Positions 1 through 62,177 of a stretch of DNA of 62,177 bases are shown one piece after another; the first letter of the stretch is position 1; every line of letters starts with the position of its first letter. This DNA is from Thermoanaerobacter sp. A7A (lineage in GTDB: Bacteria; Bacillota; Thermoanaerobacteria; Thermoanaerobacterales; Thermoanaerobacteraceae), in contig NZ_AVAF01000108.1 of assembly GCF_000445185.1 (NCBI RefSeq), positions 1 through 62,177 on the forward strand. Direction: 5' to 3'. The notes below the pieces were generated by a model, which did no database searches, had not been told where the DNA came from, and saw nothing but the letters and a program-made list of their open reading frames with translations. The position numbers and the translations under genes were made by a program.

Positions 1-148
1 GGACTCTAATAATTTAGCTAACTTTTCATCTTTTGTTCTTTTTACAAAAAGATAATACAAAAATTTCAGAATCTATAGTAATATTGTCTTGAGCCATTTC
101 TTATCTTTCCAGTTAGATTTTTGGTTTGTTTCTATTTCTATTCTAACC

Positions 149-178
149 AGGGGTGGGGAATGGCTCAACCCCTTTTTA
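149..178 (+). terminator. Rho-independent terminator
   Basis: AGGGGT at 149-154 pairs with ACCCCT at 168-173 and is followed by a T-run. It probably ends a transcript entering from the left of the window. Confidence 0.5.
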
Positions 179-267
179 CACAGTTATATAGACTTAACTG
201 TTTTTATTGATAAAAGGTATTCAAATATTATAGAGCTTGGATAAAAGGGAATTAATACCTACTCTTG

Positions 268-330
268 AGACAAAGGGGACCGTTTCTTTCGTCCGAAAAA
301 TTCAGACAAGAGGAACCATCCCCTTTGTCT
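268..330. repeat. Imperfect inverted repeat, REP/RAYT-like
   Basis: Arms 268-290 and 308-330 share AGACAAAGGGGA perfectly and continue as a mismatched GTT-CT stretch, giving 23-bp arms around a 17-nt loop. GGGGAC-GTT-CT palindromes of this kind are familiar as ends of REP-associated tyrosine transposase (IS200-like) elements in low-GC bacteria. No transposase gene is present, so this would be an orphan or decayed copy. The family link is a judgement from memory of the motif. Confidence 0.45.
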
Positions 331-583
331 TATACAAAACAATTTGCAAAACAAGTCGTCGATATAATTAAAAAAATGATTATGGAAGAATGGTTTGCTA
401 TGCATCGGATAAAATTGAGGATTGCAATTTATAATTATTAACAAAAATTTCCTTATTTTCATATTTCATTATTTTCTCCCTTTGTGTTATAATTTTCTAA
501 AGGACATTTTTATTAATGTGTTTTGACATCTTGATAACTTCACATATGGCAACACGATAAAAAACTTTCAGGGGAGTGGTTTT

Positions 584-1753
584 ATGGAGAACTTTGTTTT
601 TTCAAGCCCTACAAAAATTATTTTTGGTAAGGGAACAGAACATCAAGTGGGTGAAGAGGTAAAAAATTACAGCAGTAAAGTGCTGCTTTGTTATGGGGGA
701 GGAAGCATAAAGAAGACTGGTTTATATGATAAAGTTGTAGATTCTTTAAAAGAGGCTGGGATTGAGTTTATAGAGCTGTCAGGTGTAAAGCCTAATCCAA
801 GGCTTGGTCTTGTGCAGGAAGGAATAAAATTATGCCGAGAAAACAATATCGATTTTATCTTAGCTGTTGGTGGAGGAAGTGTCATTGACACTGCAAAGGC
901 TATTGCAATGGGTGTACCCTATGATGGCAATGTGTGGGACTTTTTTGTAGGAAAAGCGAAGCTTGAAAGGGCCTTACCTGTAGGTGTAATTTTAACTATT
1001 CCTGCAACAGGAAGTGAAGCGAGTGATGCTACAGTTATTACAAATGAAAACGGATGGTACAAAAGAGGATTTCACCATGACTTGATAAGACCTAAGTTTG
1101 CAATTATGAATCCAGAGCTTACATATACATTGCCAAATTATCAAACGGCCTGTGGTGTTGCAGATATTATGGCACACGTCATGGAAAGATATTTTACAAA
1201 TGTCAAAGGTGTTGATTTGACTGATAGGTTTTGTGAGGCTACTTTAAAAACTGTTATAAATAATGTGCGTATTGTGCTAAAAGACCCAACAAATTATAAT
1301 GCAAGGGCAGAAATTATGTGGGCAGGTACCATTGCACACAATGATTTACTAAGCACAGGAAGGATAGGAGATTGGGCTTCCCATAAAATTGAACATGAAT
1401 TAAGTGCTATTTACGATATTGCCCATGGAGCAGGACTTGCAATTATCTTTCCAGCCTGGATGAAGTACGTATACAAGCATGATATAAATCGCTTTGTACA
1501 ATTTGCTGTAAGAGTATGGGATGTGAATTTAGCTTATGAAAACCTCGAAGACATAGCATTAGAAGGTATAAGACGAATGACAGAATTTTTTAAAGCGATT
1601 GGTCTTCCTGTTACGCTCAAAGAAGCAGGCATTTCTGATGACAGATTTGAAGAGATGGCAAATAAGTGCACAGACAACGGCAACAAAAAAATTGGTAATT
1701 TTATAAAGTTAGGAAAGGAAGATGTCATCAATATATATAAATTAGCAAAATAA
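584..1753 (+). CDS. Iron-containing alcohol dehydrogenase (butanol dehydrogenase type)
   Basis: Cytoplasmic NAD(P)H-dependent alcohol/aldehyde oxidoreductase of the group III iron-dependent family, closest in layout to YqhD and clostridial BdhA/B. The nucleotide-binding GGGSVIDTAK motif lies at residues 96-105. The four metal ligands fall at D194, H198, H267 and H281, the same numbers as in E. coli YqhD, and the 389-residue length is normal. An SD (GGGGAG) precedes the ATG. It is a single-gene unit closed by the hairpin at 1760-1789. In a fermentative anaerobe it would reduce aldehydes to ethanol or higher alcohols; the true substrate and NADH/NADPH preference cannot be read from sequence. 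Confidence 0.9.
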   Translation: MENFVFSSPTKIIFGKGTEHQVGEEVKNYSSKVLLCYGGGSIKKTGLYDKVVDSLKEAGIEFIELSGVKPNPRLGLVQEGIKLCRENNIDFILAVGGGSVIDTAKAIAMGVPYDGNVWDFFVGKAKLERALPVGVILTIPATGSEASDATVITNENGWYKRGFHHDLIRPKFAIMNPELTYTLPNYQTACGVADIMAHVMERYFTNVKGVDLTDRFCEATLKTVINNVRIVLKDPTNYNARAEIMWAGTIAHNDLLSTGRIGDWASHKIEHELSAIYDIAHGAGLAIIFPAWMKYVYKHDINRFVQFAVRVWDVNLAYENLEDIALEGIRRMTEFFKAIGLPVTLKEAGISDDRFEEMANKCTDNGNKKIGNFIKLGKEDVINIYKLAK

Positions 1754-1759
1754 GCTTTT

Positions 1760-1795
1760 AAAAAGTCAGTCATTAGTGGCTGACTTTTTTGATGG
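1760..1795 (+). terminator. Rho-independent terminator after alcohol dehydrogenase
   Basis: The 13-bp arms AAAAAGTCAGTCA (1760-1772) and TGGCTGACTTTTT (1777-1789), with loop TTAG, run into a T-tract. It starts a few bases after the stop codon. Confidence 0.85.
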
Positions 1796-1907
1796 GATTT
1801 TTAATGATTTGTTACAAATTGGACATAAAAATGGCCTGAATTTATGATATAATTTATATTAATCATTATATGCTTTCAGAAGAGTACTTTAATATGGGGG
1901 ATTTAAT

Positions 1908-4397
1908 ATGGATAATAACGCAAATTTAAAGCGAAGTGAAAGGAGAAAACAGAAGGATAAAACTAAAAAGAAAAGCGTGGCAAAAAACATAATAAAATTT
2001 GTCATATATACTTTTATAATTCTAATATTTGCAGCTGCTGGGGTTATTGGAGCTAAAGTATGGACAATAATTAAAGATACTCCCGAGATATCTGAGGAAG
2101 CTTTAACAAAGCAAGCCCAATCTTCTATTGTTTATGCAGATAACGGAGAAGAAGTAGCAACTTTGTTTGGGGCAAGTAATAGGATATGGGTTCCATTAGA
2201 CCAAATACCTAAAGATTTACAAAATGCTTTCGTTGCTATTGAGGACCAAAGATTTTATCAAAATAACTTAGGAATTGATCTAAAAAGAATCATTGGAGCT
2301 CTTATTGCAAATATTAAAGCGGGAGGTAAACCTGTTGAAGGTGCAAGTACTATAACTCAACAGCTTGTAAAAAATACCATGCTTTCCAGTGAAAAAACCC
2401 TTTCAAGAAAAATTAAAGAAGCGATTCTTGCTTGGAGACTGGAACAGAAATATTCAAAAGAACAAATACTAGAGGCTTATCTCAACACAATATACCTTGG
2501 AGGACCTAATGTAAATGCATATGGAGTGGAAGCAGCTGCAAGAGCTTATTTCAACAAACATGTTAATGAGTTAGATTTAGCAGAAAGTGCTTTAATTGCT
2601 GGTATAACTAAGAACCCTTCCTTGTATTCGCCTGCAGCTAACAAAGAAGCTGCAATAGAGAGGCAGCGTCTTGTTTTAAAAGAAATGCTTAAACAAGGGT
2701 ACATTACACAAGAACAATACGATGAGGCTATTAATGAAAAGTTGGAGTTTGATATACATTATTCTGTTGTCAGCGATAAACATAAATATTTCATAGATCA
2801 AGTAAAAGAGGATGTGGCTAATGCTCTTTCACAAAAATTAAACATATCGTATGAAGAGGCTATGAACAAAATATTCAATGGTGGTCTTAGAATTTACACG
2901 ACAATGGATGTAAATATCCAAAATATTATGGAGGAAGCTTTCAAAAACTCAAAACTTTTTCCGGCTGATTTAAAAGATAAAGAAGGCAACATTCGAATAG
3001 TTCAAGGTGCCATGGTAGTAATGGATTGGAGAACAGGAGAAGTTAAGGGTATAGTTGGGAGAAGAGAAACTGACGAAACTCAGGGCAAAGTAAGAGTTTT
3101 CAATTATGCAACTACAGGTGGCAGACCACCTGGTTCTTCAATAAAGCCTATTACAGTTTATGGACCAGCATTGGAGAAAGGCTATACAGCTGCTACAGTT
3201 GTTGATGATGTTCCTGTTTATTACAAACAGTGGAATTGGGAGCCTCACAATTATAGTAGAAATACTTATAAAGGTCTTATGACCTTCAGAGAAGCTTTAA
3301 AAGTATCCCAAAATATACCTGCTGTAAGGATAGTTGTCGAGATGATAGGGCTTAATACTGCTGCAGAATATGGCAAAAAATTTGGGCTTGACATAACGGA
3401 AAGAATTGAAAAATCACCAGCTGCCCTTTCCCTTGGAGCAGGTGGAGAAGTTACCCCACTTCAAATGGCCGCTGCTTATGGAGCGATTGCAAATGGAGGA
3501 GTTTACACATCTCCTATTACATTTACAAAGGTTACTGACTCAGAAGGGAATGTAATTTTAGAAAATAAACCTTCCCAGCATATAGTTTTAAGTCCGCAAA
3601 ATGCTTATATATTAACAAATATGATGCAGGAGGTTGTAAAACCTGGAGGGACGGGTACGAATGCAAGACTTCCTAATATGCCTGTTGCAGGGAAAACTGG
3701 TACAAATGAAAACTATTATGATGCCTGGTTTGCAGGGTTTACCCCTTATTATTCGGCTTCAGTGTGGATGGGAACCGGGGAGAATATAGCAATGATATAT
3801 GGTGGTAAAGGAGTTACAGGAGGTTCTTATCCAGCAATATTTTGGAAAACAGTGATGATGCAGATACACAAAAATTTACCATATAAAGATTTTGTAAGGC
3901 CACCAGGAATTATTTCTGTAACAGTATGTCGCGATTCAGGAGAACTTCCTACAGATTTGTGTCATTTGGATCCTAGAGGTGACAGAACCTATACTGAAAT
4001 TTTTGCACAGGGTACTCAACCCACAACTTATTGCACTGTTCATGTTACAGCAAAAATAAATTCTCAAAATGGTAAACTAGCAACGGATTTAACTCCTCCT
4101 GATTTGGTAAAAGATGCTGTGTTTATAGATCCACCAGGTAGAACACCAGCGCAGAATGCAGTTGCACTAGATGGAAAATATGTGGTTCCAAAAGAATACG
4201 ATGATACTGTTCCGCCACCACAGAATTCTGATAATGGTGATGCTCCAGGGGATAATACTCAACCACCGCCCGCTAATAACGGTGGTACAGAGCAACCTCC
4301 TGGAGGAGAAACGACCAATCCGCCTCCTAACAATGGTAATTCTCAAACTAGTCCGCCTAGTAATAACCCTCCTTCCACAACAAATCCAATACCATGA
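1908..4397 (+). CDS. Class A penicillin-binding protein (PBP1A family)
   Basis: Bifunctional peptidoglycan glycosyltransferase/transpeptidase. A basic cytoplasmic N-terminus (residues 1-27) is followed by one membrane anchor at about 28-50. The GT51 domain shows EDQRFYQ at about 112, the GASTITQQLVKN segment and the LEAYLN-YLGG motif. The transpeptidase has SSIK (catalytic Ser at about 410), SQN and KTGT (about 596). The last 75 residues are a Pro/Asn/Gly-rich low-complexity tail, probably wall-spanning. Length 829 is usual for clostridial PBP1A. The His common after EDxxF is Asn here (QNNLG). It is monocistronic, with a strong terminator downstream. Confidence 0.95.
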   Translation: MDNNANLKRSERRKQKDKTKKKSVAKNIIKFVIYTFIILIFAAAGVIGAKVWTIIKDTPEISEEALTKQAQSSIVYADNGEEVATLFGASNRIWVPLDQIPKDLQNAFVAIEDQRFYQNNLGIDLKRIIGALIANIKAGGKPVEGASTITQQLVKNTMLSSEKTLSRKIKEAILAWRLEQKYSKEQILEAYLNTIYLGGPNVNAYGVEAAARAYFNKHVNELDLAESALIAGITKNPSLYSPAANKEAAIERQRLVLKEMLKQGYITQEQYDEAINEKLEFDIHYSVVSDKHKYFIDQVKEDVANALSQKLNISYEEAMNKIFNGGLRIYTTMDVNIQNIMEEAFKNSKLFPADLKDKEGNIRIVQGAMVVMDWRTGEVKGIVGRRETDETQGKVRVFNYATTGGRPPGSSIKPITVYGPALEKGYTAATVVDDVPVYYKQWNWEPHNYSRNTYKGLMTFREALKVSQNIPAVRIVVEMIGLNTAAEYGKKFGLDITERIEKSPAALSLGAGGEVTPLQMAAAYGAIANGGVYTSPITFTKVTDSEGNVILENKPSQHIVLSPQNAYILTNMMQEVVKPGGTGTNARLPNMPVAGKTGTNENYYDAWFAGFTPYYSASVWMGTGENIAMIYGGKGVTGGSYPAIFWKTVMMQIHKNLPYKDFVRPPGIISVTVCRDSGELPTDLCHLDPRGDRTYTEIFAQGTQPTTYCTVHVTAKINSQNGKLATDLTPPDLVKDAVFIDPPGRTPAQNAVALDGKYVVPKEYDDTVPPPQNSDNGDAPGDNTQPPPANNGGTEQPPGGETTNPPPNNGNSQTSPPSNNPPSTTNPIP

Positions 4398-4398
4398 G

Positions 4399-4442
4399 AA
4401 AAAAGCATACTTGAAAGCATAGCTTTCAAGTATGCTTTTTTT
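4399..4442 (+). terminator. Rho-independent terminator after PBP gene
   Basis: A long stem pairs AAAAAAGCATACTTGAAAGC with its complement around a three-base loop (4419-4421), and ends in a T-run. It begins directly after the stop codon. Confidence 0.92.
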
Positions 4443-4488
4443 ATAAAATGTGCTATTATTAAATTAAGATATAGTTGGAGGAGTTAAA

Positions 4489-6837
4489 TTGAAAAAGATT
4501 GTTTTATTAATGATGGTTTTAGTGTTATTTTTATCAGGGTGTGACAATTTAAAAATCCCAGGGGAAGCTATAAAACCTCCGAAAAATATTGCAAATGCCG
4601 CCTTACAAGACGGCAATGTGCCTTTGTGGACAATTCAAAGTAATGGAGAAAGATTTTTTGATACGACATTTATATCAGAAGATGAAATCGTTACTTTAGT
4701 GTATAAAGATGGCAACATATATTTGAGAAGTTATGACAAAGATAAAATGATTGAAGAAAAACTTTTGCGGACAAAAGCAGATTATAGAATATTAAATACC
4801 TCTTTAAATAAATTTGTGGTTAAAAAAGGAGAAACGGAAATAGCACTTTATGATGATAAGTTAACTGAAATTTTAAATTATAATGTGGAGTCTAAAAAGA
4901 TTGATTATCAAAAGAATGTGTTAGATGCTATGGTGTCTCCTGATGGAGAAGCTGTTGTTATTTCCAATGTATACTATAAGGATAATTATCCAGCTGATGG
5001 CGAATTAATATTGTTCAATCAAAATAAAATTGTCAAAAAGATAAATCATGTAATACCGAAACTTGAAAATTTTAGCAATAATAGCGAAAAATTTTTGTTT
5101 ATTGATTTAAGCAATAGAAATAACAACAATAATTTGATGAAAGAGAAAGAAAATGACGTTCCTTATCTTTCCTCAAGTGATTTGCTACAATATAACATTT
5201 ATGTGTATAATAGAAATGGGAAAATGATAAAAAGAATAAAGATGCCGCTCAGCCCATCAAAGGTAGAAGGAACTTCTGGCATGACAAAAATTTCGGCTTT
5301 ATTATCTGCTGATGGCAATACAATTTTATTTTCCAGTTATTTTGACAAAAAACTTTATATAGAAAAATTAAATGGCGACAAAACAGAGATCCCAAAGATA
5401 GCAGAGAGGTTTTACACTAATAAAGATGCTACTAAGTTTGTTATAGGCAATTATGGAGTTTCTAAGATTTATGATAGTTGTGGAAAGCTTGTAGACTATA
5501 TTGTAGTAAATTACGGACTTATAAATGATGTGCGTTTTGAAGGGAATAATACTTATTTTGCTATAAATGGCACAACAATTCCTAACGCGAAAACTAAAGA
5601 TTACATAGGGGTCATGGATGAAAGTGAAAATATGATTTGGACTGCCAAAGTCTATGATACTATAGCAATGCTTAAATTTTCTCCAGATGGCAAAAGAATT
5701 ATGGCACAGTCTTCTAAATCTATATCAGTATATGACTATCACAATGGGAAAATAGACATTATACCTCGCCCTATAAACGGAAAATATCCTGAGTTTGTCT
5801 GGAAAAGGTTATTAAATGAAGACATTGAAGGAGAAAATGCTTTTATATTTACGGATGAATTAGAAAATATTTATATAGCTAAAAATACTAATTTGATAAA
5901 GGCGACAAAAAATGGCAATCAGCTTTGGATGGTAGGTACAAGTAAACCTATCAAATTTTTGGATTTATCTCGCAATGGAGAGTTAATTGCTTTAGTCATA
6001 GAAGATGAAAAAGGCAGTGAAGTGATAGTTTATGATAAGTCAGGCATGGTGATTTCCCACAAATACATAATAAAAGGGCACGAAGTAACTTCCGTTTCTG
6101 TATCTCCTGATGGAGAATATTTTTCCTATGCAGTATCAACGCCTGAAAATGAGGAATATGGCTCTTTTATTGATTTTTTTAATGATAAAGGGTATATGAT
6201 ATGGGAGCAAAAAATAAAATCTACTTTTGTTTATGACTTATCTATAAATAAAGATATAGTAACTGCCTCTTTTGATGATGGTAATTCTTCTGGAATTTTA
6301 GCGATGGATTTTAGCGGCAAAGTTTTTTATAATAAAGACATGAAAAGCAATGAACCTTTTATAACAGCTTCAGAGGATGGAAAAGCGTTTTTACTCTTAG
6401 GTTTTGACGGTAGTATTGGATTTTATAATAGAGAAAAGGCACTTTTAAGTGAAAACTATACAAAAAAAGGAGTTATACAACAAGCTTTAATGTCTAAAGA
6501 TGGGAAAGCAGCGGTTCTAATATCTTTCAGCAAAGATTATAAAGAATATTATATTACATTTTTTAACAATTTTAATATGACAAAAACTATAACTTCTAGT
6601 TGGAAAGTTAAAAAAGCAGTTATGACACCTGATGGAAATTATATAGTAATTTTATCTCAAGAATATGACAATACCATAAACAATGCTAATAAAATAACTA
6701 TGTACGACAAGCAAGGAAATACTTTATATAGTTATTATCATAAAAGCGGTATTTATGATATTGCTATTACGGAGGATGGTTCGAACTTGTACATATATTC
6801 TGCAGATGGTTACGTATATAAGTATCGCAATAAATAG
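4489..6837 (+). CDS. Beta-propeller (WD40/PQQ-like) lipoprotein
   Basis: Starts with TTG after GGAGGAG. A type II signal peptide with lipobox LSGC places Cys at about residue 18, so the protein should be anchored on the outer face of the membrane. The rest is a run of WD40/PQQ-like beta-propeller blades, visible as repeated 'SPDGxxxxxSS' and 'YDKxGxxI' phrases (for example near residues 145, 270, 410, 540 and 720), probably more than one propeller. No catalytic motif is seen, so binding or scaffolding is the likeliest job. The partner is unknown. It sits 24 bp upstream of an M28 peptidase gene and may be cotranscribed with it. Confidence 0.75.
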   Translation: MKKIVLLMMVLVLFLSGCDNLKIPGEAIKPPKNIANAALQDGNVPLWTIQSNGERFFDTTFISEDEIVTLVYKDGNIYLRSYDKDKMIEEKLLRTKADYRILNTSLNKFVVKKGETEIALYDDKLTEILNYNVESKKIDYQKNVLDAMVSPDGEAVVISNVYYKDNYPADGELILFNQNKIVKKINHVIPKLENFSNNSEKFLFIDLSNRNNNNNLMKEKENDVPYLSSSDLLQYNIYVYNRNGKMIKRIKMPLSPSKVEGTSGMTKISALLSADGNTILFSSYFDKKLYIEKLNGDKTEIPKIAERFYTNKDATKFVIGNYGVSKIYDSCGKLVDYIVVNYGLINDVRFEGNNTYFAINGTTIPNAKTKDYIGVMDESENMIWTAKVYDTIAMLKFSPDGKRIMAQSSKSISVYDYHNGKIDIIPRPINGKYPEFVWKRLLNEDIEGENAFIFTDELENIYIAKNTNLIKATKNGNQLWMVGTSKPIKFLDLSRNGELIALVIEDEKGSEVIVYDKSGMVISHKYIIKGHEVTSVSVSPDGEYFSYAVSTPENEEYGSFIDFFNDKGYMIWEQKIKSTFVYDLSINKDIVTASFDDGNSSGILAMDFSGKVFYNKDMKSNEPFITASEDGKAFLLLGFDGSIGFYNREKALLSENYTKKGVIQQALMSKDGKAAVLISFSKDYKEYYITFFNNFNMTKTITSSWKVKKAVMTPDGNYIVILSQEYDNTINNANKITMYDKQGNTLYSYYHKSGIYDIAITEDGSNLYIYSADGYVYKYRNK

Positions 6838-6861
6838 TTTTACTGAGAGGGGGCTTTTAAT

Positions 6862-8028
6862 TTGAAGAGCATTGACTATTTAAAGGAATTGACTAAGTTT
6901 GAACACAGGGGCTCTGCGACAAAAAATGAAAGGCAAGCCGCGGAGTATATTTTGCAGGAATTGAAGAGGATGGGGTATAAAGCTGAGAAACGGACTTTTA
7001 AAACTACAAGAGACAATCTATATATGCTTTCTTTACAAGTGGGTGTTTTGCTGTTTATTTGCGGCTTTTTCTCATTGATGTACGGCGGACCTTTAGAAAT
7101 AGCAGCATTTTTACTCAGTTTATTTGCGATAAGTCTTTTGTTATTAGAAGTAAGTGGTAAGCCAGTTGAAACAAGTATAATGCCTAGGCATTTATCCGAA
7201 AATGTTTTTACAAGTTTTGATGAAAGCCGCAGCAAAAGAATAATTGTATCAGCCCATTATGATACGCAAAGAGGCAGTATAATGTTTCATCCTAAAATTG
7301 TCGACAAACTAAGTGCAATTTACAACATTTCATATATAGGATTTGGACTTATTCCAATTGGAATTTTGTTTAATATTTTCAATTTAGTTATAGCTTCTGC
7401 AATATTGCGTATTGGACTTATTATTGTTTTTGCAAATATAATTTTTATGGCTATATGTGAAGTAACGGGTAGGTATATACAAGGGGCAAATGACAATGGC
7501 ACAGGGGTAGCTTTAACTTTAGCATTGGCAAATTACTATATAAACCATAAAGACAAGTTTCCTGATAATGTTGACATGGTATTTTTATTTACTGGCAGTG
7601 AAGAGACAGGGGAAAGAGGAATGAAAAATTTCATAAGGGAATACCGTAAAAAACTTTCTAAAGAGACCAAATTCATCATACTTGATAATCTTGGAACTGG
7701 TAAAGTTACATACCTTGAGGGGGAAGGAATGATATTTTATAAAAGAGCCGGGAAAATGTTACTTGATATAGCAGAGGAGATGGCAAAAGGTCGTGACGGA
7801 AAAGTTCAAAAAATGAAAAATTTGCTCCTTCCTACAGATGCTCTTCCAGCAATGGCTGCTGGATTTGATGCAATAGCGTTTCTTGCAAAAGATGAAAAAG
7901 GAAGACTAGGTAACTACCACTGGCATACGGATACTATAGAAAACGTCGATACCCAACTTTTAAGTTATGAAGAAGAGTTTTTTAAAGAGTATTTAGTTAA
8001 AGTAGCAGAAAGGTTGAACAAAATGTGA
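6862..8028 (+). CDS. M28-family zinc peptidase with inserted membrane segments
   Basis: Aminopeptidase-type co-catalytic zinc fold. Putative ligands are H132 and D134 (SAHYDT), D211 (GANDNGTG), the Glu pair in GSEETGERG (about 246), an Asp in ILDNLGTG, and the His in HWHTDT near residue 350. Unlike soluble M28 enzymes, it carries two hydrophobic hairpins: about 55-97 before the first ligand, and about 155-199 between HxD and the second Asp. It is therefore probably membrane-embedded with a cytoplasmic or extracellular catalytic face. The start is TTG after GAGGGGG. A substrate cannot be assigned. Confidence 0.8.
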   Translation: MKSIDYLKELTKFEHRGSATKNERQAAEYILQELKRMGYKAEKRTFKTTRDNLYMLSLQVGVLLFICGFFSLMYGGPLEIAAFLLSLFAISLLLLEVSGKPVETSIMPRHLSENVFTSFDESRSKRIIVSAHYDTQRGSIMFHPKIVDKLSAIYNISYIGFGLIPIGILFNIFNLVIASAILRIGLIIVFANIIFMAICEVTGRYIQGANDNGTGVALTLALANYYINHKDKFPDNVDMVFLFTGSEETGERGMKNFIREYRKKLSKETKFIILDNLGTGKVTYLEGEGMIFYKRAGKMLLDIAEEMAKGRDGKVQKMKNLLLPTDALPAMAAGFDAIAFLAKDEKGRLGNYHWHTDTIENVDTQLLSYEEEFFKEYLVKVAERLNKM

Positions 8029-8052
8029 GCTTATTATGAAAAAGACCAATGA

Positions 8053-8325
8053 AGAGAAGACATTTTTGAATGGGTAGGATTACATCCTCAACTTTGTGCA
8101 GATGATGGAGATAGGTATTTAAGGGAATTATTAAGAGGAGCACAAATAGATGAACTTTATGTTGCTGCCTGTGATCCTACAATGCAGAGGAAAATGTACA
8201 GAGATGCTTTTGATGATGTAGGCTTTCCTAGAGATAAGCATATTGGAATCGAAATAAGAAACATGAATACACAGCAGGTTATTGAGGAAATAAAGAAAGC
8301 TGTACACTTAACGGGAAATTGTTAG
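8053..8325 (+). pseudogene. Remnant of an HdrA-like (heterodisulfide reductase subunit A) gene
   Basis: An open stretch of about 90 codons without a start, ending at TAG 8323-8325. Its translation has ELYVAACDPTMQRKMYRDAF, then an R-N-M-N segment. This resembles the 'VVVAACTPRLHEPTFR...NIREQ' portion of the N-terminal domain of HdrA-type FAD/iron-sulfur proteins. Everything before and after that segment is missing, including FAD and ferredoxin domains. A stop (TGA 8050-8052) blocks extension upstream. It is followed by a terminator at 8359, which may be the original one. It lies beside 2-hydroxyacyl-CoA-dehydratase-type genes, which also need low-potential electrons; a past functional link is speculation. 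Confidence 0.6.
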
Positions 8326-8358
8326 TTCCACCTGTGAAAGTTAAATAAAGTAACTATC

Positions 8359-8380
8359 TGGCCGTATGGCCAATTTTTTT
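8359..8380 (+). terminator. Rho-independent terminator
   Basis: TGGCC-GTAT-GGCCA is followed by a run of T. It lies after the HdrA remnant and before the tetR promoter. Confidence 0.75.
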
Positions 8381-8419
8381 AATAAAAATCTTTGCTTTTT
8401 AAAAGAGCAATTTTGCTTT

Positions 8420-8477
8420 TTGTTTTATGACAAAGATATGTTATAATATGTATGCAAGCAATTACTTGCATACATAT
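8420..8477 (+). promoter_or_regulatory. tetR promoter with 13-bp perfect palindromic operator
   Basis: A TATAAT box (8442-8447), with a weak TTGTTT 16 bp upstream, is overlapped by a perfect inverted repeat. ATATGTATGCAAG (8446-8458) and its complement (8465-8477) are separated by CAATTA. The palindrome covers the -10 edge and transcription start just before a TetR-family gene, so it is the obvious autoregulatory operator. Binding is inferred, not shown. Confidence 0.75.
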
Positions 8478-8491
8478 TGTGAGGTGTTTTA

Positions 8492-9076
8492 ATGGGCGAT
8501 TCGGTGAAGGAAAAGATAGTTATGTCTACTTTAAAACTAATTTCTGAAAAAGGATATAAGTCTACAACTACAAGAAATATTGCAGAAGAGGCAGGAGTAA
8601 ATGAAGTTACAATTTTTAGATGTTTTGGAAGCAAAAAAGATATAGTGCTTTATGCATTAAAAGAGCTGGAATTATTAAAGCCTGTAGATGAAAGAATATT
8701 AGACAATTGTACTGGTAATTTAAAAGAAGACCTACTCATGCTTGCTCATGAATATCATAAAAATTTTACAGAAGAAAAAGCGAAAATCATGATAGGATTG
8801 AGAAGTCCAGAGATTTTTGAGGAGGTAAAAGAATATCTGATCAGGATTCCAAAAGGCTTTAAAGAAGTTTTGATAAAGTATTTTGAAAAAATGTATGAGA
8901 AGGGATTATTAAATACTGATGATTTTGAACTTTTAGCCTTTGCTTTTATATCATTGAATTTCGGTTTTGTTTTAATGAATGCCTCCTATGGTAACAAGCT
9001 AATTGGCTTTAGCGATAGAGAATTTGTTAAAAAAAGCATAGAAATTTTTGTAAAAGCAATAGAAAAAAGTGATTGA
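8492..9076 (+). CDS. TetR/AcrR-family transcriptional regulator
   Basis: The N-terminal helix-turn-helix domain (about residues 8-55) shows the family pattern 'TTRNIAEEAGVNEVTIFRCFGSKKDI'-like, with Arg-Cys in place of the usual Tyr-Arg/His-Phe. The ligand-binding region (60-194) is helical and not diagnostic. Length 194 is normal, and GAGGTG precedes the ATG. It heads an operon with two DUF2229/HgdB-like genes and an activase (51 bp to the next gene, which has a strong purine-rich SD). It probably represses that operon and itself through the palindrome at 8446-8477; the ligand may be an acyl-CoA or related metabolite, which is a guess. Confidence 0.88.
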   Translation: MGDSVKEKIVMSTLKLISEKGYKSTTTRNIAEEAGVNEVTIFRCFGSKKDIVLYALKELELLKPVDERILDNCTGNLKEDLLMLAHEYHKNFTEEKAKIMIGLRSPEIFEEVKEYLIRIPKGFKEVLIKYFEKMYEKGLLNTDDFELLAFAFISLNFGFVLMNASYGNKLIGFSDREFVKKSIEIFVKAIEKSD

Positions 9077-9127
9077 AGTAGTGTAAAATATGATATATGA
9101 TGTACTTGGAGGAGAGGAGAGCAAATA

Positions 9128-10111
9128 ATGAAAATAGGTATTCCAAAAGCTTTAATGTATTATTTTTATTATCCATTCTGGAAAACTCTTTTCGAAAGCC
9201 TTGGTTTTGAAGTGGTCACCTCTGACGATACTTCAAAAAGTATTTTAGACATAGGGGTAAAAGAAGCAGTTGCGGAAATATGTGTACCTATGAAGGTATA
9301 TACAGGACATGTTTTAAATTTGCTGGATAAGAGTGTTGATTACATATATATTCCTAGGTTTGTAAGCTTAAGGAAAGGTATATTTATGTGCCCTAAATTT
9401 ATGGGGTTGCCTGACATGATAAAAGGTCTTTTTGATGGCATTGAGAATAAAATTTTGACTCATAACATAGTGTCAAAAAGTACTGACATATCAGAGTTTC
9501 ACAATTATACAGTTTTTATCGATAAATTGGGTGTGAGTAGAAAAGATTTAAAAAATGCTTTAAAGAAAGCCCGAGACAAATGGCTTGAGTTTAGAGCTTT
9601 GAATAAGCAAGGATATGATATAAATGAGCTTTTGACGAGTGATAAACCAAAAAAATATGATGGCGATATTACAATAGGTCTAATTGGTTATGTATATAAT
9701 GTTTATGATAGATTTGTCAATATGGACTTGCTTAATGTTTTTCGCAAGCTCAACATAAAAGTTGTGACTTTTGATATGATGGAAGAAAGGATAATACAAC
9801 GTCAATTGAAAAAATTTAAAAAAAATATGTTTTGGGAATTTACTAATATGCTCTTAGGTACAGCTTATGAGTTTATGGAAAGAGATGACATTGATGGTAT
9901 TATTCATATTACTGCCTTTGGATGCGGTCCTGATTCAATTCTTGAGCCTTTTTTAACTATAGATTCTGAAAAACACAAAAAACCTTTTATGACTTTAAGA
10001 ATTGATGAGCAAACTGGTGAAAGCCACGTAATTACACGAGTTGAGGCATTTACGGACCTCATAAGGATTAAAAAATATAAAGCTGAAAAATCTGTGGAAG
10101 GCGTGATTTAA
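9128..10111 (+). CDS. DUF2229 / 2-hydroxyacyl-CoA dehydratase-related protein
   Basis: Belongs to the HgdB/DUF2229 superfamily of iron-sulfur proteins activated by ASKHA ATPases, which includes dehydratase subunits and double-cubane-cluster proteins. It begins with the family's MKIGIPKALMYYFYYPFW signature. Conserved cysteines are seen in AEICVPMK, FMCPKF and AFGCGPDS, suitable for cluster ligation. A C-terminal 'LRIDEQTGE-HVITRVEAF' block follows. The next gene starts immediately after its stop. In many anaerobes these modules form part of one very large activase protein; here they are separate genes. The reaction is not known. Confidence 0.8.
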   Translation: MKIGIPKALMYYFYYPFWKTLFESLGFEVVTSDDTSKSILDIGVKEAVAEICVPMKVYTGHVLNLLDKSVDYIYIPRFVSLRKGIFMCPKFMGLPDMIKGLFDGIENKILTHNIVSKSTDISEFHNYTVFIDKLGVSRKDLKNALKKARDKWLEFRALNKQGYDINELLTSDKPKKYDGDITIGLIGYVYNVYDRFVNMDLLNVFRKLNIKVVTFDMMEERIIQRQLKKFKKNMFWEFTNMLLGTAYEFMERDDIDGIIHITAFGCGPDSILEPFLTIDSEKHKKPFMTLRIDEQTGESHVITRVEAFTDLIRIKKYKAEKSVEGVI

Positions 10112-11206
10112 GTGAAGATAACATTTCCTTATATGGGTTCTCCTTATATGTATGAAAAATTATTTAGTTTGCTTGGTCACGAAGTTATAACGCCACCGCG
10201 GCCATCTCAAAGAACGATAAATTACGGTGTAAAATATAGTCCTGAATTTGCTTGTTTTCCTTTAAAGGTTATTTTAGGGACTTATCTTGAGGCTTTAGAA
10301 TTAGGAGCGGATACTATAGTGACTTCTGGTGGGAATGGTCCCTGCAGGGCTGGTTATTATGGAGAGGCTCAGAAAAAAATACTTCAAAACATGGGTTATG
10401 ATGTAGAATTTATAATATTTGATGAGCCGAAAAGAGATTGGAAAACTTTTTTGGAAAATGTAAAAAAGATAAAAGGAAATAATTCATGGCGGCAGGTTAT
10501 TAAAACGGTAAAAATTGTATATGATATGGCAAAATCAATGGATAAGGTAGAGAAAATTGTAGAAACGAAGAGGGCTTATGAGTGTAATAAAGAGTTTACT
10601 AAAGTATGGCATGAAATTACAGAAGAATATAGGAAAATAGAATCTTCTGAAGATGTAAAGAGGGTAGAAAAAAAGGCGATCGAGAGGTTAAATAGTATAA
10701 AGATTTGTGAAGTACCGGAAGAAGAAAAGATAAAGATTGGAATAGTAGGAGAAATATATGTTGTGATGGAGCCTTCAATAAATGGTAATATAGAAGAAGT
10801 TTTAAATGCTTATGGCGCAGAAGTGGAAAGGTCTCATTACATTTCCGAATGGATTGATTTTAATTTAATACCTTTGCCTTTTTACAAAGAGAAAGAACAT
10901 CAAATATTGAAAAAAGGTGAGAAATACATAGAGATAATAATTGGTGGGCATGCGAAACAGTCTGTAGGCGCAATAATTGATTTTATGGAAAGAGGATTTG
11001 ATGGAGTCATTCACTTGAAACCTTTTGGATGTTTACCAGAACTTGTTTCTCAAAGTGTGATAGATAAAATAATGAGAGAATATGACTATCCAATTTTGTC
11101 ACTTTCTGTAGATGAGCAAATGGCTATTGCCAATGTATTAACGAGAATAGAAGCTTTTTTAGATGTAATAAAACTAAAAAAACACAGAAAAAGGATAGCG
11201 AGGTAG
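10112..11206 (+). CDS. DUF2229 / HgdB-like iron-sulfur protein, second subunit
   Basis: A paralogue of the upstream gene with the related start MKITFPYMGSPYMYEKLF and cysteines in PEFACFPLK, NGPCRAGYY and FGCLPEL. The C-terminal block 'SLSVDEQMAIANVLTRIEAF' matches the equivalent region of the first subunit. The start is GTG, directly abutting the preceding stop. A charged helical insertion lies at about residues 130-200. The two subunits probably form a heterodimer holding [4Fe-4S] or double-cubane clusters, reduced by the ATPase encoded next. The substrate is unknown. Confidence 0.8.
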   Translation: MKITFPYMGSPYMYEKLFSLLGHEVITPPRPSQRTINYGVKYSPEFACFPLKVILGTYLEALELGADTIVTSGGNGPCRAGYYGEAQKKILQNMGYDVEFIIFDEPKRDWKTFLENVKKIKGNNSWRQVIKTVKIVYDMAKSMDKVEKIVETKRAYECNKEFTKVWHEITEEYRKIESSEDVKRVEKKAIERLNSIKICEVPEEEKIKIGIVGEIYVVMEPSINGNIEEVLNAYGAEVERSHYISEWIDFNLIPLPFYKEKEHQILKKGEKYIEIIIGGHAKQSVGAIIDFMERGFDGVIHLKPFGCLPELVSQSVIDKIMREYDYPILSLSVDEQMAIANVLTRIEAFLDVIKLKKHRKRIAR

Positions 11207-11212
11207 ACAAAA

Positions 11213-11584
11213 GTGGAGAAAATATATATTGGTGTTGATGTAGGATCAGTAAGTATAAAGGTTGTAGCAATTGATGAAAATAATGAGGTATTATTCAATT
11301 CGTACGTAAGAAATGTTGGGCAACCAATTGATACTGTAAAGGATGAACTAGCAAAATTACACAATGAATTGGCAACTAAAGAAATAGGTGGTGTTGGAGT
11401 AACGGGAAGTGGTAGACAGCTTCTTGGGTACATCCTTGGTGCAGATGTAATAAAAAATGAGATAACTGCCCATGCTACTGCTACATTGCAGTTTCATCCA
11501 GATGTTAGTACTATTTTTGAAATTGGCGGCCAGGATTCTAAACTTATTATTATAAATGATGGTACGATAACGACTTTGCTATGA
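11213..11584 (+). CDS. Acyl-CoA dehydratase activase, N-terminal part (frameshifted)
   Basis: This is the N-terminal ASKHA ATPase half of an HgdC/BadF-type activase. It has the phosphate-1 motif GVDVGSVSIKVV (residues 7-18), GVGVTGSGRQLL and EIGGQDSK. The protein ends abruptly after GTITTLL, where the family continues '...DFAMNTVCAAGTGSFLD'. The missing residues D-F-A are encoded in the -1 frame from 11572, so one base is absent near 11570-11573. GTG is the start. Activases use ATP hydrolysis to push an electron into the partner dehydratase cluster; as sequenced, this gene gives no intact enzyme unless frameshifting occurs. Confidence 0.8.
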   Translation: MEKIYIGVDVGSVSIKVVAIDENNEVLFNSYVRNVGQPIDTVKDELAKLHNELATKEIGGVGVTGSGRQLLGYILGADVIKNEITAHATATLQFHPDVSTIFEIGGQDSKLIIINDGTITTLL

Positions 11585-12174
11585 ATACGGTTTGTGCTGC
11601 TGGTACAGGGTCATTCCTTGACCATCAAGCACAAAGGCTGGGGATAAAGATTGAGGAATTTGGTGAAATTGCATTGACTGCAAAGCGAGATGTGAGAATT
11701 GCAGGTAGATGCACAGTCTTTGCAGAATCTGATATGATATCGAAACAGCAATACGGGTTTAGCAAAGCGGAGATATTGAAAGGCCTTTCAAAGGCCTTAG
11801 TGAGAAATTATATGAACAATCTTGTAAGAGGGAGAAAATTGAAGCCGGTTTTTGTATTCCAAGGCGGTGTGGCGGCAAATATTGCGATAAAAAAGGCGTT
11901 TGAAGAAGAAGTAGGACATGAGGTAATTGTGCCAAAGTATTATGACATCATGGGAGCAATAGGAATAGCGATGTTGGCAAAAGATGAAATGAAACGGACA
12001 GGAAAAACTACAAAGTTTAAGGGATTTGAGGTTTCAAAGGAGAAGTTTGAAACGACGAGCTTTATTTGCAAAGCTTGTCCTAACGAATGTGAAATAATAC
12101 AAATTAAAGCAAACGGCAAAGTAATAGCGATGACAGGAGATAGATGTGGCAGATGGTCAAACTCTGTTATATAA
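11581..12174 (+). CDS. Acyl-CoA dehydratase activase, C-terminal part (frameshifted)
   Basis: Continues the activase in the -1 frame, overlapping the upstream stop by four bases (ATGA). It carries the cluster-binding Cys in VCAAGTGSFLD, the second Cys loop AGRCTVFAESDMIS, the adenosine motif VFQGGVAANIAIKKAF, and a C-terminal CKACPNECEI Cys motif found in longer activases. The real gene probably runs 11213-12174 (about 320 residues). The apparent ATG at 11581 is an internal Met of the family (AMNTVC), with no SD of its own. Confidence 0.8.
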   Translation: MNTVCAAGTGSFLDHQAQRLGIKIEEFGEIALTAKRDVRIAGRCTVFAESDMISKQQYGFSKAEILKGLSKALVRNYMNNLVRGRKLKPVFVFQGGVAANIAIKKAFEEEVGHEVIVPKYYDIMGAIGIAMLAKDEMKRTGKTTKFKGFEVSKEKFETTSFICKACPNECEIIQIKANGKVIAMTGDRCGRWSNSVI

Positions 12175-12185
12175 TTGAAGCAAAC

Positions 12186-12213
12186 AAGGGGAGCATTTTC
12201 TCCCCTTATTTTT
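12186..12213. terminator. Bidirectional terminator between convergent genes
   Basis: AAGGGGAG (12186-12193) and CTCCCCTT (12200-12207) around CATTTT form a stem, with a T-run to the right. It ends the activase operon and lies just beyond the stop of the opposing membrane-protein gene. Confidence 0.85.
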
Positions 12214-12215
12214 TG

Positions 12216-12704
12216 TTATCCTTCTTTTGCTGTTTTAAAGTAGTTTTGGAGAAATGCTGTTATTATGAGTGCAACAATACCTCCTATGAGTGCTGTTATA
12301 AGCTGTGGGAAGGTAAAAGCCTGGACAATTTTTAAGGGAACTTTTACATTGAACAGCTGCATTATATATTTTACTGATAGGGCCAGCCATATAAATTTAA
12401 CTACAGCACCTACTATCATTCCTATTACTTTGTTTTTTTGCGTTGAAAAAAGTATTACATATAATCCATTACCTACCATTATAAAAGGAATCATGAGAGG
12501 AAATCCCATTATGCCTACTAAAAATGCAATTACCGGTGTTAAAAGTCCTATTATAATTCCTGACCACATTCCAACAGTACCAGCGGCAATTAGAAGCATA
12601 GCGTTTACGAGGGAGCCTGTTATTAGTTGAGGCATTTTTAAAAACTGAAATATTAAAGTAATAGCTAATAGGATAGCTGTTCTCGTTATAAATTTTGTAT
12701 TCAC
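12216..12704 (-). CDS. ECF transporter S component-like membrane protein
   Basis: A 162-residue protein of about five or six transmembrane helices. The segment '[26 protein letters not shown]' and the following hydrophobic hairpins resemble small substrate-capturing (S) subunits of energy-coupling factor transporters, which import vitamins or metals using a shared EcfAAT module. I place the start at the GTG at 12704, because AGGAGG lies 8 bp upstream; a longer reading frame from 12734 would run through that SD. No ligand-specific motif is recognised, and no riboswitch is seen upstream. It stands alone between convergent and divergent genes. Confidence 0.65.
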
Positions 12705-12803
12705 ACAAATCGCCTCCTTTCCTCTTATTGTCAATTATATTTTATTACTTTAGAAGAAGAATGTCAAATAAATATCAACGTTCCAAAGAAATTTTTGACT
12801 CTG

Positions 12804-12859
12804 TTGACTTTCGCACAAAGAAAGGATACAATTTAGATATAAATGTAACAATTGTTACA
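12804..12859 (+). promoter_or_regulatory. Strong sigma-A promoter and 16-bp palindrome before fetAB-like genes
   Basis: TTGACT (12804-12809) is 17 bp from TACAAT (12827-12832). A perfect palindrome, TGTAACAATTGTTACA, follows at 12844-12859, just ahead of the SD. It is positioned as a roadblock or repressor operator. No local regulator gene explains it. Confidence 0.75.
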
Positions 12860-12874
12860 ATAGAGGTGATTTAT

Positions 12875-13600
12875 GTGAATGAAATAGAATTTAAAGATGT
12901 AAGCTACAATCGTTTTGGAAATAAGATATTAAAAAACATTTCTGTAAAATTTGAAGGTGGAGCAATACATACTATTGTCGGCCCTTCTGGAGCTGGAAAA
13001 TCCACGTTGATTAAACTGATAAACCGATTGATAGATCCAACCCATGGCAGTATTTTAATAGACGACGTGGATATTAAAACAATAGATGTGATAGACTTAA
13101 GAAGAAGAATTGGAATGGTTTTTCAGCAGCCTCATCTTTTTGAAGGAACAGTAAAAGAGAATATTGAGTATGGTCCAATGCTTAAAGGCGAAAAAAATGT
13201 AAACGTGGAGTATTATTTGAGCATTGTAGGATTGAATAATGAGTATGCTACAAAAGATGTGAAAAATTTATCAGGAGGGGAACAGCAAAGAGTTTCTATA
13301 GCGAGAACTCTTGCAAATAATCCTGAAGCTCTTTTACTTGATGAACCTACTTCAGCCCTTGACCCTACTTCTACAGAAATAGTAGAGAAATTGATATTTA
13401 ACCTAAAAGAAAAAATGAATTTGACGATTATTTGGATAACTCACAACATGGAACAGGCTAAGCGCATTGGAGATTACACAGCACTGCTTAACAAAGGGCA
13501 ATTAATAGAATATGCTAAAACTTATGATTTTTTTACAAATCCCCAAAATGAAATTACAAAATTGTTTATACAAGGTAAGTTAAAGGAGGAAGTTAAATGA
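12875..13600 (+). CDS. fetA: ABC transporter ATP-binding protein, FetA/YbbL type
   Basis: ABC ATPase with Walker [11 protein letters not shown]-loop VFQQPHLF, signature LSGGEQQR and Walker [13 protein letters not shown], plus the H-loop WITHNM. The start is GTG 12875, preceded by AGGTGA; a longer frame from 12695 would include the promoter and is rejected. It overlaps the next gene, a UPF0014 (FetB/YbbM) membrane protein, by 4 bp. In E. coli FetAB is implicated in iron export and peroxide resistance; the same role here is by family only. It was probably misread in the past as a phosphate or glutamine transporter ATPase, which it resembles. Confidence 0.85.
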
Positions 13601-14349
13601 GTGTATTGTCTTTGACATTGGCGTCAAGTCTTGTGCTAATATCAATTTTTGTTTCTTGTTACCAAAAGCTGGGGATTGAAAAGGAAATAGTTATAGGTAC
13701 TATAAGAGCGGTTGTGCAGCTTACAATAGTGGGATACATTTTACACTATATATTTGCTGCAAATAATGCTTTATTTACCTTGGCAATGGTGGCTTTAATG
13801 ATAGTAGTTGCTGGAAATAATGCTTCAAAGAGAGGGAAGGGCATACCGAATGTTTTTTATTTTATCACTTTTTCAATTGCCTTAAGTGCCGCGATTACAA
13901 TTTCTCTGCTCATTTTGTTTGGGAATATACATTTTAGACCCCAGGAAGTTATACCTGTGTCAGGAATGATAATAGGTAATGCAATGGTGGCATCGGGGCT
14001 TGCTGTTTCAAGGCTAAAAGATGAAATAAAAAATAGGTCGCAGGAAATAGAGGCGTATTTGTCACTTGGCGCAACTTCAAGGCAAGCAGCGCAAAAAGTG
14101 ATAAAGACTGCGATAAAGACGGGAATGATTCCTACAGTTGACAGCATGAAAACTCTTGGCATCGTGCAACTTCCAGGAATGATGACTGGTTTAATATTAG
14201 GAGGGGTAGACCCTATTAATGCAGTTAAGTACCAGATAATGGTTACTTTTATGCTGGCATCAACAGTTTCGATTTCTTGCTTTAGTGTTACTTTTCTCAC
14301 CTATAGAAACTTTTTTACTAAGTACCATCAACTTGTGTCTGATTTATAA
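13597..14349 (+). CDS. fetB: ABC transporter permease, FetB/YbbM (UPF0014) family
   Basis: A 250-residue integral membrane protein with about seven hydrophobic segments. It has the UPF0014 hallmarks '[13 protein letters not shown]', '[17 protein letters not shown]', '[10 protein letters not shown]' and '[23 protein letters not shown]'. It is translationally coupled to the ATPase gene (ATG inside the upstream stop region). Together they form a complete two-gene exporter of the putative iron-export type. No clear terminator follows before the leuS leader. Confidence 0.9.
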
Positions 14350-14394
14350 TAATATTGTTTAAAAGGATATTGCATTTATTTTTCTTTTGTAATA

Positions 14395-14645
14395 AAATAA
14401 TGTACAAATCTATTTGTAAATACGATGATGTGGAGTAGTAAGCATGATAAGCTTTCAGAGAGCCGTTGGTTGGTGCAAAACGGTAGCTTCTCCTGCTGAA
14501 ACTCGCCACGGAGTAGGTATACCGAAGTTTAGTAGGTATGCACGGTTACCGCCGTTACAGGTTTGAGAGGGCGCTTTTGCGCCAAAAAGAGTGGTACCAC
14601 GGAAGAGTAGCTCTTTCGTCTCTTATGAGATGAAGGGCTTTTTTT
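14395..14645 (+). promoter_or_regulatory. T-box leader of leuS (tRNA-Leu sensing)
   Basis: The T-box core GAGTGGTACCACGG is at 14589-14602. It is followed by a strong terminator hairpin (arms 14609-14622 and 14627-14639, then T7), which competes with the antiterminator. The upstream stem I region contains a candidate specifier CTC (14502-14504, within GAAACTCGCC), a leucine codon matching the downstream gene. Uncharged tRNA-Leu should stabilise the antiterminator and allow leuS expression. An additional GC hairpin (GGGCGCTTTTGCGCC) precedes the T-box. Confidence 0.92.
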
Positions 14646-14678
14646 AATAAAATTAAAATTAAGTTAGAGGTGAAATAT

Positions 14679-17129
14679 ATGGCGTATTCTGTTGAAGTCG
14701 ATAGAAAGTGGCAAAGAAAATGGGAAGAAACAAAGTTATACAAGTTTAATCCTGAAAATGTGGACAAAAAACTTTACTGTTTAGAGATGTTTTCTTATCC
14801 ATCAGGTGCTAAACTTCACGTAGGGCACTGGTACAATTATGGTCCTACAGATTCATGGGCAAGACTTAAAAGGATGCAGGGATATGAAGTTTTTCATCCG
14901 ATGGGATTTGACGCTTTTGGACTTCCTGCAGAAAACTATGCTATAAAGACGGGAATACATCCTTATGATTCAACTATGGAAAATATAAAAACGATGGAAA
15001 AGCAGTTAAGAGAAATGGGGGCAACTTTTGATTGGGACTATGAAGTAATAACTTGCTTGCCGGACTATTATAAATGGACACAGTGGATTTTCCTTAAGCT
15101 TTTTGAGGCAGGCCTTGCCTATAGGAAGAAAGCTCCAGTGAATTGGTGCCCAAGCTGTCAAACTGTTCTTGCAAACGAGCAAGTTATAGATGGAAAATGT
15201 GAAAGGTGCGGTACTGAAGTTACAAAGAAAGATTTGACTCAGTGGTTTTTCAAGATAACTGCTTATGCAGAAGAACTCCTTGAAAAACTGGATGAACTTG
15301 ATTGGCCTGAAAAGACAAAAATAATGCAGAGAAATTGGATTGGAAAGTCGGATGGGGCAGAGATAGAATTTAAAGTTGACGGCAAAGACCTGACATTTAA
15401 GGTGTTTACAACAAGGGCTGATACGTTATATGGAGCGACGTATGTAGTTATCGCTCCAGAACATGAGATTGTGGATTTAATTACTACAGATGAATATAAA
15501 CAAGCTGTTGAGGAGTATAAAGAATACGCGAGAAAACAAAGTGAAATTGAAAGGTTGTCTACTGAAAAAGAAAAGACAGGAGTATCTACAGGAGCATACG
15601 CGATTCATCCTCTGACGGGAGAGAAACTCCCTATTTGGATAGCAGACTATGTCCTTGCAACATATGGAACAGGTTGTGTCATGGCTGTTCCTGCCCATGA
15701 TGAAAGAGATTATGAATTTGCAACAAAATACAACCTTCCTATAAAAAGAGTGATAAAAGGAATTGGAGATGTGGACGACAGTCTACCCTTTGTTGAGTAT
15801 GGAGTGCTTATAAACAGTGGAGAATTTACAGGTATAAAATCAGAAGAGGCAAGGATAAAGATTGTAGAGAAATTGCAACAAGAAGGTAGAGCTTCTTTTA
15901 AGGTTAATTACAGATTGAGAGACTGGCTTGTTTCAAGGCAGAGATACTGGGGAGCTCCAATACCTGTAATTCACTGTGAACGTTGTGGCATAGTCCCTGT
16001 CCCAGAAGAAGATTTGCCAGTGTTACTTCCTTATGATGTGGAATTTGCTCCAACAGGTGAGTCTCCACTTAAAAAGCATGAAGGCTTTATGAACGTTACT
16101 TGTCCAAAATGTGGAGGCAAAGCGTTAAGAGACCCCGATACTCTTGATACTTTTGTGGATTCTTCGTGGTACTTTTTGAGATATCCCGATAACAAAAACG
16201 ACAAAGAGCCTTTCAATAAAGAATGGATAAATAAAATGTTGCCTGTTGACAAGTACGTAGGTGGAGCAGAGCACGCGACAATGCATCTTTTGTACGCAAG
16301 GTTTGTCACAAAAGCCTTAAGAGACTTGGGATATCTTGACTTTGATGAACCTTTTAAATCATTAGTCCACCAAGGCACAATATTGGGACCTGATGGAACC
16401 AGAATGAGTAAATCTAGAGGAAATGTCATCTCGCCTGACGAATACATTAAAGAATACGGTTCTGATGTATTTAGGCTCTATCTGATGTTTGGATTTGCTT
16501 ATTCTGAAGGTGGGCCATGGAATGATGATGGTATTAAGGCAATTTCCAGATTTGTCAATAGAGTGGAGAGGTTTATAGATAAATTTATTGAGACTAGACA
16601 AAATCCAGGAAAGACAAAAGAAGAAATGGGAGATGCGGAAAAAGAATTGAACTATGTGAGACATTACACTATAAAACACGTGACATTGGATGCCGATAAA
16701 TTTGAATTCAACACTGCTATAGCGAGAATAATGGAACTTGTAAATGCTTTGTATAAATATGAAAATGAGGTTGAAGTAAAGAACATGAAATTTTATGAAG
16801 ATGTGGTAAGAGATTTTGTAAAAATCTTGGCGCCTTTTGTGCCCCATTTCTCTGAAGAGATGTGGGAAAGGCTGGGTTATGAATACTCTGTTTTCAATCA
16901 GAAGTGGCCTGAGTGGGATGAAAAGGCTCTACAAAAAGATATTGTAGAGATAGCTGTCCAGGTAAATGGCAAGGTGAGGGGGAGACTTGAAGTTCCTTCA
17001 AATGCTACTGACGAAGAAGTAGAAAAGCTTGCTCTTTCAGATAAAAATGTAAAAGCATATGTGGATGGAAAAGAGATAAAGAAGGTTATAGTCGTCAAAA
17101 ACAGGCTTGTAAATATTGTTGTGAAATAA
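14679..17129 (+). CDS. leuS: Leucyl-tRNA synthetase
   Basis: Class I aminoacyl-tRNA synthetase that charges tRNA-Leu. HIGH-type motif is HVGHWYNYG (near residue 46) and the KMSKS loop is RMSKSRGN. The zinc-binding [18 protein letters not shown] module and the CP1 editing domain with [11 protein letters not shown] and [16 protein letters not shown] are present. Length 816 is normal for bacterial LeuRS. I start at ATG 14679, with GAGGTGA 7 bp upstream; the GTG at 14670 lies within that SD. It is controlled by the T-box leader and closed by the hairpin at 17132. Confidence 0.97.
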
Positions 17130-17131
17130 TT

Positions 17132-17160
17132 AAAAGCAGGAGGCGTGCTCCTGCTTTTAA
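17132..17160 (+). terminator. Rho-independent terminator after leuS
   Basis: 11-bp arms AAAAGCAGGAG and CTCCTGCTTTT around GCGTG, three bases after the stop codon. The T-run is short. Confidence 0.85.
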
Positions 17161-17194
17161 ATAAATATTTTTAGTGATGGTGAGGGAGTAAATT

Positions 17195-17896
17195 ATGATA
17201 GTAGATAGTGATGTTAAAAAGAGTATAAATGGAGTTAAAAGTGCACTACCTATTGTGTTAGGATATTTGCCAATAGGTTTTGCTTATGGACTAGTTGGCG
17301 TGAAAAGCGGTTTTACTATTTCACAAGTGATGGCATTGTCTCTTTTTGTATATGCGGGTTCAGCACAATTTATTGCTATAAGTTTGCTTAGTGCAGGGGC
17401 AAGTATCGTTACATTGGTATCTACAATATTTATAGTGAATTTGAGGCACTTTTTATATAGTACATCACTATCGCAGTATATGAAGTACATATCGAGGAAA
17501 CATATACCAATATTATCTTTTTTTATTACTGATGAGACATATGCTGTTGCGATTACAGATTTGCAAACTAACTCTGAATATACTGAAGGTTATTTCTACC
17601 AACTATTTTTAACCTCGTATACTGCCTGGGTATTTGCTTCATTTTTAGGTGCTGTATCAGGAAGTTTGATAGGAGGCTCTATAAACGTAGGGCTTGATTT
17701 TGCACTTCCCGCAATGTATATTGCATTGCTACTCATGCAAATATCAGGGTATAAAAAAGTTTTTATAAGTATATTTTCGGGTTTGCTGTCTATAACTTTG
17801 ATGTTTATATTACCAGGAAATACAAATGTCATTGTAGCTGCATTAATAGGTGCAGGAATGGGGGTATTGCTTGACAAATGGGTACGAAATTTATAA
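17195..17896 (+). CDS. azlC: AzlC-family branched-chain amino acid exporter, large subunit
   Basis: A multispanning membrane protein of 233 residues with family motifs ALPIVLGYLPIGFAYG, FVYAGSAQFIA and VNLRHFLYS. AzlC pairs with AzlD to export branched-chain amino acids (and azaleucine in Bacillus subtilis). It overlaps azlD by 19 bp. Its position after leuS fits a leucine-handling neighbourhood, but the leuS terminator separates them unless read-through occurs. Confidence 0.9.
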   Translation: MIVDSDVKKSINGVKSALPIVLGYLPIGFAYGLVGVKSGFTISQVMALSLFVYAGSAQFIAISLLSAGASIVTLVSTIFIVNLRHFLYSTSLSQYMKYISRKHIPILSFFITDETYAVAITDLQTNSEYTEGYFYQLFLTSYTAWVFASFLGAVSGSLIGGSINVGLDFALPAMYIALLLMQISGYKKVFISIFSGLLSITLMFILPGNTNVIVAALIGAGMGVLLDKWVRNL

Positions 17897-18201
17897 TAAG
17901 TGTTATTGGAATGTTTTTAGTTACATATATTCCACGATTTATGCCTGTTTATGGCTTAACTAAAATAGAACTTCCTCAGACTGTAAAGTCATTTCTTGAG
18001 TATGTGCCTGTGGCAGTTCTTTCAGCTCTTTTATTTCCAGTAATTTTCATTAAGGATGGAAGGTTATTCCTAGATTTGTCAAATATATATTTACTTTCAG
18101 CAATACCGACATTTATAGCCGCGTATTTTACGAGAAAATTATTTACACCTGTTGTTGTGGGTATTGTTAGCTATGTGATTTTATCATATATTATTAAGTA
18201 G
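17878..18201 (+). CDS. azlD: AzlD-family branched-chain amino acid exporter, small subunit
   Basis: 107 residues with about four hydrophobic segments, and the AzlD-type 'VTYIPRFMPVYGL' and 'LPQTVKSFLEYVPVAVLSALLFP' segments. It starts at an ATG inside the end of azlC in another frame, so translation is probably coupled. It is required with AzlC for transport. Confidence 0.88.
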   Translation: MGTKFIISVIGMFLVTYIPRFMPVYGLTKIELPQTVKSFLEYVPVAVLSALLFPVIFIKDGRLFLDLSNIYLLSAIPTFIAAYFTRKLFTPVVVGIVSYVILSYIIK

Positions 18202-18232
18202 ATTGGTATGCTTTCTGGATAATAATGTTTTT

Positions 18233-18260
18233 ACTGCTTTTTAAAATAAGCAGTTTTTTT
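18233..18260 (+). terminator. Rho-independent terminator after azlCD
   Basis: ACTGCTT (18233-18239) pairs with AAGCAGT (18248-18254), followed by TTTTTT. Confidence 0.8.
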
Positions 18261-18276
18261 ATTTGCGTTTTTGTGA

Positions 18277-18317
18277 TATAATATACTTGCAAATGTTTGA
18301 TAAACAAATAATTGTTT
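18277..18317 (+). promoter_or_regulatory. Probable psuK promoter region with palindrome
   Basis: A TATAAT box at 18277-18282 lacks a good -35. Downstream is AAACAA-ATAA-TTGTTT (18302-18317), a palindrome immediately before the SD. Since PsuK carries its own winged-helix domain, autoregulation at this site is possible. Confidence 0.4.
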
Positions 18318-18331
18318 AGGAGTGTATTGAT

Positions 18332-19435
18332 GTGGCATTGACACAGAGGGAAAAAGAGATATTAAGATTTATAAAGAAAAATCCAATGATTTCTCAAGAA
18401 GAATTAGCACAACTTATGGGTATAAGCAGGTCAGCTGTTGCAGGGCACATAGCAAACCTCATGAAAAAGGGCTTTATATTAGGAAGAGGCTATGTGGTGA
18501 GGGACTTTAAAGGTATTACTGTAATTGGAGGAGCAAATATAGATATAAAAGGTAAACCCTATTCAGAGCTTAAGCAGCATACTTCAAATCCGGGACACAT
18601 AAACATAGCACCTGGCGGTGTAGGAAGAAATATTGCTCACAACCTTGCACAGCTTAGCTTACCTGTTACACTTTTGAGCGTTGTGGGTAATGATGATGAA
18701 GGAAGAAGGCTTCTTGAGGAGACAAGGCAAGCAGGGGTAAATGTTGAACAGATTGTAATTTCAAATACAAGGCGTACAGGTATATATCTTGCCATTCTTA
18801 ATGCAATTGGTGATATGGATGTGGCTCTTTCGGGAATGGACATTTTAGAAGAGTTAAATATACAATATCTTGAGTCCAAGATGGAAGTTATAAAAAATAG
18901 TGAGATTGTAGTTTTTGATACAAATATTCCCAAAGACAGCATCAAATATATTGTGGAGCTTTGCTACAATAATAATATTCCTGTAGTGGCAGAGCCCGTT
19001 TCCATCGACAAAGCAAAAAAATTAATAGGTGTACTTGACAAAATCGATTATGTAACTCCAAATAAAGAAGAACTTGAATCGATATCTGGAGTTAAAATAG
19101 CAAATGATGAGGATATGAAAAAAGCAGTTAAATATTTAAGACAAAAAGGTGTCAAAAATGTCATAGTAACTTTAGGAGAAAGAGGGGTATATATTTCTTC
19201 AGAAGAAGTTGAAAAATTTATAGAACCATATCAAGCCGAAATTGTTGATGCTACAGGTGCAGGAGATGCTTTGACGGCTGGCTTGGTCTATGGTATTTTT
19301 AATAGCTATCCTCTGGATGTATCGGCAAAACTTGGTCTTGCTGCGGCATCTCTTACAATATCCTCACCTTATACAGTAAATCCATTTTTAAATGAAAATC
19401 AATTAAAAAATATAGTAAAGGAGATTGTAAAATGA
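18332..19435 (+). CDS. psuK: Pseudouridine kinase with N-terminal winged helix
   Basis: A PfkB-family sugar kinase (about residues 60-367) fused to a 50-residue winged helix-turn-helix with 'EILRFIKKNPMISQEELAQLMGISRSAV'-like sequence. The kinase shows the N-terminal GGxNIDIKG motif, GGVGRNIAHNLA and the C-terminal GAGDALTAG, whose Asp (about 310) is the catalytic base. The following gene encodes pseudouridine-5'-phosphate glycosidase, so the pathway is pseudouridine to PsiMP to uracil plus ribose-5-phosphate. The HTH-PfkB fusion is known in YeiI/PsuK-like kinases. GTG start; AGGAG upstream. It overlaps psuG by 4 bp. Confidence 0.88.
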   Translation: MALTQREKEILRFIKKNPMISQEELAQLMGISRSAVAGHIANLMKKGFILGRGYVVRDFKGITVIGGANIDIKGKPYSELKQHTSNPGHINIAPGGVGRNIAHNLAQLSLPVTLLSVVGNDDEGRRLLEETRQAGVNVEQIVISNTRRTGIYLAILNAIGDMDVALSGMDILEELNIQYLESKMEVIKNSEIVVFDTNIPKDSIKYIVELCYNNNIPVVAEPVSIDKAKKLIGVLDKIDYVTPNKEELESISGVKIANDEDMKKAVKYLRQKGVKNVIVTLGERGVYISSEEVEKFIEPYQAEIVDATGAGDALTAGLVYGIFNSYPLDVSAKLGLAAASLTISSPYTVNPFLNENQLKNIVKEIVK

Positions 19436-20355
19436 ATAATTTCATTGATATGTCAAAAGAAGTTAAAGAAGCAATGGAGGAAGGAAAACCTGTTGTTGCA
19501 CTTGAGTCCACTATAATATCTCACGGAATGCCTTATCCGGAAAATATTGAGACGGCTAAAACTTTGGAGAATATTGTAAGAGAACATGGAGCTATACCTG
19601 CTACAATTGCCATTATAAATGGAAGAATAAAAATTGGTTTAAGCGAAGAAGAACTCGAATTTATGGGAACTTCAAAAGAAATATTAAAAGCTAGCAGAAG
19701 GGATTTACCCGTAGTTTTAGTAAAAGGACTTAGTGCAGCGACTACAGTTTCCGCAACAATGATTTGTGCAAATCTTGCAGGCATAAAAGTGTTTGTTACA
19801 GGAGGTATAGGAGGTGTCCACAGAGGAGCAGAACAAACATTTGATATATCAGCTGATTTACAAGAACTTGCAAATACAGACGTAGCAGTTGTATGCGCAG
19901 GTGCAAAGGCAATACTTGACCTTCCTCGCACTCTTGAATACCTTGAAACCTTTGGGGTTCCTGTGGTAGGGTTTAAAACTTCAGAGTTTCCAGCTTTTTA
20001 TACAAGAGAAAGCGGACTTAAAGTTGATTATAAAGTTGATGACGAAATAGAGGCTGCAAAAATTATAAAGACAAAATGGGATTTAGGCCTCAAAGGTGGA
20101 ATTTTAATTGCAAATCCTATTCCAGAAGAATATGCCTTGGATAAAGCTTATATAGATAAAGCTATAGAAGATGCTCTTTATGAGGCAGAAAAGCGAAATA
20201 TAAAAGGTAAAGAAATAACACCTTTTTTGTTGGATAAAATAAAAGATTTGACACAAGGTGAAAGTTTAAAAGCTAATATTGAACTTGTCAAAAATAATAC
20301 CCATGTAGGTGCTAAAATTGCCATTGAATTAAATAAATTGTATAAAGAGGCGTAA
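19432..20355 (+). CDS. psuG: Pseudouridine-5'-phosphate glycosidase
   Basis: 307 residues, matching PsuG length and motifs: VALESTIISHGMPYPEN, TVSATMICANLAGIKVF, TGGIGGVHRGAEQTFDISADL and NPIPEEYALD. It cleaves PsiMP to uracil and ribose-5-phosphate using a metal and a Schiff-base lysine, and is cytoplasmic. It is coupled to psuK by a 4-bp overlap. Its stop codon lies in the loop of a terminator shared with the convergent tlp gene. Confidence 0.95.
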   Translation: MNNFIDMSKEVKEAMEEGKPVVALESTIISHGMPYPENIETAKTLENIVREHGAIPATIAIINGRIKIGLSEEELEFMGTSKEILKASRRDLPVVLVKGLSAATTVSATMICANLAGIKVFVTGGIGGVHRGAEQTFDISADLQELANTDVAVVCAGAKAILDLPRTLEYLETFGVPVVGFKTSEFPAFYTRESGLKVDYKVDDEIEAAKIIKTKWDLGLKGGILIANPIPEEYALDKAYIDKAIEDALYEAEKRNIKGKEITPFLLDKIKDLTQGESLKANIELVKNNTHVGAKIAIELNKLYKEA

Positions 20356-20369
20356 TCCGCCTCTTTATA
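20341..20369. terminator. Bidirectional terminator embedded in both gene ends
   Basis: TATAAAGAGGCG (20341-20352) pairs with CGCCTCTTTATA (20358-20369). The psuG stop lies in the 5-nt loop, and the tlp stop falls in the right arm, so both coding ends form the stem. Confidence 0.8.
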
Positions 20370-20628
20370 CTTGCTTTTTGTCGTTGTCGTGTACTTCATC
20401 TATTATTTCTTCTCTCATGTTTTGTATACTTGTGAGCCTATTTTTGTTTTTCTGTTTAATCCTTTCTATTTCTTCAGGAGAAAGTTCTTCTGCGTGTAAT
20501 TTTAAGTAATCTTCTGCTTCTCTATAATTTTCTATAGTATCGTGTATCATTTGTTGTAATTTTTCTACATTGTCTGAGCGGTCATCCGGCTTTGGAGGTT
20601 TTGTGTATTTATCATTTTCCTTTGCCAT
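20365..20628 (-). CDS. tlp: Small acid-soluble spore protein Tlp family
   Basis: An 87-residue hydrophilic helical protein containing KPDDRSDNVEKLQQMIHDTI, the Tlp hallmark, followed by a Glu/Lys-rich helix ending 'NMREEIIDEV'. In Bacillus subtilis Tlp is made in the forespore under sigma-G; it is a minor spore protein. The start is ATG 20628, with AGGAG 8 bp upstream; the GTG three codons earlier lies inside the SD spacer. No convincing sigma-G promoter was identified by eye. It supports a spore-forming organism. Confidence 0.9.
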   Translation of the reverse strand: MAKENDKYTKPPKPDDRSDNVEKLQQMIHDTIENYREAEDYLKLHAEELSPEEIERIKQKNKNRLTSIQNMREEIIDEVHDNDKKQV

Positions 20629-20698
20629 AAATCTCACTCCTAATTTTGAAGTTTCTCATATTTATTTTGTTCATAAAAAATATTTATATGTATTGTAG

Positions 20699-20747
20699 AA
20701 AAAGCATGTTCTCAATTGCGGAAAATTTTAAAACATGCTTTTTGTTT
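20699..20747 (+). terminator. Isolated terminator-like hairpin between divergent tlp and pit
   Basis: AAAAAGCATGTT (20699-20710) pairs with AACATGCTTTTT (20732-20743) around a 21-nt loop; the T-run is on the plus strand. No plus-strand gene lies just upstream, so it may end a short RNA or act in the pit leader. Confidence 0.5.
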
Positions 20748-20847
20748 TTCAAAAATTTGAAGTATATATAAATAACTTATATAATTGTTTTAAGTATTTG
20801 TGCATAAAATAAAAGTTAAATATGGCTTTTTTACTCGAGGTGATGTC

Positions 20848-21846
20848 ATGGATTTTTATTTTATTGCAGTTATAGTAATATTTTTTTATATATTTGTAAC
20901 TGGTTTTCACGACGAAGGAAATCTTGTTGCTACTATTATATTTTCAAGGTCTATAGATGCAAAAAAAGCTTTTATTCTCGCGGCTGTTGCACAATTTTTG
21001 GGTACAGCAATAATAAGTACTAATGTCAGTAAGACAGTGGCAAAGGATATTGTAAAATATGAGTATTTATTTAAAAGCGGTTACAATATCAGTCTGTTGA
21101 TATTATGCGGTTTAATTGGTGCCATGATATGGAACTTTATTACCTGGTATTTTGGAATACCTTCTAGTTCTTCTCATGCGTTAATTGGCGGAATGTTAGG
21201 ACCTTTTGTCTTAGAATACGGTTTTAACTCAATAAATGTACAAGGTATACTATTTAGAGCTATTCTTCCTTTGTTTCTGTCTCCTATAATAGGATTTATT
21301 ACGGGATATTTAATAACGTTTTTTTTATCAGAAATATTGAAAAATCAAACGCCGGCAGTGAATAATATACTTAAAAAACTGCAATATTTTACTCTCTTTT
21401 TTCTCAATGCAGGACAGGGGTCAAATGATGCCCAAAAAGGGATGGGTTTAATCGTTATTTTAATGATGATAAAGGGACAAACTCATAATTTTGAAGTACC
21501 TTTTAACATAAAATACATATCGGCTTTAATGATTTCTTTTGGACTTATATTAGGAGGTTTTAGAATAATCAAGAATGTAGGAGCAGGAATATACAGAGTA
21601 AGGCCTTTTCATTCCTTTAATGCACAGCTTTCTTCCCTTTTAGTTGTAAGTATAGCAGCAATCATTGGTGCACCAATCAGCGGTACACAGTTAATTAATT
21701 CTTCAATTTTAGGTATTGGGGCAAAAGAAAGACCTACTGCTGTTAGGTGGCAGTTTGCTAGGGGAATAATTATGGCGTGGTTTATAACAATTCCTGTATC
21801 TTTTATAATCTCTTATTTGATTTACGGTTTGAGTAAGCTTTTATGA
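20848..21846 (+). CDS. pit: PiT-family inorganic phosphate transporter
   Basis: 332 residues, about ten transmembrane helices. The two PiT signature copies are recognisable: GFHDEGNLVA (with D where GxNDxxN is usual) near residue 18, and NAGQGSNDAQKGMG near 190. It should be a low-affinity phosphate:cation symporter in the cell membrane. The start is ATG 20848 after GAGGTGATGTC; an upstream in-frame start at 20800 has no SD. The next gene encodes DUF47, the usual PhoU-like partner. Confidence 0.88.
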   Translation: MDFYFIAVIVIFFYIFVTGFHDEGNLVATIIFSRSIDAKKAFILAAVAQFLGTAIISTNVSKTVAKDIVKYEYLFKSGYNISLLILCGLIGAMIWNFITWYFGIPSSSSHALIGGMLGPFVLEYGFNSINVQGILFRAILPLFLSPIIGFITGYLITFFLSEILKNQTPAVNNILKKLQYFTLFFLNAGQGSNDAQKGMGLIVILMMIKGQTHNFEVPFNIKYISALMISFGLILGGFRIIKNVGAGIYRVRPFHSFNAQLSSLLVVSIAAIIGAPISGTQLINSSILGIGAKERPTAVRWQFARGIIMAWFITIPVSFIISYLIYGLSKLL

Positions 21847-21860
21847 GGGAGGTGAAAAGA

Positions 21861-22475
21861 GTGAATGTATTTAAATGGTTATTTTCTAAAGAAATAGATT
21901 TCTATAAATTACTAGAAAAACAGTCAAAATTAACTATTGAAGGAGTTTGCGCTCTTGAGAAATACATGACAACAGGTAATATCGAAGATGGACATGAAGT
22001 AAATAAAATAGAGAAAGAAGCTGACAGAAAAAGACAGGAGCTAATAGATGAACTTGATAAGACCTTTATTACTCCCTTTGACAGAGAAGATATTTTTCAG
22101 CTGTCAAAAGCTATTGATGACATATTAGATTATGCTGATACAACAGTTAAAGAGATGGAAATATATAATTTACAACCTACATCAGAATTGCAGGAAATTG
22201 TTACTGTTATAAAATTTAGTACTGACCTTATCCACAAATCAGTGTGCAATCTTAATAAAAATAAAAAAGAAGGTATGAAACAGGCATTAAAAGCTAAAAA
22301 ATATGAAAATGAAGTGGAGAATTTATATAGAAAAAATTTAGCGAAACTGTTTGAAGAAGAAGATGTAAAATATATTTTAAAAATGAGGGAAATTTTCAGA
22401 CATTTAAGCAACTGTGCTGACAAAATAGACCTTGCAGGAGATATTTTAGGGCATATTTATGTAAAAATGATGTAA
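21861..22475 (+). CDS. DUF47/PhoU-like Pit accessory protein
   Basis: 204 residues, all helical, with the PhoU-like pattern 'EADRKRQELIDELDKTFITPFDREDI' and 'YDDILDYAD'-type acidic metal-binding helices. DUF47 proteins are encoded beside Pit transporters and are thought to gate or regulate phosphate uptake. The start is GTG 21861, with GGGAGGTG upstream. It follows pit by 14 bp. Confidence 0.88.
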   Translation: MNVFKWLFSKEIDFYKLLEKQSKLTIEGVCALEKYMTTGNIEDGHEVNKIEKEADRKRQELIDELDKTFITPFDREDIFQLSKAIDDILDYADTTVKEMEIYNLQPTSELQEIVTVIKFSTDLIHKSVCNLNKNKKEGMKQALKAKKYENEVENLYRKNLAKLFEEEDVKYILKMREIFRHLSNCADKIDLAGDILGHIYVKMM

Positions 22476-22534
22476 AGTGTAATGTAAAGTTATAGGGCGA
22501 GTTTTTACGAAGGTGATGGAAATGTTGCGGATTG

Positions 22535-22562
22535 AAAGCGCTCATTGGGGCGCTTTTATTTT
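22535..22562 (+). terminator. Rho-independent terminator after pit operon
   Basis: AAAGCGCT (22535-22542) pairs with GGCGCTTT (22549-22556), followed by T-rich sequence. Confidence 0.75.
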
Positions 22563-22691
22563 TATTCATCTTTTTTTAAGGTGGTTGTAAATTTAAGTAG
22601 ATACTCTAAGTAAAGATAAAAATTAAGTGTTTTAAAGTGTATTATTTTTTTGTCTTTTATGATAAAATGTATCGTAAAGGGGGCGAGTGAT

Positions 22692-25316
22692 GTGAAAAGA
22701 ATTGATAAAGTTTATAATTGTGTAAAAGAATTATGTAGCAAGCAATTTGCTGAAAGAGGAGAAATAATTGGAGTTTCAGCTATGGAAATTGCACATGCCC
22801 TTAATATACAAAGAACAAATGCTTCCAGCGATTTAAATACCCTTTTTAGAGAAGGAAAAGTTATAAAAGTTGAAGGCAAACCAGTTTTGTATAAGGTTAA
22901 AGAACTTGATATGGTTTCTGATGAAAGTGATATGGTAGTGAAAGATGTATTTGACAGCATAATAGGAGCTAATTTAAGCCTTAAAAATGCCGTACAACAA
23001 GCAAAAGCTGCTATAATTTATCCTCCCAATGGCCTTCATACACTTTTGCTTGGAGAGACGGGTACAGGCAAATCCATGTTTGCAGAGGTCATGTATAGTT
23101 TCGCAAAAGAAATTGGAAGGATAAAAAGGAACGCTCCTTTTGTGACTTTTAACTGTGCTGACTATGCTAATAATCCGCAACTTTTAATGTCACAACTATT
23201 TGGAGTGAAAAAAGGAGCGTATACAGGTGCCGATAAGGATAGAATGGGCCTTGTTGAAAAAGCAGATGGTGGCATACTTTTCCTTGATGAAGTCCATAGA
23301 CTTCCACCAGAAGGACAAGAGATGCTTTTTTATCTGATTGATAAAGGACTTTATAGACGGCTTGGAGAATCTGAAACACAACATAAAGCGAATGTTTTAA
23401 TAATATGCGCTACAACAGAAAATATTGAGTCTACTCTTCTTAGGACTTTTATAAGGCGGATACCAATGGTGATTAAATTGCCAGCTTTAGCAGAAAGAAC
23501 ATATGAAGAAAGATTTGAACTTATTAAAAATTTCTTTAGAGAAGAAGCAGCTATTATTAACACTGATATTATGATCACTTCAAATGCTTTGAAAGCTTTA
23601 TTGCTTTATGAGTGTCCTAATAATATAGGTCAACTGAAAAGTGATATAAAACTTTCAATTGCAAAAGCTTATCTTGGGTACATGATGAAAAGAGATAAAG
23701 GAGTATGCGTGCATACTGAAGATTTACCTGAGTATGTCAGAAGAGGATTGTTTAAGTATAAGGAATCGAAAGATGAAATTGATAGATTTATTACGGGAGA
23801 TATAATAAAGTTTTCAGTTGATAATGCTACTCCTGTTATCCAACAGAATAATCAGATATTCAATTTTTATGAGGCATTAGAGGAAAAAAGGAAAGCTTTG
23901 GAGCAAAAAGGACTTAACGAAAGTGATATAAAACTCATCATGAGCATTGATATAGAAACATATTTGAAAAAGTATCTCTTAAATCTGGATAAAAATAATT
24001 TGGAGGAATTATATAAAATAGTAGATAAAAAGATTGTTGATATAGTAAACGATTTTTTGAATTATGCCAGCAAAAAGTTAAAAAGGTCCTTCAGTGAGAA
24101 AACTTTATACGGCCTTTCTATGCATGTAGCCAGTTTTGTCGAAAGAATACTAAGTGGCAAAGACATTGTAAATCATCAGCTGGAAAATATAAAGAAGGTG
24201 TATGAGAAAGAATTTGAAGTGGCAAATGTTTTGAGAGAAAGGGTCCAAAAAGAGTTTAACATAAAAGTACCTGATGATGAAGTGGGTTTTGTTACAATGT
24301 TTTTATGTCTTGACGAAGAAACAAAGGAAAAAGACGAAGGGGTAGGCATTATTGTTGCAATGCATGGAGAAGCCGCTGCTACTTCCATTGCGGAGGTTGC
24401 CAACAGGCTTTTAGGTGAAAATTATGTAATTGGTTATAATATGCCACTTGATCAAAAACCAGAAGTTGCATTAAATAATTTAACTAATATTGTGAAGAGA
24501 GCTGACAAAGGAAGAGGTGTATTACTCCTTGTTGACATGGGTTCCCTAGTATTATTTGGTGACATGATATACGAAAGGACAGGAATACCCGTCAAAACAA
24601 TTGAAATGGTTTCCACTCCCATGGTTTTAGAGGCGGCAAGAAAGGCTTTACTCAACGCATCTTTAGAGGAAGTGTATGATGCAGTCGTCAATTTCAGTCC
24701 TTATGTAGGCAGAATCTATAAAGACAGTGTTAAATTTGAAGATTCTCTTAAAAAGAATGTTATAATAACTGCTTGTATAACCGGTGAAGGGACAGCAGTT
24801 AAACTTAAATCAATACTTGAAAGAGACCTTAACTTAAAAGAGAAAGATATTGATGTTATTCCTATTGAGGTTGAAAGCAAAAGAGAATTTAGAAGAAAAC
24901 TACTCAACATCAAAGAAGAAAAAAATATTTTAGCTGTTGTAAGTGCTATAAATCCACAGGATGATTCTATATTGTATATTTCTACATCAGATGTGTTTGA
25001 CAATGATAAATTATCTGTATTGAAAAATAAAATTGAAGCTCTTTCGCAAATTGAGGTAATTGATAACATGAAGGAGGTTATAAGAGAAAATATAAAGATA
25101 GATTCAGAAAAATATATATCTTCTTTTAAAAGATTTTACGCAGCTTTAATAAGAGAAGGAGTAAATTTAAATGAAGATATTACAATAGGATTAATACTTC
25201 ATCTTGCTTGTGTAATTGAGCGTATATTACAAGGAAAACAGTTAATACACATGAAAGATACACAAGAATACATTAAGAATTACCCAAAAGAGTTTGATAT
25301 TATAAAAAAGCTATAA
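22692..25316 (+). CDS. LevR-type sigma-54-dependent PRD activator
   Basis: 874 residues. The order is an N-terminal winged helix (about 1-70), an AAA+ sigma-54 interaction domain with Walker A GETGTGKS (about 121) and GAYTGA (about 175), a PRD, an EIIA(Man)-like domain with VAMHGEAAATS (phosphorylatable His), and a second PRD that is cut short at ...EFDIIKKL. The -1 frame from 25310 continues KAIRIIEEGCNVKISDEE to a stop at 25394-25396, exactly as a PRD should end, and a slippery A AAA AAG (25304-25310) sits at the junction. The start is GTG 22692 after GGGGGCGAG. It activates the downstream PTS operon, its activity set by PTS phosphorylation. Confidence 0.9.
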   Translation: MKRIDKVYNCVKELCSKQFAERGEIIGVSAMEIAHALNIQRTNASSDLNTLFREGKVIKVEGKPVLYKVKELDMVSDESDMVVKDVFDSIIGANLSLKNAVQQAKAAIIYPPNGLHTLLLGETGTGKSMFAEVMYSFAKEIGRIKRNAPFVTFNCADYANNPQLLMSQLFGVKKGAYTGADKDRMGLVEKADGGILFLDEVHRLPPEGQEMLFYLIDKGLYRRLGESETQHKANVLIICATTENIESTLLRTFIRRIPMVIKLPALAERTYEERFELIKNFFREEAAIINTDIMITSNALKALLLYECPNNIGQLKSDIKLSIAKAYLGYMMKRDKGVCVHTEDLPEYVRRGLFKYKESKDEIDRFITGDIIKFSVDNATPVIQQNNQIFNFYEALEEKRKALEQKGLNESDIKLIMSIDIETYLKKYLLNLDKNNLEELYKIVDKKIVDIVNDFLNYASKKLKRSFSEKTLYGLSMHVASFVERILSGKDIVNHQLENIKKVYEKEFEVANVLRERVQKEFNIKVPDDEVGFVTMFLCLDEETKEKDEGVGIIVAMHGEAAATSIAEVANRLLGENYVIGYNMPLDQKPEVALNNLTNIVKRADKGRGVLLLVDMGSLVLFGDMIYERTGIPVKTIEMVSTPMVLEAARKALLNASLEEVYDAVVNFSPYVGRIYKDSVKFEDSLKKNVIITACITGEGTAVKLKSILERDLNLKEKDIDVIPIEVESKREFRRKLLNIKEEKNILAVVSAINPQDDSILYISTSDVFDNDKLSVLKNKIEALSQIEVIDNMKEVIRENIKIDSEKYISSFKRFYAALIREGVNLNEDITIGLILHLACVIERILQGKQLIHMKDTQEYIKNYPKEFDIIKKL

Positions 25317-25395
25317 GGATTATCGAAGAAGGATGTAATGTAAAGATTTCAGACGAAGAATGCGCAAATATGATGAAAATAATCTATTCACTTTG

Positions 25396-25440
25396 ATACA
25401 CATATGTGTATTGAATACGTTTTTGAACAATACACATTGA
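25396..25440 (+). promoter_or_regulatory. Upstream activating sequence for the LevR-type activator
   Basis: A perfect 16-bp palindrome, ATACACATATGTGTAT (25396-25411), and a second half-site AATACACATT about 20 bp downstream lie 70-110 bp before the -24/-12 promoter. That is the usual enhancer distance for sigma-54 activators. Assignment to this activator is by position. Confidence 0.65.
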
Positions 25441-25504
25441 AACGGATTTGATATGATATCATCATTCAAGGCGGAAAAGCAAGAGTCCGCGGGGCAAGTG
25501 CTAT

Positions 25505-25521
25505 TTGGCATGACTTCTGCA
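25505..25521 (+). promoter_or_regulatory. Sigma-54 (-24/-12) promoter of the PTS operon
   Basis: TTGGCATGACTTCTGCA matches TGGCAC-N5-TTGC, with the invariant GG (25507-25508) and GC (25519-25520) at exactly the required spacing. It lies 40 bp before the celB start and directly downstream of a sigma-54 activator gene. Confidence 0.9.
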
Positions 25522-25560
25522 TAAAATATAGTGCAAAAATTTAAAAAAGGAGTTGGTCTA

Positions 25561-26850
25561 ATGGATACATTTATTAATTTTCTTGACAGATATTTTATGC
25601 CTGTAGCAGGTAGACTTGCTGAACAAAGACACTTAAAATCGATTCGTGACGGAATAGTTGCAACAATGCCATTACTTCTCATTGGGTCATTCTTCTTAAT
25701 TATAGCTTTTCCGCCTATACCTGCTCTTGAAGTCCTTGTTAAACCTTATGTCAATGATTTGTTAAAAATAGTCAATGCAACATTTGGGATAATTGCTATG
25801 GTTGCATCTTTTACAATAGCTTATTCACTGGCAGGAACATATAAAATAGATCCTGTAGCTTCTGGAGTATTGAGTTTGTCGACTTTTATGTTGTCAGTAC
25901 CTTTAACACAAGATGGTAACATTCCTCTGAGTTGGATGGGAAGCCAAGGGTTGTTTGTTGCAATGATCATAGGAATTTTTACAGTAGAAGTCCAAAGGAA
26001 ATTTGTAGAGAAAATTTTGATTATTCGTATGCCTGAAGGAGTTCCACCTTCTGTGGGTAGAGCTTTTGCAGCATTGATTCCGGGCGCTGTAACTATCACA
26101 TTTATTTGGATAATACACATGATACTAATTAAAACAATTCATTTAACAATACCGGAAGCTATTAATAAATTGATAGCTATTCCGTTGTTAAAATTAGGTT
26201 CTACACTTCCAGCTGTTATCCTTGCAATACTAGCAATTCAGTTCTTATGGAGTGTAGGTATTCATGGTGCAGCCTTAGTAGGAGGAATTTTAGGGCCAAT
26301 CTGGCTTACTTTTACTCAGGAGAATTCAGCTGCAAAAATTGCCGGCGAAAAAATTCTTCCTCACATAGTAACACAGCAATTTTTTGATATTTTCATATAT
26401 ATAGGTGGTTCAGGAACAACTCTTGCGTTAGCATTGCTTTTAATTTTTGCTACAAAATCTGCCCAATTGAAAGCAGTTGGTAAAGCTGCTATTTGGCCAG
26501 GTATATTTAACATAAACGAACCTATTACTTTTGGTATGCCAATAGTTATGAATCCAGTCATGATTGTGCCGTTTATATTAGCTCCTATTTCTGCAGGACT
26601 TATCACATACATAGCGATGGCGTTGAATTTAGTGGCAAGACCTTATGCTTTAATTCCTTGGACGACTCCTGTATTAATTAGTGGTTTCTTAACAACGGGA
26701 GATTGGAAAGCTATTATTTTACAGATTATAAATTTTGCTGTAGCTGGAGCAATTTATTATCCTTTCTTGAAACTATGGGACAATAAGAAATATGAAGAAG
26801 AGCAGCAATTGAAAAAAGAAGAAGAAAAATTAGCTGAGACGAGGGCATAA
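25561..26850 (+). CDS. celB: PTS EIIC, cellobiose/chitobiose (Lac) family
   Basis: 429-residue membrane permease of the lactose/cellobiose/chitobiose PTS branch. Visible family features are FLDRYFMPVAGRLAEQRHLKSIRDG at the N-terminus (amphipathic), about ten hydrophobic segments, the GINEPITFGMPIVMNP-like block (NINEPITFGMPIVMNP) and a charged C-terminal tail. The start is ATG 25561 with AAGGAG upstream; a frame from 25531 has no SD. It is the first gene behind the sigma-54 promoter. Together with EIIB and EIIA downstream, it imports and phosphorylates a beta-disaccharide. Confidence 0.92.
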   Translation: MDTFINFLDRYFMPVAGRLAEQRHLKSIRDGIVATMPLLLIGSFFLIIAFPPIPALEVLVKPYVNDLLKIVNATFGIIAMVASFTIAYSLAGTYKIDPVASGVLSLSTFMLSVPLTQDGNIPLSWMGSQGLFVAMIIGIFTVEVQRKFVEKILIIRMPEGVPPSVGRAFAALIPGAVTITFIWIIHMILIKTIHLTIPEAINKLIAIPLLKLGSTLPAVILAILAIQFLWSVGIHGAALVGGILGPIWLTFTQENSAAKIAGEKILPHIVTQQFFDIFIYIGGSGTTLALALLLIFATKSAQLKAVGKAAIWPGIFNINEPITFGMPIVMNPVMIVPFILAPISAGLITYIAMALNLVARPYALIPWTTPVLISGFLTTGDWKAIILQIINFAVAGAIYYPFLKLWDNKKYEEEQQLKKEEEKLAETRA

Positions 26851-26852
26851 TG

Positions 26853-26887
26853 ATATATCCTGAGAGGCGTCGCCTCTCAGGATATAT
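26853..26887 (+). other. Very strong intergenic hairpin in the PTS operon
   Basis: 17-bp arms (26853-26869 and 26871-26887) form a near-perfect stem between celB and chbG, without a clear T-run. It may protect the celB transcript, serve as a processing or attenuation point, and lower expression of the distal genes. Confidence 0.7.
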
Positions 26888-26911
26888 ATTCCATAAAAAG
26901 GGGTGGTACAG

Positions 26912-27661
26912 ATGAAATATCTAATTGTAAATGCTGATGATTTTGGGCTGACAAAAGGAGTTAATAAAGGAGTTGTTGAATGCTATAAAAACGGTATTTT
27001 AAGAAGTACTTCTATAATGTGTAATATGCCTTATGCTAATGAAGCTTTACAAATAAAAAAATTATGTCCAGATTTGGGTTTTGGAATACACATAACTCTA
27101 GATGCTGGTAAACCGTTGAGTAGTGCTGGAAAAGTAAATACCTTGATAGATGAAAGAGGGTATTTTAAAAGAGGCTTTCCACATTCTTTAGATGATGCTG
27201 ATGTGGATCAAATCAGAACAGAAATAGAAGAGCAGATTAAAAAAGCTTTTTCTTTAGGGGTTTCTATCACTCATATGGATAGCCATCATCATGTGCAAAG
27301 TCATCCCAAGGTAATAGATGTATTTATAGAAATGGCTCACAAATATAACTTACCTGTACGATCTACTCCATTGGATAGGGAAATAATTATTAAAGCTGGC
27401 TTAAAAACAGTTGATAATTTTATTTATAATTTCTATGATGAAGGTGTTAAAAAAGAAAATTTATTGTCTATATTAGGTAGTATAGAGGAAGGTATAACAG
27501 AAATAATGAGCCATCCAGCGTATGTAGACAACGAATTAATGAATATTTCGTCTTATAATACAAAAAGAGAAATTGAAAGAACAATATTGACTGATAAAGA
27601 TGTTTTACAATTTATTCTGAATAATAACATTTTATTAGTTAACTATTCGATATTAAAATAA
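26912..27661 (+). CDS. chbG: ChbG/YdjC-family carbohydrate deacetylase
   Basis: 249 residues. YdjC motifs are [16 protein letters not shown] (metal Asp pair at about residues 8-9), the His motif [13 protein letters not shown] (about 122-133) and a late [11 protein letters not shown]. coli ChbG removes an acetyl group from chitobiose-6-phosphate so that the GH4 enzyme ChbF can cleave it. Its presence between EIIC and EIIB genes therefore points to N,N'-diacetylchitobiose as a substrate of this PTS. ATG start after AAGGGG. Confidence 0.88.
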
Positions 27662-27688
27662 GTTTAAACTAAAAGGAGGGTATATACA

Positions 27689-28000
27689 ATGAGGATTCTA
27701 TTAATCTGTGGTGCAGGAATGTCTACAAGCTTGTTAGTTGAAAAGATGAAAAAAGAGGGCGAAAAAAGAGGGATGAAAGATTTATACATTTTTGCAGAAG
27801 CAGCAGATAATTTAGAAAAAGTAATAGATAATTATGATGTTATATTATTAGGTCCTCAAATTAGGTATAAAGAAAAGTATGTTTCTGAACTTGCAAAAGA
27901 GAAAAACAAAGTATATAGAGTAATTCCACCAAACGTATATGGGATGATAGATGGAGCCAAAACATTGGATTTAGCAATTGAGGCGCTGAAAAACAAATAA
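27689..28000 (+). CDS. celA: PTS EIIB, cellobiose/chitobiose type
   Basis: 103-residue soluble domain. The phosphorylated cysteine is C7 in LLICGAGMSTSLL, the P-loop-like signature of EIIB(Lac/Cel). The C-terminal half is 'LGPQIRYKEKYVSELAKEK'-like as in family members. AAGGAGG lies before the ATG. It accepts phosphate from EIIA (next gene) and passes it to the sugar bound by CelB. Confidence 0.92.
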   Translation: MRILLICGAGMSTSLLVEKMKKEGEKRGMKDLYIFAEAADNLEKVIDNYDVILLGPQIRYKEKYVSELAKEKNKVYRVIPPNVYGMIDGAKTLDLAIEALKNK

Positions 28001-28018
28001 AGTTTAGGAGGCAGAAAA

Positions 28019-28351
28019 ATGGATCTTGAACAAATTGTTTTCACTATCATATCTCATGCAGGAAATGCACGAAGCAATTGTTTTGAAGCATTAAAGCATG
28101 CAAGAGAGGGTAATTTTGAGGAGGCCGAAAAGTGTTTAAATAAAGCAAGTGAAGAGCTTTTAGAAGCTCATCACGTTCAGACAGATATGATACACAAAGA
28201 AGCGGCAGGAGAAAAACAAGAAGTTACACTTCTTTTAGTACATGCAGAAGACCATCTTATGAATGCAATTCTTGCAAAGGAATTGATAACGGAAATGATT
28301 GACTTGTATAAAGTTATTTATCAGACAAAGGGGGCAACTTTTAATGTTTAA
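28019..28351 (+). CDS. celC: PTS EIIA, Lac/cellobiose type
   Basis: 110-residue all-helical EIIA(Lac)-type protein. The active His is H75 in LVHAEDHLMNA and the trimer metal-site Asp is D78. The N-terminal 'IISHAGNARSNCFEAL' is typical. It lies 18 bp after EIIB and overlaps the GH4 gene by 8 bp. It receives phosphate from HPr. Confidence 0.92.
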   Translation: MDLEQIVFTIISHAGNARSNCFEALKHAREGNFEEAEKCLNKASEELLEAHHVQTDMIHKEAAGEKQEVTLLLVHAEDHLMNAILAKELITEMIDLYKVIYQTKGATFNV

Positions 28352-29654
28352 AAAGGATCTGAAAATTGGTGTAATAGGAGGGGGTTCTAGTTATACTCCC
28401 GAACTTATTGAAGGATTCATTAAAAGGTATGAGGAATTGCCAGTAAAAGATATCTACTTAATGGATATAGAGGAAGGCAAAGAAAAACTTGAAATTGTTG
28501 GTGGCCTTGCAAAAAGGATGGTAGAAAAAGCCGGCATAGGGATAAACATTCATCTGACTCTGGACAGGCGTGAAGCCATAAAAGATGCAGATTTTGTTGT
28601 TACTCAGTTTAGAGTGGGAGGAATAGATGCCAGAATCCGAGATGAAAAAATTCCTCTAAAGTATGATGTTATAGGTCAGGAAACAACTGGACCCGGTGGT
28701 TTTGCAAAAGCCCAGAGGACAATACCCGTTATACTGGATATATGTAGAGATATAGAAGAACTTGCGCCGAACGCATGGCTTATTAATTTTACGAATCCTT
28801 CAGGAGTTATAACAGAAACGGTTTTAAAACATACAAATGTAAAAGCTATTGGCTTATGCAATGTACCGATAGGCATGGTATATGGTATTGCAGAAATACT
28901 TGGTGTTGACCCAAAAAGAGTGAATATAGATTTTGCAGGTCTTAATCATTTAGTATGGGGTACCCATATTTACCTGGATGGAGAAGACGTGACAGAAAAA
29001 CTAATAGACAGTTTTGCGGGCGCTAAATCTTTATCAATGAAAAATATACCTGAGTTTCCATGGGACCCTGAATTTATAAAATCTCTGGGCATGTATCCTT
29101 GTCCATATCACAGATATTATTATTTAACTGATAAAATGCTTGATGAACAGAAAAAAGAAGCTGCTACAGTAGGCACAAGAGGAGAAGTCGTTAAAAAGGT
29201 AGAGCAAGAATTATTTGAATTATATAAAGACCCAAATTTGAATATAAAACCGCCGCAATTAGAAAAAAGGGGAGGAGCTCATTATTCTGATGCTGCTTGC
29301 TCCCTGATAAGTTCAATATATAATGACAAAAAAGACATACATGTGGTCAATGTGAGAAACAATGGTACAATCGCAGATTTGCCAGATGATGTGGTGATAG
29401 AAACAAATGCAATAATAGATAGAAATGGGGCTCATCCGATAAATATTGGACATGTGCCAGCGAAAATAAGGGGTTTAATGCAAGCAGTAAAAGCCTATGA
29501 AGAACTTACTATAGAAGCAGGGGTAAAGGGGAACTATTATACAGCTTTACAGGCGTTGACAATTCATCCATTAGTACCTTCTGCGACTGTTGCTAAAAAA
29601 ATTCTTGATGATATACTTGAGCAAAATAAAGAGTATTTGCCACAGTATAAATAG
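28344..29654 (+). CDS. GH4 6-phospho-beta-glucosidase (ChbF/LicH type)
   Basis: 436 residues, glycoside hydrolase family 4, which uses NAD+ and Mn2+ in an oxidation-elimination mechanism. It shows the nucleotide fold KIGVIGGGSSYTPEL, the QFRVGG segment, the metal ligands C172 (GLCNVPIG) and H202 (LNHLVW), and NFTNPSG. The start is ATG 28344 inside the end of celC, with an SD GGGGG upstream. It hydrolyses the phosphorylated disaccharide delivered by the PTS; the deacetylase in the operon suggests a ChbF-like role with chitobiose-6-phosphate, though cellobiose-6-phosphate is the usual annotation. Confidence 0.92.
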   Translation: MFKKDLKIGVIGGGSSYTPELIEGFIKRYEELPVKDIYLMDIEEGKEKLEIVGGLAKRMVEKAGIGINIHLTLDRREAIKDADFVVTQFRVGGIDARIRDEKIPLKYDVIGQETTGPGGFAKAQRTIPVILDICRDIEELAPNAWLINFTNPSGVITETVLKHTNVKAIGLCNVPIGMVYGIAEILGVDPKRVNIDFAGLNHLVWGTHIYLDGEDVTEKLIDSFAGAKSLSMKNIPEFPWDPEFIKSLGMYPCPYHRYYYLTDKMLDEQKKEAATVGTRGEVVKKVEQELFELYKDPNLNIKPPQLEKRGGAHYSDAACSLISSIYNDKKDIHVVNVRNNGTIADLPDDVVIETNAIIDRNGAHPINIGHVPAKIRGLMQAVKAYEELTIEAGVKGNYYTALQALTIHPLVPSATVAKKILDDILEQNKEYLPQYK

Positions 29655-29672
29655 AAATATTGCTGATTTTAC

Positions 29673-29708
29673 AAAGTAATTTTTTCCGTTAAATTACTTT
29701 TTACTTTT
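29673..29708 (+). terminator. Terminator between GH4 and GH1 genes
   Basis: AAAGTAATTT (29673-29682) pairs with AAATTACTTT (29691-29700) and is followed by T-rich sequence. It may attenuate rather than fully separate the downstream GH1 gene. Confidence 0.65.
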
Positions 29709-29751
29709 TAAATAATATTTTGAATTATCTTGCGCAAGGAGGAAAATAATT

Positions 29752-31146
29752 ATGGCTAAAGAATACAAATTTCCTGAAGGATTCTGGTGGGGGTCTGCAA
29801 CGTCAGCAGTACAAATAGAGGGAGCTGCAAATGAAGATGGAAAGGGAATGAATGTATGGGATTATTGGTACAAAAACGAGCCAAATCGCTTTTTCGATAG
29901 AGTAGGCCCTCAAGTAACATCTGATTTTTACCACAGATATAAAGACGATATAAAACTGATGAAAGAACTTGGACATAACTCTTTTAGATTTTCTATTTCA
30001 TGGTCGCGGCTGATACCTGGTGGTGTTGGTGAAGTCAATAAAAAAGCCGTAGAGTTTTATAACAGTGTCATTGATGAGCTTATAAAAAATGATATAGAAC
30101 CGTTTGTTACGCTATTTCACTTTGACATGCCTATAGAAATGCAAAACATGGGAGGTTTTGAGAATAGAAAAGTAGTAGAATATTTTGCTGAATATGCCAA
30201 AACATGCTTTGAGTTGTTTGGAGATAGAGTCAAAAGATGGATTACATTTAATGAACCAATAGTTCCTGTATTAGGTGGATATTTATATAATTTCCATTAT
30301 CCAGATATAGTAGATTTTAAAAGAGCAGTACAATTCGCTTATGGCACAGTGCTGGCAAGTGCGAGAGCAATAGAGGAATTTAAAAAATTACAAATAGAAA
30401 GGGCTAAAATAGGTATTGTTTTAAACTTAAGTCCTGTATATCCCAGGAGTAATCATCCGGCTGATTTAAAAGCCGCAGAGATTGCAGATTTGTTCTATAA
30501 CAGAAGTTTTTTGGACCCAACTGTCAAAGGAGAGTATCCTAAAGAACTTGTTGAACTTCTAAAAACTTACAATCATCTACCAGAGTATTCGGATAGCGAC
30601 TTAGAATTAATTAAAAATAACACTGTGGAATATTTAGGAGTAAATTATTATCAGCCAATTAGAGTTAAAGCTAAAGAAAATATGCCAAATCCATATGGAG
30701 TATTTACACTTAATTGGTTTTATGATGAGTATATTATGCCAGGCAGAAGAATGAATCCTTATAGAGGATGGGAGATATACGAAAGGGGAATATATGACAT
30801 AATGATAAATTTAAGAGATAATTATGGCAATATAGGGTCTTTTATTTCGGAAAATGGAATGGGAGTTGAAGGAGAAGAGCGTTTTATAAAAGATGGAATT
30901 ATCCAAGATGATTACAGGATAGAGTTTATAAAAGAACATTTGAAGTGGCTCCATAAAGCAATTGAAGAGGGATGCAATGTAAAAGGATATCATTTATGGA
31001 CTTTTATGGACAACTGGTCCTTCTTAAATGCATATAAAAACCGTTACGGTCTTGTATCTGTCGATCTAAAAACACAGAAAAGAACTATAAAGAAAAGTGG
31101 ATATTGGTATAAAGAATTATCCGAAAACAATGGATTTGTTGATTAA
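29752..31146 (+). CDS. GH1 glycosidase, probable 6-phospho-beta-glucosidase
   Basis: 464 residues with the GH1 start FPEGFWWGSATSAVQIEGA, acid/base E168 in TFNEP and nucleophile E367 in ISENGMG. Near the C-terminus, MDNWSF replaces the DNFEW of plain beta-glucosidases. The Glu-to-Ser change (S423) and Tyr at 432 match two of the three phosphate-binding residues of LacG-type enzymes, while the Lys is shifted by one position (YKNRYG). A phosphorylated substrate is therefore likely, which fits its place behind the PTS genes. An SD (AAGGAGG) precedes the ATG. Confidence 0.88.
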   Translation: MAKEYKFPEGFWWGSATSAVQIEGAANEDGKGMNVWDYWYKNEPNRFFDRVGPQVTSDFYHRYKDDIKLMKELGHNSFRFSISWSRLIPGGVGEVNKKAVEFYNSVIDELIKNDIEPFVTLFHFDMPIEMQNMGGFENRKVVEYFAEYAKTCFELFGDRVKRWITFNEPIVPVLGGYLYNFHYPDIVDFKRAVQFAYGTVLASARAIEEFKKLQIERAKIGIVLNLSPVYPRSNHPADLKAAEIADLFYNRSFLDPTVKGEYPKELVELLKTYNHLPEYSDSDLELIKNNTVEYLGVNYYQPIRVKAKENMPNPYGVFTLNWFYDEYIMPGRRMNPYRGWEIYERGIYDIMINLRDNYGNIGSFISENGMGVEGEERFIKDGIIQDDYRIEFIKEHLKWLHKAIEEGCNVKGYHLWTFMDNWSFLNAYKNRYGLVSVDLKTQKRTIKKSGYWYKELSENNGFVD

Positions 31147-31150
31147 TCAT

Positions 31151-31180
31151 AACCGGTTTTTTCGCCGGTTATTTTTTTAT
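31151..31180 (+). terminator. Rho-independent terminator ending the beta-glycoside operon
   Basis: AACCGG-TTTTTTCG-CCGGTT followed by ATTTTTTT, five bases after the stop codon. Confidence 0.88.
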
Positions 31181-31295
31181 CTTCAATTTTGTCAAAGAAA
31201 ACGAATGACAAAACTGATTTTCTTTGAATTGCATAAATGCATATAGGGGTTTACAATAATTATAGAAGAATAAATGCAAAAAGGAGGTAAAATTT

Positions 31296-32732
31296 ATGCA
31301 AAACACTAATGCTCTCATAACTGGTGGCGGAAGTGTAAAAGCGAAGTTGCAAAGGCTTGGTGGCTTCTTGGCTGGCATGGTAATACCTAATATTGGTGCC
31401 TTTATAGCATGGGGACTTATTACTGCTTTCTTTATTCCAACAGGGTGGATTCCAAATGAACATTTGGCTAAACTTGTTGGACCTATGATAACGTATCTTT
31501 TGCCAATTTTAATTGGTTATACTGGTGGTAAACTTGTATACGATGTAAGAGGTGGAGTGGTAGGAGCCATTGCAACAGCTGGTATCATAATCGGTTCATC
31601 TATACCGATGTTTCTCGGTGCTATGCTGATGGGGCCTTTGGGAGGCTATGTAATTAAAAAATTTGACGAGCTTGTAGAAGGAAAAATCCCGGCAGGTTTT
31701 GAAATGCTTGTCAACAATTTCTCAGCAGGTATTTTAGGTGGTTTATTAGCAATTTTAGCATTTCTTTTCATTGAACCAGTGGTAAATGGAATTTCAGTAG
31801 GATTAGGTGCAGCAGCTCAATGGGTGACAAACAAAGGCTTATTACCGTTAATAGCAATTTTTATAGAACCAGGGAAGATATTGTTTTTGAATAATGCTAT
31901 AAATCACGGCATACTGGCTCCTCTTGGAGTAGCAGAAGTTAAAGAGTTTGGGAAGTCAATATTCTTCTTACTGGAAACTAATCCAGGTCCAGGTTTGGGG
32001 GTTTTACTGGCATATTGGCTTTTTGGAAAAGGCGATGCAAAACAATCAGCTCCGGGTGCTATCATAATACACTTTTTTGGCGGAATACATGAAATATATT
32101 TTCCCTATGTTTTGATGAATCCATCACTACTCTTGGCAGTTATAGGCGGTGGAATGGCTGCAGACGCGACATTTGTTTTGACAAAAGCGGGTTTGGTAGC
32201 TACACCTTCACCTGGTAGTATATTTGCAGAAATAGCTATGGCACCAAAAGGCGGATTACTTCCTGTACTTGCGGGTATTACAGTTGGTGCTGTTGTTTCC
32301 TTCCTGATAGCTTCAGTCATTGTAAAAAGGGCAAGTGAAGAAAGCATGGGTGCTGAAAGTATGACCTTTGCTCGCTCGGTCGTTAGCGGACTTAAAGCGC
32401 AAAGCAAAGGACAAAAAGTTGAAGAAATAAAGCCAAATGCACAAAAAATAGAAGGTATGCCTAAAATGATTGTTTTTGCCTGCGATGCTGGTATGGGTTC
32501 GTCAGCGATGGGAGAAACTATTTTAAAGAAAAAATTAAAAGAAGCAGGATTGGATATCGTAGTTAAGCATTCTGCTGTAAATCAAATACCAAAAGAGGCG
32601 GATGTTGTATTTACCCAGGAAAACCTTGCAGAAAGAGCTTCTCAGGTTGTGCCAAATGCTAAAATTGTAACGGTCAAAAACTTTTTAGACAATACAGTCT
32701 ATGATGAATTTGTAAAGAACCTTAAAAAATAA
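31296..32732 (+). CDS. mtlA: PTS mannitol EIICB
   Basis: 478 residues. The membrane EIIC domain (about 1-345) has [19 protein letters not shown] and the [15 protein letters not shown] motif, which is the mannitol-permease signature. A linker leads to EIIB (about 383-478) with the phosphorylated Cys in [17 protein letters not shown] is encoded separately by mtlF, as in many Firmicutes. AGGAGG lies before the ATG. It heads the mtl operon and imports mannitol as mannitol-1-phosphate. Confidence 0.95.
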
Positions 32733-32755
32733 AATAAAAATTTATGGTGAAAGGT

Positions 32756-34798
32756 ATGGAAGATCTAACTGTAAGACAAAAATTTATATTAAAAACTTTA
32801 TTAGAGAAAGGTCCTTCTAATATAGAGGACCTTTCCAAGCTTATGGATGTAAGTGGAAGAACTATTATGAGAGAAATAGCCTCTATAAACAATAATTTAA
32901 AAAAATATAAAGCCGTTATTGTAGAGGACAATGGACAAATCATTTTAAAAGGAGAGGAAGAAGCGTTAGATAAAATCCATGCTTCTTTAGGTGCCATTCC
33001 TCTCCAATGGCTTTTAACTCCAGAGCAAAGGCAAATATTGATGACAATACAATTGTTGCTTTCAGAAGAACCCATAAAAGCTGCTTATTTTAGTTATCAA
33101 TTTAATGTTGTAGAAGGAACTATAAGTCTCTATCTAGACAAAATAGAAGAATGGCTGAAAATGAGAAATTTATCTCTTATCAGAAGAAGAGGTTATGGGA
33201 TTAAAGTAGAAGGAAGTGAATTAGATAAAAGAAATGCAATTGTGGAGCTGTTTTATAACTATAAACCCATAGAAGAACTTTTAGCTTTTGTCTATAATGA
33301 TGAAAAAGACAATTATGTATACACATTCTTTAGTACAGTTTTTGACAATGAGTTAGTTCAATTAGTGAAAAGAATTGCACAGCAAATTAAGAATGTTATA
33401 CATGGTCACTTATCCGACTTAAATTACTTTGGGATGTTTGTACATTTACTTGTTTCTATTTACAGAACAAAAATAGACAAGCCAATACAGCTTAATGATG
33501 AATTTGTAAAGGACATTTTACTTTCTAATGAATTTATTTTCATGAAAGATGTAGAAAAAATATTGAAAGAAAATGAAGTATATTTGCCAGATGCTGAATT
33601 GGCATATTTGGCTCTTCATTTAAGTCCCAAAAAATACGTCTATAAACAAAATAGATTTGAAGAACTTGGCATTTCTTTACAAGATTTATCAAAAGAGGTT
33701 GTGGAAGAAGTTTCTCGGCTTTTAAATATAAAGATAAATTGCGACGAACAACTTATTGTAGGACTGTCACAGCATTTTGAACCTGCTCTTTATAGATTGA
33801 CAATGGGACTTCAGACTACCAATCCATTAGTAGAAGAAATTAAAAATTACTATGGTGATTTGTTTAAAGCAGTAAATAAAGCTTGCAAGTTAATTTTTTC
33901 TAAATATAATCTCATGATACCGGAAGAAGAGATTGGATATATTACAATGCATATTGGAGCTGCAATTGAAAGACAGCAAGCTTTATCAAAAAAATTGAGA
34001 GTTTTTGTTATATGTCCAAATGGGATTGGTACGGCGAGAATATTATCAGCTAAATTAAAGACTCTTTTTAGAGAAGTTGATGCTATTGACATTGGGGCAA
34101 TATGGGAGTATAAGAAAAAGGGTGATAACTATGACCTAATAATTTCTACAGTAAAGCTTGAAGATTTAAAAGATAATGTAATTGTGGTATCGCCTTTTTT
34201 GACAGAAGAAGATATTAAAAAGGTAGAAGAGTTTATAGAGAAATATGTAGTCAAGAAAGAAAGAGAATTGACAGGGAATTTGCCGACGGTGGAGAGAAGA
34301 CGAAATTTTGAAATAGCAGATGAGATACTTCGAAATTTGCAATTAAAATACGTGGAAGCAAAAACTATTGAAGATTTAATAAAATTCATAGCAAAAGATT
34401 TATATGATTTAATGCTTACTGAAGATGCAAAAGAAATAGAAGAGCTAATCTTTAAAAGGGAAGCCATGGGCAATGTTGTCATACCAAACACCCACATTGC
34501 TTTAATTCATACAAGAAGTGACAAAATGGTAATGCCTTTTGTCGGCGTCTATAAACTAAAAACTCCATTAAAGATGAAAAGTGCTGGTTTTTCTTATGAA
34601 GAAGTAGACACTTTTCTTGTGATGTTAGCAAGGAAAGCAGAAAGCAGTGAAATATTAGAGATGTTAGGTAAAATAAGTATTTCGCTTATAGAGGATAAAG
34701 CTTTTAATGAAATATTGAGGCTTGGCGATATCAAAGATATTAGAAATAGCTTAGTTACAATACTAAATGATACACAGGAGGCTTTGGAAGATGAATAA
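32756..34798 (+). CDS. mtlR: Mannitol operon activator MtlR (BglG/PRD type)
   Basis: About 680 residues, with two N-terminal helix-turn-helix domains ('EDLSKLMDVSGRTIMREIASI'-like), PRD1 and PRD2 with conserved His, an EIIB(Bgl)-like domain (FVICPNGIGTARIL, with Cys) and a C-terminal EIIA(Mtl/Fru)-like domain containing NTHIALIHTRSD. These sites receive PTS phosphates that report mannitol and energy status. The start is ambiguous: ATG 32756 has GGTGA 5 bp upstream and is preferred, while ATG 32744 adds four residues. Its end overlaps mtlF by 8 bp. Confidence 0.92.
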   Translation: MEDLTVRQKFILKTLLEKGPSNIEDLSKLMDVSGRTIMREIASINNNLKKYKAVIVEDNGQIILKGEEEALDKIHASLGAIPLQWLLTPEQRQILMTIQLLLSEEPIKAAYFSYQFNVVEGTISLYLDKIEEWLKMRNLSLIRRRGYGIKVEGSELDKRNAIVELFYNYKPIEELLAFVYNDEKDNYVYTFFSTVFDNELVQLVKRIAQQIKNVIHGHLSDLNYFGMFVHLLVSIYRTKIDKPIQLNDEFVKDILLSNEFIFMKDVEKILKENEVYLPDAELAYLALHLSPKKYVYKQNRFEELGISLQDLSKEVVEEVSRLLNIKINCDEQLIVGLSQHFEPALYRLTMGLQTTNPLVEEIKNYYGDLFKAVNKACKLIFSKYNLMIPEEEIGYITMHIGAAIERQQALSKKLRVFVICPNGIGTARILSAKLKTLFREVDAIDIGAIWEYKKKGDNYDLIISTVKLEDLKDNVIVVSPFLTEEDIKKVEEFIEKYVVKKERELTGNLPTVERRRNFEIADEILRNLQLKYVEAKTIEDLIKFIAKDLYDLMLTEDAKEIEELIFKREAMGNVVIPNTHIALIHTRSDKMVMPFVGVYKLKTPLKMKSAGFSYEEVDTFLVMLARKAESSEILEMLGKISISLIEDKAFNEILRLGDIKDIRNSLVTILNDTQEALEDE

Positions 34799-35231
34799 AG
34801 AAATACTAAACGAAAATAATATCGTATTAAATGTACCATCAGAATCTAAAATACAAGCTATTGAAAGAGTAGGGAATTTGCTTTTTAAAAATGGCTATGT
34901 CGAAAAAGAATATATAGAAGGTATGAAAAAAAGAGAAGAAGATGTAACAACTTATATAGGTAATGGTATTGCTATTCCTCACGGTGTTTCTGAGTATGTA
35001 AAATATATAAAAAAATCTGGAATAGTTATAGCGCAATATCCTAAAGGAGTAGATTTTGGAGATGGAAATATTGCCTATATTGTCATAGGAATTGCAGGCA
35101 AGGGAGATGAACATTTAGAGATATTATCAAAAATAGCTCTTACCTGCCAGTATGAAGAAAATGTCGAGAAATTGAAAAAGGCAAGGACAAAACAAGAAAT
35201 AATAGAAATACTTCAAAAAGGTGATGAATAA
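34791..35231 (+). CDS. mtlF: PTS mannitol EIIA
   Basis: 146 residues, EIIA(Mtl/Fru) fold. The active His is in [19 protein letters not shown] (near residue 65). AGGAGG sits 9 bp before ATG 34791, inside the 3' end of mtlR, so translation is coupled. It transfers phosphate from HPr to the EIIB domain of MtlA, and also signals to MtlR. Confidence 0.95.
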
Positions 35232-35232
35232 T

Positions 35233-36399
35233 ATGTTAAAAGCGGTTCATTTTGGAGCAGGGAATATAGGCAGAGGATTTATAGGATATTTGTTGTATAA
35301 GTCTGGATATGAAATAACTTTTGTTGATATATCAAAAGAATTAGTAGAAAGCATAAATAATTATAAAAGATATAATGTGATTATTTTAAAAGATAATGTG
35401 GAAAAAGAAGAAGTAAAAAACATCAAAGCTATTCATATCGAAGATGAAGAAAATCTATCCAAGGCTATTGTAGATGCAGATATAATTACGACTTCAGTAG
35501 GAGCTAATAATCTTAAGAGCATAGGGGAAAAATTAAGAAATTATTTAAAGATAAGAAAAGCTAACATTGATAAACCTTTGAATATAATGGCATGCGAAAA
35601 TGCACTGTTTGCAACAAATATACTAAAAAATAGTATATTGGAAAAGGGGGATAAAGATTTTATTGAGTACGTAAATCAAAAAATTGGTTTTCCTAATACG
35701 GCTGTGGACAGAATAGTACCGAATGTAGATATAAAGAAAGAACTGCCAATAGATGTAGCAGTGGAAGATTTTTATGAATGGGATATTGAGAAAAAAGCAA
35801 TTATTGGGGATTTAAATATCAAAGGGGCAGAACTTGTCGCTGACCTTGAACCTTATATAGAGAGAAAATTATTTTTATTAAATGGAGCCCATGCTACCAC
35901 TGCATATTTAGGATATTTAAAAGGGTATAAATATATACATGAAGCGATTCAGGACGATTTTATAAGAAATATAGTCTCTAAAATGCAAGAAGAAGCTTCT
36001 ATCGCCCTTTCCAAAAAACATAATATAAAAATTGATAATTTAAGAGAATATTCAAATAAAGTAATAAAAAGGTTCAAAAACTCCTATTTAAAAGACGAAG
36101 TTGTAAGAGTGGGAAGAGAGCCTACAAGGAAATTGTCTGGAAATGACCGGTTAATGATGCCTGCCAAACTTTGTTATGAAATTGGAATTACGCCTGAATT
36201 TATACTATATGGTATAGCTGCAGGGTTTTTGTTTGATTATAAGGAAGACCCTCAAGCTTGTAAAATTCAAGATGACATTAAAAATTTCGGCTTAGAAAAA
36301 ACAATAAGCAAAATTACAGGTTTAGAAGAAAATAGTGATTTATTACATGAAATTGTAAAGAAGTATAAAGAATTAAAAGAAACTTTTAGGAAAAGATGA
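35233..36399 (+). CDS. mtlD: Mannitol-1-phosphate 5-dehydrogenase
   Basis: 388 residues. The NAD-binding [11 protein letters not shown] motif is at residues 8-18, followed by the long-chain polyol dehydrogenase features [11 protein letters not shown], and the catalytic Lys region in '[16 protein letters not shown]'-like sequence. It oxidises mannitol-1-phosphate to fructose-6-phosphate. The start is ATG 35233, with AAGGTGAT upstream; it lies 1 bp after mtlF. It is the last gene of the mtl operon, followed by the terminator that a repeat element has duplicated. Confidence 0.95.
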
Positions 36400-36420
36400 T
36401 ATAGATTGGATTCTATATAA
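36391..36420 (+). terminator. mtl operon terminator, left copy (tract lost)
   Basis: Hairpin ATATAGA-TTGGAT-TCTATAT within a 25-bp direct repeat (36394-36418). The T-run is missing because the repeat element begins right after it. The intact version, with T-run, is on the far side of the element (36687-36720). Confidence 0.75.
36394..36418. repeat. 25-bp direct repeat, left copy, flanking repeat element
   Basis: Identical to 36687-36711. It contains the stem of the mtl terminator, so element insertion duplicated the terminator. A target duplication of this length is unusual. Confidence 0.9.
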
Positions 36421-36421
36421 T

Positions 36422-36688
36422 CTCAGACTGTAGACAAACTTTCGGAAAGGAGATATTTTGCATAAGGAGCGACTTGTGACAAAGCGGTAACAAAACTTAA
36501 CAAGACCGAGGGTGGAGGCAGGGCCGAAGCCATGGATGGCGAAGGCGGGCACCTGAGACAGGATGTCGAATGTGCCCGGAACCCTACCGGAACCCGAAGG
36601 TCGAGCTTAGTTTTGTCGCTTTGGAACACTGGAGCTACAATGCAAAATATCTCCTTTAAAAAATTTTTGACTTTGTCAACAAACTGAG
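36422..36688. repeat. Palindromic terminator-associated repeat element, full copy (267 bp)
   Basis: Ends are CTCAGACTGTAGACAAA and, on the other strand, CTCAGTTTGTTGACAAAG. An 18-bp perfect inner inverted repeat (AAAGGAGATATTTTGCAT and complement) lies about 28 bp in. Further in, CAAAGCG/CGCTTTG and ACAAAACT/AGTTTTGT pair, then a GC-rich core (about 36503-36602) can form a three-way junction with two hairpins (around 36523-36546 and 36547-36577). Internal loops of the core are repeatedly GA/GA type. No ORF is credible. It sits between duplicated terminator copies and is clearly different in base composition from its surroundings. Confidence 0.85.
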
Positions 36689-36720
36689 ATGATATAGATT
36701 GGATTCTATATCGTCTTTTT
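36687..36720 (+). terminator. mtl operon terminator, right copy (intact)
   Basis: The second copy of the 25-bp direct repeat (36687-36711) continues as a complete terminator: GATGATATAGA-TTGGAT-TCTATATCGTC (one G-U pair) and TTTTT. Confidence 0.85.
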
Positions 36721-37054
36721 AAATGAAAACTTATCATAATAAATTTAAAAATGTTTACAATACTAAGTAAACGTATAAAAGAAAGAGCAAATGAAAGTAA
36801 AGTTGAAAATAAACATGTAATATTGCCCTAAATCGTTATTGAAGGTCAAAAAAGTGTTTTATATAATTATATTAAGACTTGTCTGACATCTGATGTATGA
36901 TGTAATTTACACAAAATTAATAATAGTTTAACTTCTTTTTTAACACTCCTCTGTTATACTTAAAATGTCTAGAATTTTTCCTGCAATTCTTATGGAGGTG
37001 ATTGTTGAAGATCTATTTGTTTTCTAAGAAAATACTAGTAAAAGGAGGATGTAA
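36721..37054. other. Intergenic region before nucleotidase gene
   Basis: AT-rich with no gene. GTTTAC (36753-36758) and GTAAAC (36767-36772) make a small inverted repeat. A TTATACT-like box near 36954 could be a -10 element. A GGAGGTG at 36994-37000 followed by short frames gives only a possible leader peptide. The true SD (AAAGGAGG) precedes ATG 37055. Confidence 0.45.
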
Positions 37055-40000
37055 ATGTTTAGGTCAAGGTCAAGGATATTTGCAATATTTGTTGCAGCAA
37101 TAATGGTATTTAGCATGTTTTTCTCTGCGATACCGCAGATAGCCTTTGCTGCAACGTCAAAAACATTTGACTTTATTGAAGTCACCGATTTTCACGGTTA
37201 TTTACAAAATGACGGTAAATTAAGTGATGGGACAATTTATAAGCAGCAAATAGCAGGTGTTTTGGCAAAACAAATTAAAGACATAAAAGCTCAAAATCCT
37301 GACAGAACAGTAATTTTATCGGGCGGAGATATGTTTCAAGGAACACCGCTTTCCAACGTCTTAAAAGGACAACCAGTCATTGACATGATGAAAAACATTG
37401 GTTTTGAAGCGATGACTTTGGGAAATCATGAATATGACTGGGGCATTAATTCAGTAATTGACACGCAAAATGCTACATTGAAAGATTCAACAATTCCCGT
37501 TCTTGGAGCAAATGTGTATGATAAAACAACTGGGAAGCTTGCGAGTTATGTAAAGCCCTATGTAATGATTGAGAAAGATGGGGTTAAAATTGGTATAATT
37601 GGCATTGTAGATAACAAAGAATTCCCAAATATAATAATGCCTGCATATATACAAAATGTAGATTTTAGAGATCCTGTACCTATTGTGAATGACCTAGCTA
37701 AGCAGCTGAGGAGCCAAGGCGCGCAAATAGTTGTTGTACTGGCACATATGGGTGCATCTCAGGATAAATCAGGCAATGTAACAGGCAATCTTATAGATTT
37801 CGCAAAACAAGTTAAAGGCGTAGATGCCATATTTGGCGGACATACCCATACAATTGTTACTACCAGAATAAATGGAATACCAGTAGGTGTTGCTGGAAAT
37901 TATGGGAAAGGGTTTATTGATCTAAAGATAACAGTAAATGATGACGGTACTATTACAACAGGTGACATGCAATATATTGATATTACAAGTTTGTATTCTA
38001 CACAAAATCCTGTAGTAGATCCTGATGTACAAGCCATTGTTGATAAAGCTTCTAAAGATGTGGGACCTATATTTAACGAAGTTATAGGTCAAGCTGCAAT
38101 AGATTTGACAAGGACTCAAAGTGCACAACCTTATGGAGATTCTCTCTTAGGTAACTGGGCAGCACAAGTTACAAAGGATGCAGTAGGAGCAGATTTTGGA
38201 TTTGCCAATAATGGTGGATTAAGGATTGATATTCCAAAAGGCGATATAACTGTTGGAATGATGTATCAATTGATGCCTTTTGACAACACAATAGTTACAA
38301 TGAAAATGACAGGGGCGCAAGTAAAAACTATCCTTGAGCAGGCTGTACAAGATGGTGGCAAGGGTATACAGGTTGCGGGACTTACTTTCAAGTATGATCC
38401 ATCTAAGCCTTCAATGCAAAGAGTATTTGACATGAGAAAGTCCGACGGAACGCCAATACTTATGGATAAAACTTATCTTGTTGCGACAAACAACTTTATG
38501 GGCACTGGCGGAGATGGCTTTACAGGATTTACAGACCATGATGTTGCAAAAACTTATATTGACACATATAAGCTTGTAAGAGATGCATTTATAGATGCAG
38601 TTAAAGCCCAAAAGACAATTACTTCAAAAATAGATAATAGAATTGCACCGGCTAAAATGAGTGATGCGACAATAACAGTACTTGCTACGTCAGATATACA
38701 TGGCAATATATTCACATGGGACTACAACACTGCAAAACCTGCGAATAGAGGTCTTGCAAAAGTAGCTACCTATGTAAAACAAGTAAGAGCTCAATATCCT
38801 TATGTGGTATTAGTAGATAATGGAGATACAATTCAAGGAACGCCACTTTCTTACTACTATGACAAAATAGATACTAAAGCAGAGTATCCACTGGCAAAAG
38901 TAATGGGAGCAATGAAATATGATACTTGGACATTGGGCAACCATGAATACAATTATGGACTTGACGTCTTAAATAGGGTCATAAAAGACATGAGAAGTGA
39001 AGGTATCCATGTGCTTTCAGCAAATACTTACAAAGATGACGGAACAAACTTTGTTGACCCTTACTATATTAAGACATTTGATACGCCACAAGGACCTGTA
39101 AAAGTGGGTATATTAGGCCTTACGACTAAAACTATACCATCATGGGAAGATAAAGACCACTATGCAGGATTACACTTTAATGACCTTGTAGAGGAAGCAA
39201 ATAAGTGGGTGCCTAAGTTAAGAGCAGCAGGAGCAGAGATTGTAGTTGTTACTATGCATTCAGGCGAAGAAAAGCCGACAGATGTGATACCAGAAAACCA
39301 AGTTATTGCTGTAGCAACGAAGGTAAATGGCATTGATGCAATAGTTGCAGGACATACACATGCTATTATATCACAGCATACGTATAAAAACCCAGCTGGC
39401 GAAACAGTGATAGTGACAGAACCTGGTAGATGGGGACAATATGTATCACAGATATACTTTGACATTACCAAGAATGCAGAAGGTAAATGGGTAATTGATG
39501 ATAAATGGAGTACAACCATAAAAATGGACGATTCTATACAGGCAGATCCTGACATCATTAAACTGGCACAACCATATCAAGATGCAACGCTTAAATATAT
39601 AGGAACAAAAATCGGTGTTGCAACAGGTGATTTCTTAGGTACTGATCAAACAATAAAAGAGACCGCTATAATGGACCTTATCAATAAAGTTCAAAAATAT
39701 TATGCCAAAACTGATCTATCAATTGCTGCACCACTTAGCAGTTCAGCAAAGATATTGAAAGGCGATATAACAATTCAGGACATCATGGGTGTATATGTAT
39801 ATGAAAACTACTTGTATGGAATAAAGATGACAGGAAAACAATTAAAAGACTGGATGGAATGGTCAGCAAGGTATTACAAACAAGTTTCCTCGCCAAATGA
39901 TCCTATAACAAAAGATCCTACTTTGAATATACCTGATTACAATCTTGACCAATTGTACGGTGCAAGCTATGTAATAGATTTAACACAACCTGCAGGACAT

Positions 40001-40735
40001 AGAATTAAGAATCTCAAAGTCAATGGCAAACTTGTAAAAGATGACGATGTATTCACAGTAGCAATAAACAACTACAGATTCAACGGCGGCGGTGGATTTA
40101 TGCAAGCTGCTGGAATAACAAATCCAGAAATTGTATTTGATTCCGCAAAAGCTTATGGCGACGACGGACAGGTAAGGAATTTGATGATCAGATATATTCA
40201 AGAGCATGGTACAATTACACCAACCGTCGAGAATTACTGGTATGTATCAACTACTCCTGTGGCAGAAGAAACACCATCACCAGTAACACAACCAACACCT
40301 GCTCCAACTCCGCAACCACAACCTGCACCACAACCTGTATACAACTATGGCATTGTAACTGCATCAGCGCTTAATGTGAGGGCAGGCGCAAGCACTTCAA
40401 GCAAAATTATAGGAGTACTTCCTGCCGGAAAAGTTGTGACATTGCTTGAAGAAGTCAACGGCTGGTACAAGATTGACTACAATGGCGAGACAGGATACAT
40501 CTACGGCAAATACGTTGCTGCAACGCCAAATCCGTCAAATGTAACTGTTTTGAAAGCTGTAAAAGTCACTGCTAAGAGCGGATTAAATGTAAGAGTAGGG
40601 AATTCTATAAATGCAAAGAAGATAGGAGCAGTACCATATGGTACAGAACTAAAAGTAGTTGGAGAATATAATGGATGGTATCAGATACAGTATAATGGCG
40701 GATTTGGATATGTATACGCAAAATATACAAAATAA
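37055..40735 (+). CDS. Secreted tandem 5'-nucleotidase / 2',3'-cyclic phosphodiesterase with SH3 repeats
   Basis: 1226 residues. A signal peptide (about 1-32) ends at AFAA. First unit: metallophosphatase with TDFHGYL (about 43), GGDMFQGTPLS, GNHEYDWG and GGHTHT (about 262), then a 5'-nucleotidase C-terminal domain with NNGGLR-type sequence (to about 520). Second unit: SDIHGN (about 547), DNGDTIQGTPLS, LGNHEYNYG, AGHTHA, and a second C-terminal domain to about 1060. A Pro/Gln linker (about 1072-1098) leads to two bacterial SH3 domains (about 1105-1160 and 1172-1226) for wall binding. The layout resembles B. subtilis YfkN. It scavenges nucleotides and phosphate outside the cell. Confidence 0.92.
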   Translation: MFRSRSRIFAIFVAAIMVFSMFFSAIPQIAFAATSKTFDFIEVTDFHGYLQNDGKLSDGTIYKQQIAGVLAKQIKDIKAQNPDRTVILSGGDMFQGTPLSNVLKGQPVIDMMKNIGFEAMTLGNHEYDWGINSVIDTQNATLKDSTIPVLGANVYDKTTGKLASYVKPYVMIEKDGVKIGIIGIVDNKEFPNIIMPAYIQNVDFRDPVPIVNDLAKQLRSQGAQIVVVLAHMGASQDKSGNVTGNLIDFAKQVKGVDAIFGGHTHTIVTTRINGIPVGVAGNYGKGFIDLKITVNDDGTITTGDMQYIDITSLYSTQNPVVDPDVQAIVDKASKDVGPIFNEVIGQAAIDLTRTQSAQPYGDSLLGNWAAQVTKDAVGADFGFANNGGLRIDIPKGDITVGMMYQLMPFDNTIVTMKMTGAQVKTILEQAVQDGGKGIQVAGLTFKYDPSKPSMQRVFDMRKSDGTPILMDKTYLVATNNFMGTGGDGFTGFTDHDVAKTYIDTYKLVRDAFIDAVKAQKTITSKIDNRIAPAKMSDATITVLATSDIHGNIFTWDYNTAKPANRGLAKVATYVKQVRAQYPYVVLVDNGDTIQGTPLSYYYDKIDTKAEYPLAKVMGAMKYDTWTLGNHEYNYGLDVLNRVIKDMRSEGIHVLSANTYKDDGTNFVDPYYIKTFDTPQGPVKVGILGLTTKTIPSWEDKDHYAGLHFNDLVEEANKWVPKLRAAGAEIVVVTMHSGEEKPTDVIPENQVIAVATKVNGIDAIVAGHTHAIISQHTYKNPAGETVIVTEPGRWGQYVSQIYFDITKNAEGKWVIDDKWSTTIKMDDSIQADPDIIKLAQPYQDATLKYIGTKIGVATGDFLGTDQTIKETAIMDLINKVQKYYAKTDLSIAAPLSSSAKILKGDITIQDIMGVYVYENYLYGIKMTGKQLKDWMEWSARYYKQVSSPNDPITKDPTLNIPDYNLDQLYGASYVIDLTQPAGHRIKNLKVNGKLVKDDDVFTVAINNYRFNGGGGFMQAAGITNPEIVFDSAKAYGDDGQVRNLMIRYIQEHGTITPTVENYWYVSTTPVAEETPSPVTQPTPAPTPQPQPAPQPVYNYGIVTASALNVRAGASTSSKIIGVLPAGKVVTLLEEVNGWYKIDYNGETGYIYGKYVAATPNPSNVTVLKAVKVTAKSGLNVRVGNSINAKKIGAVPYGTELKVVGEYNGWYQIQYNGGFGYVYAKYTK

Positions 40736-40746
40736 GAGGTAAAGAA

Positions 40747-40782
40747 GAGAAAAGCTGTGGGAAACCGCAGCTTTTCTCTTTT
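40747..40782 (+). terminator. Rho-independent terminator after nucleotidase gene
   Basis: 14-bp arms GAGAAAAGCTGTGG and CCGCAGCTTTTCTC (one G-U pair) close a GAAA tetraloop, followed by TTTT. Confidence 0.9.
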
Positions 40783-40874
40783 GCAAAAACTGTTGGAGAG
40801 AAGAAAATATGTGATAAAATATATAGGTAAGTGGATTATATACAGGAGATTTACAGCGAAAGGATGAAATAAGT

Positions 40875-41840
40875 TTGAAAATAGGCGATGTAGTTTTAAA
40901 AAATAACGTATTTTTATCTCCTATGGCAGGGGTTACAGATAAGCCTTTTAGATTGATTTGCCAAGAAATGGGTTGTGGCCTTGCATACACAGAAATGGTT
41001 AGTGCCAAAGGCCTTTATTATGGCAGTGAAAATACAAAAGTGTTGACAGATATTGATGAGGAAGAGAAGGTGGCTCTTCAAATATTTGGTTCTGATCCAG
41101 ATATTATGGGGGAGATAGCAAGAAGGCTAAATGATAGCAAAGCTTTAATTCTCGATATAAACATGGGATGTCCTACCCCTAAAATAGTTAAAAATGGTGA
41201 TGGAGCGGCACTTATGCTGAAACCAGAATTAGCAGAAAAAGTAATGGAATCTGTTGTGAAAGCATCAAATAAACCTGTGACAGTTAAAATAAGAAAAGGG
41301 TGGGATGATAATCACGTAAATGCTGTGGAAATAGCACAAATTGCTGAAAAGGTTGGCGTTAAAGCAGTAGCAGTACATGGAAGGACGAGAGAACAATTTT
41401 ATTCTGGAAAAGCTGACTGGAGTATAATAAAAAAAGTCAAAGAAAGTGTAAAAATACCTGTTATAGGTAATGGCGATATATTTACACCAGAAGATGCAAA
41501 AAGAATGTTGGAGGAAACGGGATGCGATGCAATTTTAATAGGACGAGGGGCGCAGGGTAATCCCTGGATATTTAAAAGAACTGTACATTTTTTAAATACC
41601 GGAGAATTACTTCCCGAGCCGACAATACAAGAAAAAATAGAAGTGATTATCAGGCATTTGGAAATGATGATAGAATACAAAGGTGAACGTACAGGTATTC
41701 TTGAAATGAGAAAACATATTGCTTGGTATTTAAAGGGATTATATGGCAGCGCCAAACTCAGGGAAGCAGTATTTAAAATGGAAAAATATGAGCAAATAAA
41801 AGAGTTTTTATTAAATATAGCAAAGACCTATGCAGATTGA
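40875..41840 (+). CDS. dusB: tRNA-dihydrouridine synthase DusB
   Basis: 321 residues, FMN-dependent TIM-barrel enzyme reducing uridines in the tRNA D-loop. N-terminal motif is LSPMAGVTDKPFRLIC; the catalytic Cys is in DINMGCPTPKIVKNGDGAALM (near residue 99). FMN-phosphate motifs are VHGRTREQFYSGKADW, GNGDIFTPEDA and IGRGAQGNPWIF. It starts at TTG with AAAGGATGA upstream. It is probably monocistronic. The region after the stop is rearranged by a repeat element. Confidence 0.93.
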   Translation: MKIGDVVLKNNVFLSPMAGVTDKPFRLICQEMGCGLAYTEMVSAKGLYYGSENTKVLTDIDEEEKVALQIFGSDPDIMGEIARRLNDSKALILDINMGCPTPKIVKNGDGAALMLKPELAEKVMESVVKASNKPVTVKIRKGWDDNHVNAVEIAQIAEKVGVKAVAVHGRTREQFYSGKADWSIIKKVKESVKIPVIGNGDIFTPEDAKRMLEETGCDAILIGRGAQGNPWIFKRTVHFLNTGELLPEPTIQEKIEVIIRHLEMMIEYKGERTGILEMRKHIAWYLKGLYGSAKLREAVFKMEKYEQIKEFLLNIAKTYAD

Positions 41841-41864
41841 AGACTAACTTTTTATTGTATTAAA

Positions 41865-42017
41865 AGTCTCCTGCTTATATCCTTAAGTGCATTTTAAGTA
41901 TCTAAGTATGCCTAAGGCTTGTTTTGAGCAGAGGGGACACACTAAGATACTTCGAAATGCACTTTGCGCAAAAAAGAGGAAGCTTATTAAAAAACTTGTC
42001 TACAGTCTGAGTCCTGC
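41865..42017. repeat. Terminator-associated repeat element, divergent copy
   Basis: On the minus strand, CTCAGACTGTAGACAA (41997-42012) is identical to the left end of the 36422 element and starts directly at the hairpin of the dusB terminator. The body differs: it holds its own long imperfect inverted repeat (41885-41908 with 41940-41964, about 22 bp paired). The left edge has AGTCTCCTGC (41865-41874), a one-base variant of AGTCCTGC (42010-42017), which suggests a flanking duplication of the terminator arm. No ORF is present. Confidence 0.65.
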
Positions 42018-42040
42018 AGCGATTTTAGCAGGACTTTTAA
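42008..42040. terminator. dusB-region terminator hairpin
   Basis: AGTCCTGC (42010-42017) pairs with GCAGGACT (42028-42035), followed by TTTTAA. The left side is joined to the repeat element. Confidence 0.75.
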
Positions 42041-42114
42041 AAGATAAGTGACAAAATGTAAAAGAGATGCTATTATAAATTGAGGAGTATTTTATTTACA
42101 TTGAGGTGGTAACG

Positions 42115-42876
42115 TTGTCAATTGAATATATTGTAGCACTTTGCGGTATAGGATTTGCAGCTGCTTTTATTGATTCTATAGCGGGTGGAGGCGGTATAAT
42201 AAGCCTTCCAGGGCTTTTAGTACTTGGAGTACCTCCAGCTTTTGCGCTTGGAACTAACAAATTTGCTGCTTCTTGTGCTTCTTTTACTAGTTCTTTAACT
42301 TTTATAAAGTATAGAGTGTATGATGGAGATTTGTTAAAATACTTAGTATTTGGGACTTTATTAGGTGCAATTCTTGGAGTCAAAACTGTACTTTTGTTAG
42401 ATAGCTCGCAATTAAGGATAATTATAATTATTCTAATGATGTTTGTTGCAATATATACCTTGTTTGTTAAAAATATAGGCAATGAAAACAAATTTGAAGG
42501 CGTTAATAAAAAGACTATTGCAATAGGCCTTATAATTTCTATAATTCTTGGCTTTTATGATGGCTTTTTTGGACCGGGAACAGGTTCATTTTACATTTTT
42601 TTATTCTTAACACTTTTGAATTATGATTTTAAAATAAGTGCAGGAAATGGGAAAATACTGAATTTTGTAAGCAATATAACTTCACTAATTATGTTTGCGT
42701 TACATGGTAAGATATTGTATTCTATTGCAATTCCCATGGCGTTAGCAATGATACTGGGGGCAAGATTGGGGACAAAGCTGGCTATAAAAAATGGAGCTCG
42801 GCTTATAAGGCCTATATTGATTTCTGTCACTTTGTTGTATGCAGTGAAAATGATTTTTGATATAACAAATCATTAA
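42115..42876 (+). CDS. TSUP-family (TauE/SafE) membrane permease
   Basis: 253 residues, about eight transmembrane helices. Family features are the N-terminal 'GIGFAAAFIDSIAGGGGIISLPGLL'-type loop, ALGTNKFAASCASF, and a second GFYDGFFGPGTGSFYIF repeat. TSUP proteins export or import sulfite, sulfoacetate or other sulfur organics; substrate is not deducible. I choose TTG 42115, which has GAGGTGG 6 bp upstream; the GTG at 42106 is inside that SD. It stands alone. Confidence 0.85.
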   Translation: MSIEYIVALCGIGFAAAFIDSIAGGGGIISLPGLLVLGVPPAFALGTNKFAASCASFTSSLTFIKYRVYDGDLLKYLVFGTLLGAILGVKTVLLLDSSQLRIIIIILMMFVAIYTLFVKNIGNENKFEGVNKKTIAIGLIISIILGFYDGFFGPGTGSFYIFLFLTLLNYDFKISAGNGKILNFVSNITSLIMFALHGKILYSIAIPMALAMILGARLGTKLAIKNGARLIRPILISVTLLYAVKMIFDITNH

Positions 42877-42906
42877 AGTAAGACATGCACAAATAAAAGG
42901 GATTAA

Positions 42907-42944
42907 CCACATATATGTATCATGGAGATGATGCATATATGTGG
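42907..42944 (+). promoter_or_regulatory. Long hairpin spanning the start of the YebB-like gene
   Basis: 17-nt arms (42907-42923 and 42928-42944), with one mismatch, close a GGAG loop. Both candidate starts, ATG 42915 and ATG 42939, lie in the arms, and the only SD-like sequence is the loop itself. Translational control by this structure is plausible but unproven; a protein-binding palindrome is an alternative. Confidence 0.55.
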
Positions 42945-43685
42945 GAGGAAAATAGAACAAAAAAATATAAAGGAATTGACATTATAGAATTCTATCAAAA
43001 AGAGGCAATTAAAAGGAAAAACACAATACCCAAAAAAACTTTTTATAATAGATTTTTGAAAATTGGAGACCACATAATGATATCAAAACCCTATGAGGAA
43101 AAGTTTGAAGAGAAAAGATATAAAATCAGCCTTTATGAACTGTTAAAAAACGTATATTATGAAGAAGCATTTGGGATAAACATCTCTTCCAAAAGAAAAA
43201 AAGAAGTCTATCGCAACAATATCTCTTTTGAAAATTTTACTATAGGCGATATTGTTTTAGCCACAAGCCCGGGATTTCACATACAAGGTGCTATTAGACA
43301 TGCTGCTATATTCGATAGCAGAAGATATCATGGGAGCGTTGATGATGAATGCTTACTCACTGCAGAACCAAATAAAGGAGTAATATACGAGTCTATTCGA
43401 TTTTATCATGAAAACTTTGGAGAAGCATGGGGACTTTATGTGCCCAATACCACTTTACAACAAAGAATTGCAGTTGTCGATGAAATAGCAAAACATATAG
43501 GAGAGAGATATTATTGGAGTGCTCATAAAAGCAACTCAAAAGTTTGGTATTGTTCATTGATTCCTTGGAGAGGATATTATAAAATTACAGGTATTGATAT
43601 TGACTATAATGACGGATATTGGGTTTTACCTATTGACATTTTTATGAGTGAATATACTGAAGTTTTTGAGTATTCAAGGGGATAG
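42915..43685 (+). CDS. YebB/YiiX-like permuted NlpC/P60 cysteine hydrolase
   Basis: 256 residues without signal peptide or membrane segment. The first 100 residues are charged and lack a known domain. From about 110 it shows the permuted papain-like order: GDIVLATSPG, the catalytic His in AIRHAAIF (about 129), then the Cys in KVWYCSLIPWRGYYKITGIDID (about 215). This is the YebB/YiiX/LRAT-like arrangement, a group acting on amides, lipids or peptidoglycan peptides. The start may be ATG 42915 or ATG 42939. It is followed at once by a terminator hairpin and a truncated repeat element. Confidence 0.75.
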   Translation: MYHGDDAYMWEENRTKKYKGIDIIEFYQKEAIKRKNTIPKKTFYNRFLKIGDHIMISKPYEEKFEEKRYKISLYELLKNVYYEEAFGINISSKRKKEVYRNNISFENFTIGDIVLATSPGFHIQGAIRHAAIFDSRRYHGSVDDECLLTAEPNKGVIYESIRFYHENFGEAWGLYVPNTTLQQRIAVVDEIAKHIGERYYWSAHKSNSKVWYCSLIPWRGYYKITGIDIDYNDGYWVLPIDIFMSEYTEVFEYSRG

Positions 43686-43699
43686 TATGTACTATCCCT
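43678..43699 (+). terminator. Terminator hairpin lacking T-run, beside repeat element
   Basis: GGGGATAGT (43678-43686) pairs with ACTATCCCT (43691-43699), overlapping the stop codon. The expected T-run is replaced by the CTCAG end of a repeat element. Confidence 0.7.
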
Positions 43700-43794
43700 C
43701 AGTTTGTTGACAAAGTTAAAAAATTTTCAAAGGAGATATTTGCATCGTCGCTCCGATGTTTCCAAAGCGACAAAACTAAAGCTCGACCTTCGGC
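43698..43794. repeat. Terminator-associated repeat element, truncated copy
   Basis: Matches the reverse complement of the right half of the 36422-36688 element with scattered differences: CTCAGTTTGTTGACAAAG, AAAGGAGATATTTGCAT, CCAAAGCGACAAAACTAAAG and GCTCGACCTTCGG. Similarity stops in the GC-rich core, so about 60% of the element is missing. Confidence 0.85.
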
Positions 43795-43884
43795 CTGTTG
43801 TAAGATGTCTGATAATTTGAAAACAAAAAGAAAATCAAAAGTCATATTGACTTTTGTAAATGTTATATTATATAATAATTCCGT

Positions 43885-43896
43885 AAACACGTGTTT
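43885..43896. promoter_or_regulatory. LacI-family operator AAACACGTGTTT (site 1)
   Basis: Perfect 12-bp palindrome with the central CG typical of LacI-family sites. It lies about 225 bp upstream of the lacI promoter start and could support looping with the other sites. Confidence 0.7.
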
Positions 43897-44121
43897 ATAA
43901 GATTGTGTTATAAAGATTCTTAATAACATATTGCTTTTAAAAATAATAGCATAATATAGTGTTAAAAAATATGGCACTTCTTTGCATGGTAAGATTTAAA
44001 AAAAGTACAGGCGTAATACCGAGATATGACTTGAAAAATAGAGAACAGAATAAAATAATTTTTTGTAGCAGGTGAGGGCTTCTTTTGTTGAAATATAAGG
44101 AAATTTGTATTATAATTAGAG

Positions 44122-44133
44122 AAACACGAATTT
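44122..44133. promoter_or_regulatory. LacI-family operator AAACACGAATTT (site 2, autoregulation)
   Basis: 10 of 12 match to the palindrome, placed 5 bp after the -10 box, over the expected transcription start of lacI. Confidence 0.65.
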
Positions 44134-44163
44134 ATAATTATCTCTTAATAAGGAGTAAGGTGC

Positions 44164-45249
44164 ATGAATAGCAAGGATATTGCAAGGATTGCAGGTGTTT
44201 CACGTAGTACAGTTTCAAGAGTAATAAATAATTATCCGAATGTTCCGCCTGAGACTAAAGAAAAGGTCTTAAAAGTTATCAGGGAATATAATTATGTTCC
44301 TCACGCTTCAGCAAGGATGCTTAGAGGAAAAAGTTCAAAAACTATTGGATTGGTGATAGTTGATTTAAAGAAAAATAGTGATATTCATAAGGTGTATGAT
44401 AATGTTTACTTTGGGCCTTTTACGACGGCGGTTATTGATTTTGCGAATCAATTAGGCTATAACGTGCTTGTGATAACTGTTTACAAAACAAGAGATTACA
44501 AGAAAGTAAGAGAAGTCTTTTATAACAAGACTATAAACGGTGCGATTTTTATTGGAGTAAAAAATGATGATCCAGATATAAAAAATTTAATTGAGGCTGG
44601 ATTGAAGACTGCTGTAATCGACCAGGAAATTAGGGAAGATGAAGATGACGCTTTTAACAAAAGCATTATAGTGAACATGGATAATGTAAATGGTGCGTAT
44701 GAAGCGACAAAATATCTAATCAATTTAGGGCATACGGAAATTGCTCATATAACAGGTGATATGGAAAAACTTTCTGGATTTGCAAGATTAGAAGGATATA
44801 AAAAAGCATTGAAAGAAGCGGGTATTCCTTTTAAAAGCAGCTTAGTTGTAAAAGGCGATTTTGTTGAAGAAAGTGGTTATAAAGCTGCATATAAATTATT
44901 TAAAAAGGCAAAACCGACTGCAATTTTTGCATCAAACGATCAAATGGCTATAGGAGCTATGCATGCTTTAGAAGAGATGGGATTTAAAGTACCTGAAGAT
45001 GTTTCTATAATCGGATTTGATGATATTACAATATCTCGTTATTTAAAACCTGCTTTAACAACAATGAGTGCGTCTTTATTGCAAATGGCGGAATTGGCGG
45101 TAGAAAATTTGATTAAGTCTATTGAAGAAGAAATAGCTATTACAGCTAAATTTGTTGTTCCTGTAAAACTTGTAGAAAGAGAATCCTGTAAAAGAATTGA
45201 AATGCAAAGAGAAAAAATAAATGATAAATATGCACTAACTATGAAATAA
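44164..45249 (+). CDS. LacI/GalR-family transcriptional regulator
   Basis: 361 residues. The N-terminal HTH MNSKDIARIAGVSRSTVSRV and hinge helix 'ARMLRGKSSKTIGLV' (about 50-63) are intact. The periplasmic-binding-like effector domain includes YLINLGHTEIAHITG, FASNDQMAIGAMHALEEMG and VPEDVSIIGFDDITIS. The length is slightly above normal because of a C-terminal tail. It has its own promoter with an operator over the start site. It probably represses the downstream ABC transporter and glycosidase operon, induced by a beta-linked sugar. Confidence 0.93.
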   Translation: MNSKDIARIAGVSRSTVSRVINNYPNVPPETKEKVLKVIREYNYVPHASARMLRGKSSKTIGLVIVDLKKNSDIHKVYDNVYFGPFTTAVIDFANQLGYNVLVITVYKTRDYKKVREVFYNKTINGAIFIGVKNDDPDIKNLIEAGLKTAVIDQEIREDEDDAFNKSIIVNMDNVNGAYEATKYLINLGHTEIAHITGDMEKLSGFARLEGYKKALKEAGIPFKSSLVVKGDFVEESGYKAAYKLFKKAKPTAIFASNDQMAIGAMHALEEMGFKVPEDVSIIGFDDITISRYLKPALTTMSASLLQMAELAVENLIKSIEEEIAITAKFVVPVKLVERESCKRIEMQREKINDKYALTMK

Positions 45250-45270
45250 AGGCGTTACGCCTTTATTTAT
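45244..45270 (+). terminator. Rho-independent terminator after lacI
   Basis: AAATAAAGGCG (45244-45254) pairs with CGCCTTTATTT (45258-45268), overlapping the stop codon of lacI. Confidence 0.8.
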
Positions 45271-45871
45271 GAATATTTGTAAACACGTGTTAAGTAACAA
45301 TAAGAAAAATGACTATATCAATTCGGCGAATGAAAAAGGGATTTATGATGCAATAAATTACTTAATTCAAAATGGGCATAAAAAAATAGGATTTATTGGT
45401 AATAACGAATGGTCATATAGTTTTAAAAAACGTTATCAAGCGTATATTATGTATATGGAAGAATTTAAGATACAAATCGACGACAAATTTGTGTGGCTTG
45501 ATATAAATTTAAAAGGGCCAAATTTTTTAGAAGACATGGATTATTTTAAAAAGAAAATAAATGTAAATGATACTAATTTTCCAACCGCTTGGATATGTGC
45601 CAATGATAAAATTGCATTGGCATTTATGAGGTCTTTGTCTGAATTAAATATAAAAGTTCCTGAAGACGTTTCTATGATTGGTTTTGATAATATTGAGATG
45701 GGAGCGATTTCTTATCCTCCTTTAACTACTATAAATGTTCCTAAACAACAATTAGGCGTAAAAGCTATTCAACAACTTGTATATCGAATAAATAATCCAG
45801 AGAAAATATATGAGGATATTAGGTTAAACACAAATCTAATTGTTCGTGGTTCGGTAAAAAAAATTACGTAA
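45269..45871 (+). pseudogene. LacI-family effector-domain remnant without DNA-binding domain
   Basis: A 200-codon frame homologous only to the C-terminal half of LacI-family regulators: NSANEKGIYDAINYLIQNGHKKIGFIG, AWICANDKIALAFMRSL and VPEDVSMIGFDNIEMG. The HTH, hinge and first lobe are absent. The ATG at 45269 has no SD and lies on the terminator arm of the preceding gene; the first 20 codons contain an operator palindrome. It is best read as a 5'-deleted second lacI gene. It could still make a dimerising effector-binding protein, but nothing suggests that. Confidence 0.75.
45281..45292. promoter_or_regulatory. LacI-family operator AAACACGTGTTA (site 3)
   Basis: 11 of 12 match. It is located inside the 5' end of the decapitated lacI frame, so it may be the former operator of that gene's promoter region. 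A weaker 9 of 12 match is at 45890-45901. Confidence 0.6.
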
Positions 45872-46009
45872 AAAATTTTTAAAGTGAATAATAACGTGTT
45901 CATTAAAAACTTTATTTCTTTTGAAAATATTAGAATATAGTTTTTGTAGTGTTAAATAGTGATATGCGTGATATTAGAATGTAGAATATTAAAGAATCCA
46001 TCAAATAAT

Positions 46010-46021
46010 AAACACGTTTTT
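46010..46021. promoter_or_regulatory. LacI-family operator AAACACGTTTTT (site 4)
   Basis: 11 of 12 match, 167 bp before the substrate-binding protein start. It is the natural control site of the ABC/glycosidase operon. Confidence 0.7.
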
Positions 46022-46055
46022 ATAAATTTAATACAAAACCAATTTTACGATAGCC

Positions 46056-46090
46056 TAAAACAAGAGGCTGAGAGGCCTTTTGTTTTAAAA
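46056..46090 (+). terminator. Terminator-like hairpin in the ABC operon leader
   Basis: TAAAACAAGAGGCT (46056-46069) pairs with GGCCTTTTGTTTTA (46074-46087), with G-U pairs. It lies after the operator and before the first SD, so it could act as an attenuator, or it may end transcription of the lacI remnant. Confidence 0.6.
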
Positions 46091-46176
46091 AATTCAAAGA
46101 AAGGGGGAATATGAGGAGTAAAATAAAATTTTTTAAAATAAAAGGAAACAACAAACCAAAAAGGGGGATTTTTAGG

Positions 46177-47934
46177 ATGAGAAGGCTGTTAAGTCTATTA
46201 TTAGTGTTAATGCTAATAATGGGCGCGTTAGCAGGCTGTGGACAAAAGAGTCAAGAAACAAGCGATAAATCGAACCAGCAAAATGCAAATACACAGCAAG
46301 TTGCACAGGAGACGACATATCAAAGAAATGAAACAGTATATTTTGGAGGCGGATTGTGGGGGCCACCCAGCAACTGGAATCCGCTAACACCATGGAACGC
46401 TGTAACGGGTACAGTGGGATTGATTTATGAAACATTATTCAACTATGACCCACTTAAAAACGAATTCATACCATGGTTAGCAGAGAAAGGTGAATGGACC
46501 TCTGATAATACTTATCAAATCACTTTAAGAGATGGGCTCACATGGCAAGATGGAAAACCTTTAACATCAGAGGACGTAAAATTTACATTTGAAATAGCAA
46601 AGCAATATTCAGAGATTTATTATAGCCCGATGTGGCAATGGTTGCAATCTATAGAGACACCGGACAACAAAACAGTAATATTTAAGTTCTCAACTGTAAA
46701 CTATCATGAATGGGCATATAACTTGTATCAGATACCAATAATTCCAAAGCACATTTGGGCAGACAAATCTAAGGATGATATATTAAATGGTGCAAACGAG
46801 AAGGCCATAGGTTCAGGACCCTATTTATTTGACACTTATAGCAATGATCGTATGGTCTACAAGAGGAATGACAACTGGTGGGGCATAAAAGCAATGAATA
46901 TGACACCAGCGCCTAAGAGGATAGTTTATTTAATGGTACAGAGTAACAACGTTGCATTGGGAATGTTAATGAAAGGTGAATTAGATTTAAGTAACTTTTT
47001 CCTTCCAGGTATACCAACTTTGAAAACTAACTATGGTGTAACGACTTTTTATGACAATCCACCATATATGATTCCAGATAATACTGTGTTTATGTTTATC
47101 AATACCACTAAATCTCCATTAAACAATGTTGAATTAAGGCGAGCAATGGCATATGCAATCAATCCTAAGGTAATAGCAGAAAAAGTATATGAAAACCAAG
47201 TAGAACCAGCAAATCCATTAGGATTTGTACCGGCTAAGGCTTGGGAAGAATATTATGATAAAAATGTAGTTGATCAATATGGATATACCTATGATCCAGA
47301 AAAAGCGAAATCTATTTTGGATGCAGCAGGATTTAAATTAGGAAGTGATGGAGTAAGGACATCACCTGATGGAAAAAAATTTAAGTTAGAGATTAGTGTA
47401 CCATATGGTTGGACAGATTGGATGGAAGCAGCTAAGATAGTTGCAGATCAATTAAAGGCAGTAGGAATTGATGCGGAAGCTAAATTTCCAGATTATAGTA
47501 AATATTATGAGGATTTAACGAAAGGAACATTTGATTTATCATTTAATAACTTTGGCAGCCAAGTCACGTCAACTCCATGGACTTTGTATAATTGGCTATT
47601 TAACAAAGTTCAAGAAAACGGTCCTCAGAATAACGGAAACTTTGGACGTTTTGATGTGCCAGGATTACAAGACTTAATAGCAAAATTTAACCAAACAAAG
47701 TTAGGAAGCCCAGAAGCTAAACAAGCAGCTGCACAACTTGAAGAGATTTTCTTAAAGAATATGCCAGCAATACCACTTTGGTACAATGGGCTTTGGTTCC
47801 AAGCATCAAATGCAGCATGGGAGAATTGGCCAACAGAACATGACCCATATGCTTATCCAGTTACTTGGGGTGGCAGATGGCAAACAGGTGGGACAATGAT
47901 GTTGATGAAGATAAAACCGAAAGCTTCGCAATAA
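46177..47934 (+). CDS. ABC transporter substrate-binding lipoprotein (family 5, probable oligosaccharide)
   Basis: 585 residues. The type II signal peptide MRRLLSLLLVLMLIMGALAGC has lipobox LAGC. The body is a family 5 (peptide/nickel/oligosaccharide) binding protein: TWQDGKPLTSEDVKFTFE, IGSGPYLF and 'NVELRRAMAYAINPKVIAEKVY'-like motifs. In Thermotoga and other thermophiles, proteins of this family next to glycosidases bind beta-gluco- or manno-oligosaccharides, not peptides. The last two genes of this operon are glycosidases, so a sugar ligand is likely. An alternative start at ATG 46111 also has an SD but would bury the signal peptide. Confidence 0.88.
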   Translation: MRRLLSLLLVLMLIMGALAGCGQKSQETSDKSNQQNANTQQVAQETTYQRNETVYFGGGLWGPPSNWNPLTPWNAVTGTVGLIYETLFNYDPLKNEFIPWLAEKGEWTSDNTYQITLRDGLTWQDGKPLTSEDVKFTFEIAKQYSEIYYSPMWQWLQSIETPDNKTVIFKFSTVNYHEWAYNLYQIPIIPKHIWADKSKDDILNGANEKAIGSGPYLFDTYSNDRMVYKRNDNWWGIKAMNMTPAPKRIVYLMVQSNNVALGMLMKGELDLSNFFLPGIPTLKTNYGVTTFYDNPPYMIPDNTVFMFINTTKSPLNNVELRRAMAYAINPKVIAEKVYENQVEPANPLGFVPAKAWEEYYDKNVVDQYGYTYDPEKAKSILDAAGFKLGSDGVRTSPDGKKFKLEISVPYGWTDWMEAAKIVADQLKAVGIDAEAKFPDYSKYYEDLTKGTFDLSFNNFGSQVTSTPWTLYNWLFNKVQENGPQNNGNFGRFDVPGLQDLIAKFNQTKLGSPEAKQAAAQLEEIFLKNMPAIPLWYNGLWFQASNAAWENWPTEHDPYAYPVTWGGRWQTGGTMMLMKIKPKASQ

Positions 47935-47951
47935 TAAATGGGGGTATATAA

Positions 47952-48944
47952 ATGTTACGGTATTTAATAAAGAAGTTGTACATTTACATTTTGACTTTCT
48001 TTTTTGCAGTAACTATTGACTGGCTAATCCCCAGGTTTATGCCTGGGGACCCCATTCTTGTATTAGTTTCAAGATTTTCGGGGCTACCAGAGTCAGCAAA
48101 AGTAATGTATGGGTATCTAATCAAAGCTTTTGGCTTAGATCTACCTTTATGGAAACAATACCTTAACTTTTGGATAGCATTGTTTAAAGGTGATTTAGGA
48201 ATTAGCATTTATATGTATCCTAAACCGGTTCTAGATGTTATAGCACAAGCTATACCTTACACATTAGTAGTGTTATTGCCATCAATTTTACTAAGTTGGA
48301 TAGTAGGGAACTATATAGGAGCAGTAGCAGCGAGACACAGAAGCTTAGATTCCAGAATGTTGCCAATTTTTTATATAATTACATCTATACCATACATGTG
48401 GTTAGGAATACTATTAGCATGGGCATTAGGAGTTGTTCTTGGGATTTTCCCTATTGCAGGAGCTTATAGTTTTAGTATGAGACCGAATTGGTCATGGCAA
48501 TTTGTAGTGGACTTTTTAAGACATTGGATATTGCCTTTCTTGTCTCTCTTTATAGTGCAAATTGGTGGTTGGGCGATAGGTATGAGAAATTTGATAATAT
48601 ATGAACTTGAAGCCAATTATTCAAGATATTTAGAAGCTTTAGGAGCATCAGAAGGGCTTATTAGAAGATATGCCTTTAAAAATGCTATACTTCCACAGAT
48701 TACAGGTTTAGCGTTGCAATTAGGTACAATCGTAGCAGGGTCCATAGCAACAGAAGTAGTATTTTCTTATCCAGGAATGGGATATATGTTATTGCAAGGT
48801 ATATTAAATCAGGATTATTTTTTGGTACAAGGAGTCTTCTTGTTTATAATCATAGGGGTATTACTTGCGAATTTCTTAGTTGATATACTCTACATGATTG
48901 TTGATCCAAGAATTAGACTAGGACTTGGAGGAGAAAATGTATGA
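47952..48944 (+). CDS. ABC transporter permease, DppB/OppB type
   Basis: 330 residues, six transmembrane helices. It has the DppB-type N-terminus 'FAVTIDWLIPRFMPGDPI' and the EAA loop 'EALGASEGLIRRYAFKNAILP' (near residue 230). It begins 18 bp after the binding-protein gene and overlaps the second permease by 4 bp. It forms the membrane channel with the next gene product. Confidence 0.92.
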   Translation: MLRYLIKKLYIYILTFFFAVTIDWLIPRFMPGDPILVLVSRFSGLPESAKVMYGYLIKAFGLDLPLWKQYLNFWIALFKGDLGISIYMYPKPVLDVIAQAIPYTLVVLLPSILLSWIVGNYIGAVAARHRSLDSRMLPIFYIITSIPYMWLGILLAWALGVVLGIFPIAGAYSFSMRPNWSWQFVVDFLRHWILPFLSLFIVQIGGWAIGMRNLIIYELEANYSRYLEALGASEGLIRRYAFKNAILPQITGLALQLGTIVAGSIATEVVFSYPGMGYMLLQGILNQDYFLVQGVFLFIIIGVLLANFLVDILYMIVDPRIRLGLGGENV

Positions 48945-49783
48945 AAGAGTTTATATATTTTGCGTTTAAAAACACGAAATTTAAGATAGGCTTGACAATA
49001 TTACTATTTTTTCTGATATTGGCTATAATTGGACCTTATATTTCTTACTATAAAGACCCATTGGAGTATGTCAGTATGAGCAATCTTCCTCCAAGCAGAG
49101 AAAACTGGTTAGGGACAACAACCTTTGGGCAAGATGTCTTTACCCAGTTTGTATACGGACTTAGGTCGACATTTTTTATTGGGTTATTTGGAGGAGGACT
49201 TGCCACAATAATAGGGCTTTTAATTGGTTTTATAGCAGGATACAAAGGCGGATTATTAGACGACCTTTTAATGATGTTGACGAACATATTAATAGTAATA
49301 CCTACATTAGCTTTACTCATAATCATAGCAGCCTATTTACCCTATAGAGGAATAGGGATACAAAGCGTGATAATAGGTTTGACAGCATGGCCATGGACAG
49401 CAAGGGCTGTACGCGCCCAAACACTTTCTTTAAGGTCAAGAGAGTTTGTGAATTTAGCTAAAATAACAGCATTGAGACCATTAAAAATAGTTTTAGAAGA
49501 AATAGCGCCAAACATGATGTCTTATGTAGTAATGGTATTCATATTGCAGTTTGCAGGAGCAATATTAGCAGCAGTAGGATTGGATTTTATAGGATTGGGA
49601 CCAACAAGAGGAATTTCATTAGGCTTAATGATGCAGTACTCAGTATTATGGAACGCAATCCAACTAGGAATGTGGTGGTGGTTTGTTCCTCCAGGGTTGG
49701 CAATCACAATGATAGTCAGTTCCTTATATTTTCTCAATATAGGTCTTGACGAAATATTTAATCCAAGGCTGAGGGAGGAGTGA
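48941..49783 (+). CDS. ABC transporter permease, DppC/OppC type
   Basis: 280 residues with the OppC-type N-terminal segment 'LPPSRENWLGTTTFGQDVF' and EAA loop 'RSREFVNLAKITALRPLKIVLEEIAPNM'. Six helices. It overlaps the upstream gene by 4 bp, and the downstream ATPase SD lies within its last codons. It partners with the DppB-type permease. Confidence 0.92.
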   Translation: MKEFIYFAFKNTKFKIGLTILLFFLILAIIGPYISYYKDPLEYVSMSNLPPSRENWLGTTTFGQDVFTQFVYGLRSTFFIGLFGGGLATIIGLLIGFIAGYKGGLLDDLLMMLTNILIVIPTLALLIIIAAYLPYRGIGIQSVIIGLTAWPWTARAVRAQTLSLRSREFVNLAKITALRPLKIVLEEIAPNMMSYVVMVFILQFAGAILAAVGLDFIGLGPTRGISLGLMMQYSVLWNAIQLGMWWWFVPPGLAITMIVSSLYFLNIGLDEIFNPRLREE

Positions 49784-49788
49784 CCAAT

Positions 49789-50742
49789 TTGATACAAATA
49801 GAAAGATTACGAATTTATTACAAAACATTGCATGGTGATGCCAAAGCATTAGATGATGTAACTTTTACAATAAATGACAAAGAAATATTGGGTATAGCTG
49901 GAGAATCAGGCTGTGGTAAGTCAACCCTGGGTAATTCATTGATACTTTTAAAGCCGCCAATGAAATATGTATCAGGAGAGGTAAAGATTAACGGAGAAAA
50001 ATTGCCAATAGACAATAATACTGAAATGAGGAGGCATCGCTATAAAAAAATTTCTCTTATTCCCCAATATGCTATGGATGCTTTAAATCCCACCCGCAAA
50101 ATAGGGGGGATAATAAGGGACTTAGTGGGACAACACAAAATAAAATATGAGGAAATAGAAAAAAGGCTACATGAGCGTTTAAACATGGTAAAACTTTCAA
50201 AAGACATTCTTAATATGTATCCCTTTGAACTATCAGGTGGGATGAAACAAAGGTTAGTATTGGTAATATCAACTTTATTAAATCCAGACCTTTTAATAGC
50301 AGACGAAGTCACATCAGCCCTTGATGTATCTTCTCAGAAAGCAGTCTCACTGATGTTTAAAGAGTTTAGAGATAGGGAGATAGTAAACTCAATAATATTT
50401 ATTACCCATGATATAGCAGTCTTATATCAAATAGCGGATAGGATAGTTATAATGTATGCAGGGAAAGTAGCGGAAATTGGTCCGACAGAAGAAATAATAG
50501 CGAATCCTTTGCATCCCTATACAAAAGCTCTGATTAAATCATTGCCTAATGCAGGAATACGTCATACAAAAGAAAAATTAGAGGGTATCCCTGGTCATCC
50601 TCCCAATCTCATAAATCCTCCAGCAGGATGTAGATTTAGAGATAGATGTCCATTTGCAGATGAAAACTGTTTAGAAGAGCCACCACTTAAAGAAATCAAT
50701 AAAGGCCGCCTTGTGGCTTGTTGGAAGGTGAAGGATTTATGA
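49789..50742 (+). CDS. ABC transporter ATP-binding protein, DppD/OppD type
   Basis: 317 residues. Walker A GESGCGKST, Q-loop, signature LSGGMKQRL, Walker B DLLIADEVTSALD and H-loop ITHDIAV. The C-terminal oligopeptide-type extension has GCRFRDRCPFADENC, a cysteine set known to bind a [4Fe-4S] cluster in some DppD proteins. I choose TTG 49789, 8 bp after GGGAGGAG; the GTG at 49780 overlaps that SD. Confidence 0.92.
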   Translation: MIQIERLRIYYKTLHGDAKALDDVTFTINDKEILGIAGESGCGKSTLGNSLILLKPPMKYVSGEVKINGEKLPIDNNTEMRRHRYKKISLIPQYAMDALNPTRKIGGIIRDLVGQHKIKYEEIEKRLHERLNMVKLSKDILNMYPFELSGGMKQRLVLVISTLLNPDLLIADEVTSALDVSSQKAVSLMFKEFRDREIVNSIIFITHDIAVLYQIADRIVIMYAGKVAEIGPTEEIIANPLHPYTKALIKSLPNAGIRHTKEKLEGIPGHPPNLINPPAGCRFRDRCPFADENCLEEPPLKEINKGRLVACWKVKDL

Positions 50743-51677
50743 TCAAAGCAAAGAATCTTACAAAGGTTTTTAATTCAGGGTTTTTGTTTAGTAAAAACAC
50801 AATAACAGCAGTAGATGAAGTAAATTTTGAAATAGGCAGGGGAGAAATTTTAGCTTTAGTAGGTGAAAGTGGCAGTGGAAAGTCTACAATAGGTAAAATG
50901 ATGTTAAAATTGCTAAAACCAAGTGGTGGCCAAATTTTACTTGAGGACAAGGATATCTTTAGCATATCAAATAACAAAGAGTTTTACTCAAAAGTTCAAG
51001 GAATTTTTCAAGACCCATATTCCTCTTTTAATCCTATATTTAAAGTAAATAGAATATTTAAATTAGTAAGACAATCCTTTAAAAAAGAAGTGCCTGCATC
51101 AGAATGGAATGATAGAGTAGAAAATGTATTAAAGAAAGTGGGACTGAATGCTGGAGATGTGTTAAACAAGTATATACACCAATTGAGTGGAGGACAGCTT
51201 CAAAGATTATTAATAGCAAGGGCGCTACTGATGGATGTAGAGGTATTAGTAGCAGATGAAATTACCAGTATGTTAGATGCTTCAACTCGTGTAGATGTTT
51301 TAGAAGCATTGCTTAGCTTAAAAGAAATAGGAGCTGCTATAATGTTTATTACCCATGACCTTTCGCAGGCGTATTATATAAGCGATAAGATAGTGGTTTT
51401 ATATAGAGGGTCAATTGTAGAGATGGGCTCAATAGAAAAAGTCTTTTCTAATCCCAGACATCCTTATACACAGATGCTATTAGACTCAATACCACAATTA
51501 GACAGAAAATGGGAAACAGATAAATTTGATATCGAAGATTCAAATAAAAATCAGACTATATGGAAAGAAGGATTCTGCAAGTATGTAGATAGGTGCCCCA
51601 TCGCAGATACAACTTGTATTAAGCCTGCAATTAAATTGATAGAAGAAGATCATTATGTTGCTTGTGCGAAGTTGTGA
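50739..51677 (+). CDS. ABC transporter ATP-binding protein, DppF/OppF type
   Basis: 312 residues. Walker A GESGSGKST, signature LSGGQLQRL, Walker B VLVADEITSMLD and ITHDLSQ. The C-terminal extension has FCKYVDRCPIADTTC, again with the Cys pattern of OppF-type ATPases. ATG 50739 overlaps the previous stop (ATGA) and has AAGGTG upstream. It forms the heterodimeric motor with the DppD-type subunit. Confidence 0.92.
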   Translation: MIKAKNLTKVFNSGFLFSKNTITAVDEVNFEIGRGEILALVGESGSGKSTIGKMMLKLLKPSGGQILLEDKDIFSISNNKEFYSKVQGIFQDPYSSFNPIFKVNRIFKLVRQSFKKEVPASEWNDRVENVLKKVGLNAGDVLNKYIHQLSGGQLQRLLIARALLMDVEVLVADEITSMLDASTRVDVLEALLSLKEIGAAIMFITHDLSQAYYISDKIVVLYRGSIVEMGSIEKVFSNPRHPYTQMLLDSIPQLDRKWETDKFDIEDSNKNQTIWKEGFCKYVDRCPIADTTCIKPAIKLIEEDHYVACAKL

Positions 51678-51706
51678 ATTAAATAAGAACAGAGGGTGAT
51701 TTAATT

Positions 51707-54178
51707 ATGGAAAAACGTATTTCATTAAATGGAGTATGGCATTTTAGAGAGGCAAATGCTAGTGAATGGTATGAAGGAGAAGTTCCAGGATGTGTCCAGC
51801 TAGATTTAGTAAGACTGGGGAAAATAGAAGATCCTTATTATCGCATGAATGAAATAAAGTTTCACAAATTAGAAGAAAAAGAATGGGTATACAAAAAAGA
51901 ATTTAACTTTGATGTAAAAAACAAAGATGAATTTGACGCAATAAAGTTAATTTTTGAGGGAATAGATACTTTTGCTGATATATATTTAAATGACATACAC
52001 TTAGGAAGAACACAAAATATGTTTATACCGCATGAATTCAACGTTAAGGATGATATAAGATATGGGGAAAATATATTAGAGGTGCATTTTGATTCACCTA
52101 TAAAGACGATAAAAGCTATGGAACAAACAAGTCCTGTAAATCTTGCCTGGTCAGGAGAAAGTGGAAGACCTTATGTAAGAAAAGCTCAATATTCTTATGG
52201 TTGGGATTGGGGACCAAGGATAGCTCAAGTTGGTTTATGGAGAGGCGTATACTTGTCTTTAGTAAAATATGCAGAGATTAAAAATCCATATTTCTATACA
52301 GAAAAAATTGAGCAAAACAAAGCTTATGTAGTAATAAGTGCAGAGATAGAAGGGTATATAGTGCAAGATTTTGAAGCTGAAATAGAGATAATACATAAAG
52401 ACATTTCATATGGGAAGAAGCAAGTAAAAATTCAGAAGGGCAAGATAAAAGCCTCAATGATTATAGACAATCCTAAATTGTGGTACCCAAATGGATTTGG
52501 AGAACAGCCTCTTTATGAAGTGAAAATAACACTTTTAGTGGATGAAGAAATAATAGATGAAAAAAGTTTTAGAAGTGGAATAAGAACTGTGAAGTTAATA
52601 AGAGAAAAAGATGAAGAAGGAGAAAGCTTTATATTTGAAATAAATGGAGTAAAAGTCTTTGCAAAAGGAGCCAATTGGATACCAGCCGACAACTTATTAC
52701 CTAGATTGACCAAAGAAGATTATTACGAATATATAAGACTTGCAAAAGAAGCGAATATGAACATGCTACGAGTATGGGGAGGAGGGATATATGAAGATCC
52801 CGCATTTTATGATGCCTGTGATGAGATGGGCATAATGGTATGGCAGGATTTTATGTATGCCTGTGCGGAGTACCCTGACCAATTTGAATGGTTTCAAAAA
52901 TTAGCAAAAGAAGAAGCCGAGAAAGTCATATTAAGTCTTAGAAATCATCCTTCCATTGTATTGTGGTGTGGGAATAATGAAAACAATTGGGGATTTCATT
53001 CATGGTGGGATAATGGAGATCCAAAATATTTGGGCAATTACATTTATAAAGAAATATTACCTAAAGTGTGTGCAAAATTAGATCCGTCAAGGCCTTATTG
53101 GGTATCAAGTCCTTATGGAGGAGAAGATCCGAATAGTGAAACTGAAGGCGATAGGCATCAATGGAATGTGTGGAGTGGATGGGTAGACTATGAAGAGTAC
53201 ACAAAAGATAAGGGCAGATTTCTTAGTGAATTTGGATTCCAATCAATGCCAGATTGGAAAACAGTGCTCTCCTATACAGCTCCTGAGGATAGGAAAATAC
53301 TCAGTCCAGTTATGATTTCTCACAACAAAATGGTAGAAGGAATGGAAAGATTAGTAAGATTTATGGTAGGACACTTAGGATTTCCTAAAGACCTTAAAAG
53401 CTTTGTTTACTTAAGTCAATTTAACCAAGCAGAGGCTATAAAGACAGGAGTAGAACATTGGAGGTCAAGAAAATTTAAGACAGCAGGGACACTGTACTGG
53501 CAGTTTAACGACTGTTGGCCTGTAGCAAGCTGGTCTTGTATTGATTATTACAAGAGGAAAAAAGCATTGTATCACTATTCAAAGAAATTTTATGCAGAGA
53601 TTTTACCATATATAAAAGAGGAAGATAAAGGTATCACAATTTATGGGATAAGTGATTTAGCTTATGATGAAGAAGTAGATGTAGCTATAAAAGTTTTCAA
53701 ACTAAATGGTGAAAAAATTGCAGAGAAACAGTTAAAAACGAGATTAATAGCAAATGACGTTACAAAAATATCTCACTATAAAATTGAGGAATTAAATATT
53801 GGGTACAATGTAAGGGAAATGACTATAGCAATACCGGGGTGTACATTGCCAGCAGAGAAAAATGGAGAACTACTAGATAGTGTTATATATGTAGAAATAA
53901 TTGCTGATGGCAAGACTTATGAGAATTATAAAGTGTTTGATAAATTTAGAAACTTAAACCTACATCAGCCAAGAATTTCTTATGAGATAGTGGAGGATAG
54001 GATAGTTTTAGAAACAGACATTCCGGCATTTGGAGTTTTTATAGAAAGTGATAATTATATAGAGTTATCGGATAATTGCTTAAATATGATGCCAAACAAA
54101 AAATATGAAATAAAATGTTCACAAAATCCAGAGAAGATTAAAATATTTGACATTACTCAATTAATAGCGAAGATATGA
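51707..54178 (+). CDS. GH2 beta-mannosidase
   Basis: 823 residues, no signal peptide, so cytoplasmic. An N-terminal jelly roll begins 'ISLNGVWHFREANASEWYEGEVPGCVQ' (the typical beta-mannosidase start). The TIM barrel has acid/base E425 in WCGNNENN and nucleophile E508 in LSEFGFQS. WGWDWGPRI and RVWGGGIYED are mannosidase-specific signatures. It hydrolyses terminal beta-1,4-mannosyl residues from imported manno-oligosaccharides. It lies 30 bp after the ABC ATPase and thus belongs to the transporter operon. Confidence 0.93.
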   Translation: MEKRISLNGVWHFREANASEWYEGEVPGCVQLDLVRLGKIEDPYYRMNEIKFHKLEEKEWVYKKEFNFDVKNKDEFDAIKLIFEGIDTFADIYLNDIHLGRTQNMFIPHEFNVKDDIRYGENILEVHFDSPIKTIKAMEQTSPVNLAWSGESGRPYVRKAQYSYGWDWGPRIAQVGLWRGVYLSLVKYAEIKNPYFYTEKIEQNKAYVVISAEIEGYIVQDFEAEIEIIHKDISYGKKQVKIQKGKIKASMIIDNPKLWYPNGFGEQPLYEVKITLLVDEEIIDEKSFRSGIRTVKLIREKDEEGESFIFEINGVKVFAKGANWIPADNLLPRLTKEDYYEYIRLAKEANMNMLRVWGGGIYEDPAFYDACDEMGIMVWQDFMYACAEYPDQFEWFQKLAKEEAEKVILSLRNHPSIVLWCGNNENNWGFHSWWDNGDPKYLGNYIYKEILPKVCAKLDPSRPYWVSSPYGGEDPNSETEGDRHQWNVWSGWVDYEEYTKDKGRFLSEFGFQSMPDWKTVLSYTAPEDRKILSPVMISHNKMVEGMERLVRFMVGHLGFPKDLKSFVYLSQFNQAEAIKTGVEHWRSRKFKTAGTLYWQFNDCWPVASWSCIDYYKRKKALYHYSKKFYAEILPYIKEEDKGITIYGISDLAYDEEVDVAIKVFKLNGEKIAEKQLKTRLIANDVTKISHYKIEELNIGYNVREMTIAIPGCTLPAEKNGELLDSVIYVEIIADGKTYENYKVFDKFRNLNLHQPRISYEIVEDRIVLETDIPAFGVFIESDNYIELSDNCLNMMPNKKYEIKCSQNPEKIKIFDITQLIAKI

Positions 54179-54230
54179 AGTTAATAAAATTCCTTACCAA
54201 TTACAATAATTAAGAATAGGAGTGGTTTCA

Positions 54231-55571
54231 TTGATAAAATTTCCAAAAGACTTTGTTTGGGGAACAGCCACCTCATCATACCAAATTGAAGGAGCTGTAA
54301 ATGAAGATGGGAGGACTCCTTCCATATGGGATACATTTTCAAAAACAGAAGGGAAAACCTATAATGGCCACACAGGAGATGTAGCCTGTGACCATTACCA
54401 CCGCTATAAGGAAGATGTAGATATATTAAAAGAAATAGGAGTAAAAGCCTACAGATTTTCAATTGCATGGCCAAGGATTTTCCCTGAGGAAGGGAAATAC
54501 AATCCAAAAGGGATGGACTTTTACAAAAGATTAGTAGATGAGTTATTGAAGAAGAATATAATGCCAACCGCGACAATTTATCATTGGGATTTACCACAAT
54601 GGGCGTATGACAAAGGAGGGGGTTGGCTAAACAGAGACAGCGTAAAATGGTATGTAGAATACGCCACGAAACTATTTGAAGAATTAGGGGATGTAATACC
54701 CTTATGGATAACCCATAACGAACCATGGTGTGCATCAATATTAAGCTATGGGATAGGAGAACATGCGCCTGGGCACAAAAACTACAGAGAAGCACTAATA
54801 GCAGCTCATCATATACTACTTTCCCATGGAGAAGCAGTAAAAGCCTTCAGAGAAATGAATATAAAAGGGAGTAAAATTGGTATAACACTAAACTTAACCC
54901 CTGCATATCCTGCCAGCGGAAAAGAAGAAGACAAATTAGCAGCCCAATATGCTGACGGAGTTGCTAACAGATGGTTTTTAGATCCAATATTCAAAGGCAA
55001 TTATCCAGAGGATATGATGGAATTATATAGTAAAATAATTGGAGAATTTGACTTTATAAAAGAAGGAGATTTAGAGATTATAAGTGTTCCGATAGATTTT
55101 CTTGGAGTCAATTATTATACAAGGAGTATTGTAAAATATGATGAAGATTCCATGTTAAAGGCAGAGAATGTACCGGGTCCAGGTAAGAGGACGGAGATGG
55201 GATGGGAGATAAGCCCAGAGTCTTTGTATGACCTTTTAAAAAGACTAAATAGAGAATATACAAAACTGCCTATGTATATAACAGAGAATGGAGCAGCATT
55301 TAAAGATGAAGTGACAGAAGAAGGACGAGTACATGATAATGAGAGAATAGAGTATATTAAAGAACATTTAAAAGCAATTGCTAGATTTATAGAAGATGGA
55401 GGCAATTTAAGAGGATACTTTGTGTGGTCATTAATGGACAATTTTGAATGGGCCCATGGATATTCAAAAAGATTTGGGATAGTTTATGTGGATTATGAGA
55501 CGCAAAAGAGAATATTAAAAGACAGTGCATTGTGGTATAAAGAGGTAATACAGAAAAATTCTATTGAGTAG
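54231..55571 (+). CDS. GH1 beta-glucosidase
   Basis: 446 residues with FPKDFVWGTATSSYQIEGA, acid/base E164 in THNEP and nucleophile E352 in ITENGA. The C-terminal MDNFEWAHGYSKRFG keeps the Glu-Trp that contacts the glucose 4/6-OH, so the substrate should be unphosphorylated. Cytoplasmic. The TTG start at 54231 is 8 bp after AGGAG; a GTG at 54222 lies in that spacer. It ends the ABC operon and pairs with the beta-mannosidase to degrade glucomanno- or cello-oligosaccharides. Confidence 0.93.
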   Translation: MIKFPKDFVWGTATSSYQIEGAVNEDGRTPSIWDTFSKTEGKTYNGHTGDVACDHYHRYKEDVDILKEIGVKAYRFSIAWPRIFPEEGKYNPKGMDFYKRLVDELLKKNIMPTATIYHWDLPQWAYDKGGGWLNRDSVKWYVEYATKLFEELGDVIPLWITHNEPWCASILSYGIGEHAPGHKNYREALIAAHHILLSHGEAVKAFREMNIKGSKIGITLNLTPAYPASGKEEDKLAAQYADGVANRWFLDPIFKGNYPEDMMELYSKIIGEFDFIKEGDLEIISVPIDFLGVNYYTRSIVKYDEDSMLKAENVPGPGKRTEMGWEISPESLYDLLKRLNREYTKLPMYITENGAAFKDEVTEEGRVHDNERIEYIKEHLKAIARFIEDGGNLRGYFVWSLMDNFEWAHGYSKRFGIVYVDYETQKRILKDSALWYKEVIQKNSIE

Positions 55572-55586
55572 TAAATGATAAAAAGC

Positions 55587-55632
55587 AAGAAGAGGCTGTT
55601 AAAAATTTGATTGTCAAACAGCCTCTTCTTCT
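55587..55632. terminator. Bidirectional terminator between bgl and znu operons
   Basis: 14-bp arms AAGAAGAGGCTGTT (55587-55600) and AACAGCCTCTTCTT (55617-55630) around a 16-nt loop lie between convergent genes; T-rich to the right, and A-rich on the left (a T-run for the minus strand). Confidence 0.82.
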
Positions 55633-55637
55633 TTTAT

Positions 55638-56432
55638 TTACCTCTTCTTTAATGAAACGAGTCCCATTATAAAAAGCGAGACGAGGACTATACTTCCACC
55701 GGGGGATAAGTTTAAGTAAAAGGATAGAAATATTCCCGAAAAGACTGATATAAAGGAAAAGAGTATTGCATAAAATATTGTCTGTTTAAAGCTTTTGGCG
55801 ATTCTTAAACTTGCGGCAGCCGGTATTACCATTAGTGAAGATACTAAAAGTGCACCTACAATTCTCATGGCGAGGGCGACAGTTAAAGCTACTAGTACTG
55901 TAAAGAAGAAATTGATATAGCTTACAGGTATACCTGAAATTTTTGCTGCTTCTTCATCGAAGGTGATGTACAATAACTCTTTGTACAGCAAAATAATTGA
56001 CGCCACTACAACGATACCGAGAGTTGAAATCAAAAGGACGTCAGTGTTTGTTACAGACACAATACTTCCAAAGAGATAATTCATTATGTTGGCGGCGCCG
56101 CCTCTTGAAAGACTTAAAAGAATTATTGCTACTGCCATTCCTGCAGACATAACTATGGCTATTGATATTTCGGAATACCTGAAATATGTCTTCCTCAGTT
56201 TTTCTATTCCAAAAGAAGCTAAAAGCACCACAATTATGGAGCCTAATGTAGGATTTATTCCAAGCAAAATACCTGCTGCCACTCCTGCTAAAGCAACGTG
56301 AGAAAGGGTGTCACCTATTTGTGAAAGCCGTCTTAGGACAAGAAAGCTACCTGTTAAAGGTGCAATTATTGAAATAATGCTTCCGGCTATAAATGCTCTT
56401 CTCATAAATTCATAGGAAAAAATATCAATCAT
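55638..56432 (-). CDS. znuB: Zinc/manganese ABC transporter permease
   Basis: 264 residues, about eight hydrophobic segments. It has the ABC-3 family motifs LVLRRLSQIGDTLSHVALAGVA and GALLVSSLMVIPAAASLRI. The start at ATG 56432 has GGGAG 8 bp upstream; a start at 56447 would overlap znuC further. It is the last gene of the operon regulator-binding protein-ATPase-permease on the minus strand. Confidence 0.9.
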   Translation of the reverse strand: MIDIFSYEFMRRAFIAGSIISIIAPLTGSFLVLRRLSQIGDTLSHVALAGVAAGILLGINPTLGSIIVVLLASFGIEKLRKTYFRYSEISIAIVMSAGMAVAIILLSLSRGGAANIMNYLFGSIVSVTNTDVLLISTLGIVVVASIILLYKELLYITFDEEAAKISGIPVSYINFFFTVLVALTVALAMRIVGALLVSSLMVIPAAASLRIAKSFKQTIFYAILFSFISVFSGIFLSFYLNLSPGGSIVLVSLFIMGLVSLKKR

Positions 56433-57189
56433 TGTTAACACTCCCATTGTGATGATGTTTAGTTATTTTTACTGGATATCCATATACTTCAGCTAATTCT
56501 CCTGCTGTAAGGTCGACGGCTTCACATTTTTCGTTGATTTTACCTTCACTCATGCATATTATCCTTGACACCCTGTTGGTAATTGCCCAAACGTCATGAG
56601 TTACCATCACTATAGTTATACCTTTTTCTTTGTTCAGCTTTTCTAGGATAGCGTATAAAGCCTTTTCAGACTTTGCATCAATTCCTGTTGTAGGCTCATC
56701 CAAAAAAAGTATTTCTGGTTTTGCAACTAAAGAGCGAGCTATGAAAACTCTTTGTAGCTGTCCACCTGATAATCTTCCTATTAGTCTGTGTTTATAATCC
56801 AACATGTCTACAATTTTTAAAGCTTCATAAACTTCTTCCCAATCTTTTTTAGAGAGTTTTTTAAATAGCCCTTTCTTTGCATATAATCCCATTGAGACTA
56901 CTTCTTCTACACTGGCAGGAAAAGAGGCATTAAAAGAATAAGACTTTTGGGGCACATAACTTATAAAAGACCTATTTTTTATATTTTGTAGGTTTACTCC
57001 ATCGTACAAAACTTCACCAGAAATGGGGATGAGATTCCCCACCATAATGTTGACTAAAGTGCTCTTTCCAGACCCATTAGGTCCGATGATTGCAACAAAT
57101 TCTCCTTTATTTATTTTTAAAGAGATATTATTTAATATTTTTTTAGTATCATAAGCAAAGCTGACATTCTTAAGTTCAACCAAGTTCAT
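56425..57189 (-). CDS. znuC: Zinc/manganese ABC transporter ATP-binding protein
   Basis: 254 residues. Walker A GPNGSGKST, Q-loop YVPQKSYSF, signature LSGGQLQRV, Walker B EILFLDEPTTGID and H-loop VTHDVW. Start ATG 57189 after AGGTG. The stop of the binding-protein gene lies just before the start. It powers the permease encoded next. Confidence 0.92.
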   Translation of the reverse strand: MNLVELKNVSFAYDTKKILNNISLKINKGEFVAIIGPNGSGKSTLVNIMVGNLIPISGEVLYDGVNLQNIKNRSFISYVPQKSYSFNASFPASVEEVVSMGLYAKKGLFKKLSKKDWEEVYEALKIVDMLDYKHRLIGRLSGGQLQRVFIARSLVAKPEILFLDEPTTGIDAKSEKALYAILEKLNKEKGITIVMVTHDVWAITNRVSRIICMSEGKINEKCEAVDLTAGELAEVYGYPVKITKHHHNGSVNND

Positions 57190-57195
57190 TTTCAC

Positions 57196-58077
57196 CTACT
57201 CCAATCCTTTTTTTAAGTTTTCAAGGTTTTGTTTCATTAAAGAGATGTAATCTCCTTTTTTCTTTATATCTTCTTTAGTAAGCCCTTCGATTGTGCTAAG
57301 AGGCAAAACTTGTACTCCTGTCTCTTTTGCTATAGTCTGTATAGGCTTTGGAGAAGTCAAGGGTTCTGTGAAAATGTATTTTATATTTTCACTTTTTATA
57401 AGATTTATAATTTCTGTCATTCTAGCAGGGCTTACCTCTGCTTCTTCATCTGAACCTACTAATGCTTCTTGCTTTAAGCCATAGTCTCTTGCTAAATAAT
57501 CAAAAGCACGGTGGTATACAATAAAGGTTTTGTGCTTTGTCTGTGAAAGAGTCTCAGTGTACTCTTTATCAAGAGTTTCTAATGTAGTTTTTAAATTTTG
57601 ATAATTTTTTTCAAAATAATCTTTATCATTCGGAAAGGTCTTTTGCAAGGCTTCATTTATGTTTTTAGCCATTATCAAGGTATCTTTAGGAGAAAGCCAT
57701 ATGTGGGGATTTGTCTCGTTGCCTTCGACAATTGGTGTTATGCCTTTTGATACTTCATAAAATGTTACATTTGGAGCATTGGTTTTTATTTTGTCAACCC
57801 AGGAATCCATCCCTAAACCTAAGTAAAGGATAGTTTTTGCCTTTGTCATCTCAGCCACATCTTTTGTGGTAGGTTCCCAATCGTGGGGTTCGATTCCTGG
57901 CGGTATTATAGTTCTTACTGTTATTTTGTCACCACCAATTTTTGATGCAAGGTCATAAATTGGATAAAAAGATGCGTACACTAGTGGTTTTGGAGATTCT
58001 ACTGTTTTTGTGCCACAAGAGGTTATACCTAAAATTAAAGCCATGATAAGCAGTATAGTAATTAAAGTTTTCTTCAT
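57196..58077 (-). CDS. znuA: Zinc/manganese ABC transporter substrate-binding lipoprotein
   Basis: 293 residues. Lipoprotein signal with ITSCG lipobox. It is a cluster A-I (TroA/ZnuA) protein with candidate metal ligands His in GIEPHDWEP (about 63), His in NPHIWLSP (about 128), His in VYHRAFDYLA (about 194) and a late Asp/Glu. The His-rich loop seen in many ZnuA proteins is missing, so zinc versus manganese is open. Control by the adjacent Fur-family gene favours zinc. Confidence 0.88.
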   Translation of the reverse strand: MKKTLITILLIMALILGITSCGTKTVESPKPLVYASFYPIYDLASKIGGDKITVRTIIPPGIEPHDWEPTTKDVAEMTKAKTILYLGLGMDSWVDKIKTNAPNVTFYEVSKGITPIVEGNETNPHIWLSPKDTLIMAKNINEALQKTFPNDKDYFEKNYQNLKTTLETLDKEYTETLSQTKHKTFIVYHRAFDYLARDYGLKQEALVGSDEEAEVSPARMTEIINLIKSENIKYIFTEPLTSPKPIQTIAKETGVQVLPLSTIEGLTKEDIKKKGDYISLMKQNLENLKKGLE

Positions 58078-58095
58078 AAATATTACCTCCTATAG

Positions 58096-58512
58096 TTAGT
58101 TTTTATTGCTCCTGCAATCTTTGCAATAACCAACGATTTCTATTTTGTGGTCTACAATTTCAAAGTCTTTTATTTGGTTTATCCAAAGTTCGAGAGGGCA
58201 TATGTCCAGTTCAAAGATTTTGCCGCATTTTAAACATCTCATGGTATGATTGTGAATTTCTTTTCGCATTACATACATAATATTATTGCCAATTGTCGTT
58301 TCATTTAAAATATTTATATCTTTCAAAAGGCTTAAATTGCGATAAACTGTGTCAATGCTTACTTGAGGGAAGACTTCTTTTACTCTTTCATAGACTTCTC
58401 TCACAGAAAGATATCCCTGCTGATTTAACATAATATCTAGTATCAATTCTCGTTGAGGCGTAAGTTTGTAGTTATGGTCTTTTAATTTTTTAATGGCTTC
58501 TTGTTTATGCAT
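58096..58512 (-). CDS. zur: Fur-family metal-responsive repressor (probable Zur)
   Basis: 138 residues. The winged helix includes LTPQRELILDIML and 'PQVSIDTVYRNLSLL'. Structural zinc Cys pairs are in MRCLKCGKIF and GYCKDCRSNK, and regulatory ligands are around HNHTMRC. It is the first gene of the znu operon, with a matching palindrome in its promoter. Zur is favoured by context; PerR or Fur cannot be excluded. GTG 58521 or ATG 58512 may start it; I prefer the latter by SD spacing. Confidence 0.85.
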   Translation of the reverse strand: MHKQEAIKKLKDHNYKLTPQRELILDIMLNQQGYLSVREVYERVKEVFPQVSIDTVYRNLSLLKDINILNETTIGNNIMYVMRKEIHNHTMRCLKCGKIFELDICPLELWINQIKDFEIVDHKIEIVGYCKDCRSNKN

Positions 58513-58535
58513 TTTAATCACAACCCTTTATTAAA

Positions 58536-58551
58536 TAAGAAATATTTCTTA
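58536..58551 (-). promoter_or_regulatory. Fur/Zur-like operator of the znu operon
   Basis: Perfect 16-bp palindrome TAAGAAATATTTCTTA, 24 bp upstream of the Fur-family gene. It has the AT-rich inverted-repeat form of Fur/PerR/Zur boxes. Confidence 0.7.
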
Positions 58552-58635
58552 ATTAAGATGATATTACAATTTAGCGAAAAAGTCAATAGGAAATTTGCAT
58601 AAATTTAAATCAAATGTTAACTTTTACATATACTA

Positions 58636-58664
58636 TTGAAATTTCAGAAAATGTTTTCTATAAT
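58636..58664 (+). promoter_or_regulatory. Sigma-A promoter of moxR operon
   Basis: TTGAAA (58636-58641) and TATAAT (58659-58664) with an exact 17-bp spacer, 40 bp before the moxR start. Confidence 0.8.
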
Positions 58665-58704
58665 AAAAAGATAAGGTAAAATTTATTTAGAAAAAGGTGA
58701 TAGG

Positions 58705-59643
58705 ATGGAATATGCAAAAATATTAGAAGACATAAGGAATAACATTGAAAAAGTGATAGTAGGAAAAAGAGAAGTAATTGATTTAATGCTTACAGCTTTA
58801 ATATCTTCAGGGCATATTCTTTTAGAGGATGTGCCAGGAGTTGGTAAAACTACTATTGCCAAAGCATTAGCTAAATCTATTAATTGTGAGTTTAAGAGGG
58901 TGCAATTTACTCCCGATTTGCTTCCTAGTGATTTGACAGGAATAAATGTTTACAATCAAAAACTCAATGAATTTGAGTTTAAAAAAGGCCCTTTATTTAC
59001 CAATATTTTATTAGCTGATGAGATAAATAGGGCTACACCCAGGACTCAGTCTAGCCTTCTTGAATGTATGGAGGAAAGGCAGGTAACTGTAGACGGTGTC
59101 ACTTATCCTTTAGACAAACCCTTTTTTGTTATTGCTACGCAAAATCCTATAGAAAGTTACGGCACTTTTCCTCTTCCCGAGGCTCAAATAGATAGGTTTT
59201 TGATGAAAATAAAAATGGGATATCCTAAAAGAGAAGAAGAGCAGAGAATAATAGACCTTTTTGATAAAGGTAGTCCCTTAGAGAATATTCAGCCAGTCTG
59301 CAGCAAAGAGGATATAATAAAAATGCAAAAAGAGTATACCAATGTGTATGTGGAAAAAGACGTTGCCAATTATATTTTAGATATAATTGAAAGGACAAGA
59401 GAAGATGGGGAGATAGAATTAGGAGCAAGCCCAAGGGCTACATTGGCTCTTTATAAATCTTCTCAAGCTTATGCTTATATAAAAGGAAGAGACTTTGTGA
59501 CACCAGATGATGTAAGGTATATTGCGCCATTTGTGCTGTCCCACAGGATTATTTTAAAAGGGGTAGGTAAGCTTAAAAATTTAAAGGCGGAAGATGTAGT
59601 GAAAAGAATCTTAGAAGAAGTTCCAATCCCTCTTGAAAAATAA
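58705..59643 (+). CDS. MoxR-family AAA+ ATPase
   Basis: 312 residues. Walker A DVPGVGKTT (about 47), Walker B LLADEINRATPRTQ, sensor 1 ATQNPIESYGTFPLPEAQ and arginine finger/sensor 2 regions LGASPRATLAL. MoxR ATPases act as chaperone-like partners for neighbouring DUF58/VWA proteins, in maturation or stress pathways. ATG with AAGGTGAT upstream. The following DUF58 gene and DUF4129-like gene are the common partner set. Confidence 0.93.
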   Translation: MEYAKILEDIRNNIEKVIVGKREVIDLMLTALISSGHILLEDVPGVGKTTIAKALAKSINCEFKRVQFTPDLLPSDLTGINVYNQKLNEFEFKKGPLFTNILLADEINRATPRTQSSLLECMEERQVTVDGVTYPLDKPFFVIATQNPIESYGTFPLPEAQIDRFLMKIKMGYPKREEEQRIIDLFDKGSPLENIQPVCSKEDIIKMQKEYTNVYVEKDVANYILDIIERTREDGEIELGASPRATLALYKSSQAYAYIKGRDFVTPDDVRYIAPFVLSHRIILKGVGKLKNLKAEDVVKRILEEVPIPLEK

Positions 59644-59662
59644 AAATTAGGTGGTTTTGAAA

Positions 59663-60805
59663 ATGAATGCTTTGTGGTTTATTCTTGTTGTGGCTTTTGT
59701 ATTAGCTATGCAAGCTAATCTTTATAAAAAATACATTTTTAAGGATTTGAAAATAGAACGGAAATTTGAAAATCCAGCTATTTTCCCTGGGGAAAAAACA
59801 ACGCTTAGGATTACACTTGTAAATAAAAAAATATTTCCTATCACCTATTTAAAGTTACAGCAAAAGATTCCTGTGGAACTTCAAATGGTAAAATCATCTA
59901 TGGTGGAAAATAATGATAAAGTTAAGTATTTTCACACTACAGTGCTTTCTATGATGCCTTTTCAGAGGATTACAAGGAAATTTGAAATTATAGGTATAAA
60001 AAGAGGAGTATACAATCTTTTTGACCCCGTGAAAGTTTTTTCTACCGATTTATTTGGCAGTGAGGAATATGAAAGTGAAATATTGGCTCACGCGAGGCTT
60101 GTGGTTTATCCTAATCTAATAGATTTGAATAGTTCTTTTGTTGTGGCTGATTCTCTTCAAGGAGACGCATTTGTAAGAAGATGGATAATAGAAGACCCTA
60201 TTATGATAAGTGGAATCAGAGATTATACTTCTTCTGATAATTATAAAGACATAAATTGGAAAGCCACTGCCAAAAATCAGATGTTAAAAGTGAATAAATA
60301 TGATTATACAGCAGATAAAAAAATAATGATATTATTTAATATTGATTTTCACAGGTATCTGTTTAAGACTATTGACCTACAAGAGTTTGAAAAGGCAGTG
60401 GAAGTAGCAGCTTCTTTATCAGTGGATTTATTAAAAAAAGGCATTCCTGTTGGATTTTCTACAAATGCTATTTGTCTTTTTGAAGGGGACTATAGCATTA
60501 TAGAGCCTTCTGCAGGAGAATCTCAGATTTCAAAGCTTCTTGGGGTTTTTGCGGGTTTGTCTTTTTTTAAGAGGTATGACCTTGAAGAAATTTTGAGGCT
60601 ATTGACAAACCATTTGTCATGGGGTACAGATTTAGTGGTTGTAACGCCTTTCATAAATGATAAAGTGATAAATGCACTTTCCAACATACAAAATACAAAG
60701 GTTTCAATTATTTCAATAAAGCCTAATAAAATTGGTCCTTTACCGTCAAATATTAAGTTATTCTTTTATAATGAAGAGGGGAAGCAACTTGAAACTGTGG
60801 GATAG
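59663..60805 (+). CDS. DUF58 (VWA-like) membrane-associated protein
   Basis: 380 residues with an N-terminal hydrophobic segment (about 1-16) and the DUF58 signature 'GIRDYTSSDNYKDINWKATAKNQ' (about 195-217), followed by a VWA-like fold. ATG 59663 preferred over GTG 59651, which overlaps the SD AGGTGG. It is encoded directly after MoxR and overlaps the next gene by 17 bp. It probably acts with MoxR in an envelope process; the exact function is unknown. Confidence 0.88.
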   Translation: MNALWFILVVAFVLAMQANLYKKYIFKDLKIERKFENPAIFPGEKTTLRITLVNKKIFPITYLKLQQKIPVELQMVKSSMVENNDKVKYFHTTVLSMMPFQRITRKFEIIGIKRGVYNLFDPVKVFSTDLFGSEEYESEILAHARLVVYPNLIDLNSSFVVADSLQGDAFVRRWIIEDPIMISGIRDYTSSDNYKDINWKATAKNQMLKVNKYDYTADKKIMILFNIDFHRYLFKTIDLQEFEKAVEVAASLSVDLLKKGIPVGFSTNAICLFEGDYSIIEPSAGESQISKLLGVFAGLSFFKRYDLEEILRLLTNHLSWGTDLVVVTPFINDKVINALSNIQNTKVSIISIKPNKIGPLPSNIKLFFYNEEGKQLETVG

Positions 60806-62114
60806 AGAAAAGTTTGTGAGGACGTTTTTGACAGTTTTAGATGGTATAATGGTATTTTTAATTTACACCCTATTAAATGGGCTTTTTATTAGAGAAAAAG
60901 GTATTTCCTTTGAAATAGTCCTTTTAGCTTCTTTAATAAGCGGGGTTTTTAACAATGCAGAAATTGAGATGAACGAGAAATCTTATAAACAATTGAATTT
61001 AACTATAGGGACTGTAATTAGCATTTTATTGAGTACAATAATTAGTAAAAATTATTATCAACTGGTGGCCCTATTCATTGTGTTTTTGTATATTTGGTCA
61101 AGAGGAGTAAAAAACAGAGGAATATCCGTTAATGATATGTTAAATGTAGAACAATTTTATAAGCAGTTAATAGGTCTATTTGTCATAAATATTGCGAACT
61201 ATTTTATGCCTCCTGAAGATATATTGATAATCCCTAAATATAGCATTATTTATATTCTGCTCAGCATTTTTTTGCTTTTGGAAGTTAAAAATCTTAGATA
61301 CGCCGATAATAGCTCAAATAAAAGAGTTTCGGCTTTTGAGTGGGCAGCAGTAAGCCTTATAATTTTAACTATGATTTTGCTTTCTTCTCCTGCTGTGAGA
61401 GGATTTATCTATCATTATTTGTATGAAGGAATTGTAAAAATTTTTGTTTATGGCGCTTCTTATTTAGCTTATGGTTTGTTTTTAATGTTGTCAAAGCTTT
61501 TTAGCCTGCTGCCTATAGACGAAGAGTATTTTAAAAAGGCGATGGAGGAAGCCTTAAAACAAGATAGTAGTAAGGGAAATATGTTTGAGGAGCAAATTCC
61601 TCAAGATTATGCTTGGCTTGTCCACATGATAAATGGAATAGCTACTTTATTAGCTGTTGTTATAATAATTGCTTTGATGGTGTATATTGTAAAAGCAATA
61701 ACAAAGCTACAAAAAGAAAAGCATGAAAGAGATTTTACAGAAGAAAAAGAGATTGATATAAAAATTGGGGATTTGCAAACATATAAAAGATTAAAAGGCA
61801 TAAGCCAGAAAATAGCTGAAAATGTTCGAGAGCGAGTAAAAATTTATAGGGATTCGAGGGAAAGGGTAAGGTATTATTATAAAAGATTTTTAAAACACTT
61901 ATACGAAAACAAAATTCTTGTGAAGGGTAATCATTCAAGTGAAGATGTGTATAGAAAAGTAGTAGAAACTTTTCCATTTGTTCATCCCTTAATGGGGGAA
62001 ATTACAGCTCTTTACGAAAAAGTAAGATATGGAAATTATTATCCCCAGTATGATGAAGTAAAAGAATTTGAAATAAAGTTAAGAGAAATTATAAAAAATT
62101 TGAAACAAATTTAG
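60789..62114 (+). CDS. Membrane protein with DUF4129-like C-terminus
   Basis: 441 residues. At least eight hydrophobic segments lie in the first 290 residues and a soluble helical domain follows; the C-terminal 'YYKRFLKHLYENKILVKGNHSSEDVYRKV' resembles DUF4129, the tail normally found on transglutaminase-like proteins next to MoxR/DUF58. No transglutaminase Cys-His-Asp core is seen here, so this is a partial version of that architecture; a transglutaminase gene may follow beyond the window. Start is TTG 60789 after GAGGGG, inside the DUF58 gene. Confidence 0.75.
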   Translation: MKLWDREKFVRTFLTVLDGIMVFLIYTLLNGLFIREKGISFEIVLLASLISGVFNNAEIEMNEKSYKQLNLTIGTVISILLSTIISKNYYQLVALFIVFLYIWSRGVKNRGISVNDMLNVEQFYKQLIGLFVINIANYFMPPEDILIIPKYSIIYILLSIFLLLEVKNLRYADNSSNKRVSAFEWAAVSLIILTMILLSSPAVRGFIYHYLYEGIVKIFVYGASYLAYGLFLMLSKLFSLLPIDEEYFKKAMEEALKQDSSKGNMFEEQIPQDYAWLVHMINGIATLLAVVIIIALMVYIVKAITKLQKEKHERDFTEEKEIDIKIGDLQTYKRLKGISQKIAENVRERVKIYRDSRERVRYYYKRFLKHLYENKILVKGNHSSEDVYRKVVETFPFVHPLMGEITALYEKVRYGNYYPQYDEVKEFEIKLREIIKNLKQI

Positions 62115-62136
62115 ATTTACTTTGCTCAAGTAAATC
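62114..62136 (+). terminator. Terminator hairpin lacking T-run, beside repeat element
   Basis: GATTTACTT (62114-62122) pairs with AAGTAAATC (62128-62136), starting on the stop codon. No T-run follows; the repeat element begins two bases later. Confidence 0.7.
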
Positions 62137-62137
62137 G

Positions 62138-62177
62138 CAGTTTGTTGACAAAGTTAAAAAATATTCAAAGGAGATAT
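62138..62177. repeat. Terminator-associated repeat element, left end only (window edge)
   Basis: CAGTTTGTTGACAAAGTTAA and the AAAGGAGATAT motif match the 43698 copy nearly base for base. The window ends inside the element, so its length is unknown. Confidence 0.85.

Follow-up and report, generated by a model that had tools for sequence, protein, structure and literature searches.

A mobile element behind mtlD in Thermoanaerobacter carries a TwoAYGGAY-type RNA with candidate CsrA-binding loops

Fold and family of the RNA core

What RNA, if any, folds behind the mtlD gene of Thermoanaerobacter sp. A7A, what carries it there, and which protein might it meet? The window analysed here is a stretch of 62,177 nt (contig NZ_AVAF01000108.1), for which an initial annotation had drawn a three-way junction at 36503-36602 and proposed a selected RNA within a mobile element. 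All helices of that drawing are present at the positions in Table 1 and are contained in the minimum-energy fold of 36480-36625, whose energy of -65.2 kcal/mol compares with -43.5 (sd 3.66) for dinucleotide shuffles (z = -5.9); none of 200 shuffles was as stable. Outward, the core helix continues through AAAGCG/CGCTTT and then ACAAAACT/AGTTTTGT, and the inner inverted repeats of the element (Table 1) lengthen it further.

The internal loops of the core are G-A rich (GGA/GGA, GAA/GAA, CTGA/GAAT), as described earlier, and symmetric or nearly so. The presence of several such loops had suggested a kink-turn RNA bound by an L7Ae-like ribosomal protein. A kink-turn, however, has a 3-nt bulge followed by tandem sheared G-A pairs, and by inspection the predicted folds of 32 copies show symmetric or near-symmetric loops with no such bulge beside tandem G-A; we consider a kink-turn scarcely credible here.

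Since 2010, TwoAYGGAY has stood as an orphan among RNA families. Its Rfam model, RF01731, matched the core in cmscan over the full-length consensus architecture (model positions 1-168 of 168; 34.0 bits, E = 9e-4), but the score stays below the gathering threshold of 43 bits, as does that of the best copy in the same genome (40.3). At the gathering threshold, the whole window yields a T-box only, a leader at 14416-14626 (+; RF00230, 151 bits). The fold is therefore not new, since a known family lies behind it, and of the Rfam check proposed earlier the family match stood while the score fell short. The element RNA shares the length and the three-way architecture of RF01731 and has two comparable tips; apart from its lower score, it differs in that the tips read ANGGAN, not AYGGAY. 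A covariance model built from Thermoanaerobacter-family copies only (R1) found 22 loci of other families at RF01731 positions, with E values of 3.5e-15 to 1e-3 in 203 kb, and so recovered most RF01731 loci of other families.

In a joint alignment of 70 copies, which was fitted to the structure and so leans pairing counts in its favour, 52 of 53 pairs carry changes on both sides with pairing kept, and 93.7% of cells pair, versus 71.6% after shuffling and at most 43% after sliding by 1-3 columns. A MAFFT alignment that was not fitted to the structure (A1) has 13 of 33 predicted pairs changed on both sides. Compensatory changes among copies, whose lack was to count against a selected RNA, are thus present. 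Energy alone leaves the strand undecided, because both strands fold equally well (-65.2 kcal/mol and z = -7.8 for the opposite strand). G-U cells outnumber A-C cells by 86:27 in close copies, which favours an RNA from the plus strand; the two are balanced (37:35) in distant copies. The core is a strand-specific structured RNA, a divergent TwoAYGGAY, and its RNA structure is well supported by the comparison of copies.

Table 1. Features of the mtlD locus, further element sequences in the window and the hag leader of the same genome
Feature	Position	Strand	Basis
mtlD (mannitol-1-phosphate dehydrogenase); its terminator is the target, RNA in sense with mtlD	35221..36399	+	PF01232, PF08125
Left copy of 30-bp target duplication, mtlD terminator palindrome AGATGATATAGATTGGATTCTATATAATCT, mtlD stop codon inside	36394..36423	.	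direct repeat 93% identical; single in G005 empty site
Whole non-autonomous transposon (MITE), 263 bp, tips CAGACTGTAGACAAA ... TTTGTCAACAAACTG	36424..36686	+ (RNA strand)	repeat/boundary analysis, empty sites in relatives
Promoter-like TAGACA-N17-TATTTT in left end, weak, putative; reads into RNA	36431..36459	+	9/12 matches
Left inner terminal inverted repeat	36436..36463	+	86% complementary to 36640-36667
TwoAYGGAY-type structured RNA: outer stem, stem with G-A-rich loops, three-way junction, two hairpins	36474..36629	+	cmscan, fold, covariation
Core helix GACC/GGTC	36504-36507/36599-36602	+	fold and letters
Core helix GGGT/ACCC	36510-36513/36592-36595	+	fold and letters
Core helix AGGG/CCCT	36520-36523/36582-36585	+	fold and letters
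Hairpin GCCA-TGGA-TGGC	36529-36540	+	fold and letters
Same, as hairpin 1, GCC-AUGGAU-GGC, strict CANGGANG hairpin, putative CsrA site	36529..36540	+	motif scan
Hairpin GGGCAC/GTGCCC with inner GACA/TGTC	36547-36552/36572-36577	+	fold and letters
Hairpin 2, GAC-AGGAU-GUC, 5-nt AGGAU loop (6-nt ANGGAN in most copies)	36557..36567	+	loop comparison
Right inner terminal inverted repeat	36640..36667	-	inverted-repeat partner of 36436-36463
Right copy of 30-bp target duplication, then T-tract	36687..36716	.	direct repeat, empty sites
Fragment of a second element copy, about the last third	43698..43793	-	BLAST, 90% identity
End of a further element copy, cut by contig end	62134..62177	-	BLAST, 89%
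hag leader with two CANGGANG hairpins	L280 1291-1419, G000:C140	-	motif scan

The mobile element and its likely driver

The RNA lies within a 263-bp element that has terminal inverted repeats, a target duplication, no gene and many copies. The sole frame of at least 60 aa across it (104 aa, minus strand) was judged spurious because the copies vary as base-paired RNA. BLAST returned 46 matches in the same genome, fragments and edges included, with about 20 near-complete copies, an under-count since several contigs end inside the element. Many copies are found in all 10 same-genus genomes searched (12-31 in each of the other nine among the matches listed), compared with 0-1 per genome in the family's other genera; the named records that carry the element are Thermoanaerobacter (T. 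wiegelii, T. thermocopriae). Neither an exact-pattern search of viral contigs nor a plasmid search returned relatives.

In all copies with both ends resolved, one and the same palindrome stands at either side of the element, with occasional later substitutions; in most cases it is a terminator hairpin, and a T-tract follows its right copy. A query made by joining the two mtlD-site flanks with one palindrome matched a contiguous empty site in a relative, G005, at 98% over 345/345 positions, where a single intact hairpin is followed by a T-tract; the empty site is nearly full-length also in G007, G004, G001 and G009, five relatives in all. These single-hairpin sites show that the element inserted and duplicated 30 bp. 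Its mobility is well supported by such sequence comparisons, and the initial reading as a selected three-way-junction RNA in a mobile element agrees with the fold, the covarying pairs and the many-copy transposon found here. In G008 (C1:831765-833438, L153), the same mtlD terminator bears a different insertion of ~1.67 kb, which has neither IS1182 similarity nor the tips. Further along the window, 37055-40735 (+) encodes a protein of 1226 aa in which two 5'-nucleotidase units are combined with bacterial SH3 domains.

G006, a complete genome, contains 45 instances of the tip pattern CAGNYTGTNGACAAA, versus 0 in a reversed control, and five tip pairs there are spaced 1566-1568 bp. Each of the three elements of this length that were read holds a protein of 491-500 aa, and the two that were scanned encode an IS1182 transposase (NF033551, E about 1e-148). 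The tips common to the 263-bp element and this same-genus IS1182 element span 15-16 bp each, and the IS is without the RNA core. Palindrome duplication around the IS is plain for L061 and L062 and less evident in the flanks of L060, L063 and L064. An IS1182-family element of 1566 bp is likely the driver of the MITE and presumably transposes it in trans. IS1182 genes of the A7A genome were found only at contig edges or interrupted; one, at G000:C122:123908-124777, has one internal TGA, and the other matches are at contig edges. Two further small elements in G006 (L065 and L066, C1 near 51694 and 2390990) have the same IS1182-type tips around unrelated contents, and L065 likewise lies between two palindrome copies.

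With its IS1182 transposase, the likely driver resembles IS1272/TnSha1 of the IS1182 family. IS1272 targets terminator hairpins without sequence consensus (PMC4923244), and so does the MITE; unlike IS1272, which is reported to delete part of its target palindrome with no duplication (PMC4923244), the MITE duplicates the palindrome on both sides.

Could the fold matter as DNA, an extruded hairpin being recognised in transposition as in single-strand transposons or REP elements? The equal folding of both strands would suit this, as would the shape of the element, a long imperfect palindrome. Yet the likely driver encodes an IS1182 DDE transposase and shares the tips without the core, the excess of G-U over A-C in close copies lies on one strand, and the loop motif described below is likewise confined to one strand. 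We find a role of the fold as DNA very improbable, and the coreless driver also argues against the earlier suggestion that a transposition protein recognises the core.

Hairpin loops and CsrA

The two A(N)GGA(N) loops, a conserved part of the core that the initial annotation had passed over, point to CsrA. In the window copy they read AUGGAU in hairpin 1 and AGGAU in hairpin 2, and position 2 can be any base across copies. An A.GGA or AGGA loop is present in 44/48 and 45/48 close copies for the two loops and in 22/22 distant copies. In the latter, the A, G, G and A loop columns are 89-100% conserved, compared with means of 0.60 for other unpaired columns and 0.54 for paired columns, although the loops are part of both covariance models, so that copies retaining them are more readily found. 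The distant copies leave position 2 and the final loop position free, and the A(N)GGA(N) loops are their most conserved feature. RsmE, a CsrA homologue, contacts the A and the GGA of an ANGGAN hexaloop hairpin (PMC7652899); the conserved A and GGA and the free second and last positions thus follow the pattern of RsmE contacts.

At least one strict CANGGANG hairpin is found on the RNA strand in 64 of 70 copies and on the other strand in 0 of 70; in 84 kb of flanks from the same genome it occurs once. Element copies thereby display the ANGGAN loop in a hairpin that marks CsrA-sequestering RNAs. Counted as bare GGA, the RNA strand has 10, no significant excess over shuffles (7.7, sd 1.9). Within the frame of a LacI-type regulator, the window has a further CANGGANG hairpin, AGCAAGGATGCT (44310-44321, +), probably by chance.

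The csrA gene of the same genome (G000:C140; product of 75 aa) lies between what we take, from sequence, to be a fliW-like gene and hag. Two CANGGANG hairpins, GGCAAGGATGCC and one over the Shine-Dalgarno sequence, are located in the hag leader, in a 156-nt stretch that runs into hag. With these two candidate CsrA hairpins the leader resembles that of B. subtilis hag, in which CsrA binds two sites (PMC7652899).

We also surveyed 398 genomes of the phylum, scoring the best six candidates per genome. RF01731 matched at E 0.001 in 51 of them (33 over the cut-off), and csrA is present in 49 of these 51 versus 232 of the 347 others (Fisher p = 2e-6, ignoring phylogeny and genome size). The two TwoAYGGAY genomes without csrA are both drafts, 94% and 75% complete, and the association holds within IS1182-positive and within IS1182-negative genomes.

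On the basis of motif matches, an earlier study proposed that TwoAYGGAY binds CsrA (PMC4333381). Judged by sequence, both hairpin tips look like CsrA docking sites, and from the motif, the parallel with the hag leader and the co-occurrence with csrA we infer that the element RNA binds CsrA. Like CsrB and RsmY, it presents GGA hairpin loops with CANGGANG; it differs from them in having two sites per RNA, in its many dispersed mobile copies and in its Bacillota-type genomes, and sequestration is putative here.

Transcription, selection and spread

Promoter-like sites such as the weak one in the left end (Table 1) number 7 in 601 bp versus 2.5 expected. Among 25 copies with long flanks, some of which are a single insertion counted in several species, the left neighbour runs in sense with the RNA in 16 (4 of them convergent), both neighbours are antisense in 7, and the orientation of 2 was not assigned. 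Neighbours are thus mixed, and a strict sense orientation of the element was not found. At shared insertion sites, element and flanks diverge about equally, with no consistent difference. Mixed orientation together with the lack of extra conservation over the flanks suggests that selection may act on spreading copies only.

These observations bring up an RNA selected for its own spread and not for CsrA, either as a harmless stable 3' end within terminators or as the ligand of another GGA- or loop-binding protein. A multi-copy mobile element that at shared sites is no better conserved than its flanks would fit such an RNA, and so would the conservation of stems and G-A loops besides the tips. 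It would leave unexplained, however, why no feature is better conserved across families than the A-N-GGA of both tips, why the same hairpin occurs in the host hag leader, and why the RNA is associated with csrA. We regard selection for spread alone as unlikely, though worth keeping in mind.

We favour, as the probable explanation, a mobile CsrA-binding RNA, carried as cargo by a MITE that targets terminators and is moved by IS1182-family transposases. As its flanks show, the MITE inserts at the base of an intrinsic-terminator palindrome, which is then duplicated on both sides, so the right hairpin with its T-tract would still end transcription beyond the element; the IS1182 transposase would act on it in trans. 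The plus strand of the element would be transcribed by read-through of the T-less left hairpin in copies that lie in sense with the gene upstream, or alternatively from the weak left-end promoter. The predicted transcript would fold into a rigid arm whose three-way junction bears two hairpins, each with an A(N)GGA(N) loop, a structure supported by covariation. The two loops may fill the two RNA sites of a CsrA dimer, and the copies could serve as decoys for CsrA or, within 3' UTRs, as elements that recruit it.

The genus may thus scatter dozens of CsrA decoys around its genome. We suggest more tentatively that MITEs scatter tens of two-site decoys over gene 3' ends, so that TwoAYGGAY would serve in Bacillota as a mobile RNA that antagonises CsrA; a review describes FliW as the CsrA antagonist there. 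If CsrA binds, a transposon would rewire a global post-transcriptional regulator by multiplying decoys, and CsrA activity would be tuned, heritably, by the number of element copies.

The orphan family and its proposed CsrA partner were already known; what appears to be new is its carriage by terminator-duplicating IS1182-type MITEs. The passages on TwoAYGGAY that were consulted do not mention transposons. For the family, these findings would define where it resides, how it spreads and which protein partner to test. A mobile element is also the source of a structured RNA in the case of IS200 5'tnpA RNA, which comes from a transposase transcript (PMC12594629); the MITE, in contrast, lacks any recognisable gene and consists mostly of the RNA.

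In many matching genomes of the survey, at least several RF01731 copies are found among the best six candidates. In G067 and G153, two copies each of the RNA are enclosed by tips of this kind and by duplicated terminator hairpins; in G286 (L095) both tips surround TwoAYGGAY, but the right-hand repeat of the hairpin is only partial. These genomes represent three other families, so at least three other families carry TwoAYGGAY with such tips; the tip pattern counts are 22, 59 and 33, respectively, versus 0-1 in the control. G193 (L094) has related tips without the exact pattern. In G064, G384, G275 and G210, TwoAYGGAY is repeated within the genome and the ends examined lack IS1182-type tips; the IS1182 link is therefore not universal. 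The repeats in G384 and G064 (L085, L091, L167-L169, L174-L176) lie between other ends, which points to a different carrier.
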